A stretch of 64,000 nt of DNA. It comes from Candidatus Treponema caballi. Lineage in GTDB: Bacteria > Spirochaetota > Spirochaetia > Treponematales > Treponemataceae. The notes beneath the pieces were generated by a model. That model made no database searches and had not been told where the DNA came from. It was given only the letters and a program-made list of their open reading frames with translations. The DNA lies in the NCBI GenBank assembly GCA_018066285.1, contig JAGHRS010000003.1, positions 1 through 64,000 on the forward strand, read 5' to 3'. Positions 1 to 64,000 of this stretch are shown here, in pieces. How positions within the stretch are numbered: the stretch's first letter is position 1; the number at the start of each line of letters is the position of its first letter. Position numbers and translations under genes: made by a program.

Positions 1-24
1 GTAATAAGTTAGAGGTATTGGACA

Positions 25-75
25 TAAAAAAGCCGGTCAATCTCCGGAGCAATGCCCCGTAAGCCGGCCGGCTTT
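25..75 (-). terminator. Rho-independent terminator of lysS
   Basis: Inverted arms AAAGCCGG (29-36) and CCGGCTTT (68-75) form a hairpin. On the minus strand the second arm runs into a T-run, about 50 nt beyond the lysS stop codon. Nothing else is recognisable in bases 1-122. Confidence 0.75.
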
Positions 76-122
76 CATAAGCGCAACAGGCGCAACCAGA
101 ACAACTGGCGCGCTGTCAGTTG

Positions 123-1760
123 TTACAGATAAGTCTTGAGAATCTTTTCAAGGCGTTCGCGTCCGATAATCCTCATAAAGTTAGCGAGGCGCGGGCCCTG
201 ATCCTTTCCGATGAGCACCTGGTAAACTGCTGTGAAAAGCTGCTTTGTCTCAATACCGCAGTTTCCTGCAACCTCGTAGACTTTTTCAGCAAGAGCCTTG
301 TCTTCAAGACCGTCCATGACAGGAAGTACATCCTTGCAGATGCCCTGTACGGCGGCAAGTTCAACTGGAGCCAGGTCTACTTTCCTGTAGTCGGCGGCTT
401 CAGGGTCTTTCAGTGCAAAACGGAACTCTTCAGGAGCACATTCGGTAATCCAGAACCATGCGCACTTTGCGCGTGTGCGGAAAGCCTTCTCCTGTGACGG
501 CTTGATGTCGCCGATTGTGGCGATTACCTTGTCGATGTCGCCGCCGTTGATCTGCAGCAGGTTGCACAGATGGCGGAAGCCGCCGGTCAGCTGATATGGC
601 ATTTCCTCTGGCATGCCGTCTACCTGAGAAAGCTCGTAGATTCTCTTTTCCTTGGCGAAGATGTTGTCGCTCTTTGCCTTGTCCACGCCCCATACGATGC
701 GCTCAGTCTTGTCGTAGTCCTCGTATGTCTTCATGACGTCAAGGTCGAAACTGATGGTAAACTCTGTGTCAGGGCGTGTGCCGGCGAACAGGTAGCGGAC
801 GATTTCCGGCGGATAGACGCTCAGGACGTCGCGCAGTGTGGTGACGTTTCCAGAAGATGAAGACATCTTTCCGGCGCCGCCCTTGATGCCGATGAAGTCG
901 TAGCGGAATGAAACAGGTGCCGGCCAGTGGAACACTTCGTCAGCAACAAGACGTGCGGTGTCGAATGAGCCGCCCTGGCTGTGGTGGTCCTTTCCAGCAG
1001 GCTCGAACACAGTGTGCTCGTACTGCCATCTCATAGGCCAGTCAACACGCCAGCCAAGCTTTATTTCCTTTGAAGTGCGCAGGTCAGCCTTCTCAACGTG
1101 ACCGCAGCTTGTGCACTTGTAGGTAAGCTCGTACTCGCCGTCATAGTCGACCATTTCAGTTGTGTCTTTGTTACACTTGCAGCAGAACGCTGCGGTTGGC
1201 CAGTAATCGTCATCGTCAGTCATCTTGTGCTGCTCGTCGCGGTACCGGTTCAGGATTTCCTTAAGGCGGTTCCTGTTCTGCAGTGAAATACGCATGCCTT
1301 CTGCATACATGTTTGAGCGGTACCGCTCAGACTGGTACAGGTATTCAGGATGAATGCCGACCTCAGGCAGAACAGACTCAACGTCAACCTCATGATGCCG
1401 TGCATATGAAGAGTCGCGGCCTGTTGTATCAGGAACCAGCGTAATAGGATAGCGCAGGTGCTCTTTAAGAACGTCCTGGTTCGGCATATTGAGCGGGACT
1501 TTGCGGAACACGTCGTAGTCGTCCCATGAATAGATGAAGCGTACGTTTTTACCGCGGGCGCGGAGTGCGCGGACTACTAAGTCTACAGAAATGATTTCGC
1601 GGAAGTTACCGATATGTACAGTTCCGGAAGGAGTGATGCCAGATGCGCAGGTGTAAACATCAAGATCCCCGCGCTCACGGATAATCTGGTCAGCAACACG
1701 GTCAGCCCAATGATTGATGGCCGGACGTGCATTGTCATGTGGATGATTTTCGTTACTCAT
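123..1760 (-). CDS. lysS: Class I lysyl-tRNA synthetase
   Basis: Charges tRNA-Lys in the cytoplasm. This is the class I enzyme (LysK type) found in spirochaetes, archaea and a few other bacteria, not the common class II LysRS. In a 545-aa product the class I signatures are visible: HIGN near residues 49-52 and KMSSSSGN near 298-305. A cysteine cluster (CCKC near 193-196 and CTSC near 215-218) looks like a zinc-binding insert. I start at the ATG at 1760. An in-frame TTG at 1796 would add 12 residues, but it overlaps the probable -35 (TTGCAT). The -10 TATACT (1768-1773) lies 7 nt before the ATG and there is no Shine-Dalgarno sequence, so the mRNA is probably leaderless. Confidence 0.95.
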   Translation of the reverse strand: MSNENHPHDNARPAINHWADRVADQIIRERGDLDVYTCASGITPSGTVHIGNFREIISVDLVVRALRARGKNVRFIYSWDDYDVFRKVPLNMPNQDVLKEHLRYPITLVPDTTGRDSSYARHHEVDVESVLPEVGIHPEYLYQSERYRSNMYAEGMRISLQNRNRLKEILNRYRDEQHKMTDDDDYWPTAAFCCKCNKDTTEMVDYDGEYELTYKCTSCGHVEKADLRTSKEIKLGWRVDWPMRWQYEHTVFEPAGKDHHSQGGSFDTARLVADEVFHWPAPVSFRYDFIGIKGGAGKMSSSSGNVTTLRDVLSVYPPEIVRYLFAGTRPDTEFTISFDLDVMKTYEDYDKTERIVWGVDKAKSDNIFAKEKRIYELSQVDGMPEEMPYQLTGGFRHLCNLLQINGGDIDKVIATIGDIKPSQEKAFRTRAKCAWFWITECAPEEFRFALKDPEAADYRKVDLAPVELAAVQGICKDVLPVMDGLEDKALAEKVYEVAGNCGIETKQLFTAVYQVLIGKDQGPRLANFMRIIGRERLEKILKTYL

Positions 1761-1804
1761 AGGAGAGAGTATACGATTTTGTGGATAAATATGCAATTAT
1801 GCAT

Positions 1805-1836
1805 AAAAAAACAGCGCCCGTTCTGGACGCTGTTTT
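1805..1836 (-). terminator. Terminator of the first phase-variable lipoprotein gene
   Basis: The stem AAAACAGCG/CGCTGTTTT has a CC/GG extension across one mismatch and is followed on the minus strand by seven T. The stem sequence is almost the same as the terminator at 5852-5883 behind the paralogous gene, which suggests that both genes descend from one duplicated cassette. Confidence 0.8.
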
Positions 1837-1887
1837 CAAGCAAAGCACGCACTAAAAGCAGATTAAGCTTTCAGAAGCACACGCGAC

Positions 1888-2598
1888 TTAGTTTGCAGAA
1901 ACCGTTGGCCACGGTGTAGTGCGCACGTACTTTGTGTATGTTGAAGCGGGGGTAGTTGCAAATCCATCATGACTGGTGAGAGTTGCTGTGCTGCCACTGA
2001 ATTCTACACTGAAAGAGAAGTTATCACCGTCACTGGTTACCGAATAGGTATTGCCAATAATAGTTGCAAATCCAGAATACACCTCATTCTCAGCGACTAC
2101 GAGTGACATTTGTGTTAATGAGCCTGCGCCTAAATCAAATGTCAAAACAGATATGACATTACCTGCTTCTGAATGATAAAACTCCATAGTACCAATAGAT
2201 TCACCCAGTTCTCCAGGAAGGACTTTCATGTATTGCATGCCATACAAAACTATGATACCAACTCCGTCTTGTACTTCCAGAGTATAGACATTAGTATCTC
2301 CTTCAATAGTGAATGAAAGACCATTTCTGACTATCGTTTCGGTATCTTCAATTTCCTGCGTTGCTGCATTCAAACCAGCAAGCGAAGTATCTGCCATCAT
2401 GCCATATAAGGTAGCGGTATTCCCTGAAATAACAAGCGTTTCCCAATTACATGGCTTACCAGATATAGTTAATGTCGTTACATACATACCATCGAGAGTA
2501 GTAAGGTCCGGGGTTGGGGTGGAATCTGGTTCATGCTTGCATGCTGTGAAACAGAAAAGAACTGTCAGAACAAGCAGTGCTGAAATAAACTTCTTCAT
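1888..2598 (-). CDS. Lipoprotein with TTPWP C-terminal motif, paralogue A
   Basis: I do not recognise the function. The 236-aa product has a lipoprotein signal peptide with lipobox FTAC (Cys20) and a short Pro/Thr linker, followed by a beta-rich domain. It is a paralogue of the protein at 5000-5830. Shared features are the N-terminal pattern MKK-I-AL-FCFTAC, the early TTLDG-YV block, GKP, and the C-terminal Y-(K/R)-Y-(V/I)-RTTPWP block. SD-like AGGAG precedes the ATG. Transcription starts from a promoter with nine G between the -35 and -10 boxes, and the leader contains a 12-bp perfect hairpin. Export to a membrane surface is inferred; its exposure outside the cell is plausible but not shown. 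Confidence 0.85.
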   Translation of the reverse strand: MKKFISALLVLTVLFCFTACKHEPDSTPTPDLTTLDGMYVTTLTISGKPCNWETLVISGNTATLYGMMADTSLAGLNAATQEIEDTETIVRNGLSFTIEGDTNVYTLEVQDGVGIIVLYGMQYMKVLPGELGESIGTMEFYHSEAGNVISVLTFDLGAGSLTQMSLVVAENEVYSGFATIIGNTYSVTSDGDNFSFSVEFSGSTATLTSHDGFATTPASTYTKYVRTTPWPTVSAN

Positions 2599-2617
2599 AT
2601 AAATCTCCTTTTTTAGT

Positions 2618-2657
2618 CTGCGCTTCCAGTTGTCTTGAAAGCCAGCTGGAAGCGCAG
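2618..2657 (-). other. Leader hairpin upstream of lipoprotein A
   Basis: CTGCGCTTCCAG (2618-2629) and CTGGAAGCGCAG (2646-2657) are perfect 12-bp inverted arms with a 16-nt loop. They sit between the promoter and the ribosome-binding site. No T-run follows on either strand, so this is not a terminator. It could stabilise the mRNA or bind a protein. Confidence 0.7.
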
Positions 2658-2668
2658 TTCATAAAAAG

Positions 2669-2696
2669 AGTGTACCCCCCCCCGCAAATCTGTCAA
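2669..2696 (-). promoter_or_regulatory. Promoter with G9 tract in the spacer
   Basis: On the minus strand: TTGACA (2696-2691), a 16-nt spacer of GATTTGC plus nine G (2683-2675), then TACACT (2674-2669). Slippage in the G tract would change the -35/-10 spacing and so the promoter strength. The promoter at 4914-4941 has the same layout and the same 16-nt spacer. Confidence 0.8.
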
Positions 2697-2737
2697 CACA
2701 AGCAGACGGCGGGTCGTTGCGAGGGCTACGGCCCTTT

Positions 2738-3619
2738 TTATCCCAGTATCTGGAGGAGTTGTGCTTCTATCTGCTGGCTCTGGAGCGGCGTTTCCTTATC
2801 TTCAAACGTCATGAGAAAGCTGAATGGCGCGCTTTTCTGAACCTCAGACTTGTCTGCATCATAAGGAGCACAATCTGCTTTCAGGTGCCCCGCGCGGGCA
2901 GCTTCAATGTAGCATATGTAGTCGTTTATCTTCTTGATGGTATGAGCGCAGTAATCAGGTTTGTCCATGCAGCCAAAGTGCTCCCAGACAAACTCGCGGC
3001 CCGTGGCGGGGTTCAGGATGAAAAAGTCTGCATAGTACAATGTGTCATTCAATAGCCTGATTGGGTACTCATAGTGGAAAGGCAACCCCGCCTGATGCAG
3101 CGCGTCAGCTATGAGCGCCTCGCTTTTTGAACGCACAGGAACACCTGCTTTTGTCATGAGGTTGGGCTTTTCAGGGAAGGGATTTGCCTTGTAGCGCTTC
3201 TTTTTCCAGAATGCAACAGCCTGCTCAGCAGTCCCTGCGTTCTCAGGGGTGACCAGGCGACGGCGCCCAGGCAGAAGCGCGTCATATACAGGCTGCACGC
3301 TTTCACTCACATAGCCGCTGATGGCTTTATCCAGAAAAGAAAGCTCTTTTTGCTTATGTTCGAGAAGCGCCCTCTCGTAGTCCCGCTGTGCAATGGCGGC
3401 CGCGGTGCGCTCTTCTGACTTTGGAAGGTACCTGCCGTTGGTATCGCCTTCACTATACGAGACATAGTATTGGTATTTTGGAGCACCGCCTCTGCCTTTT
3501 TTGGTGACTACTCTGAGGCGGCCAGCTGGTGCATGTTTCAGTTTCTCTTTTAATCTTGAGCAGGCCAGACCTGTCCGCTTTCTGCGCACTATAAGTTCCT
3601 GCAGTATTTTTTCTGTCAT
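2738..3619 (-). CDS. PD-(D/E)XK nuclease-fold protein, hypothetical
   Basis: The function is not known. The N-terminal third (about residues 1-120) is charged, with long helices. The C-terminal half carries a pattern typical of restriction-endonuclease-like folds: SKSEALIADAL near residue 165, YYADFFIL about 30 residues on, then REFVWEHFG. The E, D and E-x-H spacing fits a PD-(D/E)XK active site. A good SD (AAAGGGGG) precedes the ATG. Upstream, GTGAAGCA/TGCTTCAC (3644-3651 and 3672-3679) can pair in the leader. No methylase or specificity partner is adjacent, so a restriction-modification role is not supported. Confidence 0.65.
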   Translation of the reverse strand: MTEKILQELIVRRKRTGLACSRLKEKLKHAPAGRLRVVTKKGRGGAPKYQYYVSYSEGDTNGRYLPKSEERTAAAIAQRDYERALLEHKQKELSFLDKAISGYVSESVQPVYDALLPGRRRLVTPENAGTAEQAVAFWKKKRYKANPFPEKPNLMTKAGVPVRSKSEALIADALHQAGLPFHYEYPIRLLNDTLYYADFFILNPATGREFVWEHFGCMDKPDYCAHTIKKINDYICYIEAARAGHLKADCAPYDADKSEVQKSAPFSFLMTFEDKETPLQSQQIEAQLLQILG

Positions 3620-3964
3620 TCAAGGCCCCCTTTCAATGGAAATGTGAAGCAGAGTGGCATATATTTCAGCGTGCTTCACTCTTTATTTATGACAGGGACA
3701 GGGCTTTTTCTTAAAAAAAGAGTGTTAAAAATGAAAAAATACTTTGTTTTCAGCAGAAAGAGCGCTGGATTGCAGGAAAAATTGATGAATTCATGGGAAA
3801 ACTGGCCGAAATCAGGGAATGCAGACTCTGCTTTTGTAAAAGTGTCATATTATGAAGGCTGAAATGGCAATTCTATATGCCAGTCCGCGTAACAGGCGCG
3901 CTGCGCCCCAGCAAGTCCCAGCAAGTCCCAGCAAGTCCCAGCAAGTCCCAGCAAGCCCCAGGTC
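3620..3964. other. 345-bp intergenic region, no convincing gene
   Basis: It holds the nuclease leader with its 8-bp inverted repeat, then a low-complexity stretch, then the decamer repeats described separately. A GTG-start frame at 3644-3862 (+, 72 codons) has no ribosome-binding site or homology I recognise. A second frame through about 3724-3855 (+) reads more like coding sequence (KERWIAGKIDEFMGK) but lacks a start codon. It may be the remnant of a lost gene. Confidence 0.4.
3907..3960. repeat. Five tandem copies of a 10-bp unit
   Basis: The unit CCCAGCAAGT is repeated head to tail: four perfect copies (3907-3946), a fifth with one change (3947-3956), and the first four bases of a sixth. 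The array begins 4 bp beyond the purU stop codon, so it would lie in the purU 3' untranslated region. A perfect short tandem repeat of this kind is liable to copy-number change. Confidence 0.9.
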
Positions 3965-4816
3965 TTACTCAATGACAAATGTCCTGCCTTCATAGCAGAA
4001 CACTGCATGGGCTAAATATCTGCGGACACTTTCAAAGAGCACGTGGCGCTCAACATCCTTTCCCATGGTGATGAATTCTTCTATTGAGCGGGTGTCGTTC
4101 ACGCGGATGACATCCTGGAAGATGATCGGGCCCTGATCAAGGTCTTCTGTGGCGAAGTGGCCTGTTGCGCCAATAATCTTTACTCCCTTCTTCCATGCCT
4201 GGTGATAGGGCTTTGCGCCCTTGAAAGCTGGAAGGAAGCCGTGGTGTATGTTGATGCAGCGATTGTTCCATTTCTTGCAGAAGTCGCCGCTCATAACCTG
4301 CATGTAACGGGCCAGGACAACGAGGTCAATCTTGTAGTCTTCAAGGAGCGAGTTCAGGTCTGCTTCGTACTCTGCTTTTCCCTTTGCAGGATCAACCTGG
4401 AAGAACGGAATATGAAAAGCAGTAGCGACATGTGCTAAATCCGGGTGGTTTGAGATGATGACGGGAATCTCGCAGTCAAGCTCGCCCGCATCGTGCTTCA
4501 GAAGCAGCTCATACAGGCAGTGGCTCGTCTTTGAAACAAGGACGGCAACGCGCTTTTTCTGGGCTGTATCATGGATCTTCCAGTCCATCTTGTACTTGTC
4601 TGCAAGTTTGCTGAAAGACGCTGAGAATGAATCCTGATTGAATGCGTCAGTTCCTGAAAACTTGACGCGGATGAAGAACATGCCAATATCTGTAGCAGTG
4701 TGTTGTGCAAGGTTAACGATGTTGCAGCCATTGTCAGCAATGGTGTCTGTGATTGCAGCGATAATGCCGCTCTGGTCCTGGCAGCTCGCGGTCAGGATAA
4801 ACTCTTTTTCAGCCAT
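3965..4816 (-). CDS. purU: Formyltetrahydrofolate deformylase
   Basis: Hydrolyses 10-formyl-THF to formate and THF, supplying formate and balancing the one-carbon pool. The 283-aa product has an N-terminal ACT domain (TASCQDQSGIIAAITDTI, residues about 8-25) and a C-terminal formyltransferase fold with NIHHGFLPAFKGAKPYHQA and GATGHFATEDLDQGPII. The family usually has HHSFLP, so Ser is Gly here; the catalytic His and the Asp of the LDQGP block remain. The frame stays open upstream to 4897, but conservation starts at the ATG at 4816. TATAGT (4823-4828), preceded by TG as an extended -10, lies 6 nt before the ATG with no SD, so this is a leaderless candidate. Confidence 0.92.
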   Translation of the reverse strand: MAEKEFILTASCQDQSGIIAAITDTIADNGCNIVNLAQHTATDIGMFFIRVKFSGTDAFNQDSFSASFSKLADKYKMDWKIHDTAQKKRVAVLVSKTSHCLYELLLKHDAGELDCEIPVIISNHPDLAHVATAFHIPFFQVDPAKGKAEYEADLNSLLEDYKIDLVVLARYMQVMSGDFCKKWNNRCINIHHGFLPAFKGAKPYHQAWKKGVKIIGATGHFATEDLDQGPIIFQDVIRVNDTRSIEEFITMGKDVERHVLFESVRRYLAHAVFCYEGRTFVIE

Positions 4817-4913
4817 GCGCTCACTATAGCAGAAATGAAAGGCTTGTGGAAGAACAAGAGATGTGCTGAAGGCATAGAGGGATGTGAGAAGATCCAAGGT
4901 CTCGCTGTTTCCC

Positions 4914-4941
4914 TTGACAGAAACCGGGGGGGGGGTACACT
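4914..4941 (+). promoter_or_regulatory. Promoter with G10 tract in the spacer
   Basis: TTGACA (4914-4919), a 16-nt spacer of GAAACC plus ten G (4926-4935), then TACACT (4936-4941). Geometry and boxes match the promoter of the paralogous gene at 2669-2696. The leader (about 4948-4999) can form CATTCTGC/GCA-GGAATG (about 4971-4973 onward) and has the SD AAAGGAG just before the ATG. Confidence 0.85.
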
Positions 4942-4999
4942 GAAAAAGACATTCTGCCCCATGCAGGAATGTTCATTTCGTATAGTAAAGGAGAATATA

Positions 5000-5830
5000 A
5001 TGAAAAAGCTTATTACAGCACTCATGATTCTGGCAGTGGTTTTCTGCTTCACCGCATGTGAACCTGAAAACGACCCAACCCCACCAACCCCACCAACCCC
5101 ACCAGCTGATATAGACGGTCCGGGTACCATCGATACCACCACACTCGATGGTATTTATGTACAGACAATGAATCTCTGCGGAAAGCCAATAAATATGTAT
5201 GTCTATGTCATTGATGGCAACAGCATGTCTTCATACGGAGCAATGCCTTCTGAAGAGCATATCGATGATTCGTTTCCCAATGCGGCTTATTTCGATAGTG
5301 TGTCCATGACAAAGGTGTCAACTGAAACAATTACAAGAGACGATGTAAACATGACCTTTTCAGATGAATATGATGAGTACCAGTTAATCACCAACGCAAA
5401 TGGTACATGGCTTGTAAATGTTGCACATCCGGATGATTTAGATGATGCCTTCCAGAAAGTCGAGCGTGGCCACTATGGTACCCCCATAGATAAAGTAGAT
5501 TACTTTCTCAAAAATAATGCTGCATTATTTGTTTACTACGACGATGGAAAGATAGGCGATGTTACCGTATTTACTGCGGCGAACATTTACGAAGCACTGG
5601 CTGGAACAACAAGCGGCAACACCTACACGGCAGCCGGTCTTTACGTATATAGAGAAATAGATAGCGTACATGAAATTCCTAATGGAACTTTCAAAGTTAC
5701 CGTCAACGGCAACACAGCTACTGTAAGCGACACAAGCGGGTTCCCGAATGTAGATGCTACGGTAGTGCCAGGCAACTACACCAGGTACATCCGCACCACT
5801 CCATGGCCTGCAGCACCTGCAGCTGAGTAA
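5000..5830 (+). CDS. Lipoprotein with TTPWP C-terminal motif, paralogue B
   Basis: The function is not recognised. The 276-aa product has a lipobox FTAC (Cys20), followed by a Pro-Thr linker (PTPPTPPTPP) encoded by a 9-bp tandem repeat at about 5074-5104, which could change length in frame. A beta-rich domain with TTLDGIYV and GKP ends in RYIRTTPWP, as in the paralogue at 1888-2598. The ATG at 5000 follows SD AAAGGAG; the frame is open further upstream, but those codons cross the promoter. The gene has its own promoter and terminator, so it is monocistronic. With its paralogue it forms a small family that probably varies in expression. Confidence 0.87.
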   Translation: MKKLITALMILAVVFCFTACEPENDPTPPTPPTPPADIDGPGTIDTTTLDGIYVQTMNLCGKPINMYVYVIDGNSMSSYGAMPSEEHIDDSFPNAAYFDSVSMTKVSTETITRDDVNMTFSDEYDEYQLITNANGTWLVNVAHPDDLDDAFQKVERGHYGTPIDKVDYFLKNNAALFVYYDDGKIGDVTVFTAANIYEALAGTTSGNTYTAAGLYVYREIDSVHEIPNGTFKVTVNGNTATVSDTSGFPNVDATVVPGNYTRYIRTTPWPAAPAAE

Positions 5831-5851
5831 AGCATACAGCCTTTAAAATGC

Positions 5852-5883
5852 AAACAGCGTCCATCCAGGACGCTGTTTTTTTT
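5852..5883. terminator. Bidirectional terminator with shared family stem
   Basis: The perfect 11-bp stem AAACAGCGTCC/GGACGCTGTTT (5852-5862, 5868-5878) has a 5-nt loop and T-runs on the 3' side. It ends the lipoprotein B transcript and overlaps the 3' end of the convergent HD-GYP gene. Confidence 0.88.
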
Positions 5884-6883
5884 ACGGCTTTGTATTAAAC
5901 GTCACCGGCTGAGTAATGTCGAAGATTTTTCTGACCTGTCCGCTGACGTCAATAAACGCGTTGACAACAGCAGGGTCAAACTTTCTGCCGGATTCTGCCT
6001 TCAGGAATTCGATAATTTCGTCATGCGAATAGGGAAGACTGTATGACCGCGCTGTTCTGAGCGAATCGTAACAGTCTGCCACGGCGACAATCCTGCCTTC
6101 AAGCGGAATGGCGTCTCCTGAAAGATGGCGGGGATAGCCTTCGCCATTCCACTGCTCGTGATGAGTGTACGCAATGGATGCAGCCATCTCGAATTCCTGT
6201 TTGTTCTTGAGGATCTGCCAGCCGATTGTGGTATGCAGCATGATGACTTCACGTTCCTGTGCCGAAAGATGCCGCGGAACATGAAGGATGCCGTCAGGAA
6301 TGCCAACCTTACCGATATCGTGCATAGGCGCGAAAGTACGGATGTCATTGCAGAACTGTTCGGGCAGATCCATCATGCGGCTGATAAGCTCACTGACAAC
6401 ACCGATACGCTCCATATGCTCCGCTGTTTCGTGGTCGCGGCGCTCGGCGAGACTTGTCAGCGACTTGTAGCAGGAAAGCCGCACCTTCTTTTCCTTGGCG
6501 CGGGCAGTCTGCTCGTAGTCAATAATACGCTTTGCTGATTTCAGACGTGCACTTAACTCAGCCCCAACAACGGGCTTTGTCAGATAATCGTCTGCACCTC
6601 TTTCAAGGCCTTCAACAATATCCTCGTTATCTACCCGTGATGTCAGGAGAATGATGTAGGTAAAGTTTTTTTCTCCCGTTCCCTTGATGCGTTCACACAG
6701 TTCAGGTCCTGTTATTCCCGGCATATTCCAGTCAAAAATTGCCAGCGGAAATTCATCTTCAAGATATGATTCCCATGCTTGAGAACCATTTTCGCAGGCG
6801 ATTACCGTGTGTCCGTCTTTTTCAAGAAATTTGGTCAGATACAGCCGGATGGCGTTATCATCGTCAGCAAACAATATTTTCAT
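5882..6883 (-). CDS. Response regulator with HD-GYP output domain
   Basis: A 333-aa RpfG-type protein that probably hydrolyses cyclic di-GMP under phosphorelay control. The receiver domain (residues 1-120) has the acidic cluster ADDD near the start, the phospho-acceptor Asp in IFDWNMP near 52, and a conserved Lys in YLTKPV. A linker helix leads to the HD-GYP domain (about 140-325) with MHDIGK, HHEQWNGEGYP and VADCYD, so the metal ligands and the GYP loop are intact. No histidine kinase is adjacent. TATACT (6890-6895) lies 6 nt before the ATG with no SD, so the mRNA is probably leaderless. Confidence 0.93.
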   Translation of the reverse strand: MKILFADDDNAIRLYLTKFLEKDGHTVIACENGSQAWESYLEDEFPLAIFDWNMPGITGPELCERIKGTGEKNFTYIILLTSRVDNEDIVEGLERGADDYLTKPVVGAELSARLKSAKRIIDYEQTARAKEKKVRLSCYKSLTSLAERRDHETAEHMERIGVVSELISRMMDLPEQFCNDIRTFAPMHDIGKVGIPDGILHVPRHLSAQEREVIMLHTTIGWQILKNKQEFEMAASIAYTHHEQWNGEGYPRHLSGDAIPLEGRIVAVADCYDSLRTARSYSLPYSHDEIIEFLKAESGRKFDPAVVNAFIDVSGQVRKIFDITQPVTFNTKP

Positions 6884-6933
6884 ACGATAAGTATATATCG
6901 CTTTTTTTAGGTGAAGTAGGAAAAAAAAACGCT

Positions 6934-7680
6934 TTATCGGAGCAAATTCAGTTCTTCTTTTGTAAGGGAACGATACTGTCCTGGAGCAAGAGATTCATCC
7001 AGTTTCAGTGCGCCCATGGCAGTGCGCTTAAGGTAGACAACTTCGTTGTCTACGGCGGCGAACATGCGCTTTACCTGATGATACTTGCCCTCGAAAATGA
7101 TGAGGTTTGCGTGCGTTTCATCAATCCAGGAAAGAACCGCCGGCTGTGTCTTGAAAGCAGCTTCCTGCGCGTCCGGGCCGACTTCTATGCCTTCAGCGAA
7201 AAGCGCGCAGATTTCTGCCTGACGCTCAGCAGAGACGGCGTCACGAAGCGTTACGCTGTATGTCTTTGAGATGTGCGTTTTAGGTGATGTAAGCCGGTGC
7301 GTCAGTTCGCCGTCTGTTGTAAAAAGCAGAAGGCCTTCTGTGTCCAGATCGAGCCGGCCCACCAGATGCAGGCTGCCGTCCAGAAAGCTGTGGCGCACTG
7401 AATCATCAAGCAGGTCAAACACCGTCTGATGAAGGCCGTCTTTGGCAGCTGAAACGACGCCCGCGCATTTGTTCATCATAATGTACAGGGAGCTCTGCAG
7501 GGGGACGGCTTCACCGGAAACGCAGACAGAAGCGCTGTCTATGTCGATGTGCATGTCCTGAACGCGGCAGACTTCACCGTTGACGGTGACCTCGCCAGAA
7601 TGGACAAGGCGCTTCACATCACGGCGAGTGCCAAAGCCGTGCTTTGCAAGAACTTTGTCGAGACGCTCAAGCCGCGCCAT
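6934..7680 (-). CDS. rsuA: RsuA-family 16S rRNA pseudouridine synthase
   Basis: Converts a uridine in 16S rRNA (position 516 in E. coli) to pseudouridine. The 248-aa product has an N-terminal S4 RNA-binding domain (RLDKVLAKHGFGTRRDVKRL) and a synthase core with the catalytic Asp in GRLDLDTEGLLLFTTDG. GKYHQVKRM is the usual C-terminal RNA-contact motif. The start overlaps the citrate synthase stop as TGATG, so translation is probably coupled to the upstream gene, an unusual functional pairing. RluB/RluE-like specificity cannot be excluded from sequence alone. Confidence 0.9.
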   Translation of the reverse strand: MARLERLDKVLAKHGFGTRRDVKRLVHSGEVTVNGEVCRVQDMHIDIDSASVCVSGEAVPLQSSLYIMMNKCAGVVSAAKDGLHQTVFDLLDDSVRHSFLDGSLHLVGRLDLDTEGLLLFTTDGELTHRLTSPKTHISKTYSVTLRDAVSAERQAEICALFAEGIEVGPDAQEAAFKTQPAVLSWIDETHANLIIFEGKYHQVKRMFAAVDNEVVYLKRTAMGALKLDESLAPGQYRSLTKEELNLLR

Positions 7681-9038
7681 CAGTCACGTTCCTCAATTGG
7701 AACGAACCTGCGTTCCTGCAGGATGTTCTTGTACGCAGGACGGTAAATGCGGCCGCCGGAAACAATTTCCTCAATACGGTGTGCAGACCAGCCGGCGATA
7801 CGGGCAATGGCGAATATAGGCGTATACAGTTCGCGCGGAATGTTGAGCATTGAATAGACGAAACCTGAATAGAAGTCGACATTTGAGCAGATGTGCTTTT
7901 CTTCGCCCTTCTCTTCGCGGAAGACAACAGGAGCAAGCTTTTCAATAAGGCGGAAAAGCTCAAACTCTTCTTCCCTTCCCTTTTCTTTTGCAAGAACGGC
8001 AGCCTTGTCACGGATAAGACGTGCGCGCGGGTCTGAAATGGTGTAGATTGCGTGTCCCTGTCCGTAAATAAGTCCGGTGTGATCGAACGCTTCCTTTCTC
8101 AAAATCTTGCGCAGGTACTCCTTGACCTCAGTTTCATTGGTCCAGTCGGAAACATGCTCCTTGATGTCATCCATCATTTCCATAACCTGAATGTTGGCAC
8201 CACCATGGCGCTTTCCTTTCAGGGAACCAACTGCTGCGCCAACTGCTGAGTACGTATCTGTATCTGCAGACGAAATGACGTGGATGCTGAAACTTGAGTT
8301 GTTACCACCACCATGCTCAGCGTGCAGGATAAGGCACAGGTCAAGGATATCAGCTTCACTCTTAGTGTACTTCTTGTTTGAGCGGATGAGGCGGAGCAGG
8401 TTTTCTGCTGTTGAAAGTTCAGGCTTTGGCAGATGGACGTACATACTCTTCATGTCGTAGAAACGTCTCTTTGCCTGATACGCGTATGCAACAAGCGTCG
8501 GGAAGCGTGCAATAAGCTCAATGCACTGCCTCATGTTGTTGGCGACGCTTCTGTTTTCAGGGTCTTTATCGTAGGAATAACTTGAAAGGACACCGCGGGC
8601 GAGCTTGTTCATGATGTCTGAAGACGGCGCCTTCATGATCATGTCTTCCATGAAGTTTTCAGGAAGCGTGCGGCGTGAACCCAGGAAGAATTTGAACTCT
8701 TCAAGCTGGTCATGCGTCGGCAACTCGCCGAAAAGCAGCAGGTAGACAGTCTGCTCAAAGCCGAACTCGTCGTGGGCTTCAGCATCTTTGATAAGGTCTT
8801 CAATGTTGTAGCCGCGGTACATCAGACGGCCTGGAATTGCTGTCTTGACGCCGTCGACCATTTCGTAGCCGACAACATCACCAATCTTGGTAAGACCGAC
8901 AAGAACACCACGGCCATCCTGATAACGCAGACCGCGGCGGACGTCGAGTTTCTGGTACAGATCAGGGGATATTGCGTCGTTGAACTGAGCAAGACCGGAA
9001 AGCTTATCAATAAAAGATGATTCTGTATAATCTGCCAT
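7680..9038 (-). CDS. gltA: Citrate synthase
   Basis: Condenses oxaloacetate and acetyl-CoA. A methylcitrate synthase activity cannot be excluded. The 452-aa product has the family landmarks: GRLMYRGYNIEDLI in the N-terminal half, LHAEHGGGNNSSFSIHV with a catalytic His, HGGANIQVMEMMDDI, and GQGHAIYTISDPRA near the C-terminus. The ATG at 9038 has an SD (GAGGT); the frame is open to 9101, but the added residues are not conserved. Its promoter is at 9125-9153. With the aconitase-family gene at 44.5 kb it may form part of a short oxidative branch towards glutamate; no isocitrate dehydrogenase is in the window. Confidence 0.9.
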   Translation of the reverse strand: MADYTESSFIDKLSGLAQFNDAISPDLYQKLDVRRGLRYQDGRGVLVGLTKIGDVVGYEMVDGVKTAIPGRLMYRGYNIEDLIKDAEAHDEFGFEQTVYLLLFGELPTHDQLEEFKFFLGSRRTLPENFMEDMIMKAPSSDIMNKLARGVLSSYSYDKDPENRSVANNMRQCIELIARFPTLVAYAYQAKRRFYDMKSMYVHLPKPELSTAENLLRLIRSNKKYTKSEADILDLCLILHAEHGGGNNSSFSIHVISSADTDTYSAVGAAVGSLKGKRHGGANIQVMEMMDDIKEHVSDWTNETEVKEYLRKILRKEAFDHTGLIYGQGHAIYTISDPRARLIRDKAAVLAKEKGREEEFELFRLIEKLAPVVFREEKGEEKHICSNVDFYSGFVYSMLNIPRELYTPIFAIARIAGWSAHRIEEIVSGGRIYRPAYKNILQERRFVPIEERD

Positions 9039-9124
9039 GGCAACCTCATCTGTGGATCTCAAAACATCCGCAGCTTGCATATATTTTGTATAATTATGCA
9101 AAACTAATCTGCAATTTGAGTATA

Positions 9125-9153
9125 ATTATACAGAATCACAAAATGATGGTCAA
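9125..9153 (-). promoter_or_regulatory. Citrate synthase promoter
   Basis: TTGACC (9153-9148), 17-nt spacer, TATAAT (9130-9125) on the minus strand. The leader of about 80 nt contains TTGCATA and TATGCAA arms around an AT-rich core, a possible operator. Confidence 0.75.
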
Positions 9154-9162
9154 GAGAAACGG

Positions 9163-10128
9163 CTAAAACGCGTACTTCCAGCTGAATGCAATGCGGTAGA
9201 AGCTCCATTCAGAGCCGGTAACCGTCATGTCGAGCTTAGACTGTGTATCCGGATCAAGTTCATCAGCAAAACCGCGTCTGCTTGAGAAGCAAAGCTGTGT
9301 AGTAAGGCTGTTGTGCTCGTTGAACTTGAAGATGAACACAGGATTAACGGAATACGTCGTAAAGTCGCTCTTGTAGCCGGCATACTGTGCAGCCATATCA
9401 TCCTTGAAACGACCATTGATTTCTGTCTGGATGGCAACGGTGTTCAGGACAAGCGGCATCTGATAGCCGACAATGAACGTTGCTGTATATGCAAGGCCAT
9501 TAACCTTTTCTTTTGAAGCCTGCCACAGCCACGGATGGCCATCTTCCTGGCCGGCGAGTTTTGCATAGGTTATGCGGAATGAATCCTGTGTAACGATATG
9601 GTTCCAGTCACCAGGAACAATAGCTGCAAGGTCAAACTGGAACAATCCCTCAAACCAGGCATCGTACCAGCATGAATTGAAAGCACCGAGAGAATCATAC
9701 TTGTGGGTTGCATCATTATAGGTACCCGCAGCTACAAGACCGTCACCAATATCCCAACCGGTTGCAACATCAGCTCCGCCACTGAACACGAGGAAAGCGA
9801 TTGGTGTGAATGAGAATGAAACTCCCGGCTTTATGGTAATCGGGGTCAGCTCAAAAGCGCCGTTCAGGACAAGTGTGTTGCCGCTTACAAGCGGATTATC
9901 ACCAAAAGGAACGGGAATTGTGTATGAGGCCTGGAAAGTTGTGCGGGCCTCAGCACCGTCGTATGGGCCGGTTACCGGGCAGAAACGGTTTCCATCAGCG
10001 GCAGGTATTGCTGCTGAAAGCGGATAATATGCTGCATCTGTTGTAAGGGAGAATGCAACATCCTCTCCAAATGCACACATCATGAATGTTAAAAGAATAA
10101 AGACAACACAAACTGCTCTGCGTTTCAT
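9163..10128 (-). CDS. Probable outer-membrane beta-barrel protein
   Basis: The specific function is unknown. The 321-aa product has a signal peptide (MKRRAVCVVFILLTFMMC, cleavage probably near AFG-ED), alternating polar/hydrophobic strands throughout and a C-terminal aromatic (WKYAF), typical of spirochaete barrels. The C-terminal half has repeated strand signatures such as AIQTEINGRF and SLTTQLCFSS. The start at 10128 is chosen because AGGAGG precedes it; an upstream in-frame ATG at 10194 lies in the promoter. The gene follows ffh but has its own promoter. Confidence 0.75.
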   Translation of the reverse strand: MKRRAVCVVFILLTFMMCAFGEDVAFSLTTDAAYYPLSAAIPAADGNRFCPVTGPYDGAEARTTFQASYTIPVPFGDNPLVSGNTLVLNGAFELTPITIKPGVSFSFTPIAFLVFSGGADVATGWDIGDGLVAAGTYNDATHKYDSLGAFNSCWYDAWFEGLFQFDLAAIVPGDWNHIVTQDSFRITYAKLAGQEDGHPWLWQASKEKVNGLAYTATFIVGYQMPLVLNTVAIQTEINGRFKDDMAAQYAGYKSDFTTYSVNPVFIFKFNEHNSLTTQLCFSSRRGFADELDPDTQSKLDMTVTGSEWSFYRIAFSWKYAF

Positions 10129-10165
10129 TATCTGATTTCCTCCTGATATTTTAGTATCAAAGGAA

Positions 10166-10194
10166 ATTGTATGAGCAAAACTGGCAGTTGTCAA
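10166..10194 (-). promoter_or_regulatory. Promoter of the barrel protein gene
   Basis: TTGACA (10194-10189), 17-nt spacer, TACAAT (10171-10166). The -35 lies inside the small inverted repeat TGTCAAA/TTTGACA, which could be an operator. Confidence 0.75.
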
Positions 10195-10215
10195 ACTTTT
10201 TGACAGCAGACAGGC

Positions 10216-11574
10216 TTACATGCCCGGGAAGCCGCCCATCTGCTGCATCATGCGGTTCTGCAGTCCCTTGTTGCGGCTCATTTTCTTCATGGCGAGGCGT
10301 GTCTTCTCAAACTGCTTGATCAGGCGGTTGACGTCAGCAACGCAGGTGCCGCTTCCCTTAGCAATGCGCTTACGGCGGCTCGGTCCTATAATCAGGTGGT
10401 TGGCGCGTTCCTTCTTCGTCATTGAAAGGATGATTGCTTCCTGTACCTTAAGGCCTTCTGTGTTGATGTCATCCTCACTGACCTGACCGGCAAGTCCCGG
10501 CATCATTTCGATGAGAGACTGCATCGGGCCCATCTTCTTTACACGCTGCAGCTGGTCGAGCATATCCTGCAGGGTAAACTCGTTGCTTGCCATCTTCTTC
10601 TGAAGCTTTTCCGCTTCTTCCATGTCGATGGTTTCCTGAGCTTTCTCAACGAGAGAGACGATATCGCCCATGCCAAGGATGCGGCTTGCAATGCGCTCCG
10701 GATGGAACGGCTCAAAGTCTTCTATTTTTTCACCGGTACCGATGAACAGAATCGGCTTTCCGGTAATTGATTTCAATGAAATGGCGGCACCACCACGGGC
10801 GTCTGAGTCAAACTTTGTCAGGATGACACCGGTAAGGCCGAGTGCCTCATCGAATGTCTTTGCAATGTCGACGGCGTTCTGACCAGTCATTGAGTCAGCA
10901 ACAAGGATAAGCTCATCAGGCTTTACTGTGTCCTTGATGTCGCCTATTTCCTTCATCATGCCGTCGTCAATCTGCAGGCGTCCTGCGGTATCGACAATCA
11001 GCGTATCGTAGCCGTTCTTGCGGGCATACTCTTTTGCGTTCTTAGCAATGCGGACAGCGTCTTTTGCAGTGCCTGGAAGCGGAATGTCTTCCTTATAAAC
11101 GGGAACTTCTGCTTTTGCTGCCATGACACACAGCTGATCAATAGCAGCCGGGCGCACAAGGTCACAGGCAGCGAGAACAGGCTTTCTGCCCTCTTTCTTG
11201 AGGCGGGCGGCCAGCTTTACCGCAGACGTTGTCTTACCGGAACCCTGCAGACCAAGGAACAGGATGACTGACTGTGTATCAGGTCCTTTCAGGTGCAGAT
11301 CGGTCTTTGTGTCACCAAGAAGAGCGACGAGTTTGTCGTGCACAATCTTGATGAACTGCTGGCCCGGATCAACTGAACGCAGAACCTTCTCGCCTTTTGC
11401 TTCCTCAATGGTGCTGTTTACAAAGCGGCGTACAACGCGCAGGTTGACGTCAGCCTCGAGCAGTGCCATCTTGATTTTCTCAACGGCTTCTTCAATGTTC
11501 TTTTCTGATATGGTTGATTTACCGCTGATAGTGCGGAAGATGTCAGAGAAAGTGTTGGTCAGTTTTTCAAGCAT
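10216..11574 (-). CDS. ffh: Signal recognition particle protein Ffh
   Basis: A GTPase that binds 4.5S RNA and signal sequences and delivers ribosomes to FtsY. The 452-aa product has an N domain (1-90), then a G domain with GLQGSGKTTSAVKLA, DTAGRLQ and TKFDSDARGGAA, and a C-terminal Met-rich M domain that includes the RNA-binding block GPSRRKRIAKGSG. It starts 4 nt after the gpsA stop and is probably co-transcribed with it. The SRP RNA gene is not in the window. Confidence 0.97.
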   Translation of the reverse strand: MLEKLTNTFSDIFRTISGKSTISEKNIEEAVEKIKMALLEADVNLRVVRRFVNSTIEEAKGEKVLRSVDPGQQFIKIVHDKLVALLGDTKTDLHLKGPDTQSVILFLGLQGSGKTTSAVKLAARLKKEGRKPVLAACDLVRPAAIDQLCVMAAKAEVPVYKEDIPLPGTAKDAVRIAKNAKEYARKNGYDTLIVDTAGRLQIDDGMMKEIGDIKDTVKPDELILVADSMTGQNAVDIAKTFDEALGLTGVILTKFDSDARGGAAISLKSITGKPILFIGTGEKIEDFEPFHPERIASRILGMGDIVSLVEKAQETIDMEEAEKLQKKMASNEFTLQDMLDQLQRVKKMGPMQSLIEMMPGLAGQVSEDDINTEGLKVQEAIILSMTKKERANHLIIGPSRRKRIAKGSGTCVADVNRLIKQFEKTRLAMKKMSRNKGLQNRMMQQMGGFPGM

Positions 11575-11578
11575 TACA

Positions 11579-12625
11579 TTACCTCAGTACTTCAAGAAGG
11601 AAATCTTCTGGATCAATCTCCCTGTTCAGGATACGGTACAGGCCGTTACAGATCGGGAGCTTGATATTCTTCTTTTCTGAAATGTCGTGAATATATTTAC
11701 AGGCAATAGCGCCTTCAGGAAGATACTCAATTTCCTTGATTCGGGCAATAAGGTCATCAAGATCCTTGAACGGAGCAAGAATGTTCTTGTTGATGATGTC
11801 ATGTCCGAAACGGCGGTTACGGCCCCATTTACTGCGACAGGTTACATCAAGATCACCGACACCGGAGATTGATGTGAACGTCTCTGCGTGTGTTGCACCC
11901 ATGGCAAAGCCGAGTGTCTGAATTTCGTTGAGTCCGGCGGCGAGCAGCAGTGATTCCGTGTTGTCACCGAACATCTCTGAGTCCTCTGCAATAGCATCAA
12001 GACAGCCGAAGACGACAGCGACGACGTTCTTTGCAGCGGCGCAGATCTGAACGCCAATGATGTCCAGACTTGAGTAGACCATAAGGCCCGGTACCCTGAG
12101 AAGCTCGCGGAACTTGATTGAGTTCATCGGGTTTTCGCTTGCTGCAATAAGTCCGGTAAGCTTACCCATGGCAACTTCCTCTGCATGGCTTGGACCTGCA
12201 ATGTAAACGAGGTTGCCCTTGCAGCAGGCGGGAAGAACGGACTCAAGCGTTTCAAGGACAAGCTTAGGGCCGTCAGGAGACGGAACAAAGCCCTTTGTCA
12301 GAGCGCCAATTACCGTTGAACCGTCAGCAATAGACGGAATGTCTTTGATTTTTGCTGCTGTGGAAGCAAGGTACAGAGACGGGCTTCCGAAAATGAGGAA
12401 CTCTTTTCCGGAAGCAACTTCAGTCAGATCCGTAGAAGCGGTCAGGTGCGGAGAAAGTTTGTATCCCGGCAGATAACGCGTGTTTACGTGCTCATTGTTG
12501 ATTGAGTCCGTTACATCCTGTTCGAGTGCCCAAATCTGGACATCGTTACCGACCTTTGCAAGCGCGTGAGCCATAGCTGTACCCCAGGCACCTGCTCCTA
12601 TAATACCAATCTTTCTCCCATCCAT
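11579..12625 (-). CDS. gpsA: Glycerol-3-phosphate dehydrogenase [NAD(P)+]
   Basis: Makes sn-glycerol-3-phosphate from dihydroxyacetone phosphate for phospholipid and lipoprotein modification. The 348-aa product has the N-terminal Rossmann motif GIIGAGAWGTAMA, the substrate block GPSHAEEVA, the catalytic Lys region AAKNVVAV and the C-terminal DLDVTCRSKWGRNRRFG. SD AAGGAG precedes the ATG. The gene lies 56 nt downstream of ndk and 4 nt upstream of ffh. Confidence 0.96.
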   Translation of the reverse strand: MDGRKIGIIGAGAWGTAMAHALAKVGNDVQIWALEQDVTDSINNEHVNTRYLPGYKLSPHLTASTDLTEVASGKEFLIFGSPSLYLASTAAKIKDIPSIADGSTVIGALTKGFVPSPDGPKLVLETLESVLPACCKGNLVYIAGPSHAEEVAMGKLTGLIAASENPMNSIKFRELLRVPGLMVYSSLDIIGVQICAAAKNVVAVVFGCLDAIAEDSEMFGDNTESLLLAAGLNEIQTLGFAMGATHAETFTSISGVGDLDVTCRSKWGRNRRFGHDIINKNILAPFKDLDDLIARIKEIEYLPEGAIACKYIHDISEKKNIKLPICNGLYRILNREIDPEDFLLEVLR

Positions 12626-12681
12626 AACTTTTTCTCCTTATCTTGCTTCACTGGCGAAAGTAAGCATCCGCCGTTTTTTTC

Positions 12682-13125
12682 TCAGAACCAGCGGGCTGCC
12701 TGGTCTTCCCAGTCGATGATTTCATCTGGCCTGAAGAACAGTGCAATCTCACGCTCAGCACTCTTTGGCGCATCTGACGCGTGAATGATGTTCAGGTTCG
12801 TATGCAGCGCATAGTCTCCACGGATTGTTCCCGGCTGGGCATCTGCAACTTTTGTTGAACCGACAAGCTTGCGTACGATGGAGACGCAATCCTCTCCTTC
12901 CCATACCATCGCAACAACAGGACCAGATGTAATGTAGGCCTGAAGGTCAGAGAAGAAACTCTTATCCTTGTGTTCAGCATAATGCTTGGCTGCAAGTTCA
13001 GCAGTAATCTGCATGAGCTTAAGACCAACAAGTTTGAGACCTTTCTTTTCGAGACGTGAAATGATTTCACCTGCAATACGGCGGTTAAGTACGCCTGGCT
13101 TTAACATAACAAAGCTTCTTTCCAT
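12682..13125 (-). CDS. ndk: Nucleoside diphosphate kinase
   Basis: Transfers the gamma phosphate between nucleoside di- and triphosphates. The 147-aa product has the usual length, with MLKPGVLNR near the N-terminus and the phospho-histidine in NIIHASD near residue 118. SD AAGGGG lies before the ATG. The gene is divergent from the BrkB-type gene, with 85 bp between the two start codons. Confidence 0.96.
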   Translation of the reverse strand: MERSFVMLKPGVLNRRIAGEIISRLEKKGLKLVGLKLMQITAELAAKHYAEHKDKSFFSDLQAYITSGPVVAMVWEGEDCVSIVRKLVGSTKVADAQPGTIRGDYALHTNLNIIHASDAPKSAEREIALFFRPDEIIDWEDQAARWF

Positions 13126-13210
13126 TTTATTTACCCCTTATATTCACATGAATTATACCTTGTATACCCGACATTGTTCAATAAGCGGAATATGGAGTAT
13201 ACTATCTGTA

Positions 13211-14464
13211 ATGATCAGGTCACAAAAAGTAAGGAAATTCATCGTAAACACAAGACAGACGCTTTTCATTACAACAAATCTGTTCTTTCAGAACTCCCTT
13301 CCAACCATAGCATCAGCATGTGCTCTGGGACTGTTGTTTTCCGTTCTTCCCGTTGTCTTCCTCATAATCACCGTCCTTGTCCGTGTCCTTCATACAGAGC
13401 ATTCTCTTGTCATGCACTTCTATCAGTACATCAACATGCTGGTTACACAGGAACAGTTCGAATCTCTGGTTCAGACAATTCTGTCAGTCAACAAAGTCGG
13501 AATGTTCGAAATCATTTCCATCATCGCCATTTTCTGGCTGGCAAGACGGTTCTTTCTGTCTGTCATGAGGGGATTTCACATCATCAATCATCAGGATTCA
13601 CGCAGAAAGGGAATCAACTTTACGATGGGTGGTTTTTTCGGTGAAACAATTGCCGTCGTCGGTATGGCAATCATGATATCCGCAGTTTTTGCCGCACGCT
13701 CGCTGCTGAAATTCGACATATTCTCAGAGATTCTTCCCTGGATTGACGGTACGCTGTATCCAATCCTTGTTTCAATTACACCACCGGTCATGCTCTTTCT
13801 GGTCATCTTCGCAACATACCGATATGCACCAGGGACAAAACCAAATCTCTGGCTGTGTGCCCGGGCCGCGCTGTACACTTCGGTCATCTACAAGCTGGTT
13901 CAGCTGCTGTTCAGACTGTTTCTGAATACAAGCCGCTACAACATGATTTACGGCGTCTTGAGCAATGTCATGGTCCTTATGCTTGAAGCGGGCGTTTTCT
14001 TCCAGATTTTCCTGTTCTTTGCACAGTTCATCTACGTGAAGCAGTTCTTCAATCAGCTGGAACTTGCAGAACTGTATCTTCTTCCGGCATTTCAGGATCA
14101 CCGTTTCATGACGAAAATCCGCCGCAAACTTTTCTTCTCTGATTTCAGCGGTTTTTCAAACAGACTTCTTCAGATAAAATCAGGTGAAATCATTTATGGC
14201 GAGGGATATCCGTCAGATTTCATCTACTGTGTCACAGACGGCATCATTGAAGTTACAACAGATACAGAGACGAATCATTACGGGAAGGGAAAATTCTTCG
14301 GAGAACTTTCCTGTCTCACCAATTCACTCAGAAAAGAAACAGTCAAAGCCGTAACTCCGGTAACACTTATCCGCTTCGGAAGACACGAGTTCGAACTGCT
14401 TGTTTCGCGAAATCCGGAAATCAACAGCAAATTCCTTACGTTGCTTTCCAACTCAAAAGTCTGA
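13211..14464 (+). CDS. YihY/BrkB-type membrane protein fused to a cyclic-nucleotide-binding domain
   Basis: The 417-aa product has two parts. Residues about 25-290 form the YihY/BrkB (UPF0761) fold with about six membrane segments, including a long first segment around SVLPVVFLIITVLV. Residues about 300-417 form a cNMP/CAP_ED beta-roll (SGEIIYGEGYPSDFIYCV, then FGELSCLTNSLRKETVKA, which resembles a phosphate-binding cassette with R and T). No DNA-binding helix follows. I infer that a soluble ligand or the domain itself regulates the membrane part; the substrate is unknown. The ATG at 13211 lies 7 nt after TATACT (13198-13203) with no SD, so the mRNA is probably leaderless. The frame is open upstream, but that part is antisense to ndk. 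Confidence 0.85.
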   Translation: MIRSQKVRKFIVNTRQTLFITTNLFFQNSLPTIASACALGLLFSVLPVVFLIITVLVRVLHTEHSLVMHFYQYINMLVTQEQFESLVQTILSVNKVGMFEIISIIAIFWLARRFFLSVMRGFHIINHQDSRRKGINFTMGGFFGETIAVVGMAIMISAVFAARSLLKFDIFSEILPWIDGTLYPILVSITPPVMLFLVIFATYRYAPGTKPNLWLCARAALYTSVIYKLVQLLFRLFLNTSRYNMIYGVLSNVMVLMLEAGVFFQIFLFFAQFIYVKQFFNQLELAELYLLPAFQDHRFMTKIRRKLFFSDFSGFSNRLLQIKSGEIIYGEGYPSDFIYCVTDGIIEVTTDTETNHYGKGKFFGELSCLTNSLRKETVKAVTPVTLIRFGRHEFELLVSRNPEINSKFLTLLSNSKV

Positions 14465-14866
14465 AAGTAAAAAAGAATCCTTTACCAGATGACGAGAATG
14501 CTCTGCGGCGCCCTCTCCGACAAGGCACGTATTGGCAGGCGAAGTCTGAACAGCAGCAAAGCCCGCATCCTTAATTGCGGGAAGGTTTTCTTCTATAGTT
14601 TTTAAATGACCAGCACCAGCAGTGCAGGATTGTTCCCTGACTCACAGACTCGCGGGCGGTCAGAGCCGTTTCAGAAACGTTATTTCAAGAAACAGCCGGG
14701 GTGCTTCTGCAGCCTGAAAGAATAAAGAAACTGCAGAAGATAACGGAGACCAGCTGTATTGAAATACGAACGGAAGTTTTGTTCTGCTTCATGATGAAGA
14801 AGAGTATAGCACATCTTTTTTAAATGAGATTGCGGATACTCATTCTTTCGGATAAAATGGAATACC
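14465..14866. other. 402-bp region between brkB-like gene and dnaE
   Basis: No intact gene lies here. Most of it is the decayed alpha-amylase described separately. The right end holds the dnaE promoter: TTGCGG (14830-14835), a 17-nt spacer and TAAAAT (14853-14858), 8 nt before the dnaE ATG. Confidence 0.7.
14508..14792 (-). pseudogene. Remnant of a lipoprotein alpha-amylase (AmyE-like GH13)
   Basis: Reading leftward from the ATG at 14792 gives a lipoprotein signal peptide ending in ILSGC (Cys28), then an in-frame TGA at 14687-14685. The same frame continues with QGTILHCWCWSFK. A one-base insertion in the A5 run at 14603-14599 then shifts the frame, which goes on as TIEENLPAIKDAGFAAVQTS followed by PANTCLVGEG near 14510. 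That is the start of the catalytic barrel of AmyE-like alpha-amylases (compare TILHAWNWSFNTL and DIHDAGYTAIQTSP in B. subtilis AmyE). Nothing recognisable follows; the rest was replaced by the end of the neighbouring gene. A nonsense codon, a frameshift and a 3' truncation make it a pseudogene. TATACT (14808-14803) may be its old -10. Confidence 0.82.
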
Positions 14867-17800
14867 ATGGCAGATATAAAAGTATTTGATCCGGCTCCGG
14901 AAGGAACACCGGTTGCAAATTTCGTACATCTTCACGTTCACTCCGATTACTCACTGCTCGACAGCTGCGCAAAGATAAATGACCTGATCAAGAAGGCCAA
15001 GCGGCTCAACATGCCCGCCCTTGCACTCACTGACCACGGCAACATGTTCGGCGTCCTCAACTTTGAACACATCTGCCACGCCAACGGCATAAACCCGATT
15101 GTCGGCGAAGAGTTCTACGTCGCATACGGCAGCCATCTTGAAAAGAACGATGTCCCCTACTCGCGCAAGGGCGAAGACGGCGACCGCCATGCCCACTACT
15201 TCCACCTGATTCTCCTGTGTGAAAACGAAACCGGCTACAAGAACATGAGCTGGCTTTCATCCATTGCGTACACAGAAGGTTTGTACTACGGAAAGCCCCG
15301 CATCGACTGGGAACTGCTTGAAAAATACCACGAAGGCCTTATCTGCTGCTCGGCCTGTATTGCCGGCGAGCTGCCCCAGCTGCTGCTTGCAGACCGCGAC
15401 GACGAAGCAAAGGAGATGGCCCTTAAATACAAGAACCTGTTCGGGCCGGACCACTACTACATTGAGCTTCAGGACCACGGACTTGAAGACCAGAAAATCG
15501 TCAACAAAAAGCTGATTGCGCTTGCCCGCGAACTGGACATTCCGCTTGTCGTCACCAACGATATCCACTATGTAGAAAAAGAGGATGCCGAGGCCCAGGA
15601 TTGCCTCCGCTGCATCGGCTTCAAGAAACTGCTGACAGAGCCGCACCAGACGATGGGCGGCGACGGCAACACAAACTGGTACTTCAAGACGGAAGAAGAG
15701 ATGCGCGAGCTTTTCCCGGATTTGCCCGACGCGTACGAAAACACCATAAAGATTGCGAACATGTGCAATCTTACAATCCACCAGTACAAGACGCAGGAAC
15801 TCAAAGACTGTCTGCCGCGTTTCGAGCTGCCGGAAGAGTTCCGTACACACGGGGATGATTACCAGTCTGACCAGAACGATTACGTCCGCCACATTGTTGA
15901 GGAAGGCCTTAAAAAACGCTACAAGGAAATAACGCCCGAAATACGCGAACGCTGCGAATACGAGCTCGGCATCATCTTCAGCATGGGCTTCTCCGGTTAC
16001 TTCCTCATCGTCTGGGAGTTCATCAACTGGTCAAAGTCAACGTGGGATAATGTAAACAACAGGCCGAAGCCCTACATCCCGATAGGACCTGGCCGCGGTT
16101 CCGGTGCTGGTTCACTCGTCGCTTACGCAATGACCATCACGGATATTGATCCGTTCAAATACAAGCTCATCTTTGAGCGCTTCCTTAACCCAGAACGTGT
16201 TTCCATGCCTGACTTCGACGTAGATATGGACTTCGATTACCGCCAGGATATCATCCAGCACACGCGTGACCTGTACGGCGACCCGCAGGTAGGCCATATC
16301 GTCACGTTCGGTACGTTAAAGCCAAAGGCCGTCATTGCCGACGTTGGCCGCGCACTGAACATCCCGCTTTCAGAAGTCAACATGCTCAAGAAATGCGTGC
16401 CCGAAAATCCTAAGGCAAAGCTCAAGGATGCTTTTGAGGCTTCAGAGAAGTTCCCAGAAGGCGAAGGCGGCCTGCTCGCTCCGTACAAGGACGACCCACG
16501 CTACCAGAAACTGTTCGAGCTCGCGTTCAAGCTGGAAGGTGTCATCAGACAGACAGGCCTTCACGCTTCCGGAATGGTTATCGGTCTGACAGCACTGCCT
16601 AACTGGGCACCTGTTTTCAAGGACTATAAGACAGGCGAAGTCGGCGTTCAGTACACCATGGACATCATTGAGCCATGCGGACTGGTCAAGTTCGACTACC
16701 TCGGCTTAAAGACACTTTCGCTCATCCGCTATACGGAAGACATCATCAACAAGCACAGGAAGAAGGATGATCCAGAGTTCCTGTGCCGGAACGTTTCAGA
16801 AGAAGACGCTCCTACGTTCGATCTGTTCTGCCGCGGTGACTCAGTCGCCGTCTTCCAGTTTGAAAGCCCCGGCATGCAGAAGATTCTTCGCGAAGCGCAA
16901 CCTCGCTGTCTTGAAGAGCTCGTTGCTTTGAACGCGTTGTACCGCCCGGGTCCAATGGATTACATCCCTAACTACATTGACGGAAAATGGAAACCAGAGA
17001 CCATCAAGTACCCGGACCCGTGTCTTGAGGGTATCCTTAAAGAAACATACGGCGTTATGGTCTACCAGGAACAGGTTATGCAGGTTGCCCAGAAGATTGC
17101 AGGCTTCTCTCTCGGCGGTGCTGACATGCTGCGCCGCGCTATGGGAAAGAAGAAGATTGACGTTCTTATGGGCAAAAAGGTCGAGTTCGAGGAAGGCGCC
17201 GTAAAGCAGGGCTTCACCAAAGAACACGCAGACGACATCTTCGAAATCATGGTCCCGTTCGCAGGCTACGGATTCAACAAGTCGCATGCAGCGGCCTACT
17301 CCGTCCTCGCTTACCGCACCGGATACCTTAAATGCCACTACGCCGCCGAGTTCATGGCAGCGAACCTGCGTAACGAAATGAACACGACGGACGGAATCCC
17401 CGCGTACATTGCAGAGGCACGGCGCATGGGCATTCCGGTAGACGCTCCAGACGTAAACCGCTCAGACAAGCACTTTGACGTAGTTGACGGACACATTGTC
17501 TACGGACTTCTCGGCATCAAGGGACTTGGAGAAGCTGCAGCAGAGGAAATTGTCACCAAGCGCGAAAAAGGCGGGCCATACAAGGATTTCATGGATTTCC
17601 TGGACAGGGTGGATTTGCATTCAGTCAACAAGAAAGCAATTGAAGTCCTGATTAAGACAGGCGCCTTCGACAATCTGAAAGAAGAACGCGCAAAACTGCT
17701 TCTCAACATGGAGCGCGCCGTTGAATACACGGACAACAAAAAGGCTGCAAGTCAGTACGGACAGGTCAGCCTTTTTGAAGACACCGGTGAAAAAGAGTTC

Positions 17801-18466
17801 GCGGATTTCGTCTACACGGAAACGCCAGAGTGGGCGCCGCTCGAAAAACTCGCCGTTGAAAAAGAGCTTATCGGTTTCTATCTTTCAGGACATCCTCTCG
17901 ATTCGTTCCGCGACGTCATTGAAAGAATGGCAACGTTCCACACCAATGAAACTGACCGCACCACCCGAGACAAGAAATACGTCGTCATCGGCATGATTTC
18001 AAACATCAAACAGATAATCACCAAAAAAGGTGCTCCGATGGCGTTTGCAACCATAACTGACCTGGAAGGTTCCATCGACCTGACGTTCTTCCCCAAAACA
18101 TGGGAGAAACTCGGAAATCAACTGCATAACGACGCCGTTCTCGCGCTTTCCGGAAGCGTGGACACATCCCGCGATGCACCATCATTCCTCGTTGATGACA
18201 TTGTTCCCATCGAATCACTTAAAGAAAAAGCAATTCAGGAAGTCCACATCAAACTGAACAAATCTCTCTGCTCTGAGAACGATTTACTCCAGTTCCGTGA
18301 TTTTTTATTTGGCGTTTCAGGTAATTGTTCAGTATATTTCCATATAGAGCTTGCAGGCCGACAATATGTAATCAAGGCAGGTAATTTCATCACACTGCCT
18401 TCCGACTCTGACTATATTGCTGAATTAGCAGAAAAACCATATGTCGAAGATGTCTGGACAGCCTAG
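14867..18466 (+). CDS. dnaE: DNA polymerase III alpha subunit
   Basis: Replicative polymerase, 1199 aa, close to the usual DnaE1 length. The N-terminal PHP domain begins FVHLHVHSDYSLLDSC and includes LTDHGNMFG. The polymerase core has GPGRGSGAGSLVAYA and the catalytic acids in PDFDVDMDFDYRQD (about residue 450). Later come helix-hairpin-helix (GIKGLGEAAAEEIV) and OB-fold (YVVIGMISNIKQI) regions. The probable promoter TTGCGG-N17-TAAAAT ends 8 nt before the ATG and only a weak purine stretch (GGAA) could act as SD, so this may be leaderless. It leads a rightward cluster with the YggT and CPT-like genes. Confidence 0.97.
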   Translation: MADIKVFDPAPEGTPVANFVHLHVHSDYSLLDSCAKINDLIKKAKRLNMPALALTDHGNMFGVLNFEHICHANGINPIVGEEFYVAYGSHLEKNDVPYSRKGEDGDRHAHYFHLILLCENETGYKNMSWLSSIAYTEGLYYGKPRIDWELLEKYHEGLICCSACIAGELPQLLLADRDDEAKEMALKYKNLFGPDHYYIELQDHGLEDQKIVNKKLIALARELDIPLVVTNDIHYVEKEDAEAQDCLRCIGFKKLLTEPHQTMGGDGNTNWYFKTEEEMRELFPDLPDAYENTIKIANMCNLTIHQYKTQELKDCLPRFELPEEFRTHGDDYQSDQNDYVRHIVEEGLKKRYKEITPEIRERCEYELGIIFSMGFSGYFLIVWEFINWSKSTWDNVNNRPKPYIPIGPGRGSGAGSLVAYAMTITDIDPFKYKLIFERFLNPERVSMPDFDVDMDFDYRQDIIQHTRDLYGDPQVGHIVTFGTLKPKAVIADVGRALNIPLSEVNMLKKCVPENPKAKLKDAFEASEKFPEGEGGLLAPYKDDPRYQKLFELAFKLEGVIRQTGLHASGMVIGLTALPNWAPVFKDYKTGEVGVQYTMDIIEPCGLVKFDYLGLKTLSLIRYTEDIINKHRKKDDPEFLCRNVSEEDAPTFDLFCRGDSVAVFQFESPGMQKILREAQPRCLEELVALNALYRPGPMDYIPNYIDGKWKPETIKYPDPCLEGILKETYGVMVYQEQVMQVAQKIAGFSLGGADMLRRAMGKKKIDVLMGKKVEFEEGAVKQGFTKEHADDIFEIMVPFAGYGFNKSHAAAYSVLAYRTGYLKCHYAAEFMAANLRNEMNTTDGIPAYIAEARRMGIPVDAPDVNRSDKHFDVVDGHIVYGLLGIKGLGEAAAEEIVTKREKGGPYKDFMDFLDRVDLHSVNKKAIEVLIKTGAFDNLKEERAKLLLNMERAVEYTDNKKAASQYGQVSLFEDTGEKEFADFVYTETPEWAPLEKLAVEKELIGFYLSGHPLDSFRDVIERMATFHTNETDRTTRDKKYVVIGMISNIKQIITKKGAPMAFATITDLEGSIDLTFFPKTWEKLGNQLHNDAVLALSGSVDTSRDAPSFLVDDIVPIESLKEKAIQEVHIKLNKSLCSENDLLQFRDFLFGVSGNCSVYFHIELAGRQYVIKAGNFITLPSDSDYIAELAEKPYVEDVWTA

Positions 18467-18487
18467 TATTTTCCGCGGAGAAGGCAT

Positions 18488-19081
18488 ATGAACGCTATTT
18501 CATTTCTCTTTAACATTCTCGCATCAGCAATTTCCATTTATGAAATTCTTTGTCTGATTTACATTGTTATGGGCTGGTTCCCTAATGCACGCTACACACG
18601 ATTCGGCAGCACAATGCGTGACATCTGTGAACCGTTTCTCTCGTTTTTCAGAAGATTTCCACTCCGTATAGGCATGCTGGATTTTTCACCAATCCTGGCA
18701 TTCGCAGTCCTCGCCCTTGCTTCCAGCATATTCGGTGATATCGCCAGTTACGGAGTGCTCAGACTTGGCGTACTGCTTTCTTCGCTGCTGCAAATCTGCT
18801 GGTCACTTTTTTCCTCGATAATCACTTTTTTCAATATCATTCTTGCCATCCGGCTTGTTGTTCATCTGGCTGGAAAAGATTTTTCATCACAAATCTGGAG
18901 GACTCTTGACGGTATCATTTCTCCTGTCCAGAGCCGTATATCCAGCCTCATCTTCAAAAACAGATTCCGCACCTACAGGGCACAACTTGCAATAACACTT
19001 GCAGTGTGCATAATAGTACAGGTTGCAGGAAGCTGGATAATCGGATTTATAGCAACTCAACTAGTCAAAATACCTTTTTAA
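18488..19081 (+). CDS. YggT-family membrane protein
   Basis: The 197-aa integral membrane protein has two YggT repeats, each a hydrophobic helix pair around a conserved loop: LIYIVMGWFPNARYTRFG early and HLAGKDFSSQIWRTLDGI in the second half. YggT proteins are linked to osmotic tolerance and to cell division or membrane organisation, but the biochemical role is unknown. SD GGAGAAGG lies before the ATG. It is 21 nt after dnaE and 12 nt before the next gene, so probably co-transcribed. Confidence 0.8.
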   Translation: MNAISFLFNILASAISIYEILCLIYIVMGWFPNARYTRFGSTMRDICEPFLSFFRRFPLRIGMLDFSPILAFAVLALASSIFGDIASYGVLRLGVLLSSLLQICWSLFSSIITFFNIILAIRLVVHLAGKDFSSQIWRTLDGIISPVQSRISSLIFKNRFRTYRAQLAITLAVCIIVQVAGSWIIGFIATQLVKIPF

Positions 19082-19093
19082 GGTCGAAATATA

Positions 19094-20170
19094 ATGGAAA
19101 AGAAAGACGTCAAAATCACAAATTACGAAGGGAACGGAAAGTATGCTTATTCCGCTCAGGACGGTTCTATCGGCGATCTGTACATAACAGTTCCGCTCGC
19201 GACAAAACTTGTTTCAAAACTTCCCTGGTGGGTTCCTGCAAACATCATTACAATCATCTCAAACAGTAATGTTCTGCTCGCAACTGTCATTGCCTTTACC
19301 GCTCATCGCGTTAGCTGGCCTATCTGGATTTTCATCCCGATCCTCTATTTCATCTATGTTATAGGTGATGCCATGGATGGCTTACAGGCTCGCAGGACAA
19401 AGACCGGCTCTCCACTCGGAGAGTTCACCGATCACTTCCTTGATACGTTTGTTACGGGTTTGCTTGAAGTAACCATCTTCTTTGTCTACCGCTTCGATAA
19501 AGTCTACCTGATCAGCATTACCCTGATGCTTGGCTATTTCATGCAGATTACTGCGTTCTGGGAAAGATACAAGCTTGGGCACCTGAGTTTCGGAAAGTTC
19601 AGCTCTACAGATGCGCTTATCTGTCTGCCACTGTTCATTGCAGCTGGATTCATCAAACCGGTAAACGCTTTCTTTACCCAGCCAGTCGCCAATTTCATCC
19701 CTGTTCTGGCACAGTTCAACTTATCACTTATTGAATCAATCACGATTATTGCCGGAATCTGCAGTATCTATATATCTGCTTCAACACTGATAAGAACAAA
19801 AGAGGTTTCCTGGCGCTTCTTCCTCTATATGGCAGAAAGCCTTATCCTTTCTTTGGTTGCAGCAACACTTGAGCAGGAAGACATTGTCATCATCGTCATT
19901 ACACTCATTCTGTTCCACGTCAACTTCTCAGCTGCAATGCTGAGTGCCATCGTCATGAAAGAGAAGGATCCTGTTCCGGATATCATCCTCACAATTGCAA
20001 TGACACTTACGCTGATTTTCAACGTACACAATCCTGTCCTGTATACAGTTTACTTCATGTATCTGGTAATGAGCGTTACGATTCGCGTCGCAAGATTCTT
20101 CAAAAAGAACGAACAGTACTGGGTATGGAGAAATCCTGAATTAAAGGAAGAAGAAACGGAGCAGAAATAA
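19094..20170 (+). CDS. CDP-alcohol phosphotransferase, choline/ethanolamine phosphotransferase type
   Basis: Transfers a phospho-alcohol from a CDP-alcohol to diacylglycerol. The 358-aa product has the catalytic signature DAMDGLQARRTKTGSPLGE followed by FTDHFLD (near residues 95-120). It also carries the CPT1/EPT1 N-terminal features YAYSAQDGS and PWWVPANIITI, so it resembles eukaryotic cholinephosphotransferases and ethanolaminephosphotransferases more than PgsA or PssA. Treponemes are known to make phosphatidylcholine by a CDP-choline route that ends in such an enzyme. About eight hydrophobic segments follow. The choline kinase/cytidylyltransferase partner is not in the window, so the head group is inferred. 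Confidence 0.78.
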   Translation: MEKKDVKITNYEGNGKYAYSAQDGSIGDLYITVPLATKLVSKLPWWVPANIITIISNSNVLLATVIAFTAHRVSWPIWIFIPILYFIYVIGDAMDGLQARRTKTGSPLGEFTDHFLDTFVTGLLEVTIFFVYRFDKVYLISITLMLGYFMQITAFWERYKLGHLSFGKFSSTDALICLPLFIAAGFIKPVNAFFTQPVANFIPVLAQFNLSLIESITIIAGICSIYISASTLIRTKEVSWRFFLYMAESLILSLVAATLEQEDIVIIVITLILFHVNFSAAMLSAIVMKEKDPVPDIILTIAMTLTLIFNVHNPVLYTVYFMYLVMSVTIRVARFFKKNEQYWVWRNPELKEEETEQK

Positions 20171-20175
20171 ACGTA

Positions 20176-20814
20176 TCAGTTTTCTGTTGTTTCAGATTGT
20201 TCAGAAGCCGGCTCAGCTGCTGGCTTTTTCTTTCTCAGGTAGTATCTGATAATAAAGAAAGAAAGCGCACAAATCAGAATACAGAAAAGGATTATGCCTA
20301 TCAGTTTGTAGTTGGTTGCAGCAGATTCGCCCAGGAAGAAAACAAGCCAATACAATGTGGATGAACTGATTACTGCCGCAATTCCATCAAACAGCATGAA
20401 TTTCGGGAATGCAACATGCAGCATACCAGATGTCATGAACAGAGTGTTGCGCACGCCAAATGGGATGAAACGGGTGACAACATATGTAAGGAAACCATGT
20501 TTCTCAAGTTGCGTTGATATTTTCTGAATACGACGGGGAGTCAGTTTTCTGGCAACAAATTTTATTTTGATGATACCATTTCCAGCAAGTCTTCCAAACC
20601 AGTAACAGATAATGTCACTGATATAAATGCCTGCATAAAGGCCAATGTAATTAGGAATCAATAAAGAGCGGTCTTTTGCTGAAATAATTGCTGACATGAT
20701 TATCAGCACATCTTCTGAAATAGGAACATTAAATCCTGCCAGAAAAAGAGCTAGAAAACAGACAAGAGGCCAATAAGTAACGTACGTGCTGATGAAAGAT
20801 AATATTGCATCCAT
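20176..20814 (-). CDS. DedA-family membrane protein
   Basis: The 212-aa SNARE-associated (VTT) domain protein has hydrophobic segments and the family motif RFIPFGVRNTLFMTSGM near residue 120, with a preceding short amphipathic GRLAGNG region. DedA proteins act in membrane homeostasis and are proposed polyprenyl-phosphate or phospholipid scramblases. The C-terminal tail (KKKPAAEPASEQSETTEN) is charged. The gene converges on the CPT-like gene with only 5 bp between the stops and no visible terminator. Confidence 0.85.
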   Translation of the reverse strand: MDAILSFISTYVTYWPLVCFLALFLAGFNVPISEDVLIIMSAIISAKDRSLLIPNYIGLYAGIYISDIICYWFGRLAGNGIIKIKFVARKLTPRRIQKISTQLEKHGFLTYVVTRFIPFGVRNTLFMTSGMLHVAFPKFMLFDGIAAVISSSTLYWLVFFLGESAATNYKLIGIILFCILICALSFFIIRYYLRKKKPAAEPASEQSETTEN

Positions 20815-20895
20815 ATAGTTTTCTTAAAATAACCTTAAAAAAAGAACCGTTAATAGACAAGGCATAATCTACAGCAATATGCTATAATTTGCAAT

Positions 20896-23049
20896 ATGAA
20901 GTTACAAGATATCGGAACACCTGTCAGTTCATTAAGCGGCGTAGGGCCAGCCATTGCAAAAACTCTTGCCCGCCTTGATATTTTCACCGTTTCCGATCTC
21001 CTTTCTTTGTGGCCACGTGACTGGGAAGACCAGACAAAACACGTTCCTCTTTCCGGCTGGAACACGGCGCCCAAAGTCCATACCATAGCGCAGGTCACTG
21101 CACATGACTGGTTCGGTTTCGGCAAGATGCGGACGCTCAGAGTGCGCATCACCGACGGCACACGCCCCGCTTCGCTCATCTGCTTCAACCGCCCTTTCCT
21201 TGAAAAAAGCCTCCCTGTCGGCGCCGTCATTTCAGTAACCGGTAAGTTCGATGTCCGCTATGGTGAACTGCAGTCTTCTGCTTTTGAGGCAACGTGCATG
21301 GCGCGCGACGGTTCCCTTTCCGAATACGAAGATGCTGCAGTTCCAAACTCTGCCGTCTTTCCTGTCTATCCGCTTACCGCTGGACTTACGCAGGTCCAGC
21401 TCAGAAAAGTGATTGGCCGCGCACTTTCAGAATATGCACGCGGCATAGAAGATGAGATTCCCGAAGAGATACGCGAAAAACGCCAGCTCATGCATAAACA
21501 GCAGGCAGTCCTTGCCATGCATCATCCGGATACGCTGGAAGACGCATTAAAAGCGCGCGAAACACTCATTTACGAAGAGCTGTTCAACTTTCAGAAAGCC
21601 ATTCTCTCACGAGCCGCAGAACACAGAAAGACAGCGCAGGAAGCATATAAGAAAGCAGGAGGAGAGGAACACAAGCTTTCTCCAAGGCAGGAACAGCTTC
21701 TCTCACGGCTTCCCTTCCGGCTGACAGATGACCAGAAGAAGGTCGTTGAAGAAATGAACGCAGACCTGGATCTTTCATGGAAAAACGACTTTGCCCGTGA
21801 AGAAGCCATGACAAACAGCTCACAAGAGCAGGATAATGGAACATCCAATGTCCCTGTATTCCGCATGACACGGCTTCTGCAGGGCGATGTCGGATCCGGA
21901 AAGACACTTGTTGCGTTCCTCGCAATACTCCGCGTCATAGATAACGAAGGACAGTGCGCGCTTCTTGCACCGACCGAAATACTTGCAAAGCAGCACGCCG
22001 AAAACGCTGCAAAAATGCTCCAGCCGCTTGGTATCAACGTCGCTTTCCTTACCGGTAACATTCAGGCGAAGTCACGCGCACCGCTCTTAAAAGCGCTCAA
22101 ATCTGGTGACATTCAGCTTGTAGCAGGCACACATGCGCTTTTCTCGCAGTCTGTGCAATACAAGAACCTGAGGCTCGCCGTCATCGATGAACAGCACAGA
22201 TTCGGCGTCGTACAGCGCAATGCCATCATCGATAAAGGACGAAACTCACTGGAACAGCAGGAACGCGCGAAACAGGGACTCATGCCCGCAAGCCCGGACA
22301 TTCTGCTGATGAGCGCAACACCAATTCCGCAGACGCTCGCCCACACGGTGTACGGCGACCTGGATGTCTCAGTCATCAAAACGATGCCAGCCGGAAGAAA
22401 ACCGATTCAGACGCACCTCACAAAAGAAGGCAATGAGGCACGCGTCTACGAAGCTGTCCGCGCGGAACTGAAAGCAGGGCATCAGGCTTATTTTGTGTAC
22501 CCACTCATCGATAATGCGGATATGTCAAAGCCCCTGAAATCAGCCGAACAGTCGTTCGAATTTCTGTCAAAACAGGTATATCCGGAGTTCAACTGTGCGC
22601 TTATTCACTCAAAAGTGGAAGAAGAAGAGCAGAACCGCATTCTCGAAGACTTCCGGACAGGCGCCATTCAGGTGCTTGTAGCAACGAGCGTTGTTGAAGT
22701 TGGAGTTGATGTTCCGAACGCTACGTGTATGGTCATTGAGCATGCAGAACGATTCGGACTTGCCGCCCTTCATCAGCTGAGGGGCCGCGTCGGCCGCGGA
22801 GACGAGCAGTCGCACTGTTTCCTCATCTACAGCGAAAACCTCACAGAACTCGGAAAAGCGCGTCTCAAAGTGCTTCACGAAAGCACAGACGGCTTCTACA
22901 TTGCCGAAGAAGACCTCAAACTACGCGGCCCCGGCGACGTAAACGGCATTCAGCAGTCAGGCTACTTCACGCTCGGCATAGCAGACCCTGTCAAAGACGC
23001 CGCCCTCATGGAACTCGCCCGCCAGGACGTGCTCGAGTTACAAAAATAA
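20896..23049 (+). CDS. recG: ATP-dependent DNA helicase RecG
   Basis: Remodels stalled forks and branched recombination intermediates. The 717-aa product has an N-terminal wedge OB-fold (PVSSLSGVGPAIAKTLARL), Walker A GDVGSGKT, the RecG-type DEQH box in VIDEQHRFG, MSATPIPQT, and the helicase C motifs ATSVVEVGVDVPNA and LRGRVGRG. About 40 residues more than usual separate the wedge from Walker A. The extended -10 TGCTATAAT (20880-20888) lies 7 nt before the ATG with no SD, so the mRNA is probably leaderless. Confidence 0.96.
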   Translation: MKLQDIGTPVSSLSGVGPAIAKTLARLDIFTVSDLLSLWPRDWEDQTKHVPLSGWNTAPKVHTIAQVTAHDWFGFGKMRTLRVRITDGTRPASLICFNRPFLEKSLPVGAVISVTGKFDVRYGELQSSAFEATCMARDGSLSEYEDAAVPNSAVFPVYPLTAGLTQVQLRKVIGRALSEYARGIEDEIPEEIREKRQLMHKQQAVLAMHHPDTLEDALKARETLIYEELFNFQKAILSRAAEHRKTAQEAYKKAGGEEHKLSPRQEQLLSRLPFRLTDDQKKVVEEMNADLDLSWKNDFAREEAMTNSSQEQDNGTSNVPVFRMTRLLQGDVGSGKTLVAFLAILRVIDNEGQCALLAPTEILAKQHAENAAKMLQPLGINVAFLTGNIQAKSRAPLLKALKSGDIQLVAGTHALFSQSVQYKNLRLAVIDEQHRFGVVQRNAIIDKGRNSLEQQERAKQGLMPASPDILLMSATPIPQTLAHTVYGDLDVSVIKTMPAGRKPIQTHLTKEGNEARVYEAVRAELKAGHQAYFVYPLIDNADMSKPLKSAEQSFEFLSKQVYPEFNCALIHSKVEEEEQNRILEDFRTGAIQVLVATSVVEVGVDVPNATCMVIEHAERFGLAALHQLRGRVGRGDEQSHCFLIYSENLTELGKARLKVLHESTDGFYIAEEDLKLRGPGDVNGIQQSGYFTLGIADPVKDAALMELARQDVLELQK

Positions 23050-23151
23050 AGCGGATATTTACTTATATTAAAGAACGGGAGAGAGGGATCCAGTCTACCG
23101 GCAGGCATGAACGCCCCCTCGTTCCTCTATATAAACAGCTATAGTTAATCT

Positions 23152-23991
23152 TTATGCGACGTATGCTTCCAAACGGCAGCTGCGGGTTGGATGCTGCAGG
23201 CGGCGGATTGCTTTCTTCTCAATCTGGCGGATTCTCTCCTTTGTCAGATCGAAACGGTCACCAACTTCCTTAAGGGAAAGAGCCTCGCGTCCATCAAGAC
23301 CAAATCTGAAACGGATGACCTCAGCTTCTTTAGGAGTAAGCGTTTCAAGGACATCATCAATGTCTTCTTTCATTGAACCAGAAATGGCATTTTCTTCAGG
23401 ATTTGAATACATCGTATCCTCAATAAACTCGCCAATAGTAGCGCTTTCAGAATCATTATGGCGTACAGATGCATCAAGAGAAACCATCTCACGTGCAACA
23501 TTCAGGATATCGCGGATATGGCCCGAATCCATATCAAGAATTTCAGCAATCTCTGCTATTTCTTCTTCATCTGTTCTGTTACCGGTAATGACTTTGCGTG
23601 TCTTTTCAATCTGGACAAGCTCATTTGCACGGTTAAGAGGAAGACGGATCATGCGGGATTTCTCACAGACAGCCTTCAGAATTGCCTGGCGGATCCACCA
23701 GACCGCATAAGAAATAAAGTGATAGCCCTTATCAACATCAAAACGGTCAATTGCAGTAAGAAGGCCAATATTTCCCTCACTGATAAGATCTGTCAGATCC
23801 AGCCCGTGATTCTGGTATTTCTTCGCAATCTTTACGACGAAGCGCAGGTTTGCTTTTACGATACGGTCCTTTGCTTCCTTATCACCAGCTTTTGCACGAA
23901 TTGCAAGCTCATTTTCTTCTTCGCGTGTAAGAAGTGGAATCTTGTTGATTTCTTTGAGGTACATTGCTAAAACTGTGTCATTCTGTGTCAT
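23152..23991 (-). CDS. Group 2 (RpoS-like) sigma-70 factor
   Basis: The 279-aa sigma factor has region 1.2 (AMYLKEINKIPLLTREEENE), region 2 (RFVVKIAKKY, DLISEGNIGLLTAIDRFD, YAVWWIRQAI), region 3 and region 4 (SLKEVGDRFDLTKERIRQIE). It lacks region 1.1 and the long non-conserved insert of a primary RpoD, so I class it as group 2, RpoS-like; the exact orthology is not certain. SD AGGAG precedes the ATG. Upstream, a perfect -24/-12 element (24046-24062) indicates transcription by sigma-54, so this factor is probably the second step of a sigma cascade. It is divergent from groES. Confidence 0.88.
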   Translation of the reverse strand: MTQNDTVLAMYLKEINKIPLLTREEENELAIRAKAGDKEAKDRIVKANLRFVVKIAKKYQNHGLDLTDLISEGNIGLLTAIDRFDVDKGYHFISYAVWWIRQAILKAVCEKSRMIRLPLNRANELVQIEKTRKVITGNRTDEEEIAEIAEILDMDSGHIRDILNVAREMVSLDASVRHNDSESATIGEFIEDTMYSNPEENAISGSMKEDIDDVLETLTPKEAEVIRFRFGLDGREALSLKEVGDRFDLTKERIRQIEKKAIRRLQHPTRSCRLEAYVA

Positions 23992-24045
23992 TTTTACACT
24001 CTCCTAACTTAGGGATACAGACCGTAACGTCTACGCAAATATAAT

Positions 24046-24062
24046 TGCAAGTATCGTGCCAA
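24046..24062 (-). promoter_or_regulatory. Sigma-54 (-24/-12) promoter
   Basis: The minus strand reads TTGGCACGATACTTGCA. This matches the RpoN consensus TGGCAC-N5-TTGC at every defined position, with GG (24060-24059) and GC (24048-24047) exactly 10 nt apart. Predicted start is near 24035, giving a leader of about 45 nt to the sigma gene ATG at 23991. I noticed no other perfect match while reading the window. Confidence 0.85.
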
Positions 24063-24270
24063 CTTTTAAAAAACTTCTTATCAAATCAGAAAAAGGAATT
24101 GCCAAACGCGGTAAACCAAGGGCCATATCTCTATTTATCCTTTGTTATACAACAATTTACACTTTTCTATCTATTTTTTTTATTTTTCAATGACAAACAG
24201 AATATCTGCATCTGAACCGCGAAAATTGCAGATTTTTCTTGCCTTTATCGCCATTCATTAGTATATTAAG

Positions 24271-24327
24271 TGAGTTAAATTGACACAGTTGTCTGAAGGT
24301 CGTTCAGAATTGAGTCATTTTGACACA
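24271..24327 (+). repeat. Two 17-bp direct repeats upstream of groES
   Basis: TGAGTTAAATTGACACA (24271-24287) and TGAGTCATTTTGACACA (24311-24327) match at 14 of 17 positions and start exactly 40 bp apart, close to four helical turns. Each contains TTGACA, but neither has a good -10 at normal spacing. They may be activator or repressor sites. No CIRCE element is present. Confidence 0.65.
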
Positions 24328-24360
24328 CATACAATGCTTAACATCCATTTGGAGGATCAT

Positions 24361-24627
24361 ATGAAGGTTACACCATTAGCAGACAGAGTTCTTGTAAAGA
24401 CAGAAAAGACAGAATCAAAGACTGCAAGCGGAATTATCATTCCAGATACAGCACAGGAAAAGACACAGATTGCAACAGTCATTGCAATTGGCGATGATAA
24501 AGAAAAAATCAAGGTAAAGGTCGGCGATCGTGTCATGTACGACAAGTACGCCGGAACAAACGTAAAGATTGATGGTGAAGACCATCTTATTCTGAAAGCT
24601 CAGGATATTATCGCTACAATCGGCTGA
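24361..24627 (+). CDS. groES: Co-chaperonin GroES
   Basis: The 88-aa lid of the GroEL cage, usual length about 95. It begins [13 protein letters not shown], has the mobile-loop region [15 protein letters not shown] and the core [11 protein letters not shown], and ends in [15 protein letters not shown] is placed 6 nt before the ATG at 24361, which settles the start; the frame is open to 24280 but lacks homology. groEL is not adjacent: a leftward lipoprotein gene follows. The groES operon is therefore split in this organism. Confidence 0.95.
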
Positions 24628-24630
24628 TAT

Positions 24631-26373
24631 CTATTCGATCTGCTTTAATAAGAGACGTGCCCTGTGATTGTCCGGATTCAGCTTAACGCTGTATGTGAGA
24701 CTGAGCAGGGCATTTCTTTTTTCCTGCAGATCATATTGAATGACACCTATTCTGTACTGCACTTCTGAAAGCGTCACAGGATCTTCGATTTCAGGTGCCA
24801 GGGCACTGTATATTTCAAGCGCCTTCAGATAATTGTGTTCTGCTGTATACACAGCGGCACAGTTCATGAGCACGCTTTCATCCGGCATAGTATCACGGAC
24901 ATTCATACGGTTTTCATAAAGGAGACGTGCGTCTTCATACTCACCGTTTTTAAGCGCAAACCACGCAGCAAGCTCGCATTCCCAATCCTCAAGTTCATCG
25001 ATATATTCTGACGGAGTTCCCATTCCATGCATTGACACCAGGAAGTTTGAGAAAAGCTCAGAAGCAGCCGCTTCATTGTGATGAGCACAAAGCCAGCTCA
25101 CAGCCCACCGTACCATATATGGCTCATAGTGATCAGGAAGACGCGTTTTTTCGAGCAGAGACCAGACTTCTGACAGGCATTTTTCCTCACTTGCGTTTTC
25201 CATCTGCCAGCAGACGCGGGTATATTCCACAAGCAGTTCTGGAGAATAATGCTCTGCAAGAGAGTCATCCAGTTTCTTCATGGCATCAGCAAGCGGGATT
25301 CGCGGAATTGCATCATGCGCTTCCATGGCCAGCGTTTTGAGATTGTTCGTCCTGAAAACGTTTTTCTCCGCTGCGTACGCTTTTTCTTCAGCATCGCCGG
25401 CAATGGCGAAATTAACATAGGCAACCAGCCCCGGTACATACTCAGGATATAATTCAGTTACAGCAAGCAGCAGGCTGCGTGCGTTCGCATTATCCTTCTT
25501 AAGAATGGCATAATGAGCCGCGTTCTTATACAGAACAGCCGGCGCCTGAGTTTCCGGAGACGCTATCCGTGTCAGCCAGAAGTCATAAGCGCGTTCAATA
25601 TCTCCGGTCTGCAGCCAGGCATCAGAGCAGATGAGTTCCGCCGCCTCAATATCTTCTGGTTCAGTGCAGTTCTGAATGATGAACTTACAGCCTTCTATAC
25701 TGCGGTTGTAATTCTCAGCATCATAGTCGAGCAACGCCCAGAAAAAAGGAGATTCTTCTGTTGAATACGTTCCGGGATGCAGACGGGCGGCATTCTTCAA
25801 ATCTCCCTGCACAGCAAGCAGAATCGCGCTGTTTCTGAGCCAGCGGGAATCGCGGGTTGCCTTGAATGCAGACTGGTACATGTCTGAAAAGCGGCTTTCA
25901 TAGAACAACTCAGGAGAAGCAACCTGCCTGAGGCACGTCTCAACATACAGAGAATCAAACCAGGAGCCTTTCAGCTTCTGTGCGTACGGAAGGGCTTCTT
26001 CAATACGTCCCTGATCAAGCAGCTGCTGAACATAGACAGCGGTAAGTTCAACACTGTCCGGAAGTTTCTTCATGGATGAAAGCAGGAACTTCTCAGCTGC
26101 CGAATCTGCACCGAGTGCGCGGTACCGTTTAATGATACTGAGCCGTTGAGCTACACTGTAAGCGGATTTCTGGGCTTTTTTAAGATAAGACAGCGCATCA
26201 TCAGTTTCATTCTGAGTGATATAGCCATCAATAAGTGAAAGTTTTGTTGAAAAATTTGCTTTTCTGAAATTTCCCCCGCAACCTGTAAAAAGCAGGCTGC
26301 AGAGGATGAGGAACAGTACGGGGAATGTCTTAATTTTCCGGAAGGTCTTTCCGGATATTATCAAGGACTGCAT
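24631..26373 (-). CDS. TPR-repeat lipoprotein
   Basis: No specific function is recognised. The 580-aa product has a signal peptide with lipobox FTGC (Cys32). The rest is almost wholly helical with tetratricopeptide-like repeats, clearest near the N-terminus (DDALSYLKKAQKSAYSVAQR) and at the C-terminus (YRIGVIQYDLQEKRNALLSL, then LNPDNHRARLLLKQ). Such proteins act as scaffolds in envelope assembly. The ATG at 26373 lies inside nusB, overlapping it by 44 nt, with no SD; translation probably depends on nusB termination. The stop converges on groES with 3 bp between them. Confidence 0.82.
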   Translation of the reverse strand: MQSLIISGKTFRKIKTFPVLFLILCSLLFTGCGGNFRKANFSTKLSLIDGYITQNETDDALSYLKKAQKSAYSVAQRLSIIKRYRALGADSAAEKFLLSSMKKLPDSVELTAVYVQQLLDQGRIEEALPYAQKLKGSWFDSLYVETCLRQVASPELFYESRFSDMYQSAFKATRDSRWLRNSAILLAVQGDLKNAARLHPGTYSTEESPFFWALLDYDAENYNRSIEGCKFIIQNCTEPEDIEAAELICSDAWLQTGDIERAYDFWLTRIASPETQAPAVLYKNAAHYAILKKDNANARSLLLAVTELYPEYVPGLVAYVNFAIAGDAEEKAYAAEKNVFRTNNLKTLAMEAHDAIPRIPLADAMKKLDDSLAEHYSPELLVEYTRVCWQMENASEEKCLSEVWSLLEKTRLPDHYEPYMVRWAVSWLCAHHNEAAASELFSNFLVSMHGMGTPSEYIDELEDWECELAAWFALKNGEYEDARLLYENRMNVRDTMPDESVLMNCAAVYTAEHNYLKALEIYSALAPEIEDPVTLSEVQYRIGVIQYDLQEKRNALLSLTYSVKLNPDNHRARLLLKQIE

Positions 26374-26749
26374 TCACGAATTTATAGGAATCATCGGCTC
26401 CAAATTCTTTTGAAATGCCGATAGCTTCATCAATGATAATTGACGGATGTATATCCTTCTGAAAAAGAAGCGGATATACACTGATACGAAGGATTGCAAG
26501 ATCAACCTTGTTAAGGCGTTCAAAATCCCAGTTTACAAGATGCTTCTTAATAATTTCGTCAATTTCATCGATATGTTCAATGGTTCCTGTAGTCAGCAAA
26601 CGTGCAAACGTTAAGACGTCACTGCCCATATCCTCAAGTTTTTCCGGTTCTTTCCAATCAAACTTGAGTAACGTATCAATATCAACACCACCTACATTCC
26701 AGGAGTAAAGAGCCTGAAATGCAAGTTCTCTGCCATCTCTTCTTGCCAT
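26330..26749 (-). CDS. nusB: Transcription antitermination factor NusB
   Basis: Binds boxA RNA with NusE/S10 in rRNA antitermination. The 139-aa product begins MARRDGRELAFQALYS (the usual ARR-x-REAALQALY start) and has the C-terminal IIDEAIGISKEFGADDSYKFV, standard for the family. I prefer the ATG at 26749, 8 nt past the previous stop; an in-frame start at 26770 would overlap that gene. The gene sits inside an operon alaS - chaperone - nusB - TPR lipoprotein. Confidence 0.93.
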   Translation of the reverse strand: MARRDGRELAFQALYSWNVGGVDIDTLLKFDWKEPEKLEDMGSDVLTFARLLTTGTIEHIDEIDEIIKKHLVNWDFERLNKVDLAILRISVYPLLFQKDIHPSIIIDEAIGISKEFGADDSYKFVNAVLDNIRKDLPEN

Positions 26750-26756
26750 ACCGGAA

Positions 26757-27833
26757 TCACCAGCCTTCAAGAAGTGAAGTCAGAGCTGCATCTTTCTTCA
26801 GCATCTGATAGTTTGACGGAGTGCGCAGTGAATCGGTTACATCCTTTGTAGCTGTTGTAAAGTATTCAGACTGCTTCTGCTGTGTCAATGCACTGCGGAT
26901 ATATTCATATACCGTTGTGGTTGAATCCGGAGTAACAACATCACTCAGAGAAAGAAGTTTTGCATCATAGTGACAGATAATCTGATAGAACTGGAAATCA
27001 TTTGCTGTTTCAGTAACGGTTGAAATAAAGCCATCTTCATTTGCAAACAGCTGAAGCAGTGCATTGTAATCAATACCAAGCTGCTGGGCGGCTGTATTGC
27101 TCTTGCTTACATACATATCTCCAGCCTGGAAGCCTGCAGTTCCTGTCTGACCGCGTGCACGGAGAGAATCAGCTGATTCCGTTCCATTCTTGTAACCATT
27201 GTACAGACTGTCTGCAAATGCACGTCCCTTATCTTTTTCAACAACAACAAGGAACATCTTGATGATGTCATTCTGAGCCAGGGATGAACGGTTCAAGTCA
27301 TAGTATGATCTGATTTCAGCATCAGTTGCAGCAATTGAAGCAATTTCATCCTGCTTAAGAGAAAGAACATACTGCTGCATAAGGTATTGGTTTTTAAGGA
27401 AAGTCTTGTATTCAGCAGTTGTAACACCAGCCTGCTTCATGAAAAACTCATCAAGGCTTATACCCATCTGCTTACGGACTTCTTCTGCAAAATCTGCTTC
27501 AGAAATGATCTGACCAACCTGCTGTGCAAGAGTGCTCAGGAACAGTTCATTGACCTGAGTATCAGTCAGAGCCATGCCTGCTTTTGCCGCAGCCTGAAGA
27601 ATAAGTTTTTCATTAATGAGAATATCAAGGACTTCAAGTTTCTGTTCAGTCGTGAAACTTGCCAAACCATACTGGATTTTGTACATTTCACAGCGGTTTT
27701 TCAAATCTTTGACAGTAATTGATTCCGTTTTGTTTAATTTGATTGTAACAAGTGGCTGCAAGTCCTTCTGCTGAGCGAAGACCATTCCGGTAAAAAGCAG
27801 ACACATCATGATACAAACTACAGTTTTTTTCAT
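26757..27833 (-). CDS. SurA-like periplasmic chaperone
   Basis: The 358-aa exported protein has the signal peptide MKKTVVCIMMCLLFTGMVFA with cleavage before QQKD. The N-terminal domain (about 35-160) resembles SurA/PrsA N-domains: TTEQKLEVLDILINEKLILQ, then an A-x-K-x-G-M-A-LTD region. The C-terminal half is less clear; I cannot identify a full parvulin PPIase motif, so the isomerase activity is uncertain. A role in outer-membrane protein folding is inferred. The start at 27833 gives correct SD spacing (AAAGG); the ATG at 27842 would touch the SD. Confidence 0.75.
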   Translation of the reverse strand: MKKTVVCIMMCLLFTGMVFAQQKDLQPLVTIKLNKTESITVKDLKNRCEMYKIQYGLASFTTEQKLEVLDILINEKLILQAAAKAGMALTDTQVNELFLSTLAQQVGQIISEADFAEEVRKQMGISLDEFFMKQAGVTTAEYKTFLKNQYLMQQYVLSLKQDEIASIAATDAEIRSYYDLNRSSLAQNDIIKMFLVVVEKDKGRAFADSLYNGYKNGTESADSLRARGQTGTAGFQAGDMYVSKSNTAAQQLGIDYNALLQLFANEDGFISTVTETANDFQFYQIICHYDAKLLSLSDVVTPDSTTTVYEYIRSALTQQKQSEYFTTATKDVTDSLRTPSNYQMLKKDAALTSLLEGW

Positions 27834-27897
27834 ATTAATCATCCTTTGCTATATGAATGTATTATGTAAACAGTCAATATTTCAAATCGTTACAAGA

Positions 27898-29700
27898 TTA
27901 TTCGATAACAGCCCTGATTCTGCGTACACCTGCAGAAGAAGACTGCTCTTTTGTAATCTTGAAGTGACCGATGAGGCCTGTGTGCTCTACGTGAGGACCA
28001 CCGCAGACTTCCTTGCTGAACCAGTCTTTCTCAACATCGCGGCCGATTGTGTAGACTTTGACGTCTTCGCCGTACTTGTTGGTAAACAGAGCGCGGGCTC
28101 CAGAAGCCTTAGCAGCTTCAAGGCTCATGATCTGCATGGTTACAGGAAGGTCTTCCTTAATCTTTTCGTTGACGATATCCTCAGCCTGCTTTACTTCTTC
28201 CGGAGTCATAGGGCGTTCGAAAGTGAAGTCAAAGCGCATGCGCTCGTTGTTGATATTTGAACCCTTCTGAGCAACCTGCGCTCCCAGGATGTTGACCAGT
28301 GCCTGCTGCAAGAGGTGTGTAGCAGTGTGGTACTTTGTCGTGATTTCAGACTGTTCTGCAAGTCCGCCCTTTGCCTTTCCGGCATCGAGTGACTTAGAAG
28401 CTTCCTGATGCTTCTTCTCTGCTTCCTTGAAGCCTTCAACATCAACAGTGAAGCCGTTCTCTGCACCAAGCTCCTGTGTAAGCTCGAGCGGGAAGCCGAA
28501 TGTATCGTACAGGCGGAAGGCGACCTTACCGCTGATTTCCTTCTTAGGATTCTTCATCAGGTTAGGCAGCAGTTTCTGGAACTCAGCCTCGCCCTTCTTG
28601 AGCGTGTCACGGAAGCGCTCTTCCTCTGCGGTAAGCTCTTTCTTAATCTTCTCTGCGTTCTGCTCAAGTTCAGGATATGCATTCTTGAAGTTTGCAATGA
28701 CTGCGTCTGCAATTTCAGCAAGGAATGATCTGTCGATGCCGAGCTTCATGCCATGGCGTACTGCGCGGCGGATGAGGCGGCGGAGAACATAGCCAGCACC
28801 CAGGTTAGACGGCGTTACACCGCGCTGGTCACCCAGGATGAATGTGCTTGCACGTGAGTGGTCTGCAATGATGCGGACTGACATATCCTTTTCGTTGTCT
28901 GTGCCGTATGTGTAGCCGGAAAGCTCTTCAACCTTCCTGATGATTGGCTGGAAAACTTCTGTCAGGTAGACGCTTGTCTTTCCCTGCAGGATGCAGTTCG
29001 TTCTTTCAAGGCCCATACCGGTGTCGACGTTCTGCTTTGGCAGATTGACGAGGGTCTTTTCATCAATGCGGTTGTACTGCATGAAGACGTTGTTCCAGAT
29101 CTCCATCCAGTTTGCGCTGTCTGTACCCTTGTTTGAGCCTTCTGGAGGAAGACCTTCGCCAACCCAGTAGAAGATTTCTGTATCAGGACCGCAAGGACCT
29201 GTCGGGCCTGCTGCCCACCAGTTATCGCTTGCAGGAAGGTAAGCAATCTTATCCTCAGGCATGCCGTTGTCTTTCCAGTAACCGGCAGCTTCCTCATCGC
29301 GGGGAGCGTTCTCATCACCGGCGAAAACGGTGACGCTTATCTTGCGCGGATCCAGTGCGAGCCAGTCCTTGCCTGTAAGGAACTCGTAGCTGAACGCGAT
29401 TGATTCTTTCTTGAAATAGTCGCCGAGAGACCAGTTACCGAGCATCTCAAAGCAGGTAAGGTGGCTTGGATCGCCGACTTCGTCAATATCACCCGTGCGG
29501 ACGCATTTCTGATAGTCTGTAAGGCGTGTTCCGGCAGGGTGCTTCTCACCGAGCAGATACGGAACAAGCGGATGCATTCCGGCAGTTGTAAAAAGAACGG
29601 ATGGATCATTTTCAGGAATCAGAGACTGTCCTGAAATCTCAGCATGATTTTTTGATTTGAAGAACTCAATGTATTTTGAGCGTAATTCGTTTGCAGTCAT
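27898..29700 (-). CDS. alaS: Alanyl-tRNA synthetase, short form
   Basis: Charges tRNA-Ala. The 600-aa product has the class II core (residues 1-250: FFKSKNHAEISGQSLIP, CFEMLGNWSLGDYFKKE), the tRNA-recognition region and the editing domain with zinc ligands in HTATH and CGGPH. It ends right after the editing domain (AGVRRIRAVIE) and lacks the C-Ala domain that brings most bacterial AlaRS to about 875 aa. The start at 29700 agrees with the conserved N-terminus. TTGACT-N17-TACAAT ends 7 nt before the ATG without SD, predicting a leaderless mRNA. Confidence 0.95.
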   Translation of the reverse strand: MTANELRSKYIEFFKSKNHAEISGQSLIPENDPSVLFTTAGMHPLVPYLLGEKHPAGTRLTDYQKCVRTGDIDEVGDPSHLTCFEMLGNWSLGDYFKKESIAFSYEFLTGKDWLALDPRKISVTVFAGDENAPRDEEAAGYWKDNGMPEDKIAYLPASDNWWAAGPTGPCGPDTEIFYWVGEGLPPEGSNKGTDSANWMEIWNNVFMQYNRIDEKTLVNLPKQNVDTGMGLERTNCILQGKTSVYLTEVFQPIIRKVEELSGYTYGTDNEKDMSVRIIADHSRASTFILGDQRGVTPSNLGAGYVLRRLIRRAVRHGMKLGIDRSFLAEIADAVIANFKNAYPELEQNAEKIKKELTAEEERFRDTLKKGEAEFQKLLPNLMKNPKKEISGKVAFRLYDTFGFPLELTQELGAENGFTVDVEGFKEAEKKHQEASKSLDAGKAKGGLAEQSEITTKYHTATHLLQQALVNILGAQVAQKGSNINNERMRFDFTFERPMTPEEVKQAEDIVNEKIKEDLPVTMQIMSLEAAKASGARALFTNKYGEDVKVYTIGRDVEKDWFSKEVCGGPHVEHTGLIGHFKITKEQSSSAGVRRIRAVIE

Positions 29701-29707
29701 AACATAT

Positions 29708-29736
29708 ATTGTAAATTTCGCACAGTATAAAGTCAA
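29708..29736 (-). promoter_or_regulatory. alaS promoter, leaderless geometry
   Basis: TTGACT (29736-29731), 17-nt spacer, TACAAT (29713-29708). The alaS ATG begins 7 nt further on, at the expected transcription start. Confidence 0.75.
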
Positions 29737-29812
29737 TATGTACAAGCAGTAACACCTTGTAAACACAGCGTTTAAACTGAAACGGACATCTTTCCCATAA
29801 TTTTGATTTTTG

Positions 29813-29853
29813 CTATAATTTACGCATAAATTTCATGCGTAAAGAGGTTTTTT
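29813..29853 (+). promoter_or_regulatory. leuS promoter -10, inverted repeat and RBS
   Basis: TATAAT (29813-29818, with upstream TG as extended -10) is followed at once by the perfect 9-bp arms TTTACGCAT (29819-29827) and ATGCGTAAA (29835-29843), then AGAGG and six T before the ATG. The left arm covers the expected start site, so an operator is more likely than an RNA hairpin. Confidence 0.65.
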
Positions 29854-32382
29854 ATGGCAAAGTATCCATTTGAGACCATTGAGCCTAAATGGCAGGCTTA
29901 CTGGGACAAAAACAAGACATTCAAGGCAACGGAGGATGAGAGCTTCCCGAAGGAAAAGAGACGGTACGTTCTCGATATGTTCCCTTATCCGTCAGGAGCT
30001 GGACTGCACATCGGTCATCCTGAAGGCTACACTGCAACAGATATTTACTGCCGCTACCTACGCATGAACGGATACAATGTGTTGCACCCGATGGGATATG
30101 ACGCTTTCGGTCTTCCTGCAGAAAACTATGCTATCAAGACGGGAACACATCCGCGCGAAACAACGAACAAGAACATTGAAAACTTTACCCGCCAGATCAA
30201 GGCACTCGGATTCAGCTACGACTGGGACCGCTGCATTTCCACATGCGAGCCTGACTACTACAAGTGGACTCAGTGGATTTTCCTGCAGCTGTACAAGAAG
30301 GGCCTTGCTTACGAAGCAGAGACACCGATCAACTGGTGCCCGAGCTGCATGACCGGCCTTGCAAACGAAGAAGTCAAGGAAGGCAAATGCGAGAGATGCG
30401 GTGCTGAAGTTACCCACAAGACAATCCGCCAGTGGATCTTAAAGATTACTGACTACGCTGACCGCCTGGATAGTGAGCTCGACACTCTCGACTGGCCGGA
30501 AAGCGTAAAGCTCATGCAGCACAACTGGATTGGAAAGTCCACCGGTGCTGAAGTTACCTTCACCGTCGCTGACAAGGACGGAAAGCCGACTGACAAAGAC
30601 CTGACCGTTTACACTACACGCTGCGATACACTGTTCGGCGCAACCTACATGGTTGTAAGCCCTGAGCACAAGATTATTCCTGCCATCACGACACCTGAGC
30701 AGGAAGCTGCCGTTAAGGCATATCAGGAAGCAGCCGCAAAGAAGAGCGACCTTGAGAGAACTGACCTTGCAAAAGACAAGACCGGCGTTTTCTCTGGCTC
30801 TTATGCAATCAACCCGGTAAACGGCAAGCTCATCCCGATCTGGATTGCAGACTACGTCCTCATTTCATACGGTACGGGCGCAATCATGGCTGTTCCGGCA
30901 CACGATGACCGCGACTGGGATTTCGCAAAGAAGTTCGATCTGCCAATCATTGAGGTTCTGAAAAGCGAAGTTGACGTTCAGAAAGAGCCTTGGTGCGAAG
31001 ACGGTATCCACGTCAACTCAGAGTTCCTTGACGGACTCAACAAGCAGGACGCCATCGACAAGATGCTTGAATTCCTTGAAGAAAAGAAGATTGGCCGCAA
31101 GGCAGTCAACTATAAGCTCCGCGACTGGGTTTACTCACGCCAGCGCTACTGGGGCGAGCCTATCCCGCTGATTCACTGTCCGGACTGCGGCACAGTTCCA
31201 GTTCCGGAAGAAGAACTGCCGCTCAAGCTGCCTGAAGTAAAGAGCTATCAGCCGACAGGCACAGGCGAAAGCCCGCTCGCTGCTATTGACAGCTGGGTAA
31301 ACTGCAAGTGTCCTAAGTGCGGCAAAGAAGCAAAGCGCGAGACAAACACCATGCCTCAGTGGGGCGGTTCATGCTGGTATTACCTGCGCTATCTTGACCC
31401 GAACAACAATGAGCGCTTCTGCTCTGAGAAGGCTGAAAAGTACTGGATGCCAGTTGACCTGTACATTGGTGGTGCTGAGCACGCTGTTCTCCACCTGCTG
31501 TATGCACGCTTCTGGCACAAGGTTCTGTACGATATCGGCGTTGTCTCAACAAAAGAGCCGTTCCAGCGCCTGATCAACCAGGGAATGATCACTTCATTCG
31601 CCTACCAGCGCAAGAACAAGACACTCGTTCCTGTTGATGAAGTCGAGCAGAACGCAGCCGGCGAGTGGATTGAGAAGGCAACAGGCGAAAAGCTTGAGCA
31701 GGTTGTCGCTAAAATGAGTAAGTCACTCAAGAACGTCATCAATCCTGATGAGATGATAAAGCAGTACGGTACCGACAGTGTCCGCATGTACGAAATGTTC
31801 ATGGGACCGCTCACCGTCAGCAAGCCGTGGAACACACAGGGCCTGATCGGTGTAAACCGCTTCCTTGAGAAAGTATGGGCAATCGGCGAAAAGCCACTGA
31901 CTGACGCAGAGCCGGACAAGGCAATGCTCAAGCTGCTCCATAAGACAATCAAGAAGGTCACGGATGACACTGCTACATTGAACTTCAACACGGCAATCAG
32001 CCAGATGATGATTTTCATCAACGACGTGGCAAAACTCAATGAAGTTCCACGTTCACTGTGGACTGACTTTGTAAAGCTGCTTTCACCATACGCTCCGCAC
32101 CTTGGCGAGGAGCTCTGGGAAAAGCTCGGCAACACAAAGACCATCGCTTACGAAAAGTGGCCTGAGTATGTTGATGCTTACACAAAGGATGACAGCTGCA
32201 CAATCGTCGTTCAGGTTAACGGCAAAATCAGGGATAAGCTTGAAATGCCTCTGAACGCTGACAAGGCTGAAGTCGAGAAGGCAGCGCTCGCATCTGAGGG
32301 TGCCGTAAAGTTCATGGATGGCAAGACACCAATGAAGGTAATCGTCGTCCCGAACAAGCTGGTCAACATCGTCGTGAAATAA
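29854..32382 (+). CDS. leuS: Leucyl-tRNA synthetase
   Basis: Charges tRNA-Leu; 842 aa, normal length. Class I signatures are present: HIGH in [12 protein letters not shown] (about residue 50) and KMSKSLKN (about 623). Between them lies the CP1 editing domain with [15 protein letters not shown] and [13 protein letters not shown]. Zinc-type cysteine pairs CPSC/CERC and CPDC/CPKC are visible. The C-terminal domain ends in [13 protein letters not shown]. It is transcribed divergently from alaS, with 153 bp between the start codons. Confidence 0.97.
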
Positions 32383-32426
32383 AGCGCACAAGCGACGATG
32401 GCGGGTGTGCTGCACGGAAAAACAGG

Positions 32427-32478
32427 AAAATGTGGTGCTTTTTTTCGAGTTTTCGAATTTCAGGCACCACATTTTTTG
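32427..32478 (+). terminator. leuS terminator with long stem
   Basis: AAAATGTGGTGC (32427-32438) and GCACCACATTTT (32464-32475) form a perfect 12-bp stem with a T-run. The loop holds a small CGAG/TTCG-type hairpin. Weaker outer arms (GCGCACAAGCGAC and GTCGCAGCTTGCGC) extend the structure on both sides. Confidence 0.8.
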
Positions 32479-32520
32479 TCGCAGCTTGCGCACTCAACAT
32501 GCTCTTTCAGGAACTAGTGG

Positions 32521-32633
32521 CTTGAAAACGCTCCACGGTCTGTCAAAAGCCTGTAAAAGCGCCATAATGCAGTGCTTTGAACCGGACGAAGCGTACTTTC
32601 TTCTGCTTTTCAAAGCACTCGTGTCGTTTTCAA
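32521..32633. repeat. Nested inverted repeat, possible structured RNA or mini-element
   Basis: The outer arms TTGAAAACG (32522-32530) and CGTTTTCAA (32625-32633) enclose the inner arms AGTGCTTTGA (32571-32580) and TCAAAGCACT (32610-32619). Both are perfect. The 113-bp unit has no coding potential I trust. Confidence 0.55.
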
Positions 32634-32706
32634 TCTAACAGAATGGTTACCTAAAACGCTTTTCTCAAAAAAAGGCACCAGAAAAAGCAGGAATACCGTG
32701 CAAGGC

Positions 32707-32747
32707 AAAAAAAGCGTGCGCTCACAAAAGAACACACGCTTTTTTTT
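32707..32747 (-). terminator. Terminator of the carboxypeptidase operon
   Basis: The arms AAAAAAAGCGTG and CACGCTTTTTTT have A/T runs on both sides. On the minus strand the stem begins within the stop codon of the carboxypeptidase gene. Confidence 0.85.
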
Positions 32748-33633
32748 ACTCTGCATCTCTCCAACAAGCCACAAATTCAATCATGTACTGCTGGATGTCG
32801 TTGAACCATGCTTTCTGAAGCTCACACGCAGGAACGCCGATGTAGCGGAAGTGCCAGCATTCCCAGCGGAAGCCCGTAATCGGCTCATAGCCTTGCGGGA
32901 AAGAAAGGCTGAAACCATACTCGGCGGCGTGCTTTGTAAGCCATCTGCACGGCGCGGTCTCAGCGTAATCGTCTTCTATTGAGCCAAAGTCTATCGCCGT
33001 ACCAAGCTGATGCTGGCTGGTTCCGGCGCGAGCACTTTCACGCTCGGCTTCTTCAAGGCCGTCTATGCGTACCCACTTTGCGAACACCTGCTCCTGATAC
33101 GAGTATGACCGGTATGTTGAGCTTACGAGAAGCGAAAGACCTTCTGCTTTTGCGGCATTTGCCATGACAGTAAGCGCTTCCTCAACCGGCGCACGGAGAC
33201 TGAGGTCATTTCTGTTGATCGGGTACGCGCTGTTCTTTACAAGCGGCACCAGATCAGCAGGCTCGTAATCAGAGCCGATAAAATGCGTCTTGTCTATGTA
33301 GACCAGGTAGCCTTCAGTATCAGCGGCGTCAACGGCCTTAATATCTGATATGAAGAGCGCCGGAGAAGATGCTATCTTTGAGCAGATGGCGTCCACCTCA
33401 GCCTGATATTCAACAGGATGCGGAATTGCCTTGAAAGCAGCGGTTGCAGCAGTAAGGCGGACCTCATCCGGAGACATTCTGGAAGCTGCAGAAACAGAAG
33501 CAACCGGCACGGCTGATGAAGGAACAGAGTTATCAGCCGCACTTTTCAAACGGGAACATGCAGTCAGACTACACGCCAGCACAACACCAGCAACGACGCT
33601 TATCAATGAGTACATAATCTTTTTTGAACGCAT
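32746..33633 (-). CDS. D-alanyl-D-alanine carboxypeptidase lipoprotein (VanY/M15B type)
   Basis: The 295-aa lipoprotein (lipobox SLTAC, Cys26) has a C-terminal zinc peptidase domain (about 130-280) that trims D-Ala from peptidoglycan stem peptides. Motifs include SSTYRSYSYQEQVFAKWV, the metal-binding SQHQLGTAIDFG (S-x-H-x2-G-x-A-x-D) and WECWHFRY with the second His. All expected catalytic residues are present. It is the last gene of the phosphatase-STAS operon, 5 nt after the STAS stop, which puts a cell-wall enzyme under the same transcript as a signalling module. Confidence 0.88.
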   Translation of the reverse strand: MRSKKIMYSLISVVAGVVLACSLTACSRLKSAADNSVPSSAVPVASVSAASRMSPDEVRLTAATAAFKAIPHPVEYQAEVDAICSKIASSPALFISDIKAVDAADTEGYLVYIDKTHFIGSDYEPADLVPLVKNSAYPINRNDLSLRAPVEEALTVMANAAKAEGLSLLVSSTYRSYSYQEQVFAKWVRIDGLEEAERESARAGTSQHQLGTAIDFGSIEDDYAETAPCRWLTKHAAEYGFSLSFPQGYEPITGFRWECWHFRYIGVPACELQKAWFNDIQQYMIEFVACWRDAE

Positions 33634-33638
33634 AAAAC

Positions 33639-33965
33639 TTACAGAACCTCAGTTACTGAATGAATGATGTTGAACGTATCCGTAAAACCGGTACTGTCGA
33701 GTGCTTTATAGGCAGCAGAAGACGGCCTCATCAGATACAGCTTGAATCCGGTATCTTCACCATCATTGAAAACGCCCATAATGACACCAAGTCCGGAAGA
33801 ATCAATATCAGTAACTTCACTCAGATCAAGAACAAGGTTGTTCTCGCGGATGTACGAATATGACTTTGTCTTGAACTCACCGTATGTATATGAATTGATG
33901 ATACCGCTCAATTCAAGCAGCATGTAGTTTGCACCACGTTTTTCGTTAATGCGCATTGTATCCAT
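33639..33965 (-). CDS. STAS-domain anti-sigma-factor antagonist
   Basis: The 108-aa single-domain STAS protein of SpoIIAA/RsbV type. Antagonists of this type bind an anti-sigma or other partner when dephosphorylated. The phospho-acceptor serine lies in LDLSEVTDIDSSGLGVIMGV near residue 55. SD GAGAGGA precedes the ATG. It follows two SpoIIE-type phosphatases in the same operon, which are the obvious dephosphorylating enzymes. No RsbW/SpoIIAB-type kinase is in the window. Confidence 0.88.
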   Translation of the reverse strand: MDTMRINEKRGANYMLLELSGIINSYTYGEFKTKSYSYIRENNLVLDLSEVTDIDSSGLGVIMGVFNDGEDTGFKLYLMRPSSAAYKALDSTGFTDTFNIIHSVTEVL

Positions 33966-33983
33966 AACGCTTTATCCTCTCTA

Positions 33984-36128
33984 TTACTTACTGATACACT
34001 TGATGGCAACGATAGAAACGTCATCATCAAGCTCCCTTGAAATGAAGTCCAGCTGTTCTTTGTGCAGGAACTGAACCATCTTGCTTGCCGGGAAGCCAAG
34101 GTTTTCAATGATTGAACGCTGGATGCGGTCTTTTCCGAAAGTATCACCGCGGATTGACTTTGAAGAAAGTAATCCGTCAGTACACGTCAGCAGAACGTCG
34201 CCCGGGTTCAGGGCAACTTTCTTTACCTTAACCAGCTTCTCAATGTTCTTTGCGAAACCAAGAACGCGGCCTTCTCCCTGGATTTCAATGGTGTTGTTGT
34301 ATGCGTGGTTATACAGGAACAGGGCTGGAATACCGCAGTTGATGTAGTACAGCGTGTTTTCAGTAAAATCTGCGAGTGCGAAGATTCCGCTGAAATACGT
34401 TCCCTTCGGCAGGTTGTTGCGGATAAATCCGTTGACCTTCTGAACAAGCTGCTTGAAATCAGACGTTTCGTTCAAGAACGTACGGACAATAGACTTCAAG
34501 ATGACCGTGGACATAGATGCGTTGATACCCTTTCCACTCATGTCACCAAGGATGATCATGTGTCGTGTGTCTGAAAGGCGGATGAAGTCGAGATATTCAC
34601 CACCAAGGTTGTGGGCAGCTACAGAAAGGTAACCGACATCAACTTTCGGATTGTTGATGAAGTCCATGTTCTCCTGAATTGACTGGATGATCTGTCCAGA
34701 CATCTGGATTTCACGGTTAACTGTACCAACAACAGACTCGTTTGCAATGTTCTTCAGGTAGTAACCAATAAGGAAGAAGTGTGAATACAATCTGTTGAAA
34801 ACTTCAAAGTCGTAATCCGTATATGCGTTACCAAGTCGTCTCTGACCGATAAGGATGGCACCGAAAACACGACGTCCCTCATTCAGGATGATAAGACCTT
34901 CTGTTCCTGTTGAGTTGAACATTGCAAGCAGTTCTTCACGGGCAGGAGCCAGTTCATGAGAGTTTTCTGCGTGAGTACGGAAAATTACATTCTGCTGGGC
35001 ATTAAGAGCCGTATCGAAAATCTTTCCCTCAAGAGGGATGCGCAGATTTTTGTCACGGGAACTATACAGTGTAACAAGTTCCGTTTCTCCTGATTCAACG
35101 AGAAGATCAAGGCTCAGGTTCTGAACGTTCTCCTTGAAAATATCTTCCAGTTTCTTTTCAATGTCTTCAAGACCATCCGTAAAGTCAATCGATGCAAGCT
35201 GTTCCTCAAAGTGTGAGGAATAGTTCGTATCCTGGGCACCCTGAATACGCTTCGTCAGTTTTGATGTCTGATAACTCAGAACAAGCAGTCCACCCGTAAT
35301 AAGGACATAGATAAGCAAGAAGGCTGATGAGTTTGTTCTGCGTAACGGCTGCAGGAGAGCAAAGGCAACACCAGCTAAAATACTGACAATAATGTAGTTA
35401 AAGAAGATTGAAATTGCAGAATTCTTGATAACCGTAAAGTCAACGAGAACACCACGGGAAATGTTCCAGAAAATAAGGAATATAACGAGCGCAATAACAT
35501 ACGGGAACAACAGTGCAAACGCCGGTGCAATTTCATTTGTCATGACACAGGTTGCATACAGAGCAAATCCGCCGGCAGCCAGAACGATGAGGATGAACGC
35601 CATCTGCTGCTTGACGAGTCTGTTCTTTGTAGATTCCAGACGGAACAGCATTGAAAGGAAGGAAAGTCCCGGCATCAGTATTGCGAAAACGCCGATATAC
35701 AGCTGGAACCAGGTTATCGGAATTACATCCATCGGAGCTGACTGTATGACAAGTCCGTTCTGCAGAGAAACAGAAATATCATCAACTCTGTAGAACAGGA
35801 TGTACAATGCACCAATTTCCAGAATAACCTGAATAATGGAAATGAACGTTCCCTTACTGCTGTTGGGGAAACGTATAATCCAGAAAGAAAGGGCACAGCT
35901 CATCCATGCAAGAATCGCAAACATGATTCTCATGATGAACACAACAGCACGGTCATTAATCCAGAAACCGCAGAGTATTCCAATCGCTTCAGCTGCAGTA
36001 ACAATGGTAAGAAGAAGAGAAGACTGGATAAGCTGTTTGTAAGACTCGTTCTCCAGCTGAATATCTGCCATGGATGAGAAACCAATAAGGAAAACTATGA
36101 GAAGTAAGATAAGAACAAAATAAACCAT
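33984..36128 (-). CDS. Membrane-bound SpoIIE-type serine phosphatase (7TM-GAF-PP2C)
   Basis: The 714-aa product has an N-terminal region of about eight hydrophobic segments (residues 1-290), a GAF-like domain (about 320-470) and a C-terminal PP2C/SpoIIE domain (about 500-714). Metal-binding motifs are intact: ILGDMSGKGINAS, TCTDGLLSSKS and LDDDVSIVAIK. The likely substrate is the phosphorylated STAS protein encoded 18 nt downstream. The start codon lies 1 nt beyond the stop of the second phosphatase, so the two are translationally linked. Confidence 0.88.
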   Translation of the reverse strand: MVYFVLILLLIVFLIGFSSMADIQLENESYKQLIQSSLLLTIVTAAEAIGILCGFWINDRAVVFIMRIMFAILAWMSCALSFWIIRFPNSSKGTFISIIQVILEIGALYILFYRVDDISVSLQNGLVIQSAPMDVIPITWFQLYIGVFAILMPGLSFLSMLFRLESTKNRLVKQQMAFILIVLAAGGFALYATCVMTNEIAPAFALLFPYVIALVIFLIFWNISRGVLVDFTVIKNSAISIFFNYIIVSILAGVAFALLQPLRRTNSSAFLLIYVLITGGLLVLSYQTSKLTKRIQGAQDTNYSSHFEEQLASIDFTDGLEDIEKKLEDIFKENVQNLSLDLLVESGETELVTLYSSRDKNLRIPLEGKIFDTALNAQQNVIFRTHAENSHELAPAREELLAMFNSTGTEGLIILNEGRRVFGAILIGQRRLGNAYTDYDFEVFNRLYSHFFLIGYYLKNIANESVVGTVNREIQMSGQIIQSIQENMDFINNPKVDVGYLSVAAHNLGGEYLDFIRLSDTRHMIILGDMSGKGINASMSTVILKSIVRTFLNETSDFKQLVQKVNGFIRNNLPKGTYFSGIFALADFTENTLYYINCGIPALFLYNHAYNNTIEIQGEGRVLGFAKNIEKLVKVKKVALNPGDVLLTCTDGLLSSKSIRGDTFGKDRIQRSIIENLGFPASKMVQFLHKEQLDFISRELDDDVSIVAIKCISK

Positions 36129-36129
36129 A

Positions 36130-37572
36130 TCAGCCCTCCACCTTGACAGCCATCATCGTAACGTCATCACGAAGGCGCTTGTCACCATTGTAAGTAAGAA
36201 CAAGGTCAACAATATCACCTACTATATGATGTGCTGACTTATACGCACTGTTCTTGATTGTGTTCATGTAAAGCTCAGTATCACCAAGCTCTACACCATC
36301 ATTATTCATAACTTCAGAAACACCGTCGGATGCCATCAGGATGAGGTCATCGCGGAACAGTTTCTGCTCAGCAGGCTGGATATCATCAAGTTCAATGATT
36401 CCAACAACCGAGCAGTTTGAAGAAAGCGGTTTGATCTTGTATCCGTCAGGGGCACGGGTAACAATAATAGGATCAGACATTGATGCGTTGATGTATTTAA
36501 TCGTCATCTTCTTAGTATCGATGATGCCGATGAAAAGAACGGTGTACTTATCCTGCAGGTGCATGCCTTTGATAGCCTGGTCAACTGCGCGGACAACACC
36601 AGGAAGGTCTTCCTTGTTTTCGATGATCTTTACGGTGTTCATCACCAAACCCATAACCAGAGCAGCAGCAAGTCCCTTACCGGAAACGTCTCCAAGCATG
36701 ACCAGTGTCTTGTCTTCATCCATTGGAAGAATCGTGTAGTAGTCACCGGAAACGTTGACCAGCGGGCGGAAGTATGCGTCTATATCAAGGCCCTTGATAT
36801 TAGGAATCTGCTGTGGAAGGAATGAACGCTGGGTTGCAGCGAGAGCATCCCATTCCTGAGACAGGGAAGAAATTTCAGTCAATTCAGCAACTGTCTTTGA
36901 ACGGGACTCAAAGCGCTTGTACTCTTCAATCAGCTGCTTGTAGATTTCGCGGTCGAATTCGTGGGTGTAGCGGCAGAACACATACAGATGTTTTGTTCCC
37001 GCAACAAGGAAGAAACCGCGCGCATCACGGAGACGGGAAACAACACCCAGTTCCTCATCAAGGAAGTAGTAGCCGTCTGCCCATGTTGTCGGATAGTTCT
37101 GTTCAAGCTTTGTTGTAGTCTTTTCATCAGTTACGATGCGTTCTGAGCTGTTATAGATGATATAGTTGCTTTCGCGGTCCACATAAAGGATGGAACAGTC
37201 TGCCTTATCCTCAAGAACGGTCTGTACGACCTGAATGAAATCATCAACAGTGTAAGCAAAACGAAGTTTATCAATAAACTCTGAAATGATTCCGGTTTCA
37301 TGAGAACGAAGTGTCTTCTTCTCAATTCTCTGGACGCCGACGCGGTTTGCAACAACGTTTACCAGAAGCAGTAATCCGAAAACAACGGCACCTACGATAC
37401 CAGCGAACAGCGGAGTTTCTTCCGGAGCGCGGTTAATGGTCATGATGACATAACCATATTTATCATAGAGCTGAAGATTTTCTGGAACCAGAAAAACAGT
37501 CAGGACAACGAAGCCCAGACCGGCGACCAGGTTTGTGATACACAAAAGAATACGTCTTTGCGCTTTGAACAT
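36130..37572 (-). CDS. Membrane-bound SpoIIE-type serine phosphatase, 2TM
   Basis: First gene of the operon; 480 aa. Two transmembrane segments (about 10-30 and 55-75) flank a short loop. A GAF-like domain follows (about 95-230) and then a PP2C/SpoIIE domain with MLGDVSGKGLAAALVMG, LMASDGVSEVM and RDDVTMMAVKV. It differs from its neighbour in the sensor region but not in the catalytic motifs, so two inputs may converge on one STAS target. SD AGGGGAAAG lies before the ATG. Confidence 0.88.
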   Translation of the reverse strand: MFKAQRRILLCITNLVAGLGFVVLTVFLVPENLQLYDKYGYVIMTINRAPEETPLFAGIVGAVVFGLLLLVNVVANRVGVQRIEKKTLRSHETGIISEFIDKLRFAYTVDDFIQVVQTVLEDKADCSILYVDRESNYIIYNSSERIVTDEKTTTKLEQNYPTTWADGYYFLDEELGVVSRLRDARGFFLVAGTKHLYVFCRYTHEFDREIYKQLIEEYKRFESRSKTVAELTEISSLSQEWDALAATQRSFLPQQIPNIKGLDIDAYFRPLVNVSGDYYTILPMDEDKTLVMLGDVSGKGLAAALVMGLVMNTVKIIENKEDLPGVVRAVDQAIKGMHLQDKYTVLFIGIIDTKKMTIKYINASMSDPIIVTRAPDGYKIKPLSSNCSVVGIIELDDIQPAEQKLFRDDLILMASDGVSEVMNNDGVELGDTELYMNTIKNSAYKSAHHIVGDIVDLVLTYNGDKRLRDDVTMMAVKVEG

Positions 37573-37672
37573 ACTTTCCCCTGTATGATAGATTTTGAAT
37601 AATTACAGAATTATACCACATTATCGGCAAAAATGGGTGAAAGTATGAGAAGAACGCGTGTTATCCGCTTAT

Positions 37673-38815
37673 TTACTGATTGTTTCTGAGCTCTGACAGC
37701 GGCATGAGCTTCGGGCTGTCGTTCTCGCCTTCAATCCGGGCGACTTCCTCAAGCAGAGATTTCGCCTTTGAAGACAGTCGGGCCGGGACTTGAACCAGCA
37801 GCTTTATGTACAGGTCGCCCTTGCGGGAACTTCCCTGATACGGAACGCCCTCGTCGCGTAAGCGGAGCATTTTTCCGTGCGGGGTTCCTGCAGGAACCTT
37901 GAGCTTTATCTTTCTGTCATCAAGCGTGGTCACCTGGATCTCAGCACCGAGGGCTGCCTGCGTTATGGAAATAGGAACGGCGCAGTAAAGATCCTGTCCG
38001 CTGCGTTCGAAATAGTCATGCTGAGCAACATGAAGGATGACAATCAGGTCGCCTGCAGGACCACCGTTTCTGCCAGCGTCGCCCTGCTTTGGAATGGTGA
38101 TGCGCTTTCCGTCATCAACGCCAGCCGGAATGGTAACAATGACCTTGCGCCGCTTGCTCTGAACGCCCGTTCCGCCACACTTTCTGCATGGATTGTCTAT
38201 GACCGTTCCAGAGCCCTGACATGTCGGGCATGTCTGAGCAACAGAGAAGAAGCCAGCGCTGCGGCGGACCTGTCCCTGACCCTGGCAGGTAGGACAAGTC
38301 TTGCGGCTGGCACCGTTTTCGCCGCCTGAGCCGTGGCAAGCCTCACAGCTTTCATTATGCTGGAAGGCGATCTCTGCCTTTGTACCAAACACTGCGTCTT
38401 TGAAGGAAATCTCAAGGTCATAGCGGAGGCTCGCTCCCTGACCTGAGCTTGAAGATGAACGGCCACGGCTGGATGAACCGCCACCAAAGAAGTTCCCGAA
38501 GATATCGCCAAACCCGCCGAAGTCACCGAAAATGTCGCTGAAGTCACGGAACGCGTTCGAGTAATCGCCCTGTCCGCCAGCGCCCATGCCATCAAGGCCT
38601 GCAAAGCCGTACTGGTCGTAAATCTGGCGTTTTTTCTCATCAGACAGAACTTCGTACGCTTCTGTTGCTTCCTTGAATTTGTTTTCAGCTTCCTTGTCGC
38701 CCGGGTTCTTATCCGGATGATACTGGATTGCGAGTTTTCTGTAGCCTTTCTTAATTTCTTCTTTTGTAGCGGTCTTGGCAACACCAAGAACTTCATAATA
38801 ATCACGCTTTGCCAT
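37673..38815 (-). CDS. dnaJ: Chaperone DnaJ
   Basis: Hsp40 co-chaperone of DnaK; 380 aa. J domain 1-70 with HPD in [11 protein letters not shown], a Gly/Phe-rich linker ([17 protein letters not shown]), a zinc domain with four CxxCxGxG repeats ([32 protein letters not shown]) and the C-terminal substrate domain. It is separated from dnaK by a terminator and probably has its own promoter (TTGATA-N16-TATAAA on the minus strand upstream). Confidence 0.97.
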
Positions 38816-38867
38816 AGTCGTAATTCCTTTTATACGCGGACTTTATACTGTACTCGGGCAGTATATC

Positions 38868-38902
38868 AAAAAAAAGCCCGCACGTCATCACATGCGGACT
38901 TT
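38868..38902 (-). terminator. Terminator between dnaK and dnaJ
   Basis: The arms AAAGCCCGCA and TGCGGACTTT (38873-38882 and 38893-38902, one mismatch) have eight T on the minus strand after the stem. It uncouples dnaJ from grpE-dnaK. Confidence 0.8.
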
Positions 38903-38920
38903 CGTCAGTTTCAGACGATG

Positions 38921-40864
38921 TTATTTGTCGTCATCAACAACTTCGTAGTCTACGTCGTCAGCCTTGCCCTTATCAGGACCAGCGTTTCCAGCGTCAGGAC
39001 CAGCACCCTGAGCACCTGCTGCACCGCCCATATCCGGACCTGCACCAGCTGCACCCTGAGCGCCCTGCTGCTTGTAGATTTCTTCTGCGAGCTTGTAAGA
39101 AGCCTGCTTCAGTTCTTCTGTCTTAGCCTTGATAGCCTCGACATCGTCGCCTGAAAGAGCCTGCTTCAGTGCTGCGATTGCATCTTCGATCTTCTGCTTG
39201 TCACCGCCGCTGATCTTGTCGCCCATATCCTTGAGTGACTTTTCTGTAGCGTAAACCATTGAGTCAGCTTCGTTGCGGACATCAACCTTTTCGCGCTCTT
39301 TCTTGTCAGCTTCTGCATTTGCCTCAGCTTCCTTAACCATGCGGTCAATCTCGCTCTCGCTCAGGCCGCTTGAAGACTCAATGCGGATGTGCTGCTCTTT
39401 TCCTGTTCCCAGGTCTTTTGCAGAAACGTGAACGATGCCGTTTGCGTCGATATCGAAGGTAACTTCAATCTGTGGAACACCGCGTGGAGCTGCTGGAATA
39501 CCAACCAGGTCGAATCGGCCGAGTGTTCTGTTCTGAGCAGCCATTTCGCGCTCACCCTGCAGTACGTGGATGGAAACTGCAGTCTGGCCGTCTGCTGCTG
39601 TTGAGAAGATCTGGCTCTTGCGGGTTGGGATTGTTGTATTTCTTGGGATGAGCTTTGTGAAGACTGCACCCATTGTCTCAATACCGAGTGAAAGAGGTGT
39701 AACATCAAGGAGCAGAACGTCCTTAACATCACCACCGAGGATACCACCCTGAATAGCTGCACCAACTGCAACTGCTTCGTCAGGGTTAACTCCCTTTGAA
39801 CCTTCCTTACCGAAGATTTCCTTTACAACCTGCATGACCTTTGGCATACGTGTAGAACCACCGACGAGCAGAACTTCATCAATCTGATCTGCTGTAACGT
39901 CAGCGTCTGCAAGTGCCTTGCGGCATGGCTCTTTTGTGCGCTCAAGCAGGTCTTCTGTCATCTGCTCGAACTTAGCGCGTGTCAGTGACTTCTGCAGGTG
40001 CTTAGGACCTGTTGCATCAGCTGTGATGAACGGCAGGTTGATTTCTGTTGAAGACTGAGCTGAAAGGTCAATCTTTGCCTTTTCTGCAGCTTCGCGGAGG
40101 CGCTGGAGAGCCATGCGGTCGTTGCCAAGGTCAATGCCTGTTTCTGTCTTGAACTCATCGATGAGCCAGTTGATTATCTTTCTGTCGAAGTCATCACCAC
40201 CAAGGTGTGTATCACCGTTTGTTGACTTAACTTCGAAAACGCCGTCGCCGAGTTCGAGGATTGAAATATCGAATGTACCGCCACCAAGGTCGTAAACGGC
40301 GATGGTGCGTTCGTTCTTCTGGTCTTTGTTGAAGCCGTATGCAAGAGAAGCTGCTGTAGGCTCGTTGATGATGCGCTTTACTTCAAGACCGGCAATCTTA
40401 CCTGCGTCTTTTGTAGCCTGGCGCTGTGCGTCGTTGAAGTATGCAGGAACGGTGATGACTGCTTCTGTTACTGTCTCACCGAGATAGTCTTCTGCAGTCT
40501 TCTTCATCTTCTGAAGGATGAATGCGCTGATTTCCTGTGGAGAATATGGCTTTCCGTTAATGTCGATGCGGACATCTTCTCCGTGGTCTGTTACATGGTA
40601 TGGAACCATCTTTGCTTCGCCGGTCAGTTCGTTGTATCTGTGACCGATGAAACGCTTGATTGAGTAAACAGTGTTCTCAGGGTTTGTAATCATCTGGTTC
40701 TTTGCAGGCTGACCGACGATGCGCTCGCCCTTAGCTGTGAAACCAACGATAGACGGTGTTGTGCGTCCACCTTCTGAGTTCTGGATAACGACCGGTTCTC
40801 CACCTTCCATTACGGCGACACATGAGTTTGTTGTACCAAGGTCAATACCAATAATCTTTCCCAT
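38921..40864 (-). CDS. dnaK: Chaperone DnaK
   Basis: Hsp70, 647 aa. ATPase domain begins [19 protein letters not shown] and includes [18 protein letters not shown] and [12 protein letters not shown]. The substrate domain has [16 protein letters not shown]-like sequence and ends in an acidic [13 protein letters not shown] Gly/Ala/Pro-rich segment ([17 protein letters not shown]) precedes the tail. It follows grpE by 33 nt. Confidence 0.98.
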
Positions 40865-40897
40865 ATTCTCTATACTCCTATAAAACCTTTCAAAAAC

Positions 40898-41533
40898 TTA
40901 TTCTGTCTTTCCTTCTGCAGCTGCATCAGGAGCCGGGACAGAACCGTCCGGCATATGAACCATGACCTTTGCAGGTCTGATAACTCTGTCTTTAAGCTTG
41001 TATCCCTTCAAATATACTTCAGCGCATACAGGTTCGGCAACTGGTGCCGGATTGCTTGCAATTGCTTCGTGAAGGTCGTGGTCGAATGCATCGCCCTTCT
41101 CGCCGTATGTTGAAAGGTTGTACTTTGCTTCAAGCAGGCCGCGCAGCTGTTTGTTGATCATCTTGATGCCGTCTACGACAGGCTTAAGGTCTGCTTCCTT
41201 TCCATCCTTTGCAACCTGACCTGCAGCAAGTGCGCGGTCAAAGTCGTCAAGGACTGCAATCAAATCCGTAAGGAGATTTGTGTTTGCATAATCAAATGCT
41301 TCCTGCTTTTCGCGGAGCATACGCTTTCTATAATTGTCAAAATCAGCAACCTTTCTCAGGTACTGATCCTTAAGTTCTGCATTTTCCTTCTGCAGGGCCT
41401 CAATCTGCTGCTCAGGTGTTGGCTCCTGTGCTGTTTCTTCAGCTGCAGCCTCAGTCTCTGCTTCCTTGTTTTCTGCAGTTTCCTGAGCTTCCGCTGTCTG
41501 GTCTTTAATGTCTTCTTTTTCTTCCTGACTCAT
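40898..41533 (-). CDS. grpE: Nucleotide exchange factor GrpE
   Basis: Releases ADP from DnaK; 211 aa. An N-terminal Glu/Ala-rich, probably disordered stretch (residues 1-45) leads into the long coiled coil (LQKENAELKDQYLRKVADFD) and the beta domain with GDAFDHDLHEAI. The order grpE-dnaK is standard, but hrcA is not upstream. A TTGACG-N17-TATTTT promoter lies in the gap to uxuA; no CIRCE operator is seen. Confidence 0.96.
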   Translation of the reverse strand: MSQEEKEDIKDQTAEAQETAENKEAETEAAAEETAQEPTPEQQIEALQKENAELKDQYLRKVADFDNYRKRMLREKQEAFDYANTNLLTDLIAVLDDFDRALAAGQVAKDGKEADLKPVVDGIKMINKQLRGLLEAKYNLSTYGEKGDAFDHDLHEAIASNPAPVAEPVCAEVYLKGYKLKDRVIRPAKVMVHMPDGSVPAPDAAAEGKTE

Positions 41534-41622
41534 CCGTACATTTCCTTTAAGGAATTATCCATATAAGTAACACATTAAAAATACTGAGCGGTAAAAAAAA
41601 CGTCAACAAAAAAACGAAAAAA

Positions 41623-41651
41623 AACCGGACTGCCCCTTGCTCAGTCCGGTT
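41623..41651 (-). terminator. Terminator of uxuBA
   Basis: The perfect 10-bp arms AACCGGACTG and CAGTCCGGTT have a 9-nt loop and an A/T run beyond. It ends the uxuBA transcript just before the grpE promoter. Confidence 0.85.
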
Positions 41652-41679
41652 AAGCTTAATATACGGAGAAAAAACTGAA

Positions 41680-42750
41680 TCAGCGTGGATTTGCTTTTGA
41701 AATTGCTTCCCAAAGTCCGTTCAGGTATGCACAACCGAGAGCGCGGTCATACAGGCCGTAGCCCGGCATGGCAACCTCGCCCCAGATAGCGCGTCCGTGA
41801 TCCGGTCTGATTGGGCCGTCAAAGCCCGTTTCATACAGCGCTTTCGTGATGGCGTACATGTCGAACGTTCCATCTGCGGAAAGATGAGCGGCTTCCTCGA
41901 ACTTGCCGGGCGCCTCGTGCCACAGGTTGCGGAGGTGCGCGAAATGAATGCGTCCCTTGCATGCGCGGATGATGTCCGGCAGGTCATTCTGCGGATTTGT
42001 TCCAAGAGAGCCCGTACAGAGCGTAATACCATTGTGAACGTTCGGAACAGCATTGAGCATCTTCAGGATGTGCTCCTTGTCCGTAATGATGCGCGGCAGG
42101 TCAAAGACAGGCCATGCAGGATCATCCGGATGGATTGCCATATTGATGTCATATTTGTCACAGACAGGCATGATAGCCTTCAGGAAGTATACGAGATTAT
42201 CGAACAGGTTCTGCTCAGAAACTCCTTCGTATGCAGCGAACAGTTCCTTGATGCGGGCCATGCGCTCCGGTTCCCAGCCAGGAAGGATGAAGCCGTTTGA
42301 CTTTGCATCCAGGTTGCCGAACATATCCGCCGGATTGATGGCATCAATCATCTTCTGATCGTACGCAAGAACTGTCGAACCATCATGGCGCGGCTTAGCG
42401 AGGTCACTTCTTGTCCAGTCAAAGACAGGCATGAAGTTATAGCAGACCATGTGAATGTCTTCTTTACCGAGCACTTCAAGTGTCTTGATGTAGTTTTCAA
42501 TGTACTCATCGCGGCGGCCATTTCCGGTCTTTATGTCATCGTGGATGTTTACGCTTTCAATACCAGAAACTTCGAGACCGTTCTTCGCAGCAAGTTCCTT
42601 AAGGGTGCGGACTTTTCCTGCATCCCAGGCTTCTCCAGGAACACTGTCATACAGCGTCGTAATGACGCCCTTTACGCCTGGAATCTGGCGGATCTGCTCG
42701 AGTTTTACAGAATCAAAACCGGGACCAAACCATCTGAATGTCATTTTCAT
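41680..42750 (-). CDS. uxuA: Mannonate dehydratase
   Basis: Dehydrates D-mannonate to 2-keto-3-deoxygluconate, the step after UxuB in glucuronate breakdown. The 356-aa product has the family start MKMTFRWFGPGFDSVKLEQI (Y/F-G at the start is usual), MAIHPDDPAWPVFDLPRI, the metal-site region TLCTGSLGTNPQND, and the C-terminal PIRPDHGRAIWGE. SD AAAGGA precedes the ATG. It lies 20 nt after uxuB. The KDG kinase and aldolase are not in the window. Confidence 0.95.
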   Translation of the reverse strand: MKMTFRWFGPGFDSVKLEQIRQIPGVKGVITTLYDSVPGEAWDAGKVRTLKELAAKNGLEVSGIESVNIHDDIKTGNGRRDEYIENYIKTLEVLGKEDIHMVCYNFMPVFDWTRSDLAKPRHDGSTVLAYDQKMIDAINPADMFGNLDAKSNGFILPGWEPERMARIKELFAAYEGVSEQNLFDNLVYFLKAIMPVCDKYDINMAIHPDDPAWPVFDLPRIITDKEHILKMLNAVPNVHNGITLCTGSLGTNPQNDLPDIIRACKGRIHFAHLRNLWHEAPGKFEEAAHLSADGTFDMYAITKALYETGFDGPIRPDHGRAIWGEVAMPGYGLYDRALGCAYLNGLWEAISKANPR

Positions 42751-42770
42751 AGCACAAATCCTTTCCTGTT

Positions 42771-44390
42771 TCAGCTCAGATGGCGGGCCAGAGTTGCCTT
42801 TACAGCACCTGGGCCTGCAATAAGCTCTTTAAATAATGATGTTATAGTGCTTCCCAGCACTGTCTTTGTTAAATCAGCCCCGAAGAGTGCCTCGTTTGAA
42901 AGCAGCGGCTCAAGGTTAGCGGCAACGGAATCCGGCTTTCCGAACTCAACCGCAGAAAGGCTTCCCTGAAGCTGCGTCAAAAGAGGATCTGAACTCAGCT
43001 TCATCTCATTGCCTTCGTCATCTATTGCAAGAAGATACCTGAACCAGCCTGCAATAGCAAGTGGAATACCCTTCATTGCATCAAAACTGCGGCCTTCACG
43101 GATGTAAGACTTGATTGTCTCACCATAGCGGACCGGAACTTTCTGGGACGTGTCAGTTGCAATGCGCTGCGGCGTATCCGGAATGAACGGATTGGGCAGA
43201 CGCTTTTCGACAACCTCGTCAATAAATGCTTTCGGGTTCAGGATGCCAGGATTTACAACGACCGGCAGTCCTTCATCATAGCCGATTGTCCGCACAAGCT
43301 TAACCAGCAGTGGATTCTGCATTTCCTCAGCGATTGAGGACGCACCCAGCAGGCAGCCGTATACTGCAAGCGCTGTGTGAAGCGGATTAAGACATGTGGT
43401 GACTTTCATCTGCTCAGTGCGGTTTACGGTGTTTCTGTCAGTAAGATAAACGCCGGAACCTTCAAGCTTGTCGAAAGCAGGGCGTCCGTTCGGGAAACTG
43501 TCCTCTATTACAAGATACTGAGGAACTTCCGCATTGACAAATGGTGCAATGAACGTATTGCGTCCTGTCGTTATCGGAGCCATATCCTGAATGCCGTCTG
43601 CCTCAAGCTGCTGCTGGACTGCCTGAGCCGGACGCGGTGTAATCTTATCAATCATTGACCATGGGAAACTTACTTTCTTTTCATCGTGCAGCCAGGCAAT
43701 GAAGCCCGCGTCTACAAAGCCGTTCTTAAGCCATGCATCCGCAATTTCAAAAACGGCAGCCTGCAGTTTCTCTCCATTATGGGAGCAGTTGTCCATGCTG
43801 ACGAATGCGAAAGGAACGGCGCCGTTCTTATAGCGCTCAAGAGCAAGGGCTGTAACGACGCTCATTGCGTGAACAGGCTTTTCAGGACCGTTCTTCATAT
43901 CCGCAAGAGCAAGGGCAGAAAGATTGCCGTCCATGCCGCGGAGGGAATAGCCTTTTTCTGTGATGGTGAAACTTGCCATCTTCAGTGACGGAGCACGGAA
44001 GATTTCCTTAAGGCGGTTCCAGTAAGCAGCATCTGACGCATCTGCATGCAGAGCTTCTGAAACAGATGCAACAAGCTTCTTATCAAGGCGGCCGTCATGA
44101 TTCATAAGCACGAGCAGCGTCATGTTGTCGTATGGCTTATAAATACGGTCAATTATTTCGTAGTCAAAAGTATCGGCAGCGATAATGCCGGTCTCTGCAA
44201 GACCTGCTTCAAGAAGGCGCTGCTGCAGCTCAGCAATGAAACCACGGAAAATGTTGCCGGCACCAAAATGAATCCACTCAGGAGCTTCATGCGTCTTGGC
44301 GCACATCGCTTCTATATCAAATTTTGGAGTTTTTATACCCTTTTCACTCCATTCTGATGATGAAAGTGATTTTGTTTGTAATACTAACAT
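42771..44390 (-). CDS. uxuB: D-fructuronate (mannonate) oxidoreductase
   Basis: NAD-dependent long-chain polyol dehydrogenase family; reduces fructuronate to mannonate. The 539-aa product has the N-terminal nucleotide fold HFGAGNIFRGFIAELQQ, the catalytic-region block VTTCLNPLHTALAVYGCLLG (K-x-x-x-N-x-x-H type), and SMDNCSHNGEKLQ. Mannitol dehydrogenase activity is the alternative; the partner uxuA decides for fructuronate. The promoter TTGACA-N17-TAGCAT ends 6 nt before the ATG, so the mRNA is probably leaderless, and a palindrome covers the start. Confidence 0.92.
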   Translation of the reverse strand: MLVLQTKSLSSSEWSEKGIKTPKFDIEAMCAKTHEAPEWIHFGAGNIFRGFIAELQQRLLEAGLAETGIIAADTFDYEIIDRIYKPYDNMTLLVLMNHDGRLDKKLVASVSEALHADASDAAYWNRLKEIFRAPSLKMASFTITEKGYSLRGMDGNLSALALADMKNGPEKPVHAMSVVTALALERYKNGAVPFAFVSMDNCSHNGEKLQAAVFEIADAWLKNGFVDAGFIAWLHDEKKVSFPWSMIDKITPRPAQAVQQQLEADGIQDMAPITTGRNTFIAPFVNAEVPQYLVIEDSFPNGRPAFDKLEGSGVYLTDRNTVNRTEQMKVTTCLNPLHTALAVYGCLLGASSIAEEMQNPLLVKLVRTIGYDEGLPVVVNPGILNPKAFIDEVVEKRLPNPFIPDTPQRIATDTSQKVPVRYGETIKSYIREGRSFDAMKGIPLAIAGWFRYLLAIDDEGNEMKLSSDPLLTQLQGSLSAVEFGKPDSVAANLEPLLSNEALFGADLTKTVLGSTITSLFKELIAGPGAVKATLARHLS

Positions 44391-44468
44391 ACTAGTATGC
44401 TAAAATAACGAACTATTTCTGTCAAGCAAATTTTTGCATTAATGCGAAAATTATTGCACTAATTGCAA
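44388..44468 (-). promoter_or_regulatory. uxuBA promoter with three palindromic sites
   Basis: Promoter: TTGACA (44425-44420), 17-nt spacer, TAGCAT (44402-44397). The perfect 12-bp palindrome CATACTAGTATG (44388-44399) overlaps the -10, the start site and the ATG. Upstream lie GCATTAATGC (44436-44445) and TTGCACTAATTGCAA (44454-44468), with centres about 20 bp apart, two helical turns. The layout suits a repressor at the start and a second regulator, or the same one, upstream. Confidence 0.75.
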
Positions 44469-44475
44469 AAAGAAA

Positions 44476-44498
44476 GGACTGCCTTATGCAGACAGTCC
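44476..44498 (-). terminator. Terminator of the aconitase-family gene
   Basis: The arms GGACTG and CAGTCC are followed on the minus strand by a T-rich run, 15 nt beyond the stop codon. It abuts the uxuB upstream sites. Confidence 0.65.
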
Positions 44499-44512
44499 AG
44501 AATTATTCTTGA

Positions 44513-46759
44513 TTATCTTCTATAGAAGTTGATGAGACAGCCATCAAGGATGATTTTCCGTTCATCATCCGTCAGTTCACCGGTTGTCAGACTGAACTGC
44601 TGCACAGCTCCGTTTGCAGGATTGATGCTGTAAGCAACAAACTCATTTGTCTTTGCCGCAATCCCCTGCTTTACGTCCGGAACGAAGATGTAGAAGCCGT
44701 TTGCGAATGGAAGCGCACTCTCGTTGCCACCAAACAGGAACGGAATCATGCCCCAGTTGATGAGGTTGGAGCGGTAACGCTTTGTGGCATATTCACAGGC
44801 AACGTTGGCCCAGCCGCCGAGAACCTTCTGGCAGGATGCAGCCTGTTCGCGGGCTGAACCATCACCAGGCTTTACGGCGAAGATTGTGCTGCCGAAACCT
44901 GCTTTTGCGACACGGCCAGCAAGTTCAGGGCAGGCTTTGTCAAAAGCGGCTGCAACAGCGGCGGCTTCTTTCATGACAGTTTCGTCACGGTCACGGACTG
45001 CCTTTGCACGACCAACGTATGCAGGATCCTTGCGGCTCAGCGTGAACTCAGCAAGACCGAGCGGATTAGAGCGGAAGGATGAGGTTTCACCAGACGGGAT
45101 GAGCTCATCCGTTGTGGTGACTGGGTCGTGTATTTCAGAAACTACTTTCAGAAGCAGGTCGTTTGTAAGCGCCGGCATTTCAGGCCAGTCCTTGATGTTA
45201 GGGCCAAACTGAATCTCAACTTCAGGATGAGCGACACCCTTGCTGTCGTATACGCGGTTTTCGTAAATAGTCTTATCAAAGAAGTATTTCTTCTTGCTGA
45301 ACTCTGCGTCAAACTCATCTGCTGCAGTAAGGAAGCCCTTGTTTGCGGCAGTTGCGGCGATTGAGCGTGCGTCCATAAGGGCAACGGAAGCAATCTGGCC
45401 GTTCTGGATTTTTGAGCCTTCGCGGTTCGGGAAGTTACGGGTGCTGTGGCGGATGCTGAATGCGTTGTTTGCAGGTGTGTCGCCAGCGCCGAAGCACGGG
45501 CCGCAGAACGCAGTCTTCAAGATGGCGCCTGTCTGCATGATTGTTGCTGCAGCGCCGTTCTTGATGAGCTCCATGTACACTGGCATACTTGCCGGGTAGA
45601 CGTTGAGCGTGAACTTTCCGCTGCCGATTGAGGCGCCCTTAAGGATGTCTGCCGCGGCACAGATGTTATCAAAGCCACCGCCGGCGCATCCTGCGATGAC
45701 ACCCTGGTCTACGTAAAGCTTGCCGTCAACGAGCTTGTCCTGCAGGCTGAAGTCAACCTTGTCGCCGAAGCTGACGCGGGCGCGCTTCTCTGCTTCTGCA
45801 AGCACATCCGCAGGGTTCTTAATCACATCCTCAACGGCATAGACGTTGCTCGGGTGGAACGGCATGGCAATCATCGGGCGTACCTTATCAAGGTCAACTT
45901 CAATGACGCCGTCGTAATAGGCGCCCTCAGCCGGTGAAAGCTGTTTGTACTCGCCTTCGCGGCCGTGGATGGCGTACCACTCGCGGACATTCTCGTCTGT
46001 CTCCCAGATTGATGAGAGGCAGGTTGTTTCTGTTGTCATGACATCTATGCCAATACGGAAGTCCGCGCTCAGGTTCCTGATGCCGGGGCCGACAAACTCC
46101 ATGACCTTGTTCTTTACAAAACCGTTTGCGAAAACTGCACCGATGATTGCGAGCGCAACGTCCTGCGGACCAACACCCTGATGCGGAGTTCCTGTCAGAT
46201 AGACGGCGACAACGCCCGGCATGTTTACGTCGTATGTCTTGCCAAGAAGCTGCTTTGCGAGCTCACCGCCGCCTTCACCGATTGCCATGGTACCCAGGGC
46301 GCCGTAGCGTGTATGGCTGTCAGAGCCGAGAATCATGCCGCCGCAGGAACTGAGCATTTCGCGTGCGAACTGGTGGATGACTGCCTGGTGCGGCGGAACG
46401 TAGATGCCGCCGTATTTCTGGGCGCAGGTAAGGCCGAACATGTGGTCGTCTTCATTGATGGTGCCGCCGACAGCGCACAGGCTGTTGTGGCAGTTTGTCA
46501 GAACGTATGGGATTGGGAACTTCTCAAGGCCTGAAGCACGTGCTGTCTGGATGATGCCGACAAACGTGATGTCGTGGGAAGTGATTTTATCAAACTTAAT
46601 CTTAAGCTTGTCATCTGAGCCGGAAGTGTTGTGCGCATGAAGGATGCTCCATGCCATCGTGTTTTTCTTTCCCTGTTCAGCTGAAAGAGATGCTGCCTGT
46701 TCTGCAGGAGTAAGGGCGCCCTTGCTGTAAAATGCGCCGCCGTTCCAAAGCTTTACCAT
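44513..46759 (-). CDS. Aconitase-family hydratase
   Basis: The 748-aa product of the aconitase superfamily has a [4Fe-4S] cluster: cysteines in GCAGGGFDNICAAAD and FCGPCFGAGD supply the three ligands. Other family motifs are GSDSHTRYGALGTMAIGEGG and a swivel-like C-terminal domain. The sequence looks closer to the YbhJ-type putative hydratases than to AcnA or AcnB, so citrate-isocitrate activity is likely but not certain. Citrate synthase at 7.7 kb supports an aconitase role. SD ACGGAG lies before the ATG. It stands alone between uxuBA and ychF. Confidence 0.8.
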   Translation of the reverse strand: MVKLWNGGAFYSKGALTPAEQAASLSAEQGKKNTMAWSILHAHNTSGSDDKLKIKFDKITSHDITFVGIIQTARASGLEKFPIPYVLTNCHNSLCAVGGTINEDDHMFGLTCAQKYGGIYVPPHQAVIHQFAREMLSSCGGMILGSDSHTRYGALGTMAIGEGGGELAKQLLGKTYDVNMPGVVAVYLTGTPHQGVGPQDVALAIIGAVFANGFVKNKVMEFVGPGIRNLSADFRIGIDVMTTETTCLSSIWETDENVREWYAIHGREGEYKQLSPAEGAYYDGVIEVDLDKVRPMIAMPFHPSNVYAVEDVIKNPADVLAEAEKRARVSFGDKVDFSLQDKLVDGKLYVDQGVIAGCAGGGFDNICAAADILKGASIGSGKFTLNVYPASMPVYMELIKNGAAATIMQTGAILKTAFCGPCFGAGDTPANNAFSIRHSTRNFPNREGSKIQNGQIASVALMDARSIAATAANKGFLTAADEFDAEFSKKKYFFDKTIYENRVYDSKGVAHPEVEIQFGPNIKDWPEMPALTNDLLLKVVSEIHDPVTTTDELIPSGETSSFRSNPLGLAEFTLSRKDPAYVGRAKAVRDRDETVMKEAAAVAAAFDKACPELAGRVAKAGFGSTIFAVKPGDGSAREQAASCQKVLGGWANVACEYATKRYRSNLINWGMIPFLFGGNESALPFANGFYIFVPDVKQGIAAKTNEFVAYSINPANGAVQQFSLTTGELTDDERKIILDGCLINFYRR

Positions 46760-46851
46760 ACGTGACTCCGTTTTTAGTAATATTTCAGTTTCTTAAGTAT
46801 AGCGAAAGACGCACTTTGTGTCGATAAAGCCTTTTCCCCATCCTCTTTATG

Positions 46852-46880
46852 TTGAGTTTTACTTTCAATAAGTATATAAT
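46852..46880 (+). promoter_or_regulatory. ychF promoter
   Basis: TTGAGT (46852-46857), 17-nt spacer, TATAAT (46875-46880). A leader of about 24 nt with SD AAAGGAAA follows, a clear contrast to the leaderless genes. Confidence 0.8.
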
Positions 46881-46910
46881 CAGCCCATAACACTTAAAGG
46901 AAACATTTAT

Positions 46911-48017
46911 ATGGCAATAAATTGCGGTATTGTAGGACTTCCAAACGTAGGAAAGTCAACCATTTTTTCAGCACTTACAGCAGCTCCTGCTGAAGCAGCA
47001 AACTATCCTTTCTGCACCATCAACCCGAACATCGGTATCGTTGATCTGCCAGATTCCCGTCTTGATTACCTTGCAGACAAATTCCAGTCAAAGAAAAAGA
47101 TTCCGGCAACTGTCGAATTCGTTGATATTGCAGGCCTCGTAAAAGGCGCTTCAAAGGGTGAGGGTCTTGGAAACCAGTTCCTGGCAAACATCCGTGAAGT
47201 AGGCGTCATTGCACACGTCGTACGCTGCTTTGAAAACCCGGATATCATCCACGTAAACAACAAGATTGACCCGGCAGACGATATTGAGACAATCAACATG
47301 GAGCTTGCCTTCGCTGACCTTGAGACAGTCAACCGCCGCATTGAGAAGTGCGCAAAGGCCGCCCGCGTAAGCAAGGAAGAAGCCAAGAAGGCTGAAGTCG
47401 TCATGGGCGCCATCAACAAGATAAAGCCGCTGCTCGAAAACGGACAGCCGGCACGTCAGGCAGAGCTGAGCGACGATGAAGTTGCCGCCATGTACGACTG
47501 CCACCTGATTACCATGAAACCGCAGATGTACGTCTGTAACGTTGATGAAGACGGCGTCAGAAACGGCAACAAGTATATCGACACCGTAAAGGAAATTGCA
47601 GCTAAGGAAGGCTCAGACGTCGTCGTAATCTGCGGAAAGTTTGAGGCTGAGCTTGCTGAAATGGGAAGCGCAGAAGAGCGTCTTGAGTTCCTGGGTGAGC
47701 TCGGACTTACAGAAAGCGGTCTGTCAGTGCTCGCAAAAGCAGCATATCACCTGATGGGACTGCGCACATTCCTGACAGCAGGACCGGATGAAAGCCGCGC
47801 ATGGACAATCCACGCCGGTGACACTGCCCCGAAAGCGGCTGGCGTCATCCACACTGACTTTGAGAAGGGCTTCATCAAGGCTGAAGTCTACAGTTTCGAG
47901 GACCTGGTAAAGTACGGTTCAGAAGCTGAGATCAAGGCAGCCGGTAAGTACCGCATTGAAGGAAAGGAATACATCGTTCAGGACGGCGATGTCGTCTTCT
48001 TCCGCTTCAACGTCTAG
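46911..48017 (+). CDS. ychF: Redox-regulated ATPase YchF
   Basis: Obg-related P-loop protein that prefers ATP and binds ribosomes. The 368-aa product has the G1 motif GLPNVGKSTIFSALT, G3 DIAGLVKGASKGEGLGN, a coiled-coil insertion and a C-terminal TGS domain (RAWTIHAGDTAPKAAGVIH, then FIKAEVYSFEDL). It ends RIEGKEYIVQDGDVVFFRFN, the usual end of the family. Monocistronic. Confidence 0.97.
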   Translation: MAINCGIVGLPNVGKSTIFSALTAAPAEAANYPFCTINPNIGIVDLPDSRLDYLADKFQSKKKIPATVEFVDIAGLVKGASKGEGLGNQFLANIREVGVIAHVVRCFENPDIIHVNNKIDPADDIETINMELAFADLETVNRRIEKCAKAARVSKEEAKKAEVVMGAINKIKPLLENGQPARQAELSDDEVAAMYDCHLITMKPQMYVCNVDEDGVRNGNKYIDTVKEIAAKEGSDVVVICGKFEAELAEMGSAEERLEFLGELGLTESGLSVLAKAAYHLMGLRTFLTAGPDESRAWTIHAGDTAPKAAGVIHTDFEKGFIKAEVYSFEDLVKYGSEAEIKAAGKYRIEGKEYIVQDGDVVFFRFNV

Positions 48018-48020
48018 TAA

Positions 48021-48060
48021 AAAAAGCGGGGATGCAATCAGAACCTGACTGCATCCCCTG
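48021..48060 (-). terminator. Terminator of the beta-helix lipoprotein gene
   Basis: GGGGATGCA and TGCATCCCC arms are followed on the minus strand by CGCTTTTTTT. It also lies just downstream of ychF and may end that transcript less efficiently. Confidence 0.8.
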
Positions 48061-48092
48061 AAGAGAGAAATATACAAACGGAAATCAGCCGT

Positions 48093-49157
48093 TTATTTCA
48101 TTTTAAGAACGTCATAACCGCCAATCTTTACAGTGTTGGCATAGGCGCTTATCTGAGAAGCAGAAATGATTTCTGCATCATTCATATCTGAAGCAGCATT
48201 TTCAACAGCATAGTTACCTTCTCCTGAAGCCTTGCCATTGATTGCTGCGCTTCCAGAAGGACATTCAACCTTTCCGGTAACCAGACAGTTGCTTACTTCT
48301 GAATCGCCGCCACGACCGATAATACCACCGCATGATCCGTATGCATCATACAGCTTTCCGGCAAATACGCAGTTTCTGATGATTGATTCACCATCATCGC
48401 GTCCGACAATACCGCCGATATACTCAGAACCGTAGCAGTCATCACCCTGTGCATTAGGAACCAGGTTCAGTTCCGGATGCTCTTCATTTACAGCATCAGC
48501 ACCTTTCGGGCCGAGCCACGGGCCGTTGACGAATGCGTCTGAATAGCATCCTTCAACAGTTGTATCAAGAGCAAGGCCAATAATTGAGCCATGGCGGGAA
48601 AGATCCTTTGCCTTCATGCTCTCATCGACAGTGATGTAAGCATCAACAAGCGTAACATTCCTGATTACAGCTTCAACCGTCTTTCCAAAAAGACCGATAC
48701 CCTTCTTCTTTTCCTTGATGTTGATGTACAGACCGCGGATTACTTTTCCGTTTCCATCATAAGTACCGCTGAAAATAGCAGAATCATCTGTATTGTTGCC
48801 AATCGGCTTGAAGTTGAAGAGTTTTGCATCATCACCGATGAAGTTCTTTGACTCATCCAGAACAGGCAGGCCCGGGTTCATATCAATATCAGCAATCTGC
48901 TTGATGCTGCAGCCGGAGAAATCCTCTCCAGCTGCAACAAATTCAGAAAGCTTGACCAAGTCTTCAACAGATGCAACAGTAAATTCTGTTCCCGTAACAT
49001 CATCTGCAGATGCGAATGAACTTAACGCCTTACCAGATGTCACAGCAACAGGCTCAGGTGCCGGCTGAGCTTCTTCTTTCTTAGAACATCCTGCGAAAGC
49101 CGTAAGAAGTGCAGCAATCATCAGAATGGAACTTATAATGCCAATAGTTTTTTTCAT
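48093..49157 (-). CDS. Lipoprotein with GLUG-like beta-helix repeats
   Basis: The 354-aa lipoprotein (lipobox AFAGC, Cys24) has a short Glu/Pro/Ala linker. The C-terminal two thirds contain beta-helix type repeats of the GLUG kind: GIGLFGKTVEAVIRNVTLVD, IGGIVGRDDGESIIRNCVFA and CGGIIGRGGDSEVSNCLVTG. Such solenoids occur in adhesins and surface proteins; the ligand is unknown. The start at 49157 follows SD AGGAG. It is divergent from the CBM-like lipoprotein gene, and both promoters carry the same operator-like sequence. Confidence 0.82.
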   Translation of the reverse strand: MKKTIGIISSILMIAALLTAFAGCSKKEEAQPAPEPVAVTSGKALSSFASADDVTGTEFTVASVEDLVKLSEFVAAGEDFSGCSIKQIADIDMNPGLPVLDESKNFIGDDAKLFNFKPIGNNTDDSAIFSGTYDGNGKVIRGLYINIKEKKKGIGLFGKTVEAVIRNVTLVDAYITVDESMKAKDLSRHGSIIGLALDTTVEGCYSDAFVNGPWLGPKGADAVNEEHPELNLVPNAQGDDCYGSEYIGGIVGRDDGESIIRNCVFAGKLYDAYGSCGGIIGRGGDSEVSNCLVTGKVECPSGSAAINGKASGEGNYAVENAASDMNDAEIISASQISAYANTVKIGGYDVLKMK

Positions 49158-49481
49158 TCCGCTTTTACTCCTAAAGAGGGATTCTACTTGCACGTGAAAA
49201 CTTGTTGTACACAGAATAAATCACATCCTCACGTTTTGTCAAATAGTTTTTTTACCTGTTCTTAACCTCATAATATAGATTGAAACTCACGTCATTACCC
49301 GTAAAAATACTGTCTTACTTATTATATAACATCATTTTAAAAGGCTTAATCAACATATGTTCAGAAGAAATGATTTTCATACATGTATGAAAGATTTTCC
49401 TTGACAACTGAAAAAATCGGTGCATAAAATGTTTCTTATAAATACTTTCACGTGAAACTTGTTAAAAAGGAAGGATTTACT
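49158..49481. promoter_or_regulatory. 324-bp divergent promoter region with paired CACGTG sites
   Basis: Leftward promoter: TTGACA (49242-49237), 18 nt, TATTCT (49218-49213). Rightward promoter: TTGACA (49401-49406), 18 nt, TAAAAT (49425-49430). Just downstream of each predicted start lies ACTTgCACGTGAAAACTTGTT (49187-49206) or ACTTtCACGTGAAACTTGTT (about 49444-49463); the second contains the perfect palindrome TTTCACGTGAAA. Each site is about 33 nt before its start codon. The middle of the region is AT-rich without other structure I can name. Confidence 0.75.
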
Positions 49482-50324
49482 ATGAAAAAGAACACACTGA
49501 TTGCGCTCATGGGAATTGCAATCCTCATGGCATTTACAGGATGTAAAAAAGAAGACAAGCAGCCAGAAGCTGCTGCTCCAGCAGAAACACAGGTACAGGA
49601 AGTACAACAGGAAGCTGTCGTACTGACCACGTCATCAGCCCGCCCGGAAGTTGAAAACAAGAAGGGAACTGTTGTTGATATCGTCAATGCAGATTTCAAT
49701 GATGGAGATAACTGGGACATCATCGGTGATGGCGCCGAATGCGATGTAGTCGAAGGCGTTGGCAGAAACGGAGGAAATGCCCTCCTGGTTTCCCAGACAG
49801 AAACATATGGCGGCACCTACATTGACGCAACACTGAACTTTGGCCGTGGCAAGAGCTACTATGTTGAAGGCTGGTTCAAGGATGCCGGTTCTACAACAAG
49901 CAAGGCAAAGATTGCAAACATTTCTTTCACGGCAGTTTCTGGAACAATGGAATTGACTGCAGCTTCTATCGGTAAGGAATACTACGACTGGGATTCAGAC
50001 TTCCCTTATGAAATCGGACCATATGATGGCGAACTCTCTGTAGACGGAGAGCCGTTCGATATGGAAGACGCAGAAACAGGACTTCCATTTGACGAAAACG
50101 AATGGACAAAAGTAAGCGCATTCATTGATGCAACAGAGCTCAACAGAATGATTGACGAGACAGGATGCTCAAGATTCTACATCCAGTTCTTCGCCGGTTC
50201 ATATCCGGAACAGACAGGTTACTGCTACTACCTTGATGACATCGTAGTCAAAGACCTTAACGATGAACAGGAACTCGGACCTCTCTATGAAGAGCCAGAG
50301 GAAGAAGAGGAAGACGACGAGTAA
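49482..50324 (+). CDS. Lipoprotein with a CBM-like beta-sandwich domain
   Basis: The 280-aa lipoprotein (lipobox AFTGC, Cys21) has a Glu/Ala/Gln linker to about residue 55. A beta-sandwich domain then runs to about 260, with the pattern of carbohydrate-binding modules of the CBM4/9/22 group: VVDIVNADFNDGDNWDIIG at the start, GRGKSYYVEGWFKD in the middle and CYYLDDIVVKDL at the end. The tail is almost purely acidic (EEPEEEEEDDE). Sugar binding is inferred from the fold pattern only. SD AAGGAAGG sets the start. The phosphatase gene follows after 25 nt, probably in the same transcript. Confidence 0.75.
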   Translation: MKKNTLIALMGIAILMAFTGCKKEDKQPEAAAPAETQVQEVQQEAVVLTTSSARPEVENKKGTVVDIVNADFNDGDNWDIIGDGAECDVVEGVGRNGGNALLVSQTETYGGTYIDATLNFGRGKSYYVEGWFKDAGSTTSKAKIANISFTAVSGTMELTAASIGKEYYDWDSDFPYEIGPYDGELSVDGEPFDMEDAETGLPFDENEWTKVSAFIDATELNRMIDETGCSRFYIQFFAGSYPEQTGYCYYLDDIVVKDLNDEQELGPLYEEPEEEEEDDE

Positions 50325-50349
50325 TCCGCTGTAAGCCAGGAATACATAC

Positions 50350-52008
50350 ATGAAAAAGAAACTATCCGTAGTACTTTTAGTACTCGCACTCATCAGCATG
50401 TGCGTCGTCATTACGTCATGCTCAAAAAAAGCAGAACCGGCAGCTGCAGAAGCTCCAGTTCAGACAGAAGCTGCAGCCGCACCAGCAGCTGAAACAGCAA
50501 CTCAGGAAGTTCCTTCAGCCATCACGCTGAAATGCGACCCGATCCTGCCAAAAGGAAGCGGAACAAAGATTGATCCGTGGACAGTAGCTGAAAACGGAAA
50601 GAAGGGTCTTCCTGCTTTCAGGACACAGTTTACGCTCCGAGACGACAAGACAACTTCAGAGACGAACGTTACGCCGGAACTGAAGGCAGCTCTTGCAGAA
50701 GCATGTGCAGATCCGTCTTTCTTCCAGACTAAAGACGGCAAGCCAAAGAACGTCATCGTCATGATCGGCGACGGTATGGGTGTAAGCCACCTGAACATTT
50801 CACGCGAATATAAGGGTGAGCTCATCATGGACCTGCTGCCATATCATGCAGAAGCAATGACAAAGTGCTATATGCCTGCTATTTCAGAAGAAAACCTTGC
50901 AGACAAGACAACTCTGACAACAACAGACAGTTCTGCAGGCGGTACGGCAATCCTTACCGGATACAAGACACGCTACGATTACATTGGCCTTGACCGCGAC
51001 GGAAACGTTGTTCCAAACCTTTCAGAACTTGCAAAGAGCATGGGTAAGAAGATTGCAGCCGTTACAAACGACCATTCAGGAGACGCAACTCCAGCAGACG
51101 CTACTGTTCACACGCTCAACCGCGACAACGGCGACGCCATTTCCATCATGCAGCTGCTGCTTGAGCCAGACCTGATTTTCGGAAGCTACGGCGGCTTCGA
51201 AAGCTTCATAAACGCAGACTCTTTCATCGCAGGAACACAGAAAGACGGCCTTGATTCTGTCATCGTCGACCAGATGAAGGCAGATGCCGGTGAAGCAGGC
51301 GGAAAAATCACCTTCAAGGAATGGTGGGCATCATACCGCGATGCAAACAAATCCGACAGTGACTACAACGCATGGTTCGAACGCATGAATTTCAAGCGCT
51401 ACACATCATTCGGCGATCTTGTTGCAAACAAAGACAACGGCGACAGACTCATCGGTTCATGGGATGTCACTACATCAATGGAAAAGACATCAAAGGCCGG
51501 ATTCCGCCTTTCAAACAAAGCTTATCCAAGCTTTCCGGAAATGGTTGCATACACACTGTCACACATGCAGTCCATCTCTGATGAAAACGGCTTTTTCTGT
51601 ATGATTGAAAACACATCTACAGACGGATGGGGACATCTTGATCCTAACGCAAAGTCAAAGGGCGAGTTCGTAAAAGCCGGCTACATCATGAACGAAGTAC
51701 AGAACTTCGATGAAGGTGTTGCCATTGCCGTCAAATTCGTACTTGAAAACCCGGACACGCTGCTTGTCATTACTGCTGACCACGAAACAGGTACCATGAT
51801 GACAAAAGACGGCTGGAAAGATGATTATTCCAAGATCAAATCAGGCGGAAGCGGACACTCAGGACAGAACGTTCCAGTCATTGCGCTCGGTGTAGGTGCT
51901 GAAGTATTCGCCAGCGACACACCACGTGAAAATGATGTGACCGGACAGCTTATCGGCCGCGTCATGGGCGATCCGACATTCGGTAACGTAAACGGATACA
52001 AGGACTGA
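50350..52008 (+). CDS. Alkaline phosphatase lipoprotein
   Basis: The 552-aa lipoprotein (ITSC, Cys24) has an Ala/Glu linker and a PhoA-type domain that hydrolyses phosphomonoesters outside the cytoplasm. Key residues are visible: first metal Asp in VIMIGDGMGVSH, nucleophile Ser in TTTDSSAGGTAILTG, HLDPNAKSKGEF, VITADHETGTM and SGGSGHSGQNVPVIALG. All expected metal ligands are present. It lies between a CBM-like lipoprotein and a dead paralogue, and may free phosphate from nucleotides or sugars; the ABC operon at 56-61 kb could take up such nucleosides. Confidence 0.9.
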   Translation: MKKKLSVVLLVLALISMCVVITSCSKKAEPAAAEAPVQTEAAAAPAAETATQEVPSAITLKCDPILPKGSGTKIDPWTVAENGKKGLPAFRTQFTLRDDKTTSETNVTPELKAALAEACADPSFFQTKDGKPKNVIVMIGDGMGVSHLNISREYKGELIMDLLPYHAEAMTKCYMPAISEENLADKTTLTTTDSSAGGTAILTGYKTRYDYIGLDRDGNVVPNLSELAKSMGKKIAAVTNDHSGDATPADATVHTLNRDNGDAISIMQLLLEPDLIFGSYGGFESFINADSFIAGTQKDGLDSVIVDQMKADAGEAGGKITFKEWWASYRDANKSDSDYNAWFERMNFKRYTSFGDLVANKDNGDRLIGSWDVTTSMEKTSKAGFRLSNKAYPSFPEMVAYTLSHMQSISDENGFFCMIENTSTDGWGHLDPNAKSKGEFVKAGYIMNEVQNFDEGVAIAVKFVLENPDTLLVITADHETGTMMTKDGWKDDYSKIKSGGSGHSGQNVPVIALGVGAEVFASDTPRENDVTGQLIGRVMGDPTFGNVNGYKD

Positions 52009-52026
52009 CCATTCTATCTATAAAAT

Positions 52027-52063
52027 AAAAGCCGGTGCCTGAAAACGGGCATCGGCTTTTTTT
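52027..52063 (+). terminator. Terminator of the alkaline phosphatase gene
   Basis: AAAAGCCGGTGCC and GGCATCGGCTTTT pair with one mismatch around a short loop and end in seven T. It lies just ahead of the SD of the next gene, so read-through is needed for co-expression. Confidence 0.8.
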
Positions 52064-52077
52064 CAGCGAGGTAAAAC

Positions 52078-53055
52078 ATGAAAAAAAGCTTCCTTTTCCT
52101 TCTCTTACTGGCCGCTTTCATTACAGGATTAACGTCTTGCGCCCAGAATAAACATAAAGAACTGATTGATAAGATTACGGCAATATCAGGAAGCGGAACG
52201 CCCCACAACATCATCGTCATGGTAGCTCCCGGCTTAACGGATGAGCGAATTACGCAGGCTGACCAGAAGAACATGATGCTTCCGTTCCTGCCAGTACACG
52301 CCGCTTCTCACAATCCCGATGAAGCTGATATGGCTGTCATGGCATATGAACTTGCCGGAAAACCTGACCCACTCGGTGAATATGCCCAGACAGAAGCATT
52401 TAAAGTCACCGGATATGCCACGAACGGCGACACAGCTCATCCGTATGTAGCCTCATTTTTCGTACCCGGATTTGATGAGCTCGCTCCAAATAAGATTTAC
52501 GAAAAAGAATTCACCTCTGAAATGAACTACTCACCTGTTTTCCTCGCAGGAAAAGGCGATTTTGACTCTTTCTTCGCAGAAACAGGAAACCTGCATCTGA
52601 ACGAAGTGTACAAAGCTCAGCGCGTAAAGACCACAACGCTTTCAGAAGCAGCTGCCGTCATCGGAAACGAAGACATTCTGTTCACCCACAGCGGACACGA
52701 AGACAAGCACGGAGCAGCAACGAAGCTCTACTGCATTTTTGATGACGCAACGCCTGCTTTCAACGAACTGGCCCAAGTCGCCCTTCAATGGATCAAGTCA
52801 AAAGACGAAATGGACGACGGCTTCTTCCTCGTCCTCACAGACACTGAACTTGACCAGAAAGACGAACTTGCTTCTTTTGATGACGCTGTAGCCGTCGCAT
52901 CTTCTTTTGTGGCGGAATCCCAGGATACGCTTCTGCTCGTTATCGGCCCCGAAACGCGCACTGTATTCGCTGCAGGCGCAGGTTCATCAGCTTTTACGGG
53001 ACATGACATGTCCCTCTCGGACATCTCGGATACGCTGCTGAACTTTTTGCAATAA
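52078..53055 (+). CDS. Degenerate alkaline-phosphatase-like lipoprotein
   Basis: The 325-aa lipoprotein (LTSC, Cys21) is a shortened paralogue of the preceding enzyme without its active site. PHNIIVMVAPGLTDERI aligns with PKNVIVMIGDGMGVSHL (metal Asp lost), EADMAVMAYELAGK with DSSAGGTAILTGYK (nucleophile Ser lost), and TLLLVIGPETRT with TLLVITADHETG (Asp and His lost). The frame is long, intact and has an SD (GAGGT), so it is not a pseudogene. I infer a binding or structural role kept after loss of catalysis. A 230-residue shortening comes mainly from the middle of the domain. Confidence 0.75.
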   Translation: MKKSFLFLLLLAAFITGLTSCAQNKHKELIDKITAISGSGTPHNIIVMVAPGLTDERITQADQKNMMLPFLPVHAASHNPDEADMAVMAYELAGKPDPLGEYAQTEAFKVTGYATNGDTAHPYVASFFVPGFDELAPNKIYEKEFTSEMNYSPVFLAGKGDFDSFFAETGNLHLNEVYKAQRVKTTTLSEAAAVIGNEDILFTHSGHEDKHGAATKLYCIFDDATPAFNELAQVALQWIKSKDEMDDGFFLVLTDTELDQKDELASFDDAVAVASSFVAESQDTLLLVIGPETRTVFAAGAGSSAFTGHDMSLSDISDTLLNFLQ

Positions 53056-53110
53056 AGCGCAGACCAAAGCGAATCCGGCACTTTTTTCCCATCTTTTTTG
53101 AAAAAAAACG

Positions 53111-53146
53111 CCTCTGCGTTCGTAATAAGAATGCAGAGGTTTTTTT
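53111..53146 (+). terminator. Terminator-like hairpin containing the next gene's SD
   Basis: CCTCTGCGTTC (53111-53121) pairs with GAATGCAGAGG (53129-53139), followed by seven T (53140-53146) and directly by the ATG of the nuclease gene. The SD of that gene (GAGG) is the 3' arm of the stem. Confidence 0.8.
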
Positions 53147-54187
53147 ATGCAAAAATTACTTTTCAGACTCAACGCACGCGTACTCTTACTGTTCCCGTTA
53201 TTCTGCGCCTTTCTGATGACAGCAGGATGTTCTGGTGTTTCTGCAGCAGACAGAGGAATAAAACTTGTCTCATGGAACGTTGAAACGTTCTTTGATGCCA
53301 CAACAAACGGCACTGAATACGCAGAATTCACCGGTTCCAGATCAAAATGGAACGCAGACAAATACCGCAACAGGCTTAAACAACTTACAGATTACATGAA
53401 GGAAGTTGACGCAGACATATATTGCTTCATGGAAATAGAAAACGAAGCCGTCGTGATGGACATTTCGAACCAGCTGCAAGGTTCCAGTTCCCATGGCACA
53501 GAATGGAACTATGCTGCTTTTGGCAAAGACCCGGGCGGCGCCATCGGATGTGCGGTGTTCTCCAAACTGCCGCTTGATTCCATCACCCTGCACCAGATTG
53601 ATTACCGGACAGCCCTTCCCGCATCCGCTTTTGAAAGCGTCGGAAGCGGTGATAAGCTTGAGCCGCCGGCAATGAGGCCGCTTCTCGAGATCCGTCTGCA
53701 CACAGGAGACCAGAGCAACGCGCAGCTCGCATTGTTTGTGTGTCACTGGAAAAGCAAATCAGGCGGCGAAGAAGAAAGCGCAGTGTGGCGTTCATGCCAG
53801 GAAGCGCTGCTCGCCCGGCGCATCAGGAAGGTGCTGGCTCAAGGGGCGGCTGTGCTCGCCTGCGGAGACTTCAACAGAGGGCTTTCTGAGTTCATGTGGT
53901 CGTATCAGGACGGATGTGTGGAGCTCCGTGACTTTTCAGAAAGCGTGACGGTATATTCGCCGTGGTTCAGTTCCTCGCAGCCGGGCTCGTACTTTTATCA
54001 GGGTGAATGGAACAAACTAGACCATATTTTCACCGCCGGGGGAACAACGCTCCTGACCTTTTTCGCTGACACAGGAAACGGCATCGTAACAGATGACGGC
54101 ATTCCTTATTCATACAACATACAGACAGGAAAAGGCTGGTCAGACCATCTGCCGCTCATCTGCACGTTTACAGTGTCAGCTCAGTAA
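53147..54187 (+). CDS. Exported endonuclease/exonuclease/phosphatase-family lipoprotein
   Basis: The 346-aa lipoprotein (MTAGC, Cys28) has an EEP (DNase I-like) domain. Catalytic motifs in order: LVSWNVETFF, CFMEIENEAVV, ALFVCHWKSKSGG, VLACGDFNRG, WNKLDHIF and GWSDHLPLICTF, so Asn, Glu, His, Asp and the final Asp-His are present. A surface DNase or phosphodiesterase that feeds nucleotide salvage is the likely role; a sphingomyelinase-like or phosphoinositide activity cannot be excluded. The start is fused to an upstream terminator-like hairpin. The stop overlaps the convergent ybaK by 20 nt. Confidence 0.85.
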   Translation: MQKLLFRLNARVLLLFPLFCAFLMTAGCSGVSAADRGIKLVSWNVETFFDATTNGTEYAEFTGSRSKWNADKYRNRLKQLTDYMKEVDADIYCFMEIENEAVVMDISNQLQGSSSHGTEWNYAAFGKDPGGAIGCAVFSKLPLDSITLHQIDYRTALPASAFESVGSGDKLEPPAMRPLLEIRLHTGDQSNAQLALFVCHWKSKSGGEEESAVWRSCQEALLARRIRKVLAQGAAVLACGDFNRGLSEFMWSYQDGCVELRDFSESVTVYSPWFSSSQPGSYFYQGEWNKLDHIFTAGGTTLLTFFADTGNGIVTDDGIPYSYNIQTGKGWSDHLPLICTFTVSAQ

Positions 54188-54638
54188 GTTCCGCCCCGGT
54201 CACAGAAGCGAGCTGTTCGCCGTTTACGCCCAGCTGCAGACCCCGCTGGCCTGCGCTCACAAAGATGATGTCAAAAAGAATGGCTGTTTCGTCTATGTAT
54301 GTCGGGTACTTCTTCTTCATGCCCAGCGGGGAACATCCACCGCGGATGTATCCGGTAAGTTTCAGCAGTTCCTGCGGATGCACCGGGTTTATATCCTTTG
54401 AATTGGTGAGCGCCCGGACTTTCTTAAGGTTGACGGTCGTCGTCGCCGGAACGCAGAACACGTAAATCTCGTTCCGCTCGTTCCGCATGACGATTGTCTT
54501 GAACACCTGCTCAGGAGGTAATCCCGCACTTGCTGCTGCATGCTGAGCATCAAGATTTTCCTCGTCAAACTCGTATGTATGTACTTCAAACGGCACATTC
54601 TCCGTCTCGAGGATGCGCATTGCATTTGTCTTTGTCAT
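54168..54638 (-). CDS. ybaK: Cys-tRNA(Pro)/Cys-tRNA deacylase (YbaK/EbsC)
   Basis: Hydrolyses cysteine mischarged on tRNA-Pro. The 156-aa product has the family pattern: AMRILETENVPFEVHTYEF, GLPPEQVFKTIVMR with the catalytic Lys, and GGCSPLGMKKKYPTYIDE. The ATG at 54638 fits family starts; TATACT (54645-54650) lies 6 nt upstream with no SD, a leaderless candidate. It is divergent from the RluA-type gene, whose start is only 67 bp away. Confidence 0.92.
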   Translation of the reverse strand: MTKTNAMRILETENVPFEVHTYEFDEENLDAQHAAASAGLPPEQVFKTIVMRNERNEIYVFCVPATTTVNLKKVRALTNSKDINPVHPQELLKLTGYIRGGCSPLGMKKKYPTYIDETAILFDIIFVSAGQRGLQLGVNGEQLASVTGAELTELTL

Positions 54639-54704
54639 GCCGTAAGTATAGCGTGTTTCATCCGTGTGTTCCATTCCTCAACGGATTTGCGGTATACTCA
54701 TCGC

Positions 54705-55385
54705 ATGAAGCAGGGACTTACCGTAAAAACGCTGTACGAAGATAAATACCTCATGGTCGTCTATAAGCCTGAAGGACTTATGACCGTTCCGTACGAAGGA
54801 TACCGCGGCAAAACGCTCATCGGCATTCTTGAAGAACAGCGCCGTAAACGCGGCCTTGTACACGGAAGTTTCAGACCGCAGGCCGTTCACCGGCTTGACC
54901 GCGACACTTCAGGCATCATGATGGTAGCCCTTACTCCGGATGTGCAGAAACGCGTCATGGATAACTGGCAGACGCTCGTCACAAAGCGCTGTTACCGAGC
55001 GCTTGCAGAATTGCCCCGCGGCCCGTTCCCGCTTGAAAATGAAGGCACCATCGATGCGCCGCTTACAAAAAACGCAAAGCATCACTCGTTCGTGGCAGAA
55101 AGCGGTGTACGTGCCATCACGCACTACAAGGTGCTGAACCACGGCGCACACTACGCGTTGCTCGAGCTTGAACTTGAGACAGGCCGCACAAACCAGATCC
55201 GCGCGCATCTCGCTTTTAAAGGCTGCCCCATTGCAGGTGACACGCAGTACCGCGCCCACACTGATCCCGACCACAGGATGTGCCTGCATGCACGCTCGCT
55301 TGAATTCACCCACCCTGTCACTGGAGAAAAGCTCAGTTTTGAAGCAAGCGAACCGCCCTCTTGGGAAATGATTTCCCGAAAGTAA
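54705..55385 (+). CDS. RluA-family pseudouridine synthase
   Basis: The 226-aa rRNA or tRNA pseudouridine synthase has the catalytic Asp in AVHRLDRDTSGIMM and the downstream LELELETGRTNQIRAHLAF motif. The N-terminus lacks an S4 domain, as in RluA/TruC-type enzymes, so the target is uncertain. The frame is open far upstream, but the conserved start is the ATG at 54705. TATACT (54693-54698) lies 6 nt before it without SD, so the mRNA is probably leaderless. Confidence 0.88.
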   Translation: MKQGLTVKTLYEDKYLMVVYKPEGLMTVPYEGYRGKTLIGILEEQRRKRGLVHGSFRPQAVHRLDRDTSGIMMVALTPDVQKRVMDNWQTLVTKRCYRALAELPRGPFPLENEGTIDAPLTKNAKHHSFVAESGVRAITHYKVLNHGAHYALLELELETGRTNQIRAHLAFKGCPIAGDTQYRAHTDPDHRMCLHARSLEFTHPVTGEKLSFEASEPPSWEMISRK

Positions 55386-55475
55386 CAGATTTAGTTTTTC
55401 ATGTGTTATAGTTATAATTGAAATGAAGGCATTATTCTTACAAAAAAAACTGACAGTCTTCATTAAGGAGAGTTT

Positions 55476-56042
55476 ATGAAAAAGATCATTCTGGTACTGT
55501 GCGTTCTGCTCATTTCTGCAGCAGCATTTGCTGATGTCATCCTTCAGGTTGATTACGAAGGAGTCGGATTCTCTTACTACAAACTGACAGGAGACTGTAA
55601 TCCGCAGATTACTGAAAGGGAATACTCAGAATTCGTGCCATTCAGCGGATTCACTCTTTCTTCAGTCCTGTATGAGTTCAATTCTGAAAAAGACACCCCA
55701 CTTCATTTTTACGCCGGTTTTGACGCAGGATTCTGCAGAATGGGCGCATCTGCTCTCGCTGTTGGCGGTTATTCTTTCAACCTTACCCAATTCGGTAACT
55801 GTACTCTGGAACTGAACACAGACCTGAAACTGGGTGGCGCCTTTGGTGTTACAAACACGTTTTACCCGATGGCCCAGGTTGGTGTAACGCTCGACATCCT
55901 GAAAGCAGACAGAAAAGGTCCTTTTGCAGGCATTGGCATTACATCCCAGATTATTGACCTGACATTCCCATCAATGTTCAAGGATGACACCTACATAGAT
56001 GGCTTCGATGGCCTCATTTTCACTGCCGGATGGAGATTCTGA
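55476..56042 (+). CDS. Small exported protein, probable outer-membrane barrel
   Basis: No specific family is recognised. The 188-aa product has a signal peptide MKKIILVLCVLLISAAAFA with cleavage before DVIL. Amphipathic strands alternate through the protein (LHFYAGFDAGFCRMGASAL, CTLELNTDLKLGGAFG) and the C-terminal residue is aromatic (TAGWRF), as in small eight-strand barrels. SD AAGGAG precedes the ATG. Monocistronic, with a strong terminator. Confidence 0.68.
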   Translation: MKKIILVLCVLLISAAAFADVILQVDYEGVGFSYYKLTGDCNPQITEREYSEFVPFSGFTLSSVLYEFNSEKDTPLHFYAGFDAGFCRMGASALAVGGYSFNLTQFGNCTLELNTDLKLGGAFGVTNTFYPMAQVGVTLDILKADRKGPFAGIGITSQIIDLTFPSMFKDDTYIDGFDGLIFTAGWRF

Positions 56043-56057
56043 CGTTTACAGAAGCAA

Positions 56058-56093
56058 TAAAAAAAAACGGTGCCCGATGGCACCGTTTTTTTT
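56058..56093. terminator. Bidirectional terminator
   Basis: AAAAAACGGTGCC and GGCACCGTTTTTT enclose a 4-nt loop with A/T runs on both sides. It serves the barrel gene (+) and the last gene of the ABC transporter operon (-). Confidence 0.9.
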
Positions 56094-57024
56094 ATCTCTC
56101 TTCTCTGAAATAAGGCGTTCCGAGTGACTCAGGCGCCTGATATTCCTTCTTTTTTCTAAGACTTGTCAGCACAAGCACGATGATTGTCGCAATGTACGGA
56201 ATCATATCAAGCAGCTGCGTGTTGACGAACATCTGGAACTTGAAGCCAATTCCTTTCAGTGCGCCGAACGCCCATGCTGCAAGAATTGCCTTGAGCGGAT
56301 CCCAGGTACTGAAGATGATGAACGCGACTGCAATCCATCCGGCTCCGGCGGTTATGTTTTCCTGCCAGCGCGGGACGAATACCAGCGACAGGTACGCACC
56401 GCCCAGTCCGCAGAAGAAACCGCCCAGCACAACATGGATGTACTTAACGCGTGAAACGGAGACTCCGGCTGCATCAGCGGCGCCCGGGTTTTCGCCTACG
56501 GCACGCAGGTTAAGCCCGGCCCGTGTGAACTTCATGTACAGGAACAGTACAATAGCGCTGATTATTGAGAAATAGACATACACGCTCTGATCAAAGAGCA
56601 TCGGGCCGATGACCGGTATCTTTGAAAGAAGCGGAATTGTTTTTGGCGCAAAGAAGTTCTGGATTGATTCAGGCAGTGCCTTTCCGGAAAGCGTCTTACC
56701 GAAGAAGCCGGAAACGCCGGTTCCGAAAATCGTGAGCACAAGGCCGGTTACAACCTGATTTCCGCGCAACGTGATGGTGATGACGGCATAAATGAGGGCG
56801 CCACACGCACCGGCGATACCGGCAGCAAGCATACCCAGCAAAGGATTTCCGGTGTTGAAAGCAGCAGAAAAACCAAATGCCGCGCCAAGCAGCATCATGC
56901 CTTCAATACCAAGGTTCATGTTGCCGGCTTTTTCACAGAGAATGCCGCCGAGAATGGCGAGCAGGATTGCAGTACCCATCTGAACTGATGTCTGCAGGAA
57001 CATTTCAATCGTTGTAAGAACCAT
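56092..57024 (-). CDS. ABC transporter permease, BMP/nucleoside type (second)
   Basis: The 310-aa permease of the branched-chain/ribose-like family used with BMP-type binding proteins (NupQ/YufQ-like). It has about eight to nine membrane helices with LGIEGMMLLGAAFGFSAAF near the N-terminus and the EAA-like loop PGAADAAGVSVSRVKYIHVV near residue 175. The ATG overlaps the previous stop as TAATG, so it is coupled to the first permease. Last gene of the operon. Confidence 0.88.
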   Translation of the reverse strand: MVLTTIEMFLQTSVQMGTAILLAILGGILCEKAGNMNLGIEGMMLLGAAFGFSAAFNTGNPLLGMLAAGIAGACGALIYAVITITLRGNQVVTGLVLTIFGTGVSGFFGKTLSGKALPESIQNFFAPKTIPLLSKIPVIGPMLFDQSVYVYFSIISAIVLFLYMKFTRAGLNLRAVGENPGAADAAGVSVSRVKYIHVVLGGFFCGLGGAYLSLVFVPRWQENITAGAGWIAVAFIIFSTWDPLKAILAAWAFGALKGIGFKFQMFVNTQLLDMIPYIATIIVLVLTSLRKKKEYQAPESLGTPYFREER

Positions 57025-58109
57025 TACTCTGCCTCCCCTTCTTTTTCAGCTGCTTTCTGCTTCTTTCCCGACCACACAAAACGGTAGTGCAGGAAGAACT
57101 CACTGCCAAGCACGAAGAATATGATGATTCCCTGAATGATCTGAGCCATGCTGGCCGGAATCTTGAGGGCTGACTGCATGAACATGCCGCCCTGGATAAG
57201 CATTGAGAACAGGAACGAAACGACAAGCATGGCAAGCGGATTAAGCTGAGCAAGCCAGGTAGTGATTACCGCCGTAAAGCCGAGGCCGCCTGAAAGCTGC
57301 TCAGAAAGCGAGTGTTCAATGCCTGAAGCCTGCAGCATGCCTGCAATACCGCAGATGCCGCCTGAAAGCATGATGGCAATGACGGTGACGCGTCCTACGT
57401 TGATGCCGGCGTAACGGGCCGTTGCTGCACTGCCGCCAAGAACATCAATCTCGTAACCGAGTTTTGTCCGCTTGAAAAGGAAGAACAGCAGTACTGCCAG
57501 CACTATGGTGATTATCCAGCCGATATGGATGCCGAACACTTTCGGAAGCACGGCCGCATCAACAAACTGCGGGAACTTCGGGAAGCCGTTCGCCTTCGGG
57601 TCTTTCCACGGACCGTACTGCAGAAAGGCAATCCAGGCGGTGGCGACATAGTTCAACATAAGCGTAACGAGCGTTTCGCTTGCGCCGGTCTTGTTTTTAA
57701 GGACTGCAGGAATAAGGGCCCACAATCCGCCGACGATGGCACCTGCGATAAACATGCAGAGCAACATGACCGGCGCCGGCAGAGACGGAACGCCAAAAGC
57801 AACGGCAGCGGCTGCGAAGGCGCCCATGTAGAACTGGCCTTCAGCACCGATGTTCCAGAACTTCATGCGGAACGCGACGCCGGTTCCAAGAGAAAGAACG
57901 GCAAGCGGAATCGCCTTGTTCACTGTTTCGCGGATGCGGTACGCGGTTCCGAGAGAGCCCTTCACCATGTTTCCAAGAACAGTGAACGGATTATATCCCA
58001 TTATGGCAATGACCAGTGCGGAAGCTGCAATGGATGCAACAACAGCAATGAGTCTGAGCATTTTTTCATACATGCCGGTTGGTTCCGGCCGTGCAACAAT
58101 GCGCATCAT
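57024..58109 (-). CDS. ABC transporter permease, BMP/nucleoside type (first)
   Basis: The 361-aa permease (NupP/YufP-like) has about nine hydrophobic segments, the FWNIGAEGQFYMGAFAAAAV block near residue 85 and the cytoplasmic loop GGSAATARYAGINVGRVTVI near 225. The start overlaps the ATPase stop by 4 nt (ATGA). It pairs with the following permease to form the channel. Confidence 0.88.
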   Translation of the reverse strand: MMRIVARPEPTGMYEKMLRLIAVVASIAASALVIAIMGYNPFTVLGNMVKGSLGTAYRIRETVNKAIPLAVLSLGTGVAFRMKFWNIGAEGQFYMGAFAAAAVAFGVPSLPAPVMLLCMFIAGAIVGGLWALIPAVLKNKTGASETLVTLMLNYVATAWIAFLQYGPWKDPKANGFPKFPQFVDAAVLPKVFGIHIGWIITIVLAVLLFFLFKRTKLGYEIDVLGGSAATARYAGINVGRVTVIAIMLSGGICGIAGMLQASGIEHSLSEQLSGGLGFTAVITTWLAQLNPLAMLVVSFLFSMLIQGGMFMQSALKIPASMAQIIQGIIIFFVLGSEFFLHYRFVWSGKKQKAAEKEGEAE

Positions 58110-59608
58110 TCTGCACCTCCCATCATGAGAAGGCCAACCTGTTCCTTTGTGGTTGTCCGCGGATCAACTATATCCATGACACGGCCATCGTGAATGACCA
58201 TAAGTCTGTCTGAAAGTTCCATGAGAACGTCCAGGTCTTCTCCGATAAAGAGGACGCCGACGCCTTTCTGCTTCTGCTTGTTGAGCATGCTGTACACGAT
58301 GAATGAAGCGCCGATATCAAGACCGCGGACAGGATATGCAGTTACAAGCACCTTTGGCTCCATGCTGATTTCGCGGCCAAGCAGGACTTTCTGGATGTTG
58401 CCGCCTGACAGTTTCTTAACAGCGTGTCTTATAGACGGCGTTGAAATGTCATAATCGCCGACAACAGCCTCAGCGCGCTTTATGCCCGCTTCCCTGTCCA
58501 TGAAAATGCCCTTTGACTCATCGTATGTCTTGAGCATGACGTTATCTACAATGTCCATGCCAGCTACGAGTCCCATGCCAAGGCGGTCTTCAGGAACGAA
58601 ACTCATGCGGACGCCGCGTTTCTTGATTTCAAGCGGGGTCATGCCGACAAGTTCTTCATCCATGAAGCGGATGGAACCGTCATCAAGCTTCTGAAGGCCG
58701 GCAATAGCCTCGCACAGCTCTTTCTGGCCGGAACCCGCAATGCCTGCAATGCCGAGAATCTCGCCGCCATGCAGGCTGAACGTCATTTCATCAAGCAGCT
58801 TACGGCCGTTTTCTGGATCAGTCAGTGAAATGCCGTTTACGGTGAGCAGCGGCTTTTCGGAGCGTTCAGCGCTTTCCCGCTGTATTTCAAGCGACATCTG
58901 CCGGCCGACCATGAGCGCGGTAAGCTCTTCAGGCGTTGTTGAAGCAGTGTCTACAATGTCAGCGTTCTGACCGTGACGCAGAACGGCGACGCGGTCGCTT
59001 ATCTCCATGACTTCGTTCAGTTTATGCGTAATGATGAGGATTGTGCAGCCGGCGTCACGCATGCGGCGGAGCACTGCAAACAGATGGTCTGTTTCCTGAG
59101 GCGTCAGAACCGCGGTCGGCTCATCCAGGATGAGGACATTTGCTCCGCGGTACAGTACCTTGATGATTTCCACCGTCTGCTTTTCGCTGACAGACATGTC
59201 ATATATCTTCTTATCCGGATCAACGGTCAATCCGTATGTCTTTTCGAGTTTTTCAATTTTTGCGCGGACTGCTTTCTTCCTGATGAAAACACCGGCTTTT
59301 TCGCCAATCGTTATGTTTTCAAGAGCAGTCATGACGGAAACGAGCTTGTAGTGCTGGTGCACCATACCGATGCCGGCCTTGATTGCATCCGCAGGACAGG
59401 TAAAATGCTGTTCCTTACCGTCAATAAAAAGGGAACCTGCATCAGGTGCATAAATACCTGACAACATGTTCACGAGGGTTGTCTTTCCTGAACCGTTCTC
59501 TCCAAGCAAAGCCAGAATCTCGCCTTTTCTGACATCAAGAGAAACGTCGTCGTTAGCCACAACCTGGCCAAATGTCTTTGAAATATGCTGTAAAGAAATG
59601 TATTCCAT
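58106..59608 (-). CDS. ABC transporter ATPase, two nucleotide-binding domains
   Basis: The 500-aa sugar/nucleoside-type ATPase has tandem domains (NupO/YufO-like). Domain 1: Walker A GENGSGKTTL, signature MSVSEKQ (variant), Walker B LILDEPTAVL. Domain 2: a degenerate P-loop GIAGSGQKEL, signature LSGGNIQK and Walker B-like LVTAYPVRGLD. One strong and one weak site is usual for this family. It energises the two permeases downstream and works with the BMP protein upstream. Confidence 0.92.
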   Translation of the reverse strand: MEYISLQHISKTFGQVVANDDVSLDVRKGEILALLGENGSGKTTLVNMLSGIYAPDAGSLFIDGKEQHFTCPADAIKAGIGMVHQHYKLVSVMTALENITIGEKAGVFIRKKAVRAKIEKLEKTYGLTVDPDKKIYDMSVSEKQTVEIIKVLYRGANVLILDEPTAVLTPQETDHLFAVLRRMRDAGCTILIITHKLNEVMEISDRVAVLRHGQNADIVDTASTTPEELTALMVGRQMSLEIQRESAERSEKPLLTVNGISLTDPENGRKLLDEMTFSLHGGEILGIAGIAGSGQKELCEAIAGLQKLDDGSIRFMDEELVGMTPLEIKKRGVRMSFVPEDRLGMGLVAGMDIVDNVMLKTYDESKGIFMDREAGIKRAEAVVGDYDISTPSIRHAVKKLSGGNIQKVLLGREISMEPKVLVTAYPVRGLDIGASFIVYSMLNKQKQKGVGVLFIGEDLDVLMELSDRLMVIHDGRVMDIVDPRTTTKEQVGLLMMGGAE

Positions 59609-59647
59609 CTGGGGATTTACTCCCTGTCTGTAAAATAAGTCAGATAC

Positions 59648-59685
59648 AAAAACAGCCCGGCAGAGAAGACTCCGCCAGGCTGCGT
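59648..59685 (-). terminator. Attenuating terminator between BMP gene and ATPase gene
   Basis: CAGCC-GGC and GCC-GGCTG arms with one mismatch are followed by five T on the minus strand. A terminator after the binding-protein gene would give it higher expression than the membrane parts. Confidence 0.75.
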
Positions 59686-59698
59686 TTACAATAGAAGC

Positions 59699-60790
59699 TT
59701 ATTCAGCTTTTCCGATTACGCCTTTTACGAACCAGCTCATGTTCCAGATTTCATCATCTGTCATCTGAACACCAGCAGGAACTCTTTCAACGCCGTTCTG
59801 GTCGTAGATTGGTCCGCAGAATGGGTCGAATTCGTGGTTGATCATTGCCTGCTTTACAGGCTCAATTGCTTCTGCTGTTCCAGGAGCGCAGTTTGCTGTA
59901 AGAGCATCAAGTCCGACAACGCCTGTTGACATGTCTTCCCAGTAAGCGACTCCCTTCCAGGTGCCGTCAAGAATCTTCTGGACGTTCTGTGTGTAGAATA
60001 CATCCCAGTTGAAGATTGGTGCTGTCAGGTAAGACTTTGGAGCAGCTGTTGGAGTTGCTACGTTGTAACCGATGCAGTATGCACCCTTTTCCTGTGCAGC
60101 AATCTGTGGAGCTGTTGTGTCCTGATGCTGTTCAAGAACGTCACATCCCTTGTTCAGGAGCTCAAGAGCAGCCTGCTTTTCAACAGAAGGATCGTACCAT
60201 GTGTTTGTCCAGATAACTTCAACTGTTGCAGTCGGGTTTACTGAAAGAACACCGAGTGTGAAAGCGTTGATACCGCGGATGACTTCAGGAAGCTGCATTG
60301 CTGCAACGTAACCGATCTTGCCGTTTGCAGTGCGGAGACCTGCTGCGATACCAGCGAGGTAACGTGCCTGATAAACTTTTCCGAAGTATGAGCACATGTT
60401 ATCAAGCTGTGTGTAGCCTGAGCAGTGTCCGAAGTAGAGGTTCGGGAAATCTTTTGCAACTTTTGCTGTCCAGTCCATGAAACCGAAGCTGTTTGTGTAG
60501 ATTACGTTACAGCCCTGATCAATGAGGTTGCGGATTGCAACTTCACAGTCTGAGTTTTCACCGACATTCTCGACGTATGCAGTCTCGATACCCATAGCCT
60601 CAATTGCAAGGCGTCCTTTGTCATGAGCCTGTGTGTAACCTTCATCATTGATGGCACCAATGTAAACAAAACCGACCTTCATTGTTTCCTTTGTCAGTTT
60701 GCCATCATTTGCAGCTTCTTTCTTTCCACCTGCAAATGCGCCGCTTACGAGTACTGCGAGAACCAGTACGAGAGCAAGAGCTTTTTTCAT
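59699..60790 (-). CDS. BMP-family substrate-binding protein
   Basis: The 363-aa periplasmic binding protein of the basic membrane protein family, probably for purines or nucleosides. Features: KVGFVYIGAINDEGYTQAHD at the N-terminus, NVIYTNSFGFMDWTAKVA, YFGHCSGYTQLDNMCSYFG, and LLNKGCDVLEQHQDTTAP. The signal peptide ends VSGAFAGGKKEA, with no lipobox cysteine, whereas many family members are lipoproteins. I start at 60790 (SD GAGGAG); an ATG at 60805 overlaps the SD. It lies 43 nt after xpt, which supports a purine substrate. Confidence 0.87.
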   Translation of the reverse strand: MKKALALVLVLAVLVSGAFAGGKKEAANDGKLTKETMKVGFVYIGAINDEGYTQAHDKGRLAIEAMGIETAYVENVGENSDCEVAIRNLIDQGCNVIYTNSFGFMDWTAKVAKDFPNLYFGHCSGYTQLDNMCSYFGKVYQARYLAGIAAGLRTANGKIGYVAAMQLPEVIRGINAFTLGVLSVNPTATVEVIWTNTWYDPSVEKQAALELLNKGCDVLEQHQDTTAPQIAAQEKGAYCIGYNVATPTAAPKSYLTAPIFNWDVFYTQNVQKILDGTWKGVAYWEDMSTGVVGLDALTANCAPGTAEAIEPVKQAMINHEFDPFCGPIYDQNGVERVPAGVQMTDDEIWNMSWFVKGVIGKAE

Positions 60791-60833
60791 TTTAATACTC
60801 CTCATATTTTAACCGCCGGATAATCCGGAACGG

Positions 60834-61409
60834 TCAATTTAAAAAAACAACACCAGTTTCTGGTGACATGGATTCAATAATCGCCAGTGACTCAATGCGT
60901 AACCCTGCTTTCCTGAGGCGCTTACCGCCATCCTGGAAGCCCTTTTCAATGGCAATGCCGGCACCGACGACAGTTGCTCCTGCCTGCCGGAGCATTGACA
61001 CGAGGCCTTCAAGAGCCGCTCCGTTTGCAAGGAAGTCGTCTATAATAAGGATTGAGTCGTCCTTTGAAATGAATTCTTTTGAAACGATGACAGTGTTATC
61101 AGTTCCGTGTGTGTAAGAGTGGATGACAGATGAATACACATCTTCAGGAACGTTGGAAGATCTGTTCTTCTTGCAGAAGACAACAGGAACGTGGAATGCG
61201 CGGGCTGCAGAACAGGCGACTGCAATGCCGGATGATTCAATGGTCACAATCTTTGTGATTTTCTGGTCTGAGAAAAGACGCGCAAACTCCTCGCCCATGG
61301 CATCAAGAAGGTCTATATCTATCTGGTGATTAAGGAAACTGCTTACCTTGAGGATATTGCCGGGAAGCACGCGGCCGTCAGTTGCAATTCTGCTTTTTAA
61401 CTGTTCCAT
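60834..61409 (-). CDS. xpt: Xanthine phosphoribosyltransferase
   Basis: Converts xanthine (and probably related purines) to the nucleotide with PRPP. The 191-aa product is the usual length. It has ATDGRVLPGNILKVSSFLNH near the start, KIVTIESSGIAVA, and the PRPP motif ILIIDDFLANGAAL near residue 130. First gene of the purine salvage and transport operon. TAGAAT (61415-61420) is 5 nt before the ATG; a TTGACA (61445-61440) lies 19 nt further up. There is no SD and no room for a purine riboswitch. Confidence 0.93.
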   Translation of the reverse strand: MEQLKSRIATDGRVLPGNILKVSSFLNHQIDIDLLDAMGEEFARLFSDQKITKIVTIESSGIAVACSAARAFHVPVVFCKKNRSSNVPEDVYSSVIHSYTHGTDNTVIVSKEFISKDDSILIIDDFLANGAALEGLVSMLRQAGATVVGAGIAIEKGFQDGGKRLRKAGLRIESLAIIESMSPETGVVFLN

Positions 61410-61468
61410 ATAGTATTCTACTGCAAATGGGGGGCTGCGTGTCAATATGACACTAAATATAGCGTATA

Positions 61469-61497
61469 TTGTCAAATCGAAATTCGTGAAATATACT
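61469..61497 (+). promoter_or_regulatory. Promoter of exported protein gene, leaderless geometry
   Basis: TTGTCA (61469-61474), 17-nt spacer, TATACT (61492-61497). The ATG at 61504 begins 6 nt further on and no SD is present. Confidence 0.75.
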
Positions 61498-61503
61498 GTA
61501 AAT

Positions 61504-62022
61504 ATGGAGCATCATCATACTTTCCGCAGCGTTGCAGCGCTTGTACTGCTGCTGTTTTTCACCATATCAGGCATCGCAGCAGAAACACCGGCAACGGCGG
61601 AAGAATCATACATCGTTTCCTTTTTCACCAGACTTAATAAAACCCAGAAGCGTCTGGACCTGATGAACAGGAAAGGGTACCTTTCGAAACTCGGCACAGA
61701 AGAAATACAGGGGCTGATAAGCGGAACTCTTTCTTACAAGACCACCGTAAAAGGTCTTTCTGGTATTGTCACACTCACGTATGACAACTACTGCGATGAG
61801 GAAGGCTGGATTTTCAATGGTGAGATAATCGTAAAATCAAATATGGTAGCAAACGGTTCTTTTGCCGGGAAAATCACGGTAACGGGAACACATCCGGGAA
61901 CCGTTTATTATGATAAAGTTACAATGAAATCAGGAGCTGCTGCAGGAGGAACCTACGGGGTTGAACTTCCGGGAAGCAACCGGACAGAAGTTGATTATTC
62001 CTGGTATTTCAAAGCAGAATAA
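61504..62022 (+). CDS. Exported protein of unknown function
   Basis: I do not recognise the family. The 172-aa product has a signal peptide (RSVAALVLLLFFTISGIAA, cleavage near AA-ET), a helical segment (YIVSFFTRLNKTQKRLDLM) and a beta-rich C-terminal part with repeated short strands (GSFAGKITVTGTHPGTVYY). No lipobox. The start at 61504 is preferred to the upstream in-frame ATG at 61447, which would cross the promoter. Confidence 0.65.
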   Translation: MEHHHTFRSVAALVLLLFFTISGIAAETPATAEESYIVSFFTRLNKTQKRLDLMNRKGYLSKLGTEEIQGLISGTLSYKTTVKGLSGIVTLTYDNYCDEEGWIFNGEIIVKSNMVANGSFAGKITVTGTHPGTVYYDKVTMKSGAAAGGTYGVELPGSNRTEVDYSWYFKAE

Positions 62023-62077
62023 GCAGTATCAGGAATATAGGCATCATTTCAAACCACACAATACAGGCAGGTACTTT

Positions 62078-63187
62078 ATGAACATTCAGAGAAAATATAA
62101 CGAGATGAAGCAGGAAAACAGAGCCCGAATCATGAAAGCTCTCTTTCTGGAAGCAATTATTCTTCTTGGTTTTGAAATCGTAATGTATTTCATTATACAG
62201 ATTGGTAAATTCGATGTCATCGACAGTACAAAAATCTATTTTCTTAAATACTGTCTGGTTCCAACTCTCAGCAATATCACAGATTTCTGCATTGCACTGC
62301 TCGTCATCAAAAAAGCAAAAACTGACAAGACTAAGGACTATGCCGTTTTCTCCTGCGTCTATGCCTTCTGTGCCAATCTCACGATGTTCCACAACTTCTT
62401 TATCGTCATGCCGGCATTCTTCGTCATCCCGATAATCATTTCTTCTTTATTTGATAATCCGCACTACACACGGTTTCTGTCGTTTGTTTCCTTCGTTCTG
62501 GTATGCTTATTCACTCCCATTTCAGTCCTGTACGACCCGGCATGGGAAACAACAGTTTATCTGTTGAGTACGCTTGGAACCCTCGCGCTCATCTGTCTTG
62601 TCCAGTTCATCACAACGTCTATCGTCATGTTCTCGACAAGCAAAAACGGACTCATTTCTGACACCCAGCAGTTCGATTCGATGAAAAACGAACCTCTTTC
62701 CATTGATCCGCTTACAGGTCTGTACAATCACACGGCTTTCTACAGCATCCTTTCAAAAACCCGGGTTGAATGTGTACAGGAAAGCACTATCATGACTGTT
62801 GCACTTATTGATATTGATGGTTTCACCGCCATTAATGATACATATGGTCATAAAAACGGTGACATCATCGTTTCCTCATATGCTGAAGCGCTCATTAAAC
62901 ATTGTGGCGTTCAGGCAACACTGTTCCGCTATGGAGGTGACAAGTTCGCCGCCATTTTCCGCAGCATGACTGACAAGGAAGTCCTGAACTACATGAACGA
63001 AGTCCGTGAAACACTCCTTGCCAAAGAATTCACGGAAATGCCTGATATAACCATTCAGGCAAGCTGCGGCATCACGGAATATCATGGTGAGTCAATCACA
63101 ATCAAGGAAATCATCCAGTCTCTGGAAGCGGCAGTCGCAAAAGCAAAGAGCACCGGCGGCAACCGCAGCGTCATCAGCAGGCAATAA
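62078..63187 (+). CDS. Membrane-bound GGDEF-domain protein with altered motif
   Basis: The 369-aa product has about six transmembrane segments (residues 20-190), then a GGDEF domain (about 205-369) with DPLTGLYNHTAF, ALIDIDGFTAINDTYGHKNG and the active-site loop RYGGDKFAAIF. The fourth residue of the motif is Lys instead of Glu. No RxxD inhibitory site precedes it (GVQA in that place). It is either a weak or altered diguanylate cyclase or a sensor that only binds nucleotide. AGG with suitable spacing acts as SD at the ATG 62078. Confidence 0.85.
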   Translation: MNIQRKYNEMKQENRARIMKALFLEAIILLGFEIVMYFIIQIGKFDVIDSTKIYFLKYCLVPTLSNITDFCIALLVIKKAKTDKTKDYAVFSCVYAFCANLTMFHNFFIVMPAFFVIPIIISSLFDNPHYTRFLSFVSFVLVCLFTPISVLYDPAWETTVYLLSTLGTLALICLVQFITTSIVMFSTSKNGLISDTQQFDSMKNEPLSIDPLTGLYNHTAFYSILSKTRVECVQESTIMTVALIDIDGFTAINDTYGHKNGDIIVSSYAEALIKHCGVQATLFRYGGDKFAAIFRSMTDKEVLNYMNEVRETLLAKEFTEMPDITIQASCGITEYHGESITIKEIIQSLEAAVAKAKSTGGNRSVISRQ

Positions 63188-63196
63188 AGACATATG

Positions 63197-63242
63197 TGTC
63201 AGAGAGGGCGTATGCCCCGTACAGCACACGCCCTCTCTGACA
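63197..63242. terminator. 15-bp perfect hairpin between convergent genes
   Basis: TGTCAGAGAGGGCGT (63197-63211) and ACGCCCTCTCTGACA (63228-63242) pair perfectly around a 16-nt loop. The flanks are only moderately T-rich, so it may be a factor-dependent or shared terminator. Confidence 0.65.
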
Positions 63243-63282
63243 GACTATTTCTCTTTTCACTGTTGATAACGCGCTTTTTTGC

Positions 63283-63939
63283 TCAATATTCCTTTTTATT
63301 GATGATGCGGACGGAAATCAGGTAGGAAACGACAAGCAGCACAACGGCACTGCCTGCAAAGATCAGCATGCCTTTTGCGAGGCCAAGGCCTTCAATGCCG
63401 GCAAGCAGAGCTGTCATCTGTTCATCAGTCGGGGCAACCCATACTTTCAGCACAAAAAAGATAACAGCGATGATGCCCGCAAAGAGGAAGATGCCCGTCC
63501 GTGCTTTTTCCTGTCCAAGTTTTATCTGAAGTGGCAGCATGATGGACGTCATGACGGCAACAATAACAATGCCGGTAAGGCACTCAGTCAGATATTCTGC
63601 AGGATTGACGAACGTTCCCTTATAGAACATGAAACCACATGAACCTGCTACAGTCACAATCCAGACGGATAAGCCTGCAAGAATACAGAACAGGAACTTT
63701 TCCAGCACATATTGACGTCTTGAAACAGGCAGTGTAAACATGAATGTCAGACCATTGTTGAACTCGTCGTAGGAAAGCGTTCCAAGTGCAGCTATTGCAC
63801 CGAAGAAGGTGATGTAGTTGACGACAAACAACGGATTATCCATGGTCACCATGAATATGATGAACATGACGACAGCTATGAGAAGTGCCTTCTTCTGGTT
63901 TCCAAGCAGTTTCAGATCTTTTATGAGTAAACCTTTCAT
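63283..63939 (-). CDS. ABC-2 type transporter permease
   Basis: The 218-aa membrane protein has six hydrophobic segments. It begins MKGLLIKDLKLLGNQKKALL and has the loop SYDEFNNGLTFMFTLPVSRR typical of ABC-2 permeases of the bacitracin/lantibiotic-export group. The substrate is unknown. SD GGAGG lies before the ATG, and the upstream gene (its ATPase) ends 11 nt before. Confidence 0.85.
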   Translation of the reverse strand: MKGLLIKDLKLLGNQKKALLIAVVMFIIFMVTMDNPLFVVNYITFFGAIAALGTLSYDEFNNGLTFMFTLPVSRRQYVLEKFLFCILAGLSVWIVTVAGSCGFMFYKGTFVNPAEYLTECLTGIVIVAVMTSIMLPLQIKLGQEKARTGIFLFAGIIAVIFFVLKVWVAPTDEQMTALLAGIEGLGLAKGMLIFAGSAVVLLVVSYLISVRIINKKEY

Positions 63940-63950
63940 TTCCGTCCTCC

Positions 63951-64000
63951 TTATTCGCCTTTGATAACCATCATGATAAGCTCGTCAATTGAGCTCTTTT
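63951..64000 (-). CDS. ABC transporter ATPase, C-terminal end (partial)
   Basis: Only the last 16 codons lie in the window, translating as KSSIDELIMMVIKGE before TAA. This is the typical end of an ABC-2 exporter ATPase ((L/I)-x-E-L-x-(L/M)-x-x-x-G). The rest is beyond the right edge. It is the partner of the adjacent permease. Confidence 0.7.
   Translation of the reverse strand, partial: KSSIDELIMMVIKGE

Follow-up and report, generated by a model that had tools for sequence, protein, structure and literature searches.

Tandem dyads and a conserved -24/-12 element upstream of a sigma-70-family gene in Candidatus Treponema caballi suggest an old, stress-linked sigma cascade in the Spirochaetia

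The window, by which we mean the whole 64,000-nucleotide stretch of Candidatus Treponema caballi DNA analysed here (positions 1 to 64,000 of contig JAGHRS010000003.1), belongs to a 2.9-Mb assembly that is 99.8% complete. On its minus strand lies a gene for a sigma-70-family factor, preceded by a -24/-12 element and, farther upstream, by a pair of palindromic dyads, beyond which groES is transcribed divergently. The features of this locus are as follows.

23152..23991, minus strand: sigma-70-family gene (family A) for a protein of 279 aa with regions 1.2, 2, 3 and 4
24046..24062, minus strand: sigma-54 (-24/-12) promoter TTGGCACGATACTTGCA, identified by its full consensus match and its conservation in orthologues
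24035, minus strand: predicted transcription start, about 12 nt past the GC of the -12 element, placed from geometry
24271..24287, no strand assigned: proximal enhancer-type dyad TGTGTCAATTTAACTCA, 40 bp from the distal dyad
24311..24327, no strand assigned: distal enhancer-type dyad TGTGTCAAAATGACTCA (minus-strand reading), forming a tandem pair with 40-bp spacing
23984..24000, no strand assigned: third dyad-like match AGTGTAAAAATGACACA, spanning the start codon of the sigma gene
24361..24627, plus strand: groES, the divergent neighbour adjoining the sigma gene, given for context

Regions 1.2, 2, 3 and 4 were recognised in the 279-residue protein, the domain content of a candidate group 2 sigma-70 factor, and position together with similarity identifies the gene as the orthologue of Treponema pallidum TP1012 and Treponema denticola TDE0937. 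Here, a 1.1-Mb genome in the same bacterial family as the window genome is presumed to be that of T. pallidum, and genome G049 is taken, from its gene positions, to be T. denticola ATCC 35405. The curated equivalog models that fit the window protein best are RpoD models, all of them under cut-off. The protein also falls under the cut-off of the proteobacterial RpoS model (TIGR02394), with 258.9 versus 378.7 bits. In function it would resemble proteobacterial RpoS and RpoH, as a stress-response sigma factor, but neither the RpoS nor the RpoH model reaches its cut-off with this protein, and the RpoD models score best.

The -24/-12 element agrees with YTGGCACG-N4-TTGCW at all defined positions, with the GG at 24060/24059 and the GC at 24048/24047; sites were scored with weights based on the published consensus. 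At sigma-54 promoters, transcription begins about 12 nt past the GC of the -12 element. An earlier note on this DNA had described a perfect sigma-54 promoter 55 nt from a sigma-70 gene. Both the perfect match and the sigma-70-family gene downstream are borne out, with the distance corrected to 54 nt from the element to the ATG at 23991. The same note had named the absence of rpoN as a result that would refute its reading, and this is ruled out, as the gene is intact in the window genome and encodes a protein of 473 residues with AID, CBD and DBD domains. Because each of the family's 124 good genomes also has rpoN, its loss offered no contrast there and was abandoned as a natural control; the gene occurs in nearly all of the phylum as well.

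A motif match alone is weak evidence, because the motif is not in excess genome-wide. At no more than one mismatch, the genome holds 160 matches versus 177 for the reversed pattern; within the window, 57 matches at no more than two mismatches compare with 76 in shuffles, so that motif counts were dropped as evidence and the case is carried by position and conservation. With regard to position, pattern searches, through which the regulon of the genome was assessed, find the exact TGGCAC-N5-TTGC eight times in 2.9 Mb, five times inside open reading frames and three times outside. Each of the latter three stands 50-60 nt before a gene, namely the window sigma gene and the following two:

C5:114768-115589: second sigma-70 gene, P0002 (family B), behind a perfect sigma-54 site
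L010 1299-2008 (G000:C46): hsp20, preceded by four dyads and a perfect sigma-54 site

With regard to conservation, orthologues were scored as carrying the site when it reached a score of at least 12 within 250 nt upstream. Such a site occupies the corresponding place in 93 of the 96 orthologues of the class sample (63/64 from the same family and 30/32 from other families), while the upstream regions otherwise diverge. Among controls, RpoD paralogues carry it in one case out of 23, and dinucleotide shuffles of the family A groups do so in at most 0.7%. The rival reading that the element is a chance motif, with the gene read from an ordinary sigma-70 promoter, can point to the flat motif counts but is contradicted by this conservation and by the paralogues, and we leave it scarcely any probability. 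In the rest of the phylum, 11 of 31 orthologues have the site. In the tree, the orthologues that lack it include a well-supported early branch (L213, L210, L230, L231, L215, L226 and L234), and the sigma-54 wiring is therefore confined to one part of the family tree. In family f10 (G362 and G426) the match to RpoN is very weak (5e-11 and 8e-13), and L260, the sole family A locus examined in that family, lacks a sigma-54 site, possibly a joint loss.

Comparison of the orthologous upstream regions, a check proposed in the earlier note, finds the site throughout the treponemes. At the T. pallidum locus it reads ATGGCATGATATTTGCT, and in T. denticola it has TTAG for TTGG at -24, a substitution, also found in one close relative, that would normally weaken the element. 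TTAG in place of the nearly invariant TTGG was noticed at the sigma genes of T. denticola-like genomes and of one other family (the variants are L385 2889-2905, L386 945-961, L154, L370, L371 and L382). In the T. denticola-like genomes, RpoN also scores lower in its DNA-binding domain, which may reflect co-evolution with TTAG.

The tandem dyads were first seen when upstream regions were aligned, after which a matrix was made for TGTGTCA-WWW-TGACACA. Measured from the -24 GG, their centres in the window lie about 219 and 259 nt farther upstream. Of the 126 loci that bear the site, 116 have a pair above the 95% control, and in 103 of these the spacing between centres is exactly 40 bp. A held-out matrix, trained on the window's family only and with spacings of 20 to 79 permitted, passes in 38 of the 41 loci from other families, 32 of them with a spacing of 40. 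Across the window genome, nine dyads occur at no more than two mismatches (two for the reversed control), three of them at the window sigma gene and four before hsp20. Judged from these comparisons, the two upstream dyads are a probable enhancer; the third match, at 23984-24000, is possibly an autoregulatory site or a chance occurrence. The arrangement is reminiscent of NtrC-type tandem enhancers, with a palindrome pair, separated by a whole number of helical turns, ahead of a -24/-12 promoter and, in the same systems, a Fis-type HTH activator with receiver and AAA+ domains. It differs from them in the site itself (TGTGTCA-N3-TGACACA), in the fixed 40-bp spacing and in its targets, which are not nitrogen genes but a sigma gene and the gene of a small heat-shock protein.

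In roughly half of the loci, as in the window, the dyads occupy an intergenic region shared with groES, and they could be an operator of divergent groES, or of a repressor, unconnected with sigma-54 activation. The pair is nevertheless not a groES element, because 51 of the 57 loci without groES nearby retain it. Dyads are also found before the sigma-54 sites of hsp20, at unrelated places, and the conserved pairs are placed ahead of the -24/-12 element rather than over it. We consider an operator role of this kind very unlikely. A probable enhancer remains the preferred reading, and the same architecture of dyads followed by a sigma-54 site is found at hsp20 not only in the window genome but also in G012, G004 and T. 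denticola. In the case of G049, dyads and a sigma-54-like site are present at the sigma gene and again at hsp20. The hsp20 dyads of the window genome are spaced 23-27 bp in a row upstream of the sigma-54 site, more densely than at the sigma gene.

The search for sigma-54 activators, likewise proposed earlier, returned three strong genes in the window genome:

L034 (G000:C63): receiver-AAA+-Fis HTH protein with GAFTGA, following a histidine kinase gene
L033: GAF-AAA+ protein with GAFTDA and a sensory GAF domain, adjoining an S1-domain gene
L035 1048-2244: truncated protein with GAFTNA and no HTH match, set aside

L035 falls with L303 and L307 in a clade of shortened Treponemataceae sigma-54 activators that lack a DNA-binding domain, some of them with altered GAFTGA loops. 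The genome thus holds both the upstream dyads and a complete activator (GAFTGA, AAA+), a putative dyad-binding protein. L034 shares its REC-AAA+-Fis architecture and a clade (support 1.000) with Borrelia Rrp2, and when eight genomes and T. denticola were compared, the L034 clade was the sole activator common to all that bear dyads. The recognition helix of L034-type proteins ends in HRKL or HRKI in dyad-bearing genomes, in YLKL in T. pallidum and in HNKI in Borrelia; no dyads are found at the sigma promoters of the latter two. This co-occurrence in about eight genomes suggests that the Rrp2-type regulator binds the dyads, and L034 is the most likely activator of the window promoter. The G012 Rrp2-type regulator (L293 1075-2418) has GSFSGA in place of GAFTGA in the loop that contacts sigma-54.

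Our first idea had been that the GAF-type activator binds the dyads. In such a scheme the cascade would stand, with the L033 type at the enhancer and the Rrp2 type serving only the second sigma gene. L033 does have GAFTDA and a sensory domain, and in T. pallidum the L033 type is missing along with the dyads of the sigma gene. This idea was weakened, however, by G012 and G394, which have strong dyad pairs yet no L033-type activator at E<=1e-20, and by the change in the recognition helix of the Rrp2 type, which tracks the loss of dyads. We now think it unlikely, although the L033 type may bind the dyads in genomes that encode it, and prefer the Rrp2-type regulator as the binder.

Expression data for T. 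denticola bear on what the circuit might do. In a published array study, TDE0937 is up 2.8-fold in heat, 21.8-fold in oxygen and 14.0-fold in osmotic downshift, and the HSP20 gene TDE1029 is up 9.5-, 8.5- and 6.7-fold, respectively (PMC2965109). Both are counted there among the core stress genes of the species, and TDE0937 is put forward by the authors as a stress regulator. That study did not test sigma-54, and its accessible portion contains no link of TDE0937 to sigma-54, an enhancer or a cascade (PMC2965109). TDE0937 is a close point of comparison for the window gene, of which it is the orthologue; a dyad pair and a sigma-54-like site stand upstream of it, and it is induced together with HSP20 in the same arrays. 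It differs in the TTAG of its -24 element. On the strength of these data, a stress role would be expected for the window sigma gene as well. In T. denticola, the kinase Hpk2 has an oxygen-sensing PAS domain, and its partner Rrp2 is predicted to act on sigma-54 (PMC12070737), which fits the oxygen response of TDE0937.

The earlier note had called the window gene RpoS-like and compared it with the RpoN-RpoS cascade that controls host adaptation in Borrelia. The site of the second sigma-70 gene, TTGGCACAAATTTTGCA, is 50 nt before the ATG (L004 1500-2391; G000:C5:114702-115589). A sigma-54 site is present at 47 of 49 family B loci, with no dyads seen upstream at loci of this family. Since the family B gene and the window gene both stand behind sigma-54 sites, there are two such sigma genes in one genome. 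In a tree of 111 sequences, Borrelia RpoS joins family B at a split with support of 100/99, and family A takes in the window gene together with its T. pallidum orthologue. Gene order agrees. The Borrelia order is flgI-flgJ-rpoS (PMC1976401), and flgJ is directly upstream both of Borrelia rpoS and of eight family B loci (L341, L343, L350, L352, L361, L377, L378 and L383), which come from several families. The window sigma gene has groES as its neighbour, with no flgJ directly upstream. The tree and the flgJ linkage together identify the C5 gene as the orthologue of Borrelia RpoS, and they rule out the window gene, our first candidate for that part, even though it and Borrelia rpoS both carry the site.

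A direct counterpart of the Borrelia cascade, with the same sigma gene and the same wiring, would have in its favor that Borrelia RpoS has a sigma-54 site at equal distance and that the window genome encodes an Rrp2 orthologue. It is refuted as orthology by the 100/99 split and the flgJ linkage, and is further opposed by the window genome having its own family B gene behind sigma-54 and by the lack of dyads at family B loci; we regard it as highly improbable. What the two systems share is a sigma-54 promoter (about 60 nt before the gene in Borrelia burgdorferi) ahead of a sigma-70-family gene, an orthologous Rrp2-type regulator and RpoN. They differ in that the window gene belongs to family A and not B, with the true RpoS orthologue elsewhere in the genome, and in that the window architecture is common to hsp20, with a stress role rather than surface lipoproteins in prospect. 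They differ also in the tandem-dyad enhancer of the window gene, whereas Borrelia Rrp2 reportedly works with no enhancer and does not bind the region ahead of rpoS (PMC1976401). Because TDE0937 behaves as a core stress sigma factor, the host-adaptation reading is not carried over, and stress control is the better reading for the window sigma gene. The proposal of a Borrelia-like sigma cascade in the Treponema lineage thus survives sequence tests in its wiring, and fails in the choice of gene and in the extension to host adaptation.

Taking the explanation as a whole, we consider it probable that a true sigma-54 promoter at 24062-24046 opens a sigma cascade, and we infer that sigma-54 itself transcribes the window sigma gene. 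A stress signal would render an NtrC-type enhancer-binding protein active, most likely the Rrp2-type L034, which would bind the two dyads 219-259 nt upstream and loop to RNA polymerase-sigma-54 at 24062-24046, melting the promoter. The sigma-70-family factor made from 23991-23152 would then steer polymerase to stress genes, with the dyads and sigma-54 site at hsp20 driving that gene likewise. The C5 sigma gene, orthologue of Borrelia RpoS, would be expressed from its sigma-54 promoter without dyads. The cascade seems to be genuine and very old, predating the genus by far, and in the window it looks like a stress arm and not the RpoS arm of Borrelia. On balance we lean toward the view that, ancestrally in the class Spirochaetia, one Rrp2-type regulator and sigma-54 ran a sigma relay with two arms. 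Arm A would comprise the window gene, driven by an enhancer together with hsp20 in general stress, and arm B the RpoS type, in which no enhancer is seen. Only B would remain in Borrelia, redirected to host adaptation, and only A in T. pallidum, with the enhancer lost; the window treponeme would have both. In the searchable literature, which excludes most subscription papers, there is no description of a second, stress-linked arm, although earlier promoter predictions for TP1012 or TDE0937 are possible.

If correct, the known but unexplained core stress sigma gene of T. denticola gains a promoter, an enhancer and a candidate sensor system. It also predicts the means by which TP1012 is turned on, in a syphilis agent that has few sigma factors. 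Borrelia Rrp2 may need no enhancer because its inherited promoter comes from the arm in which none is seen. The sigma-54-to-RpoS relay, treated as a speciality of the Lyme spirochete, would here be one arm of a much older circuit.
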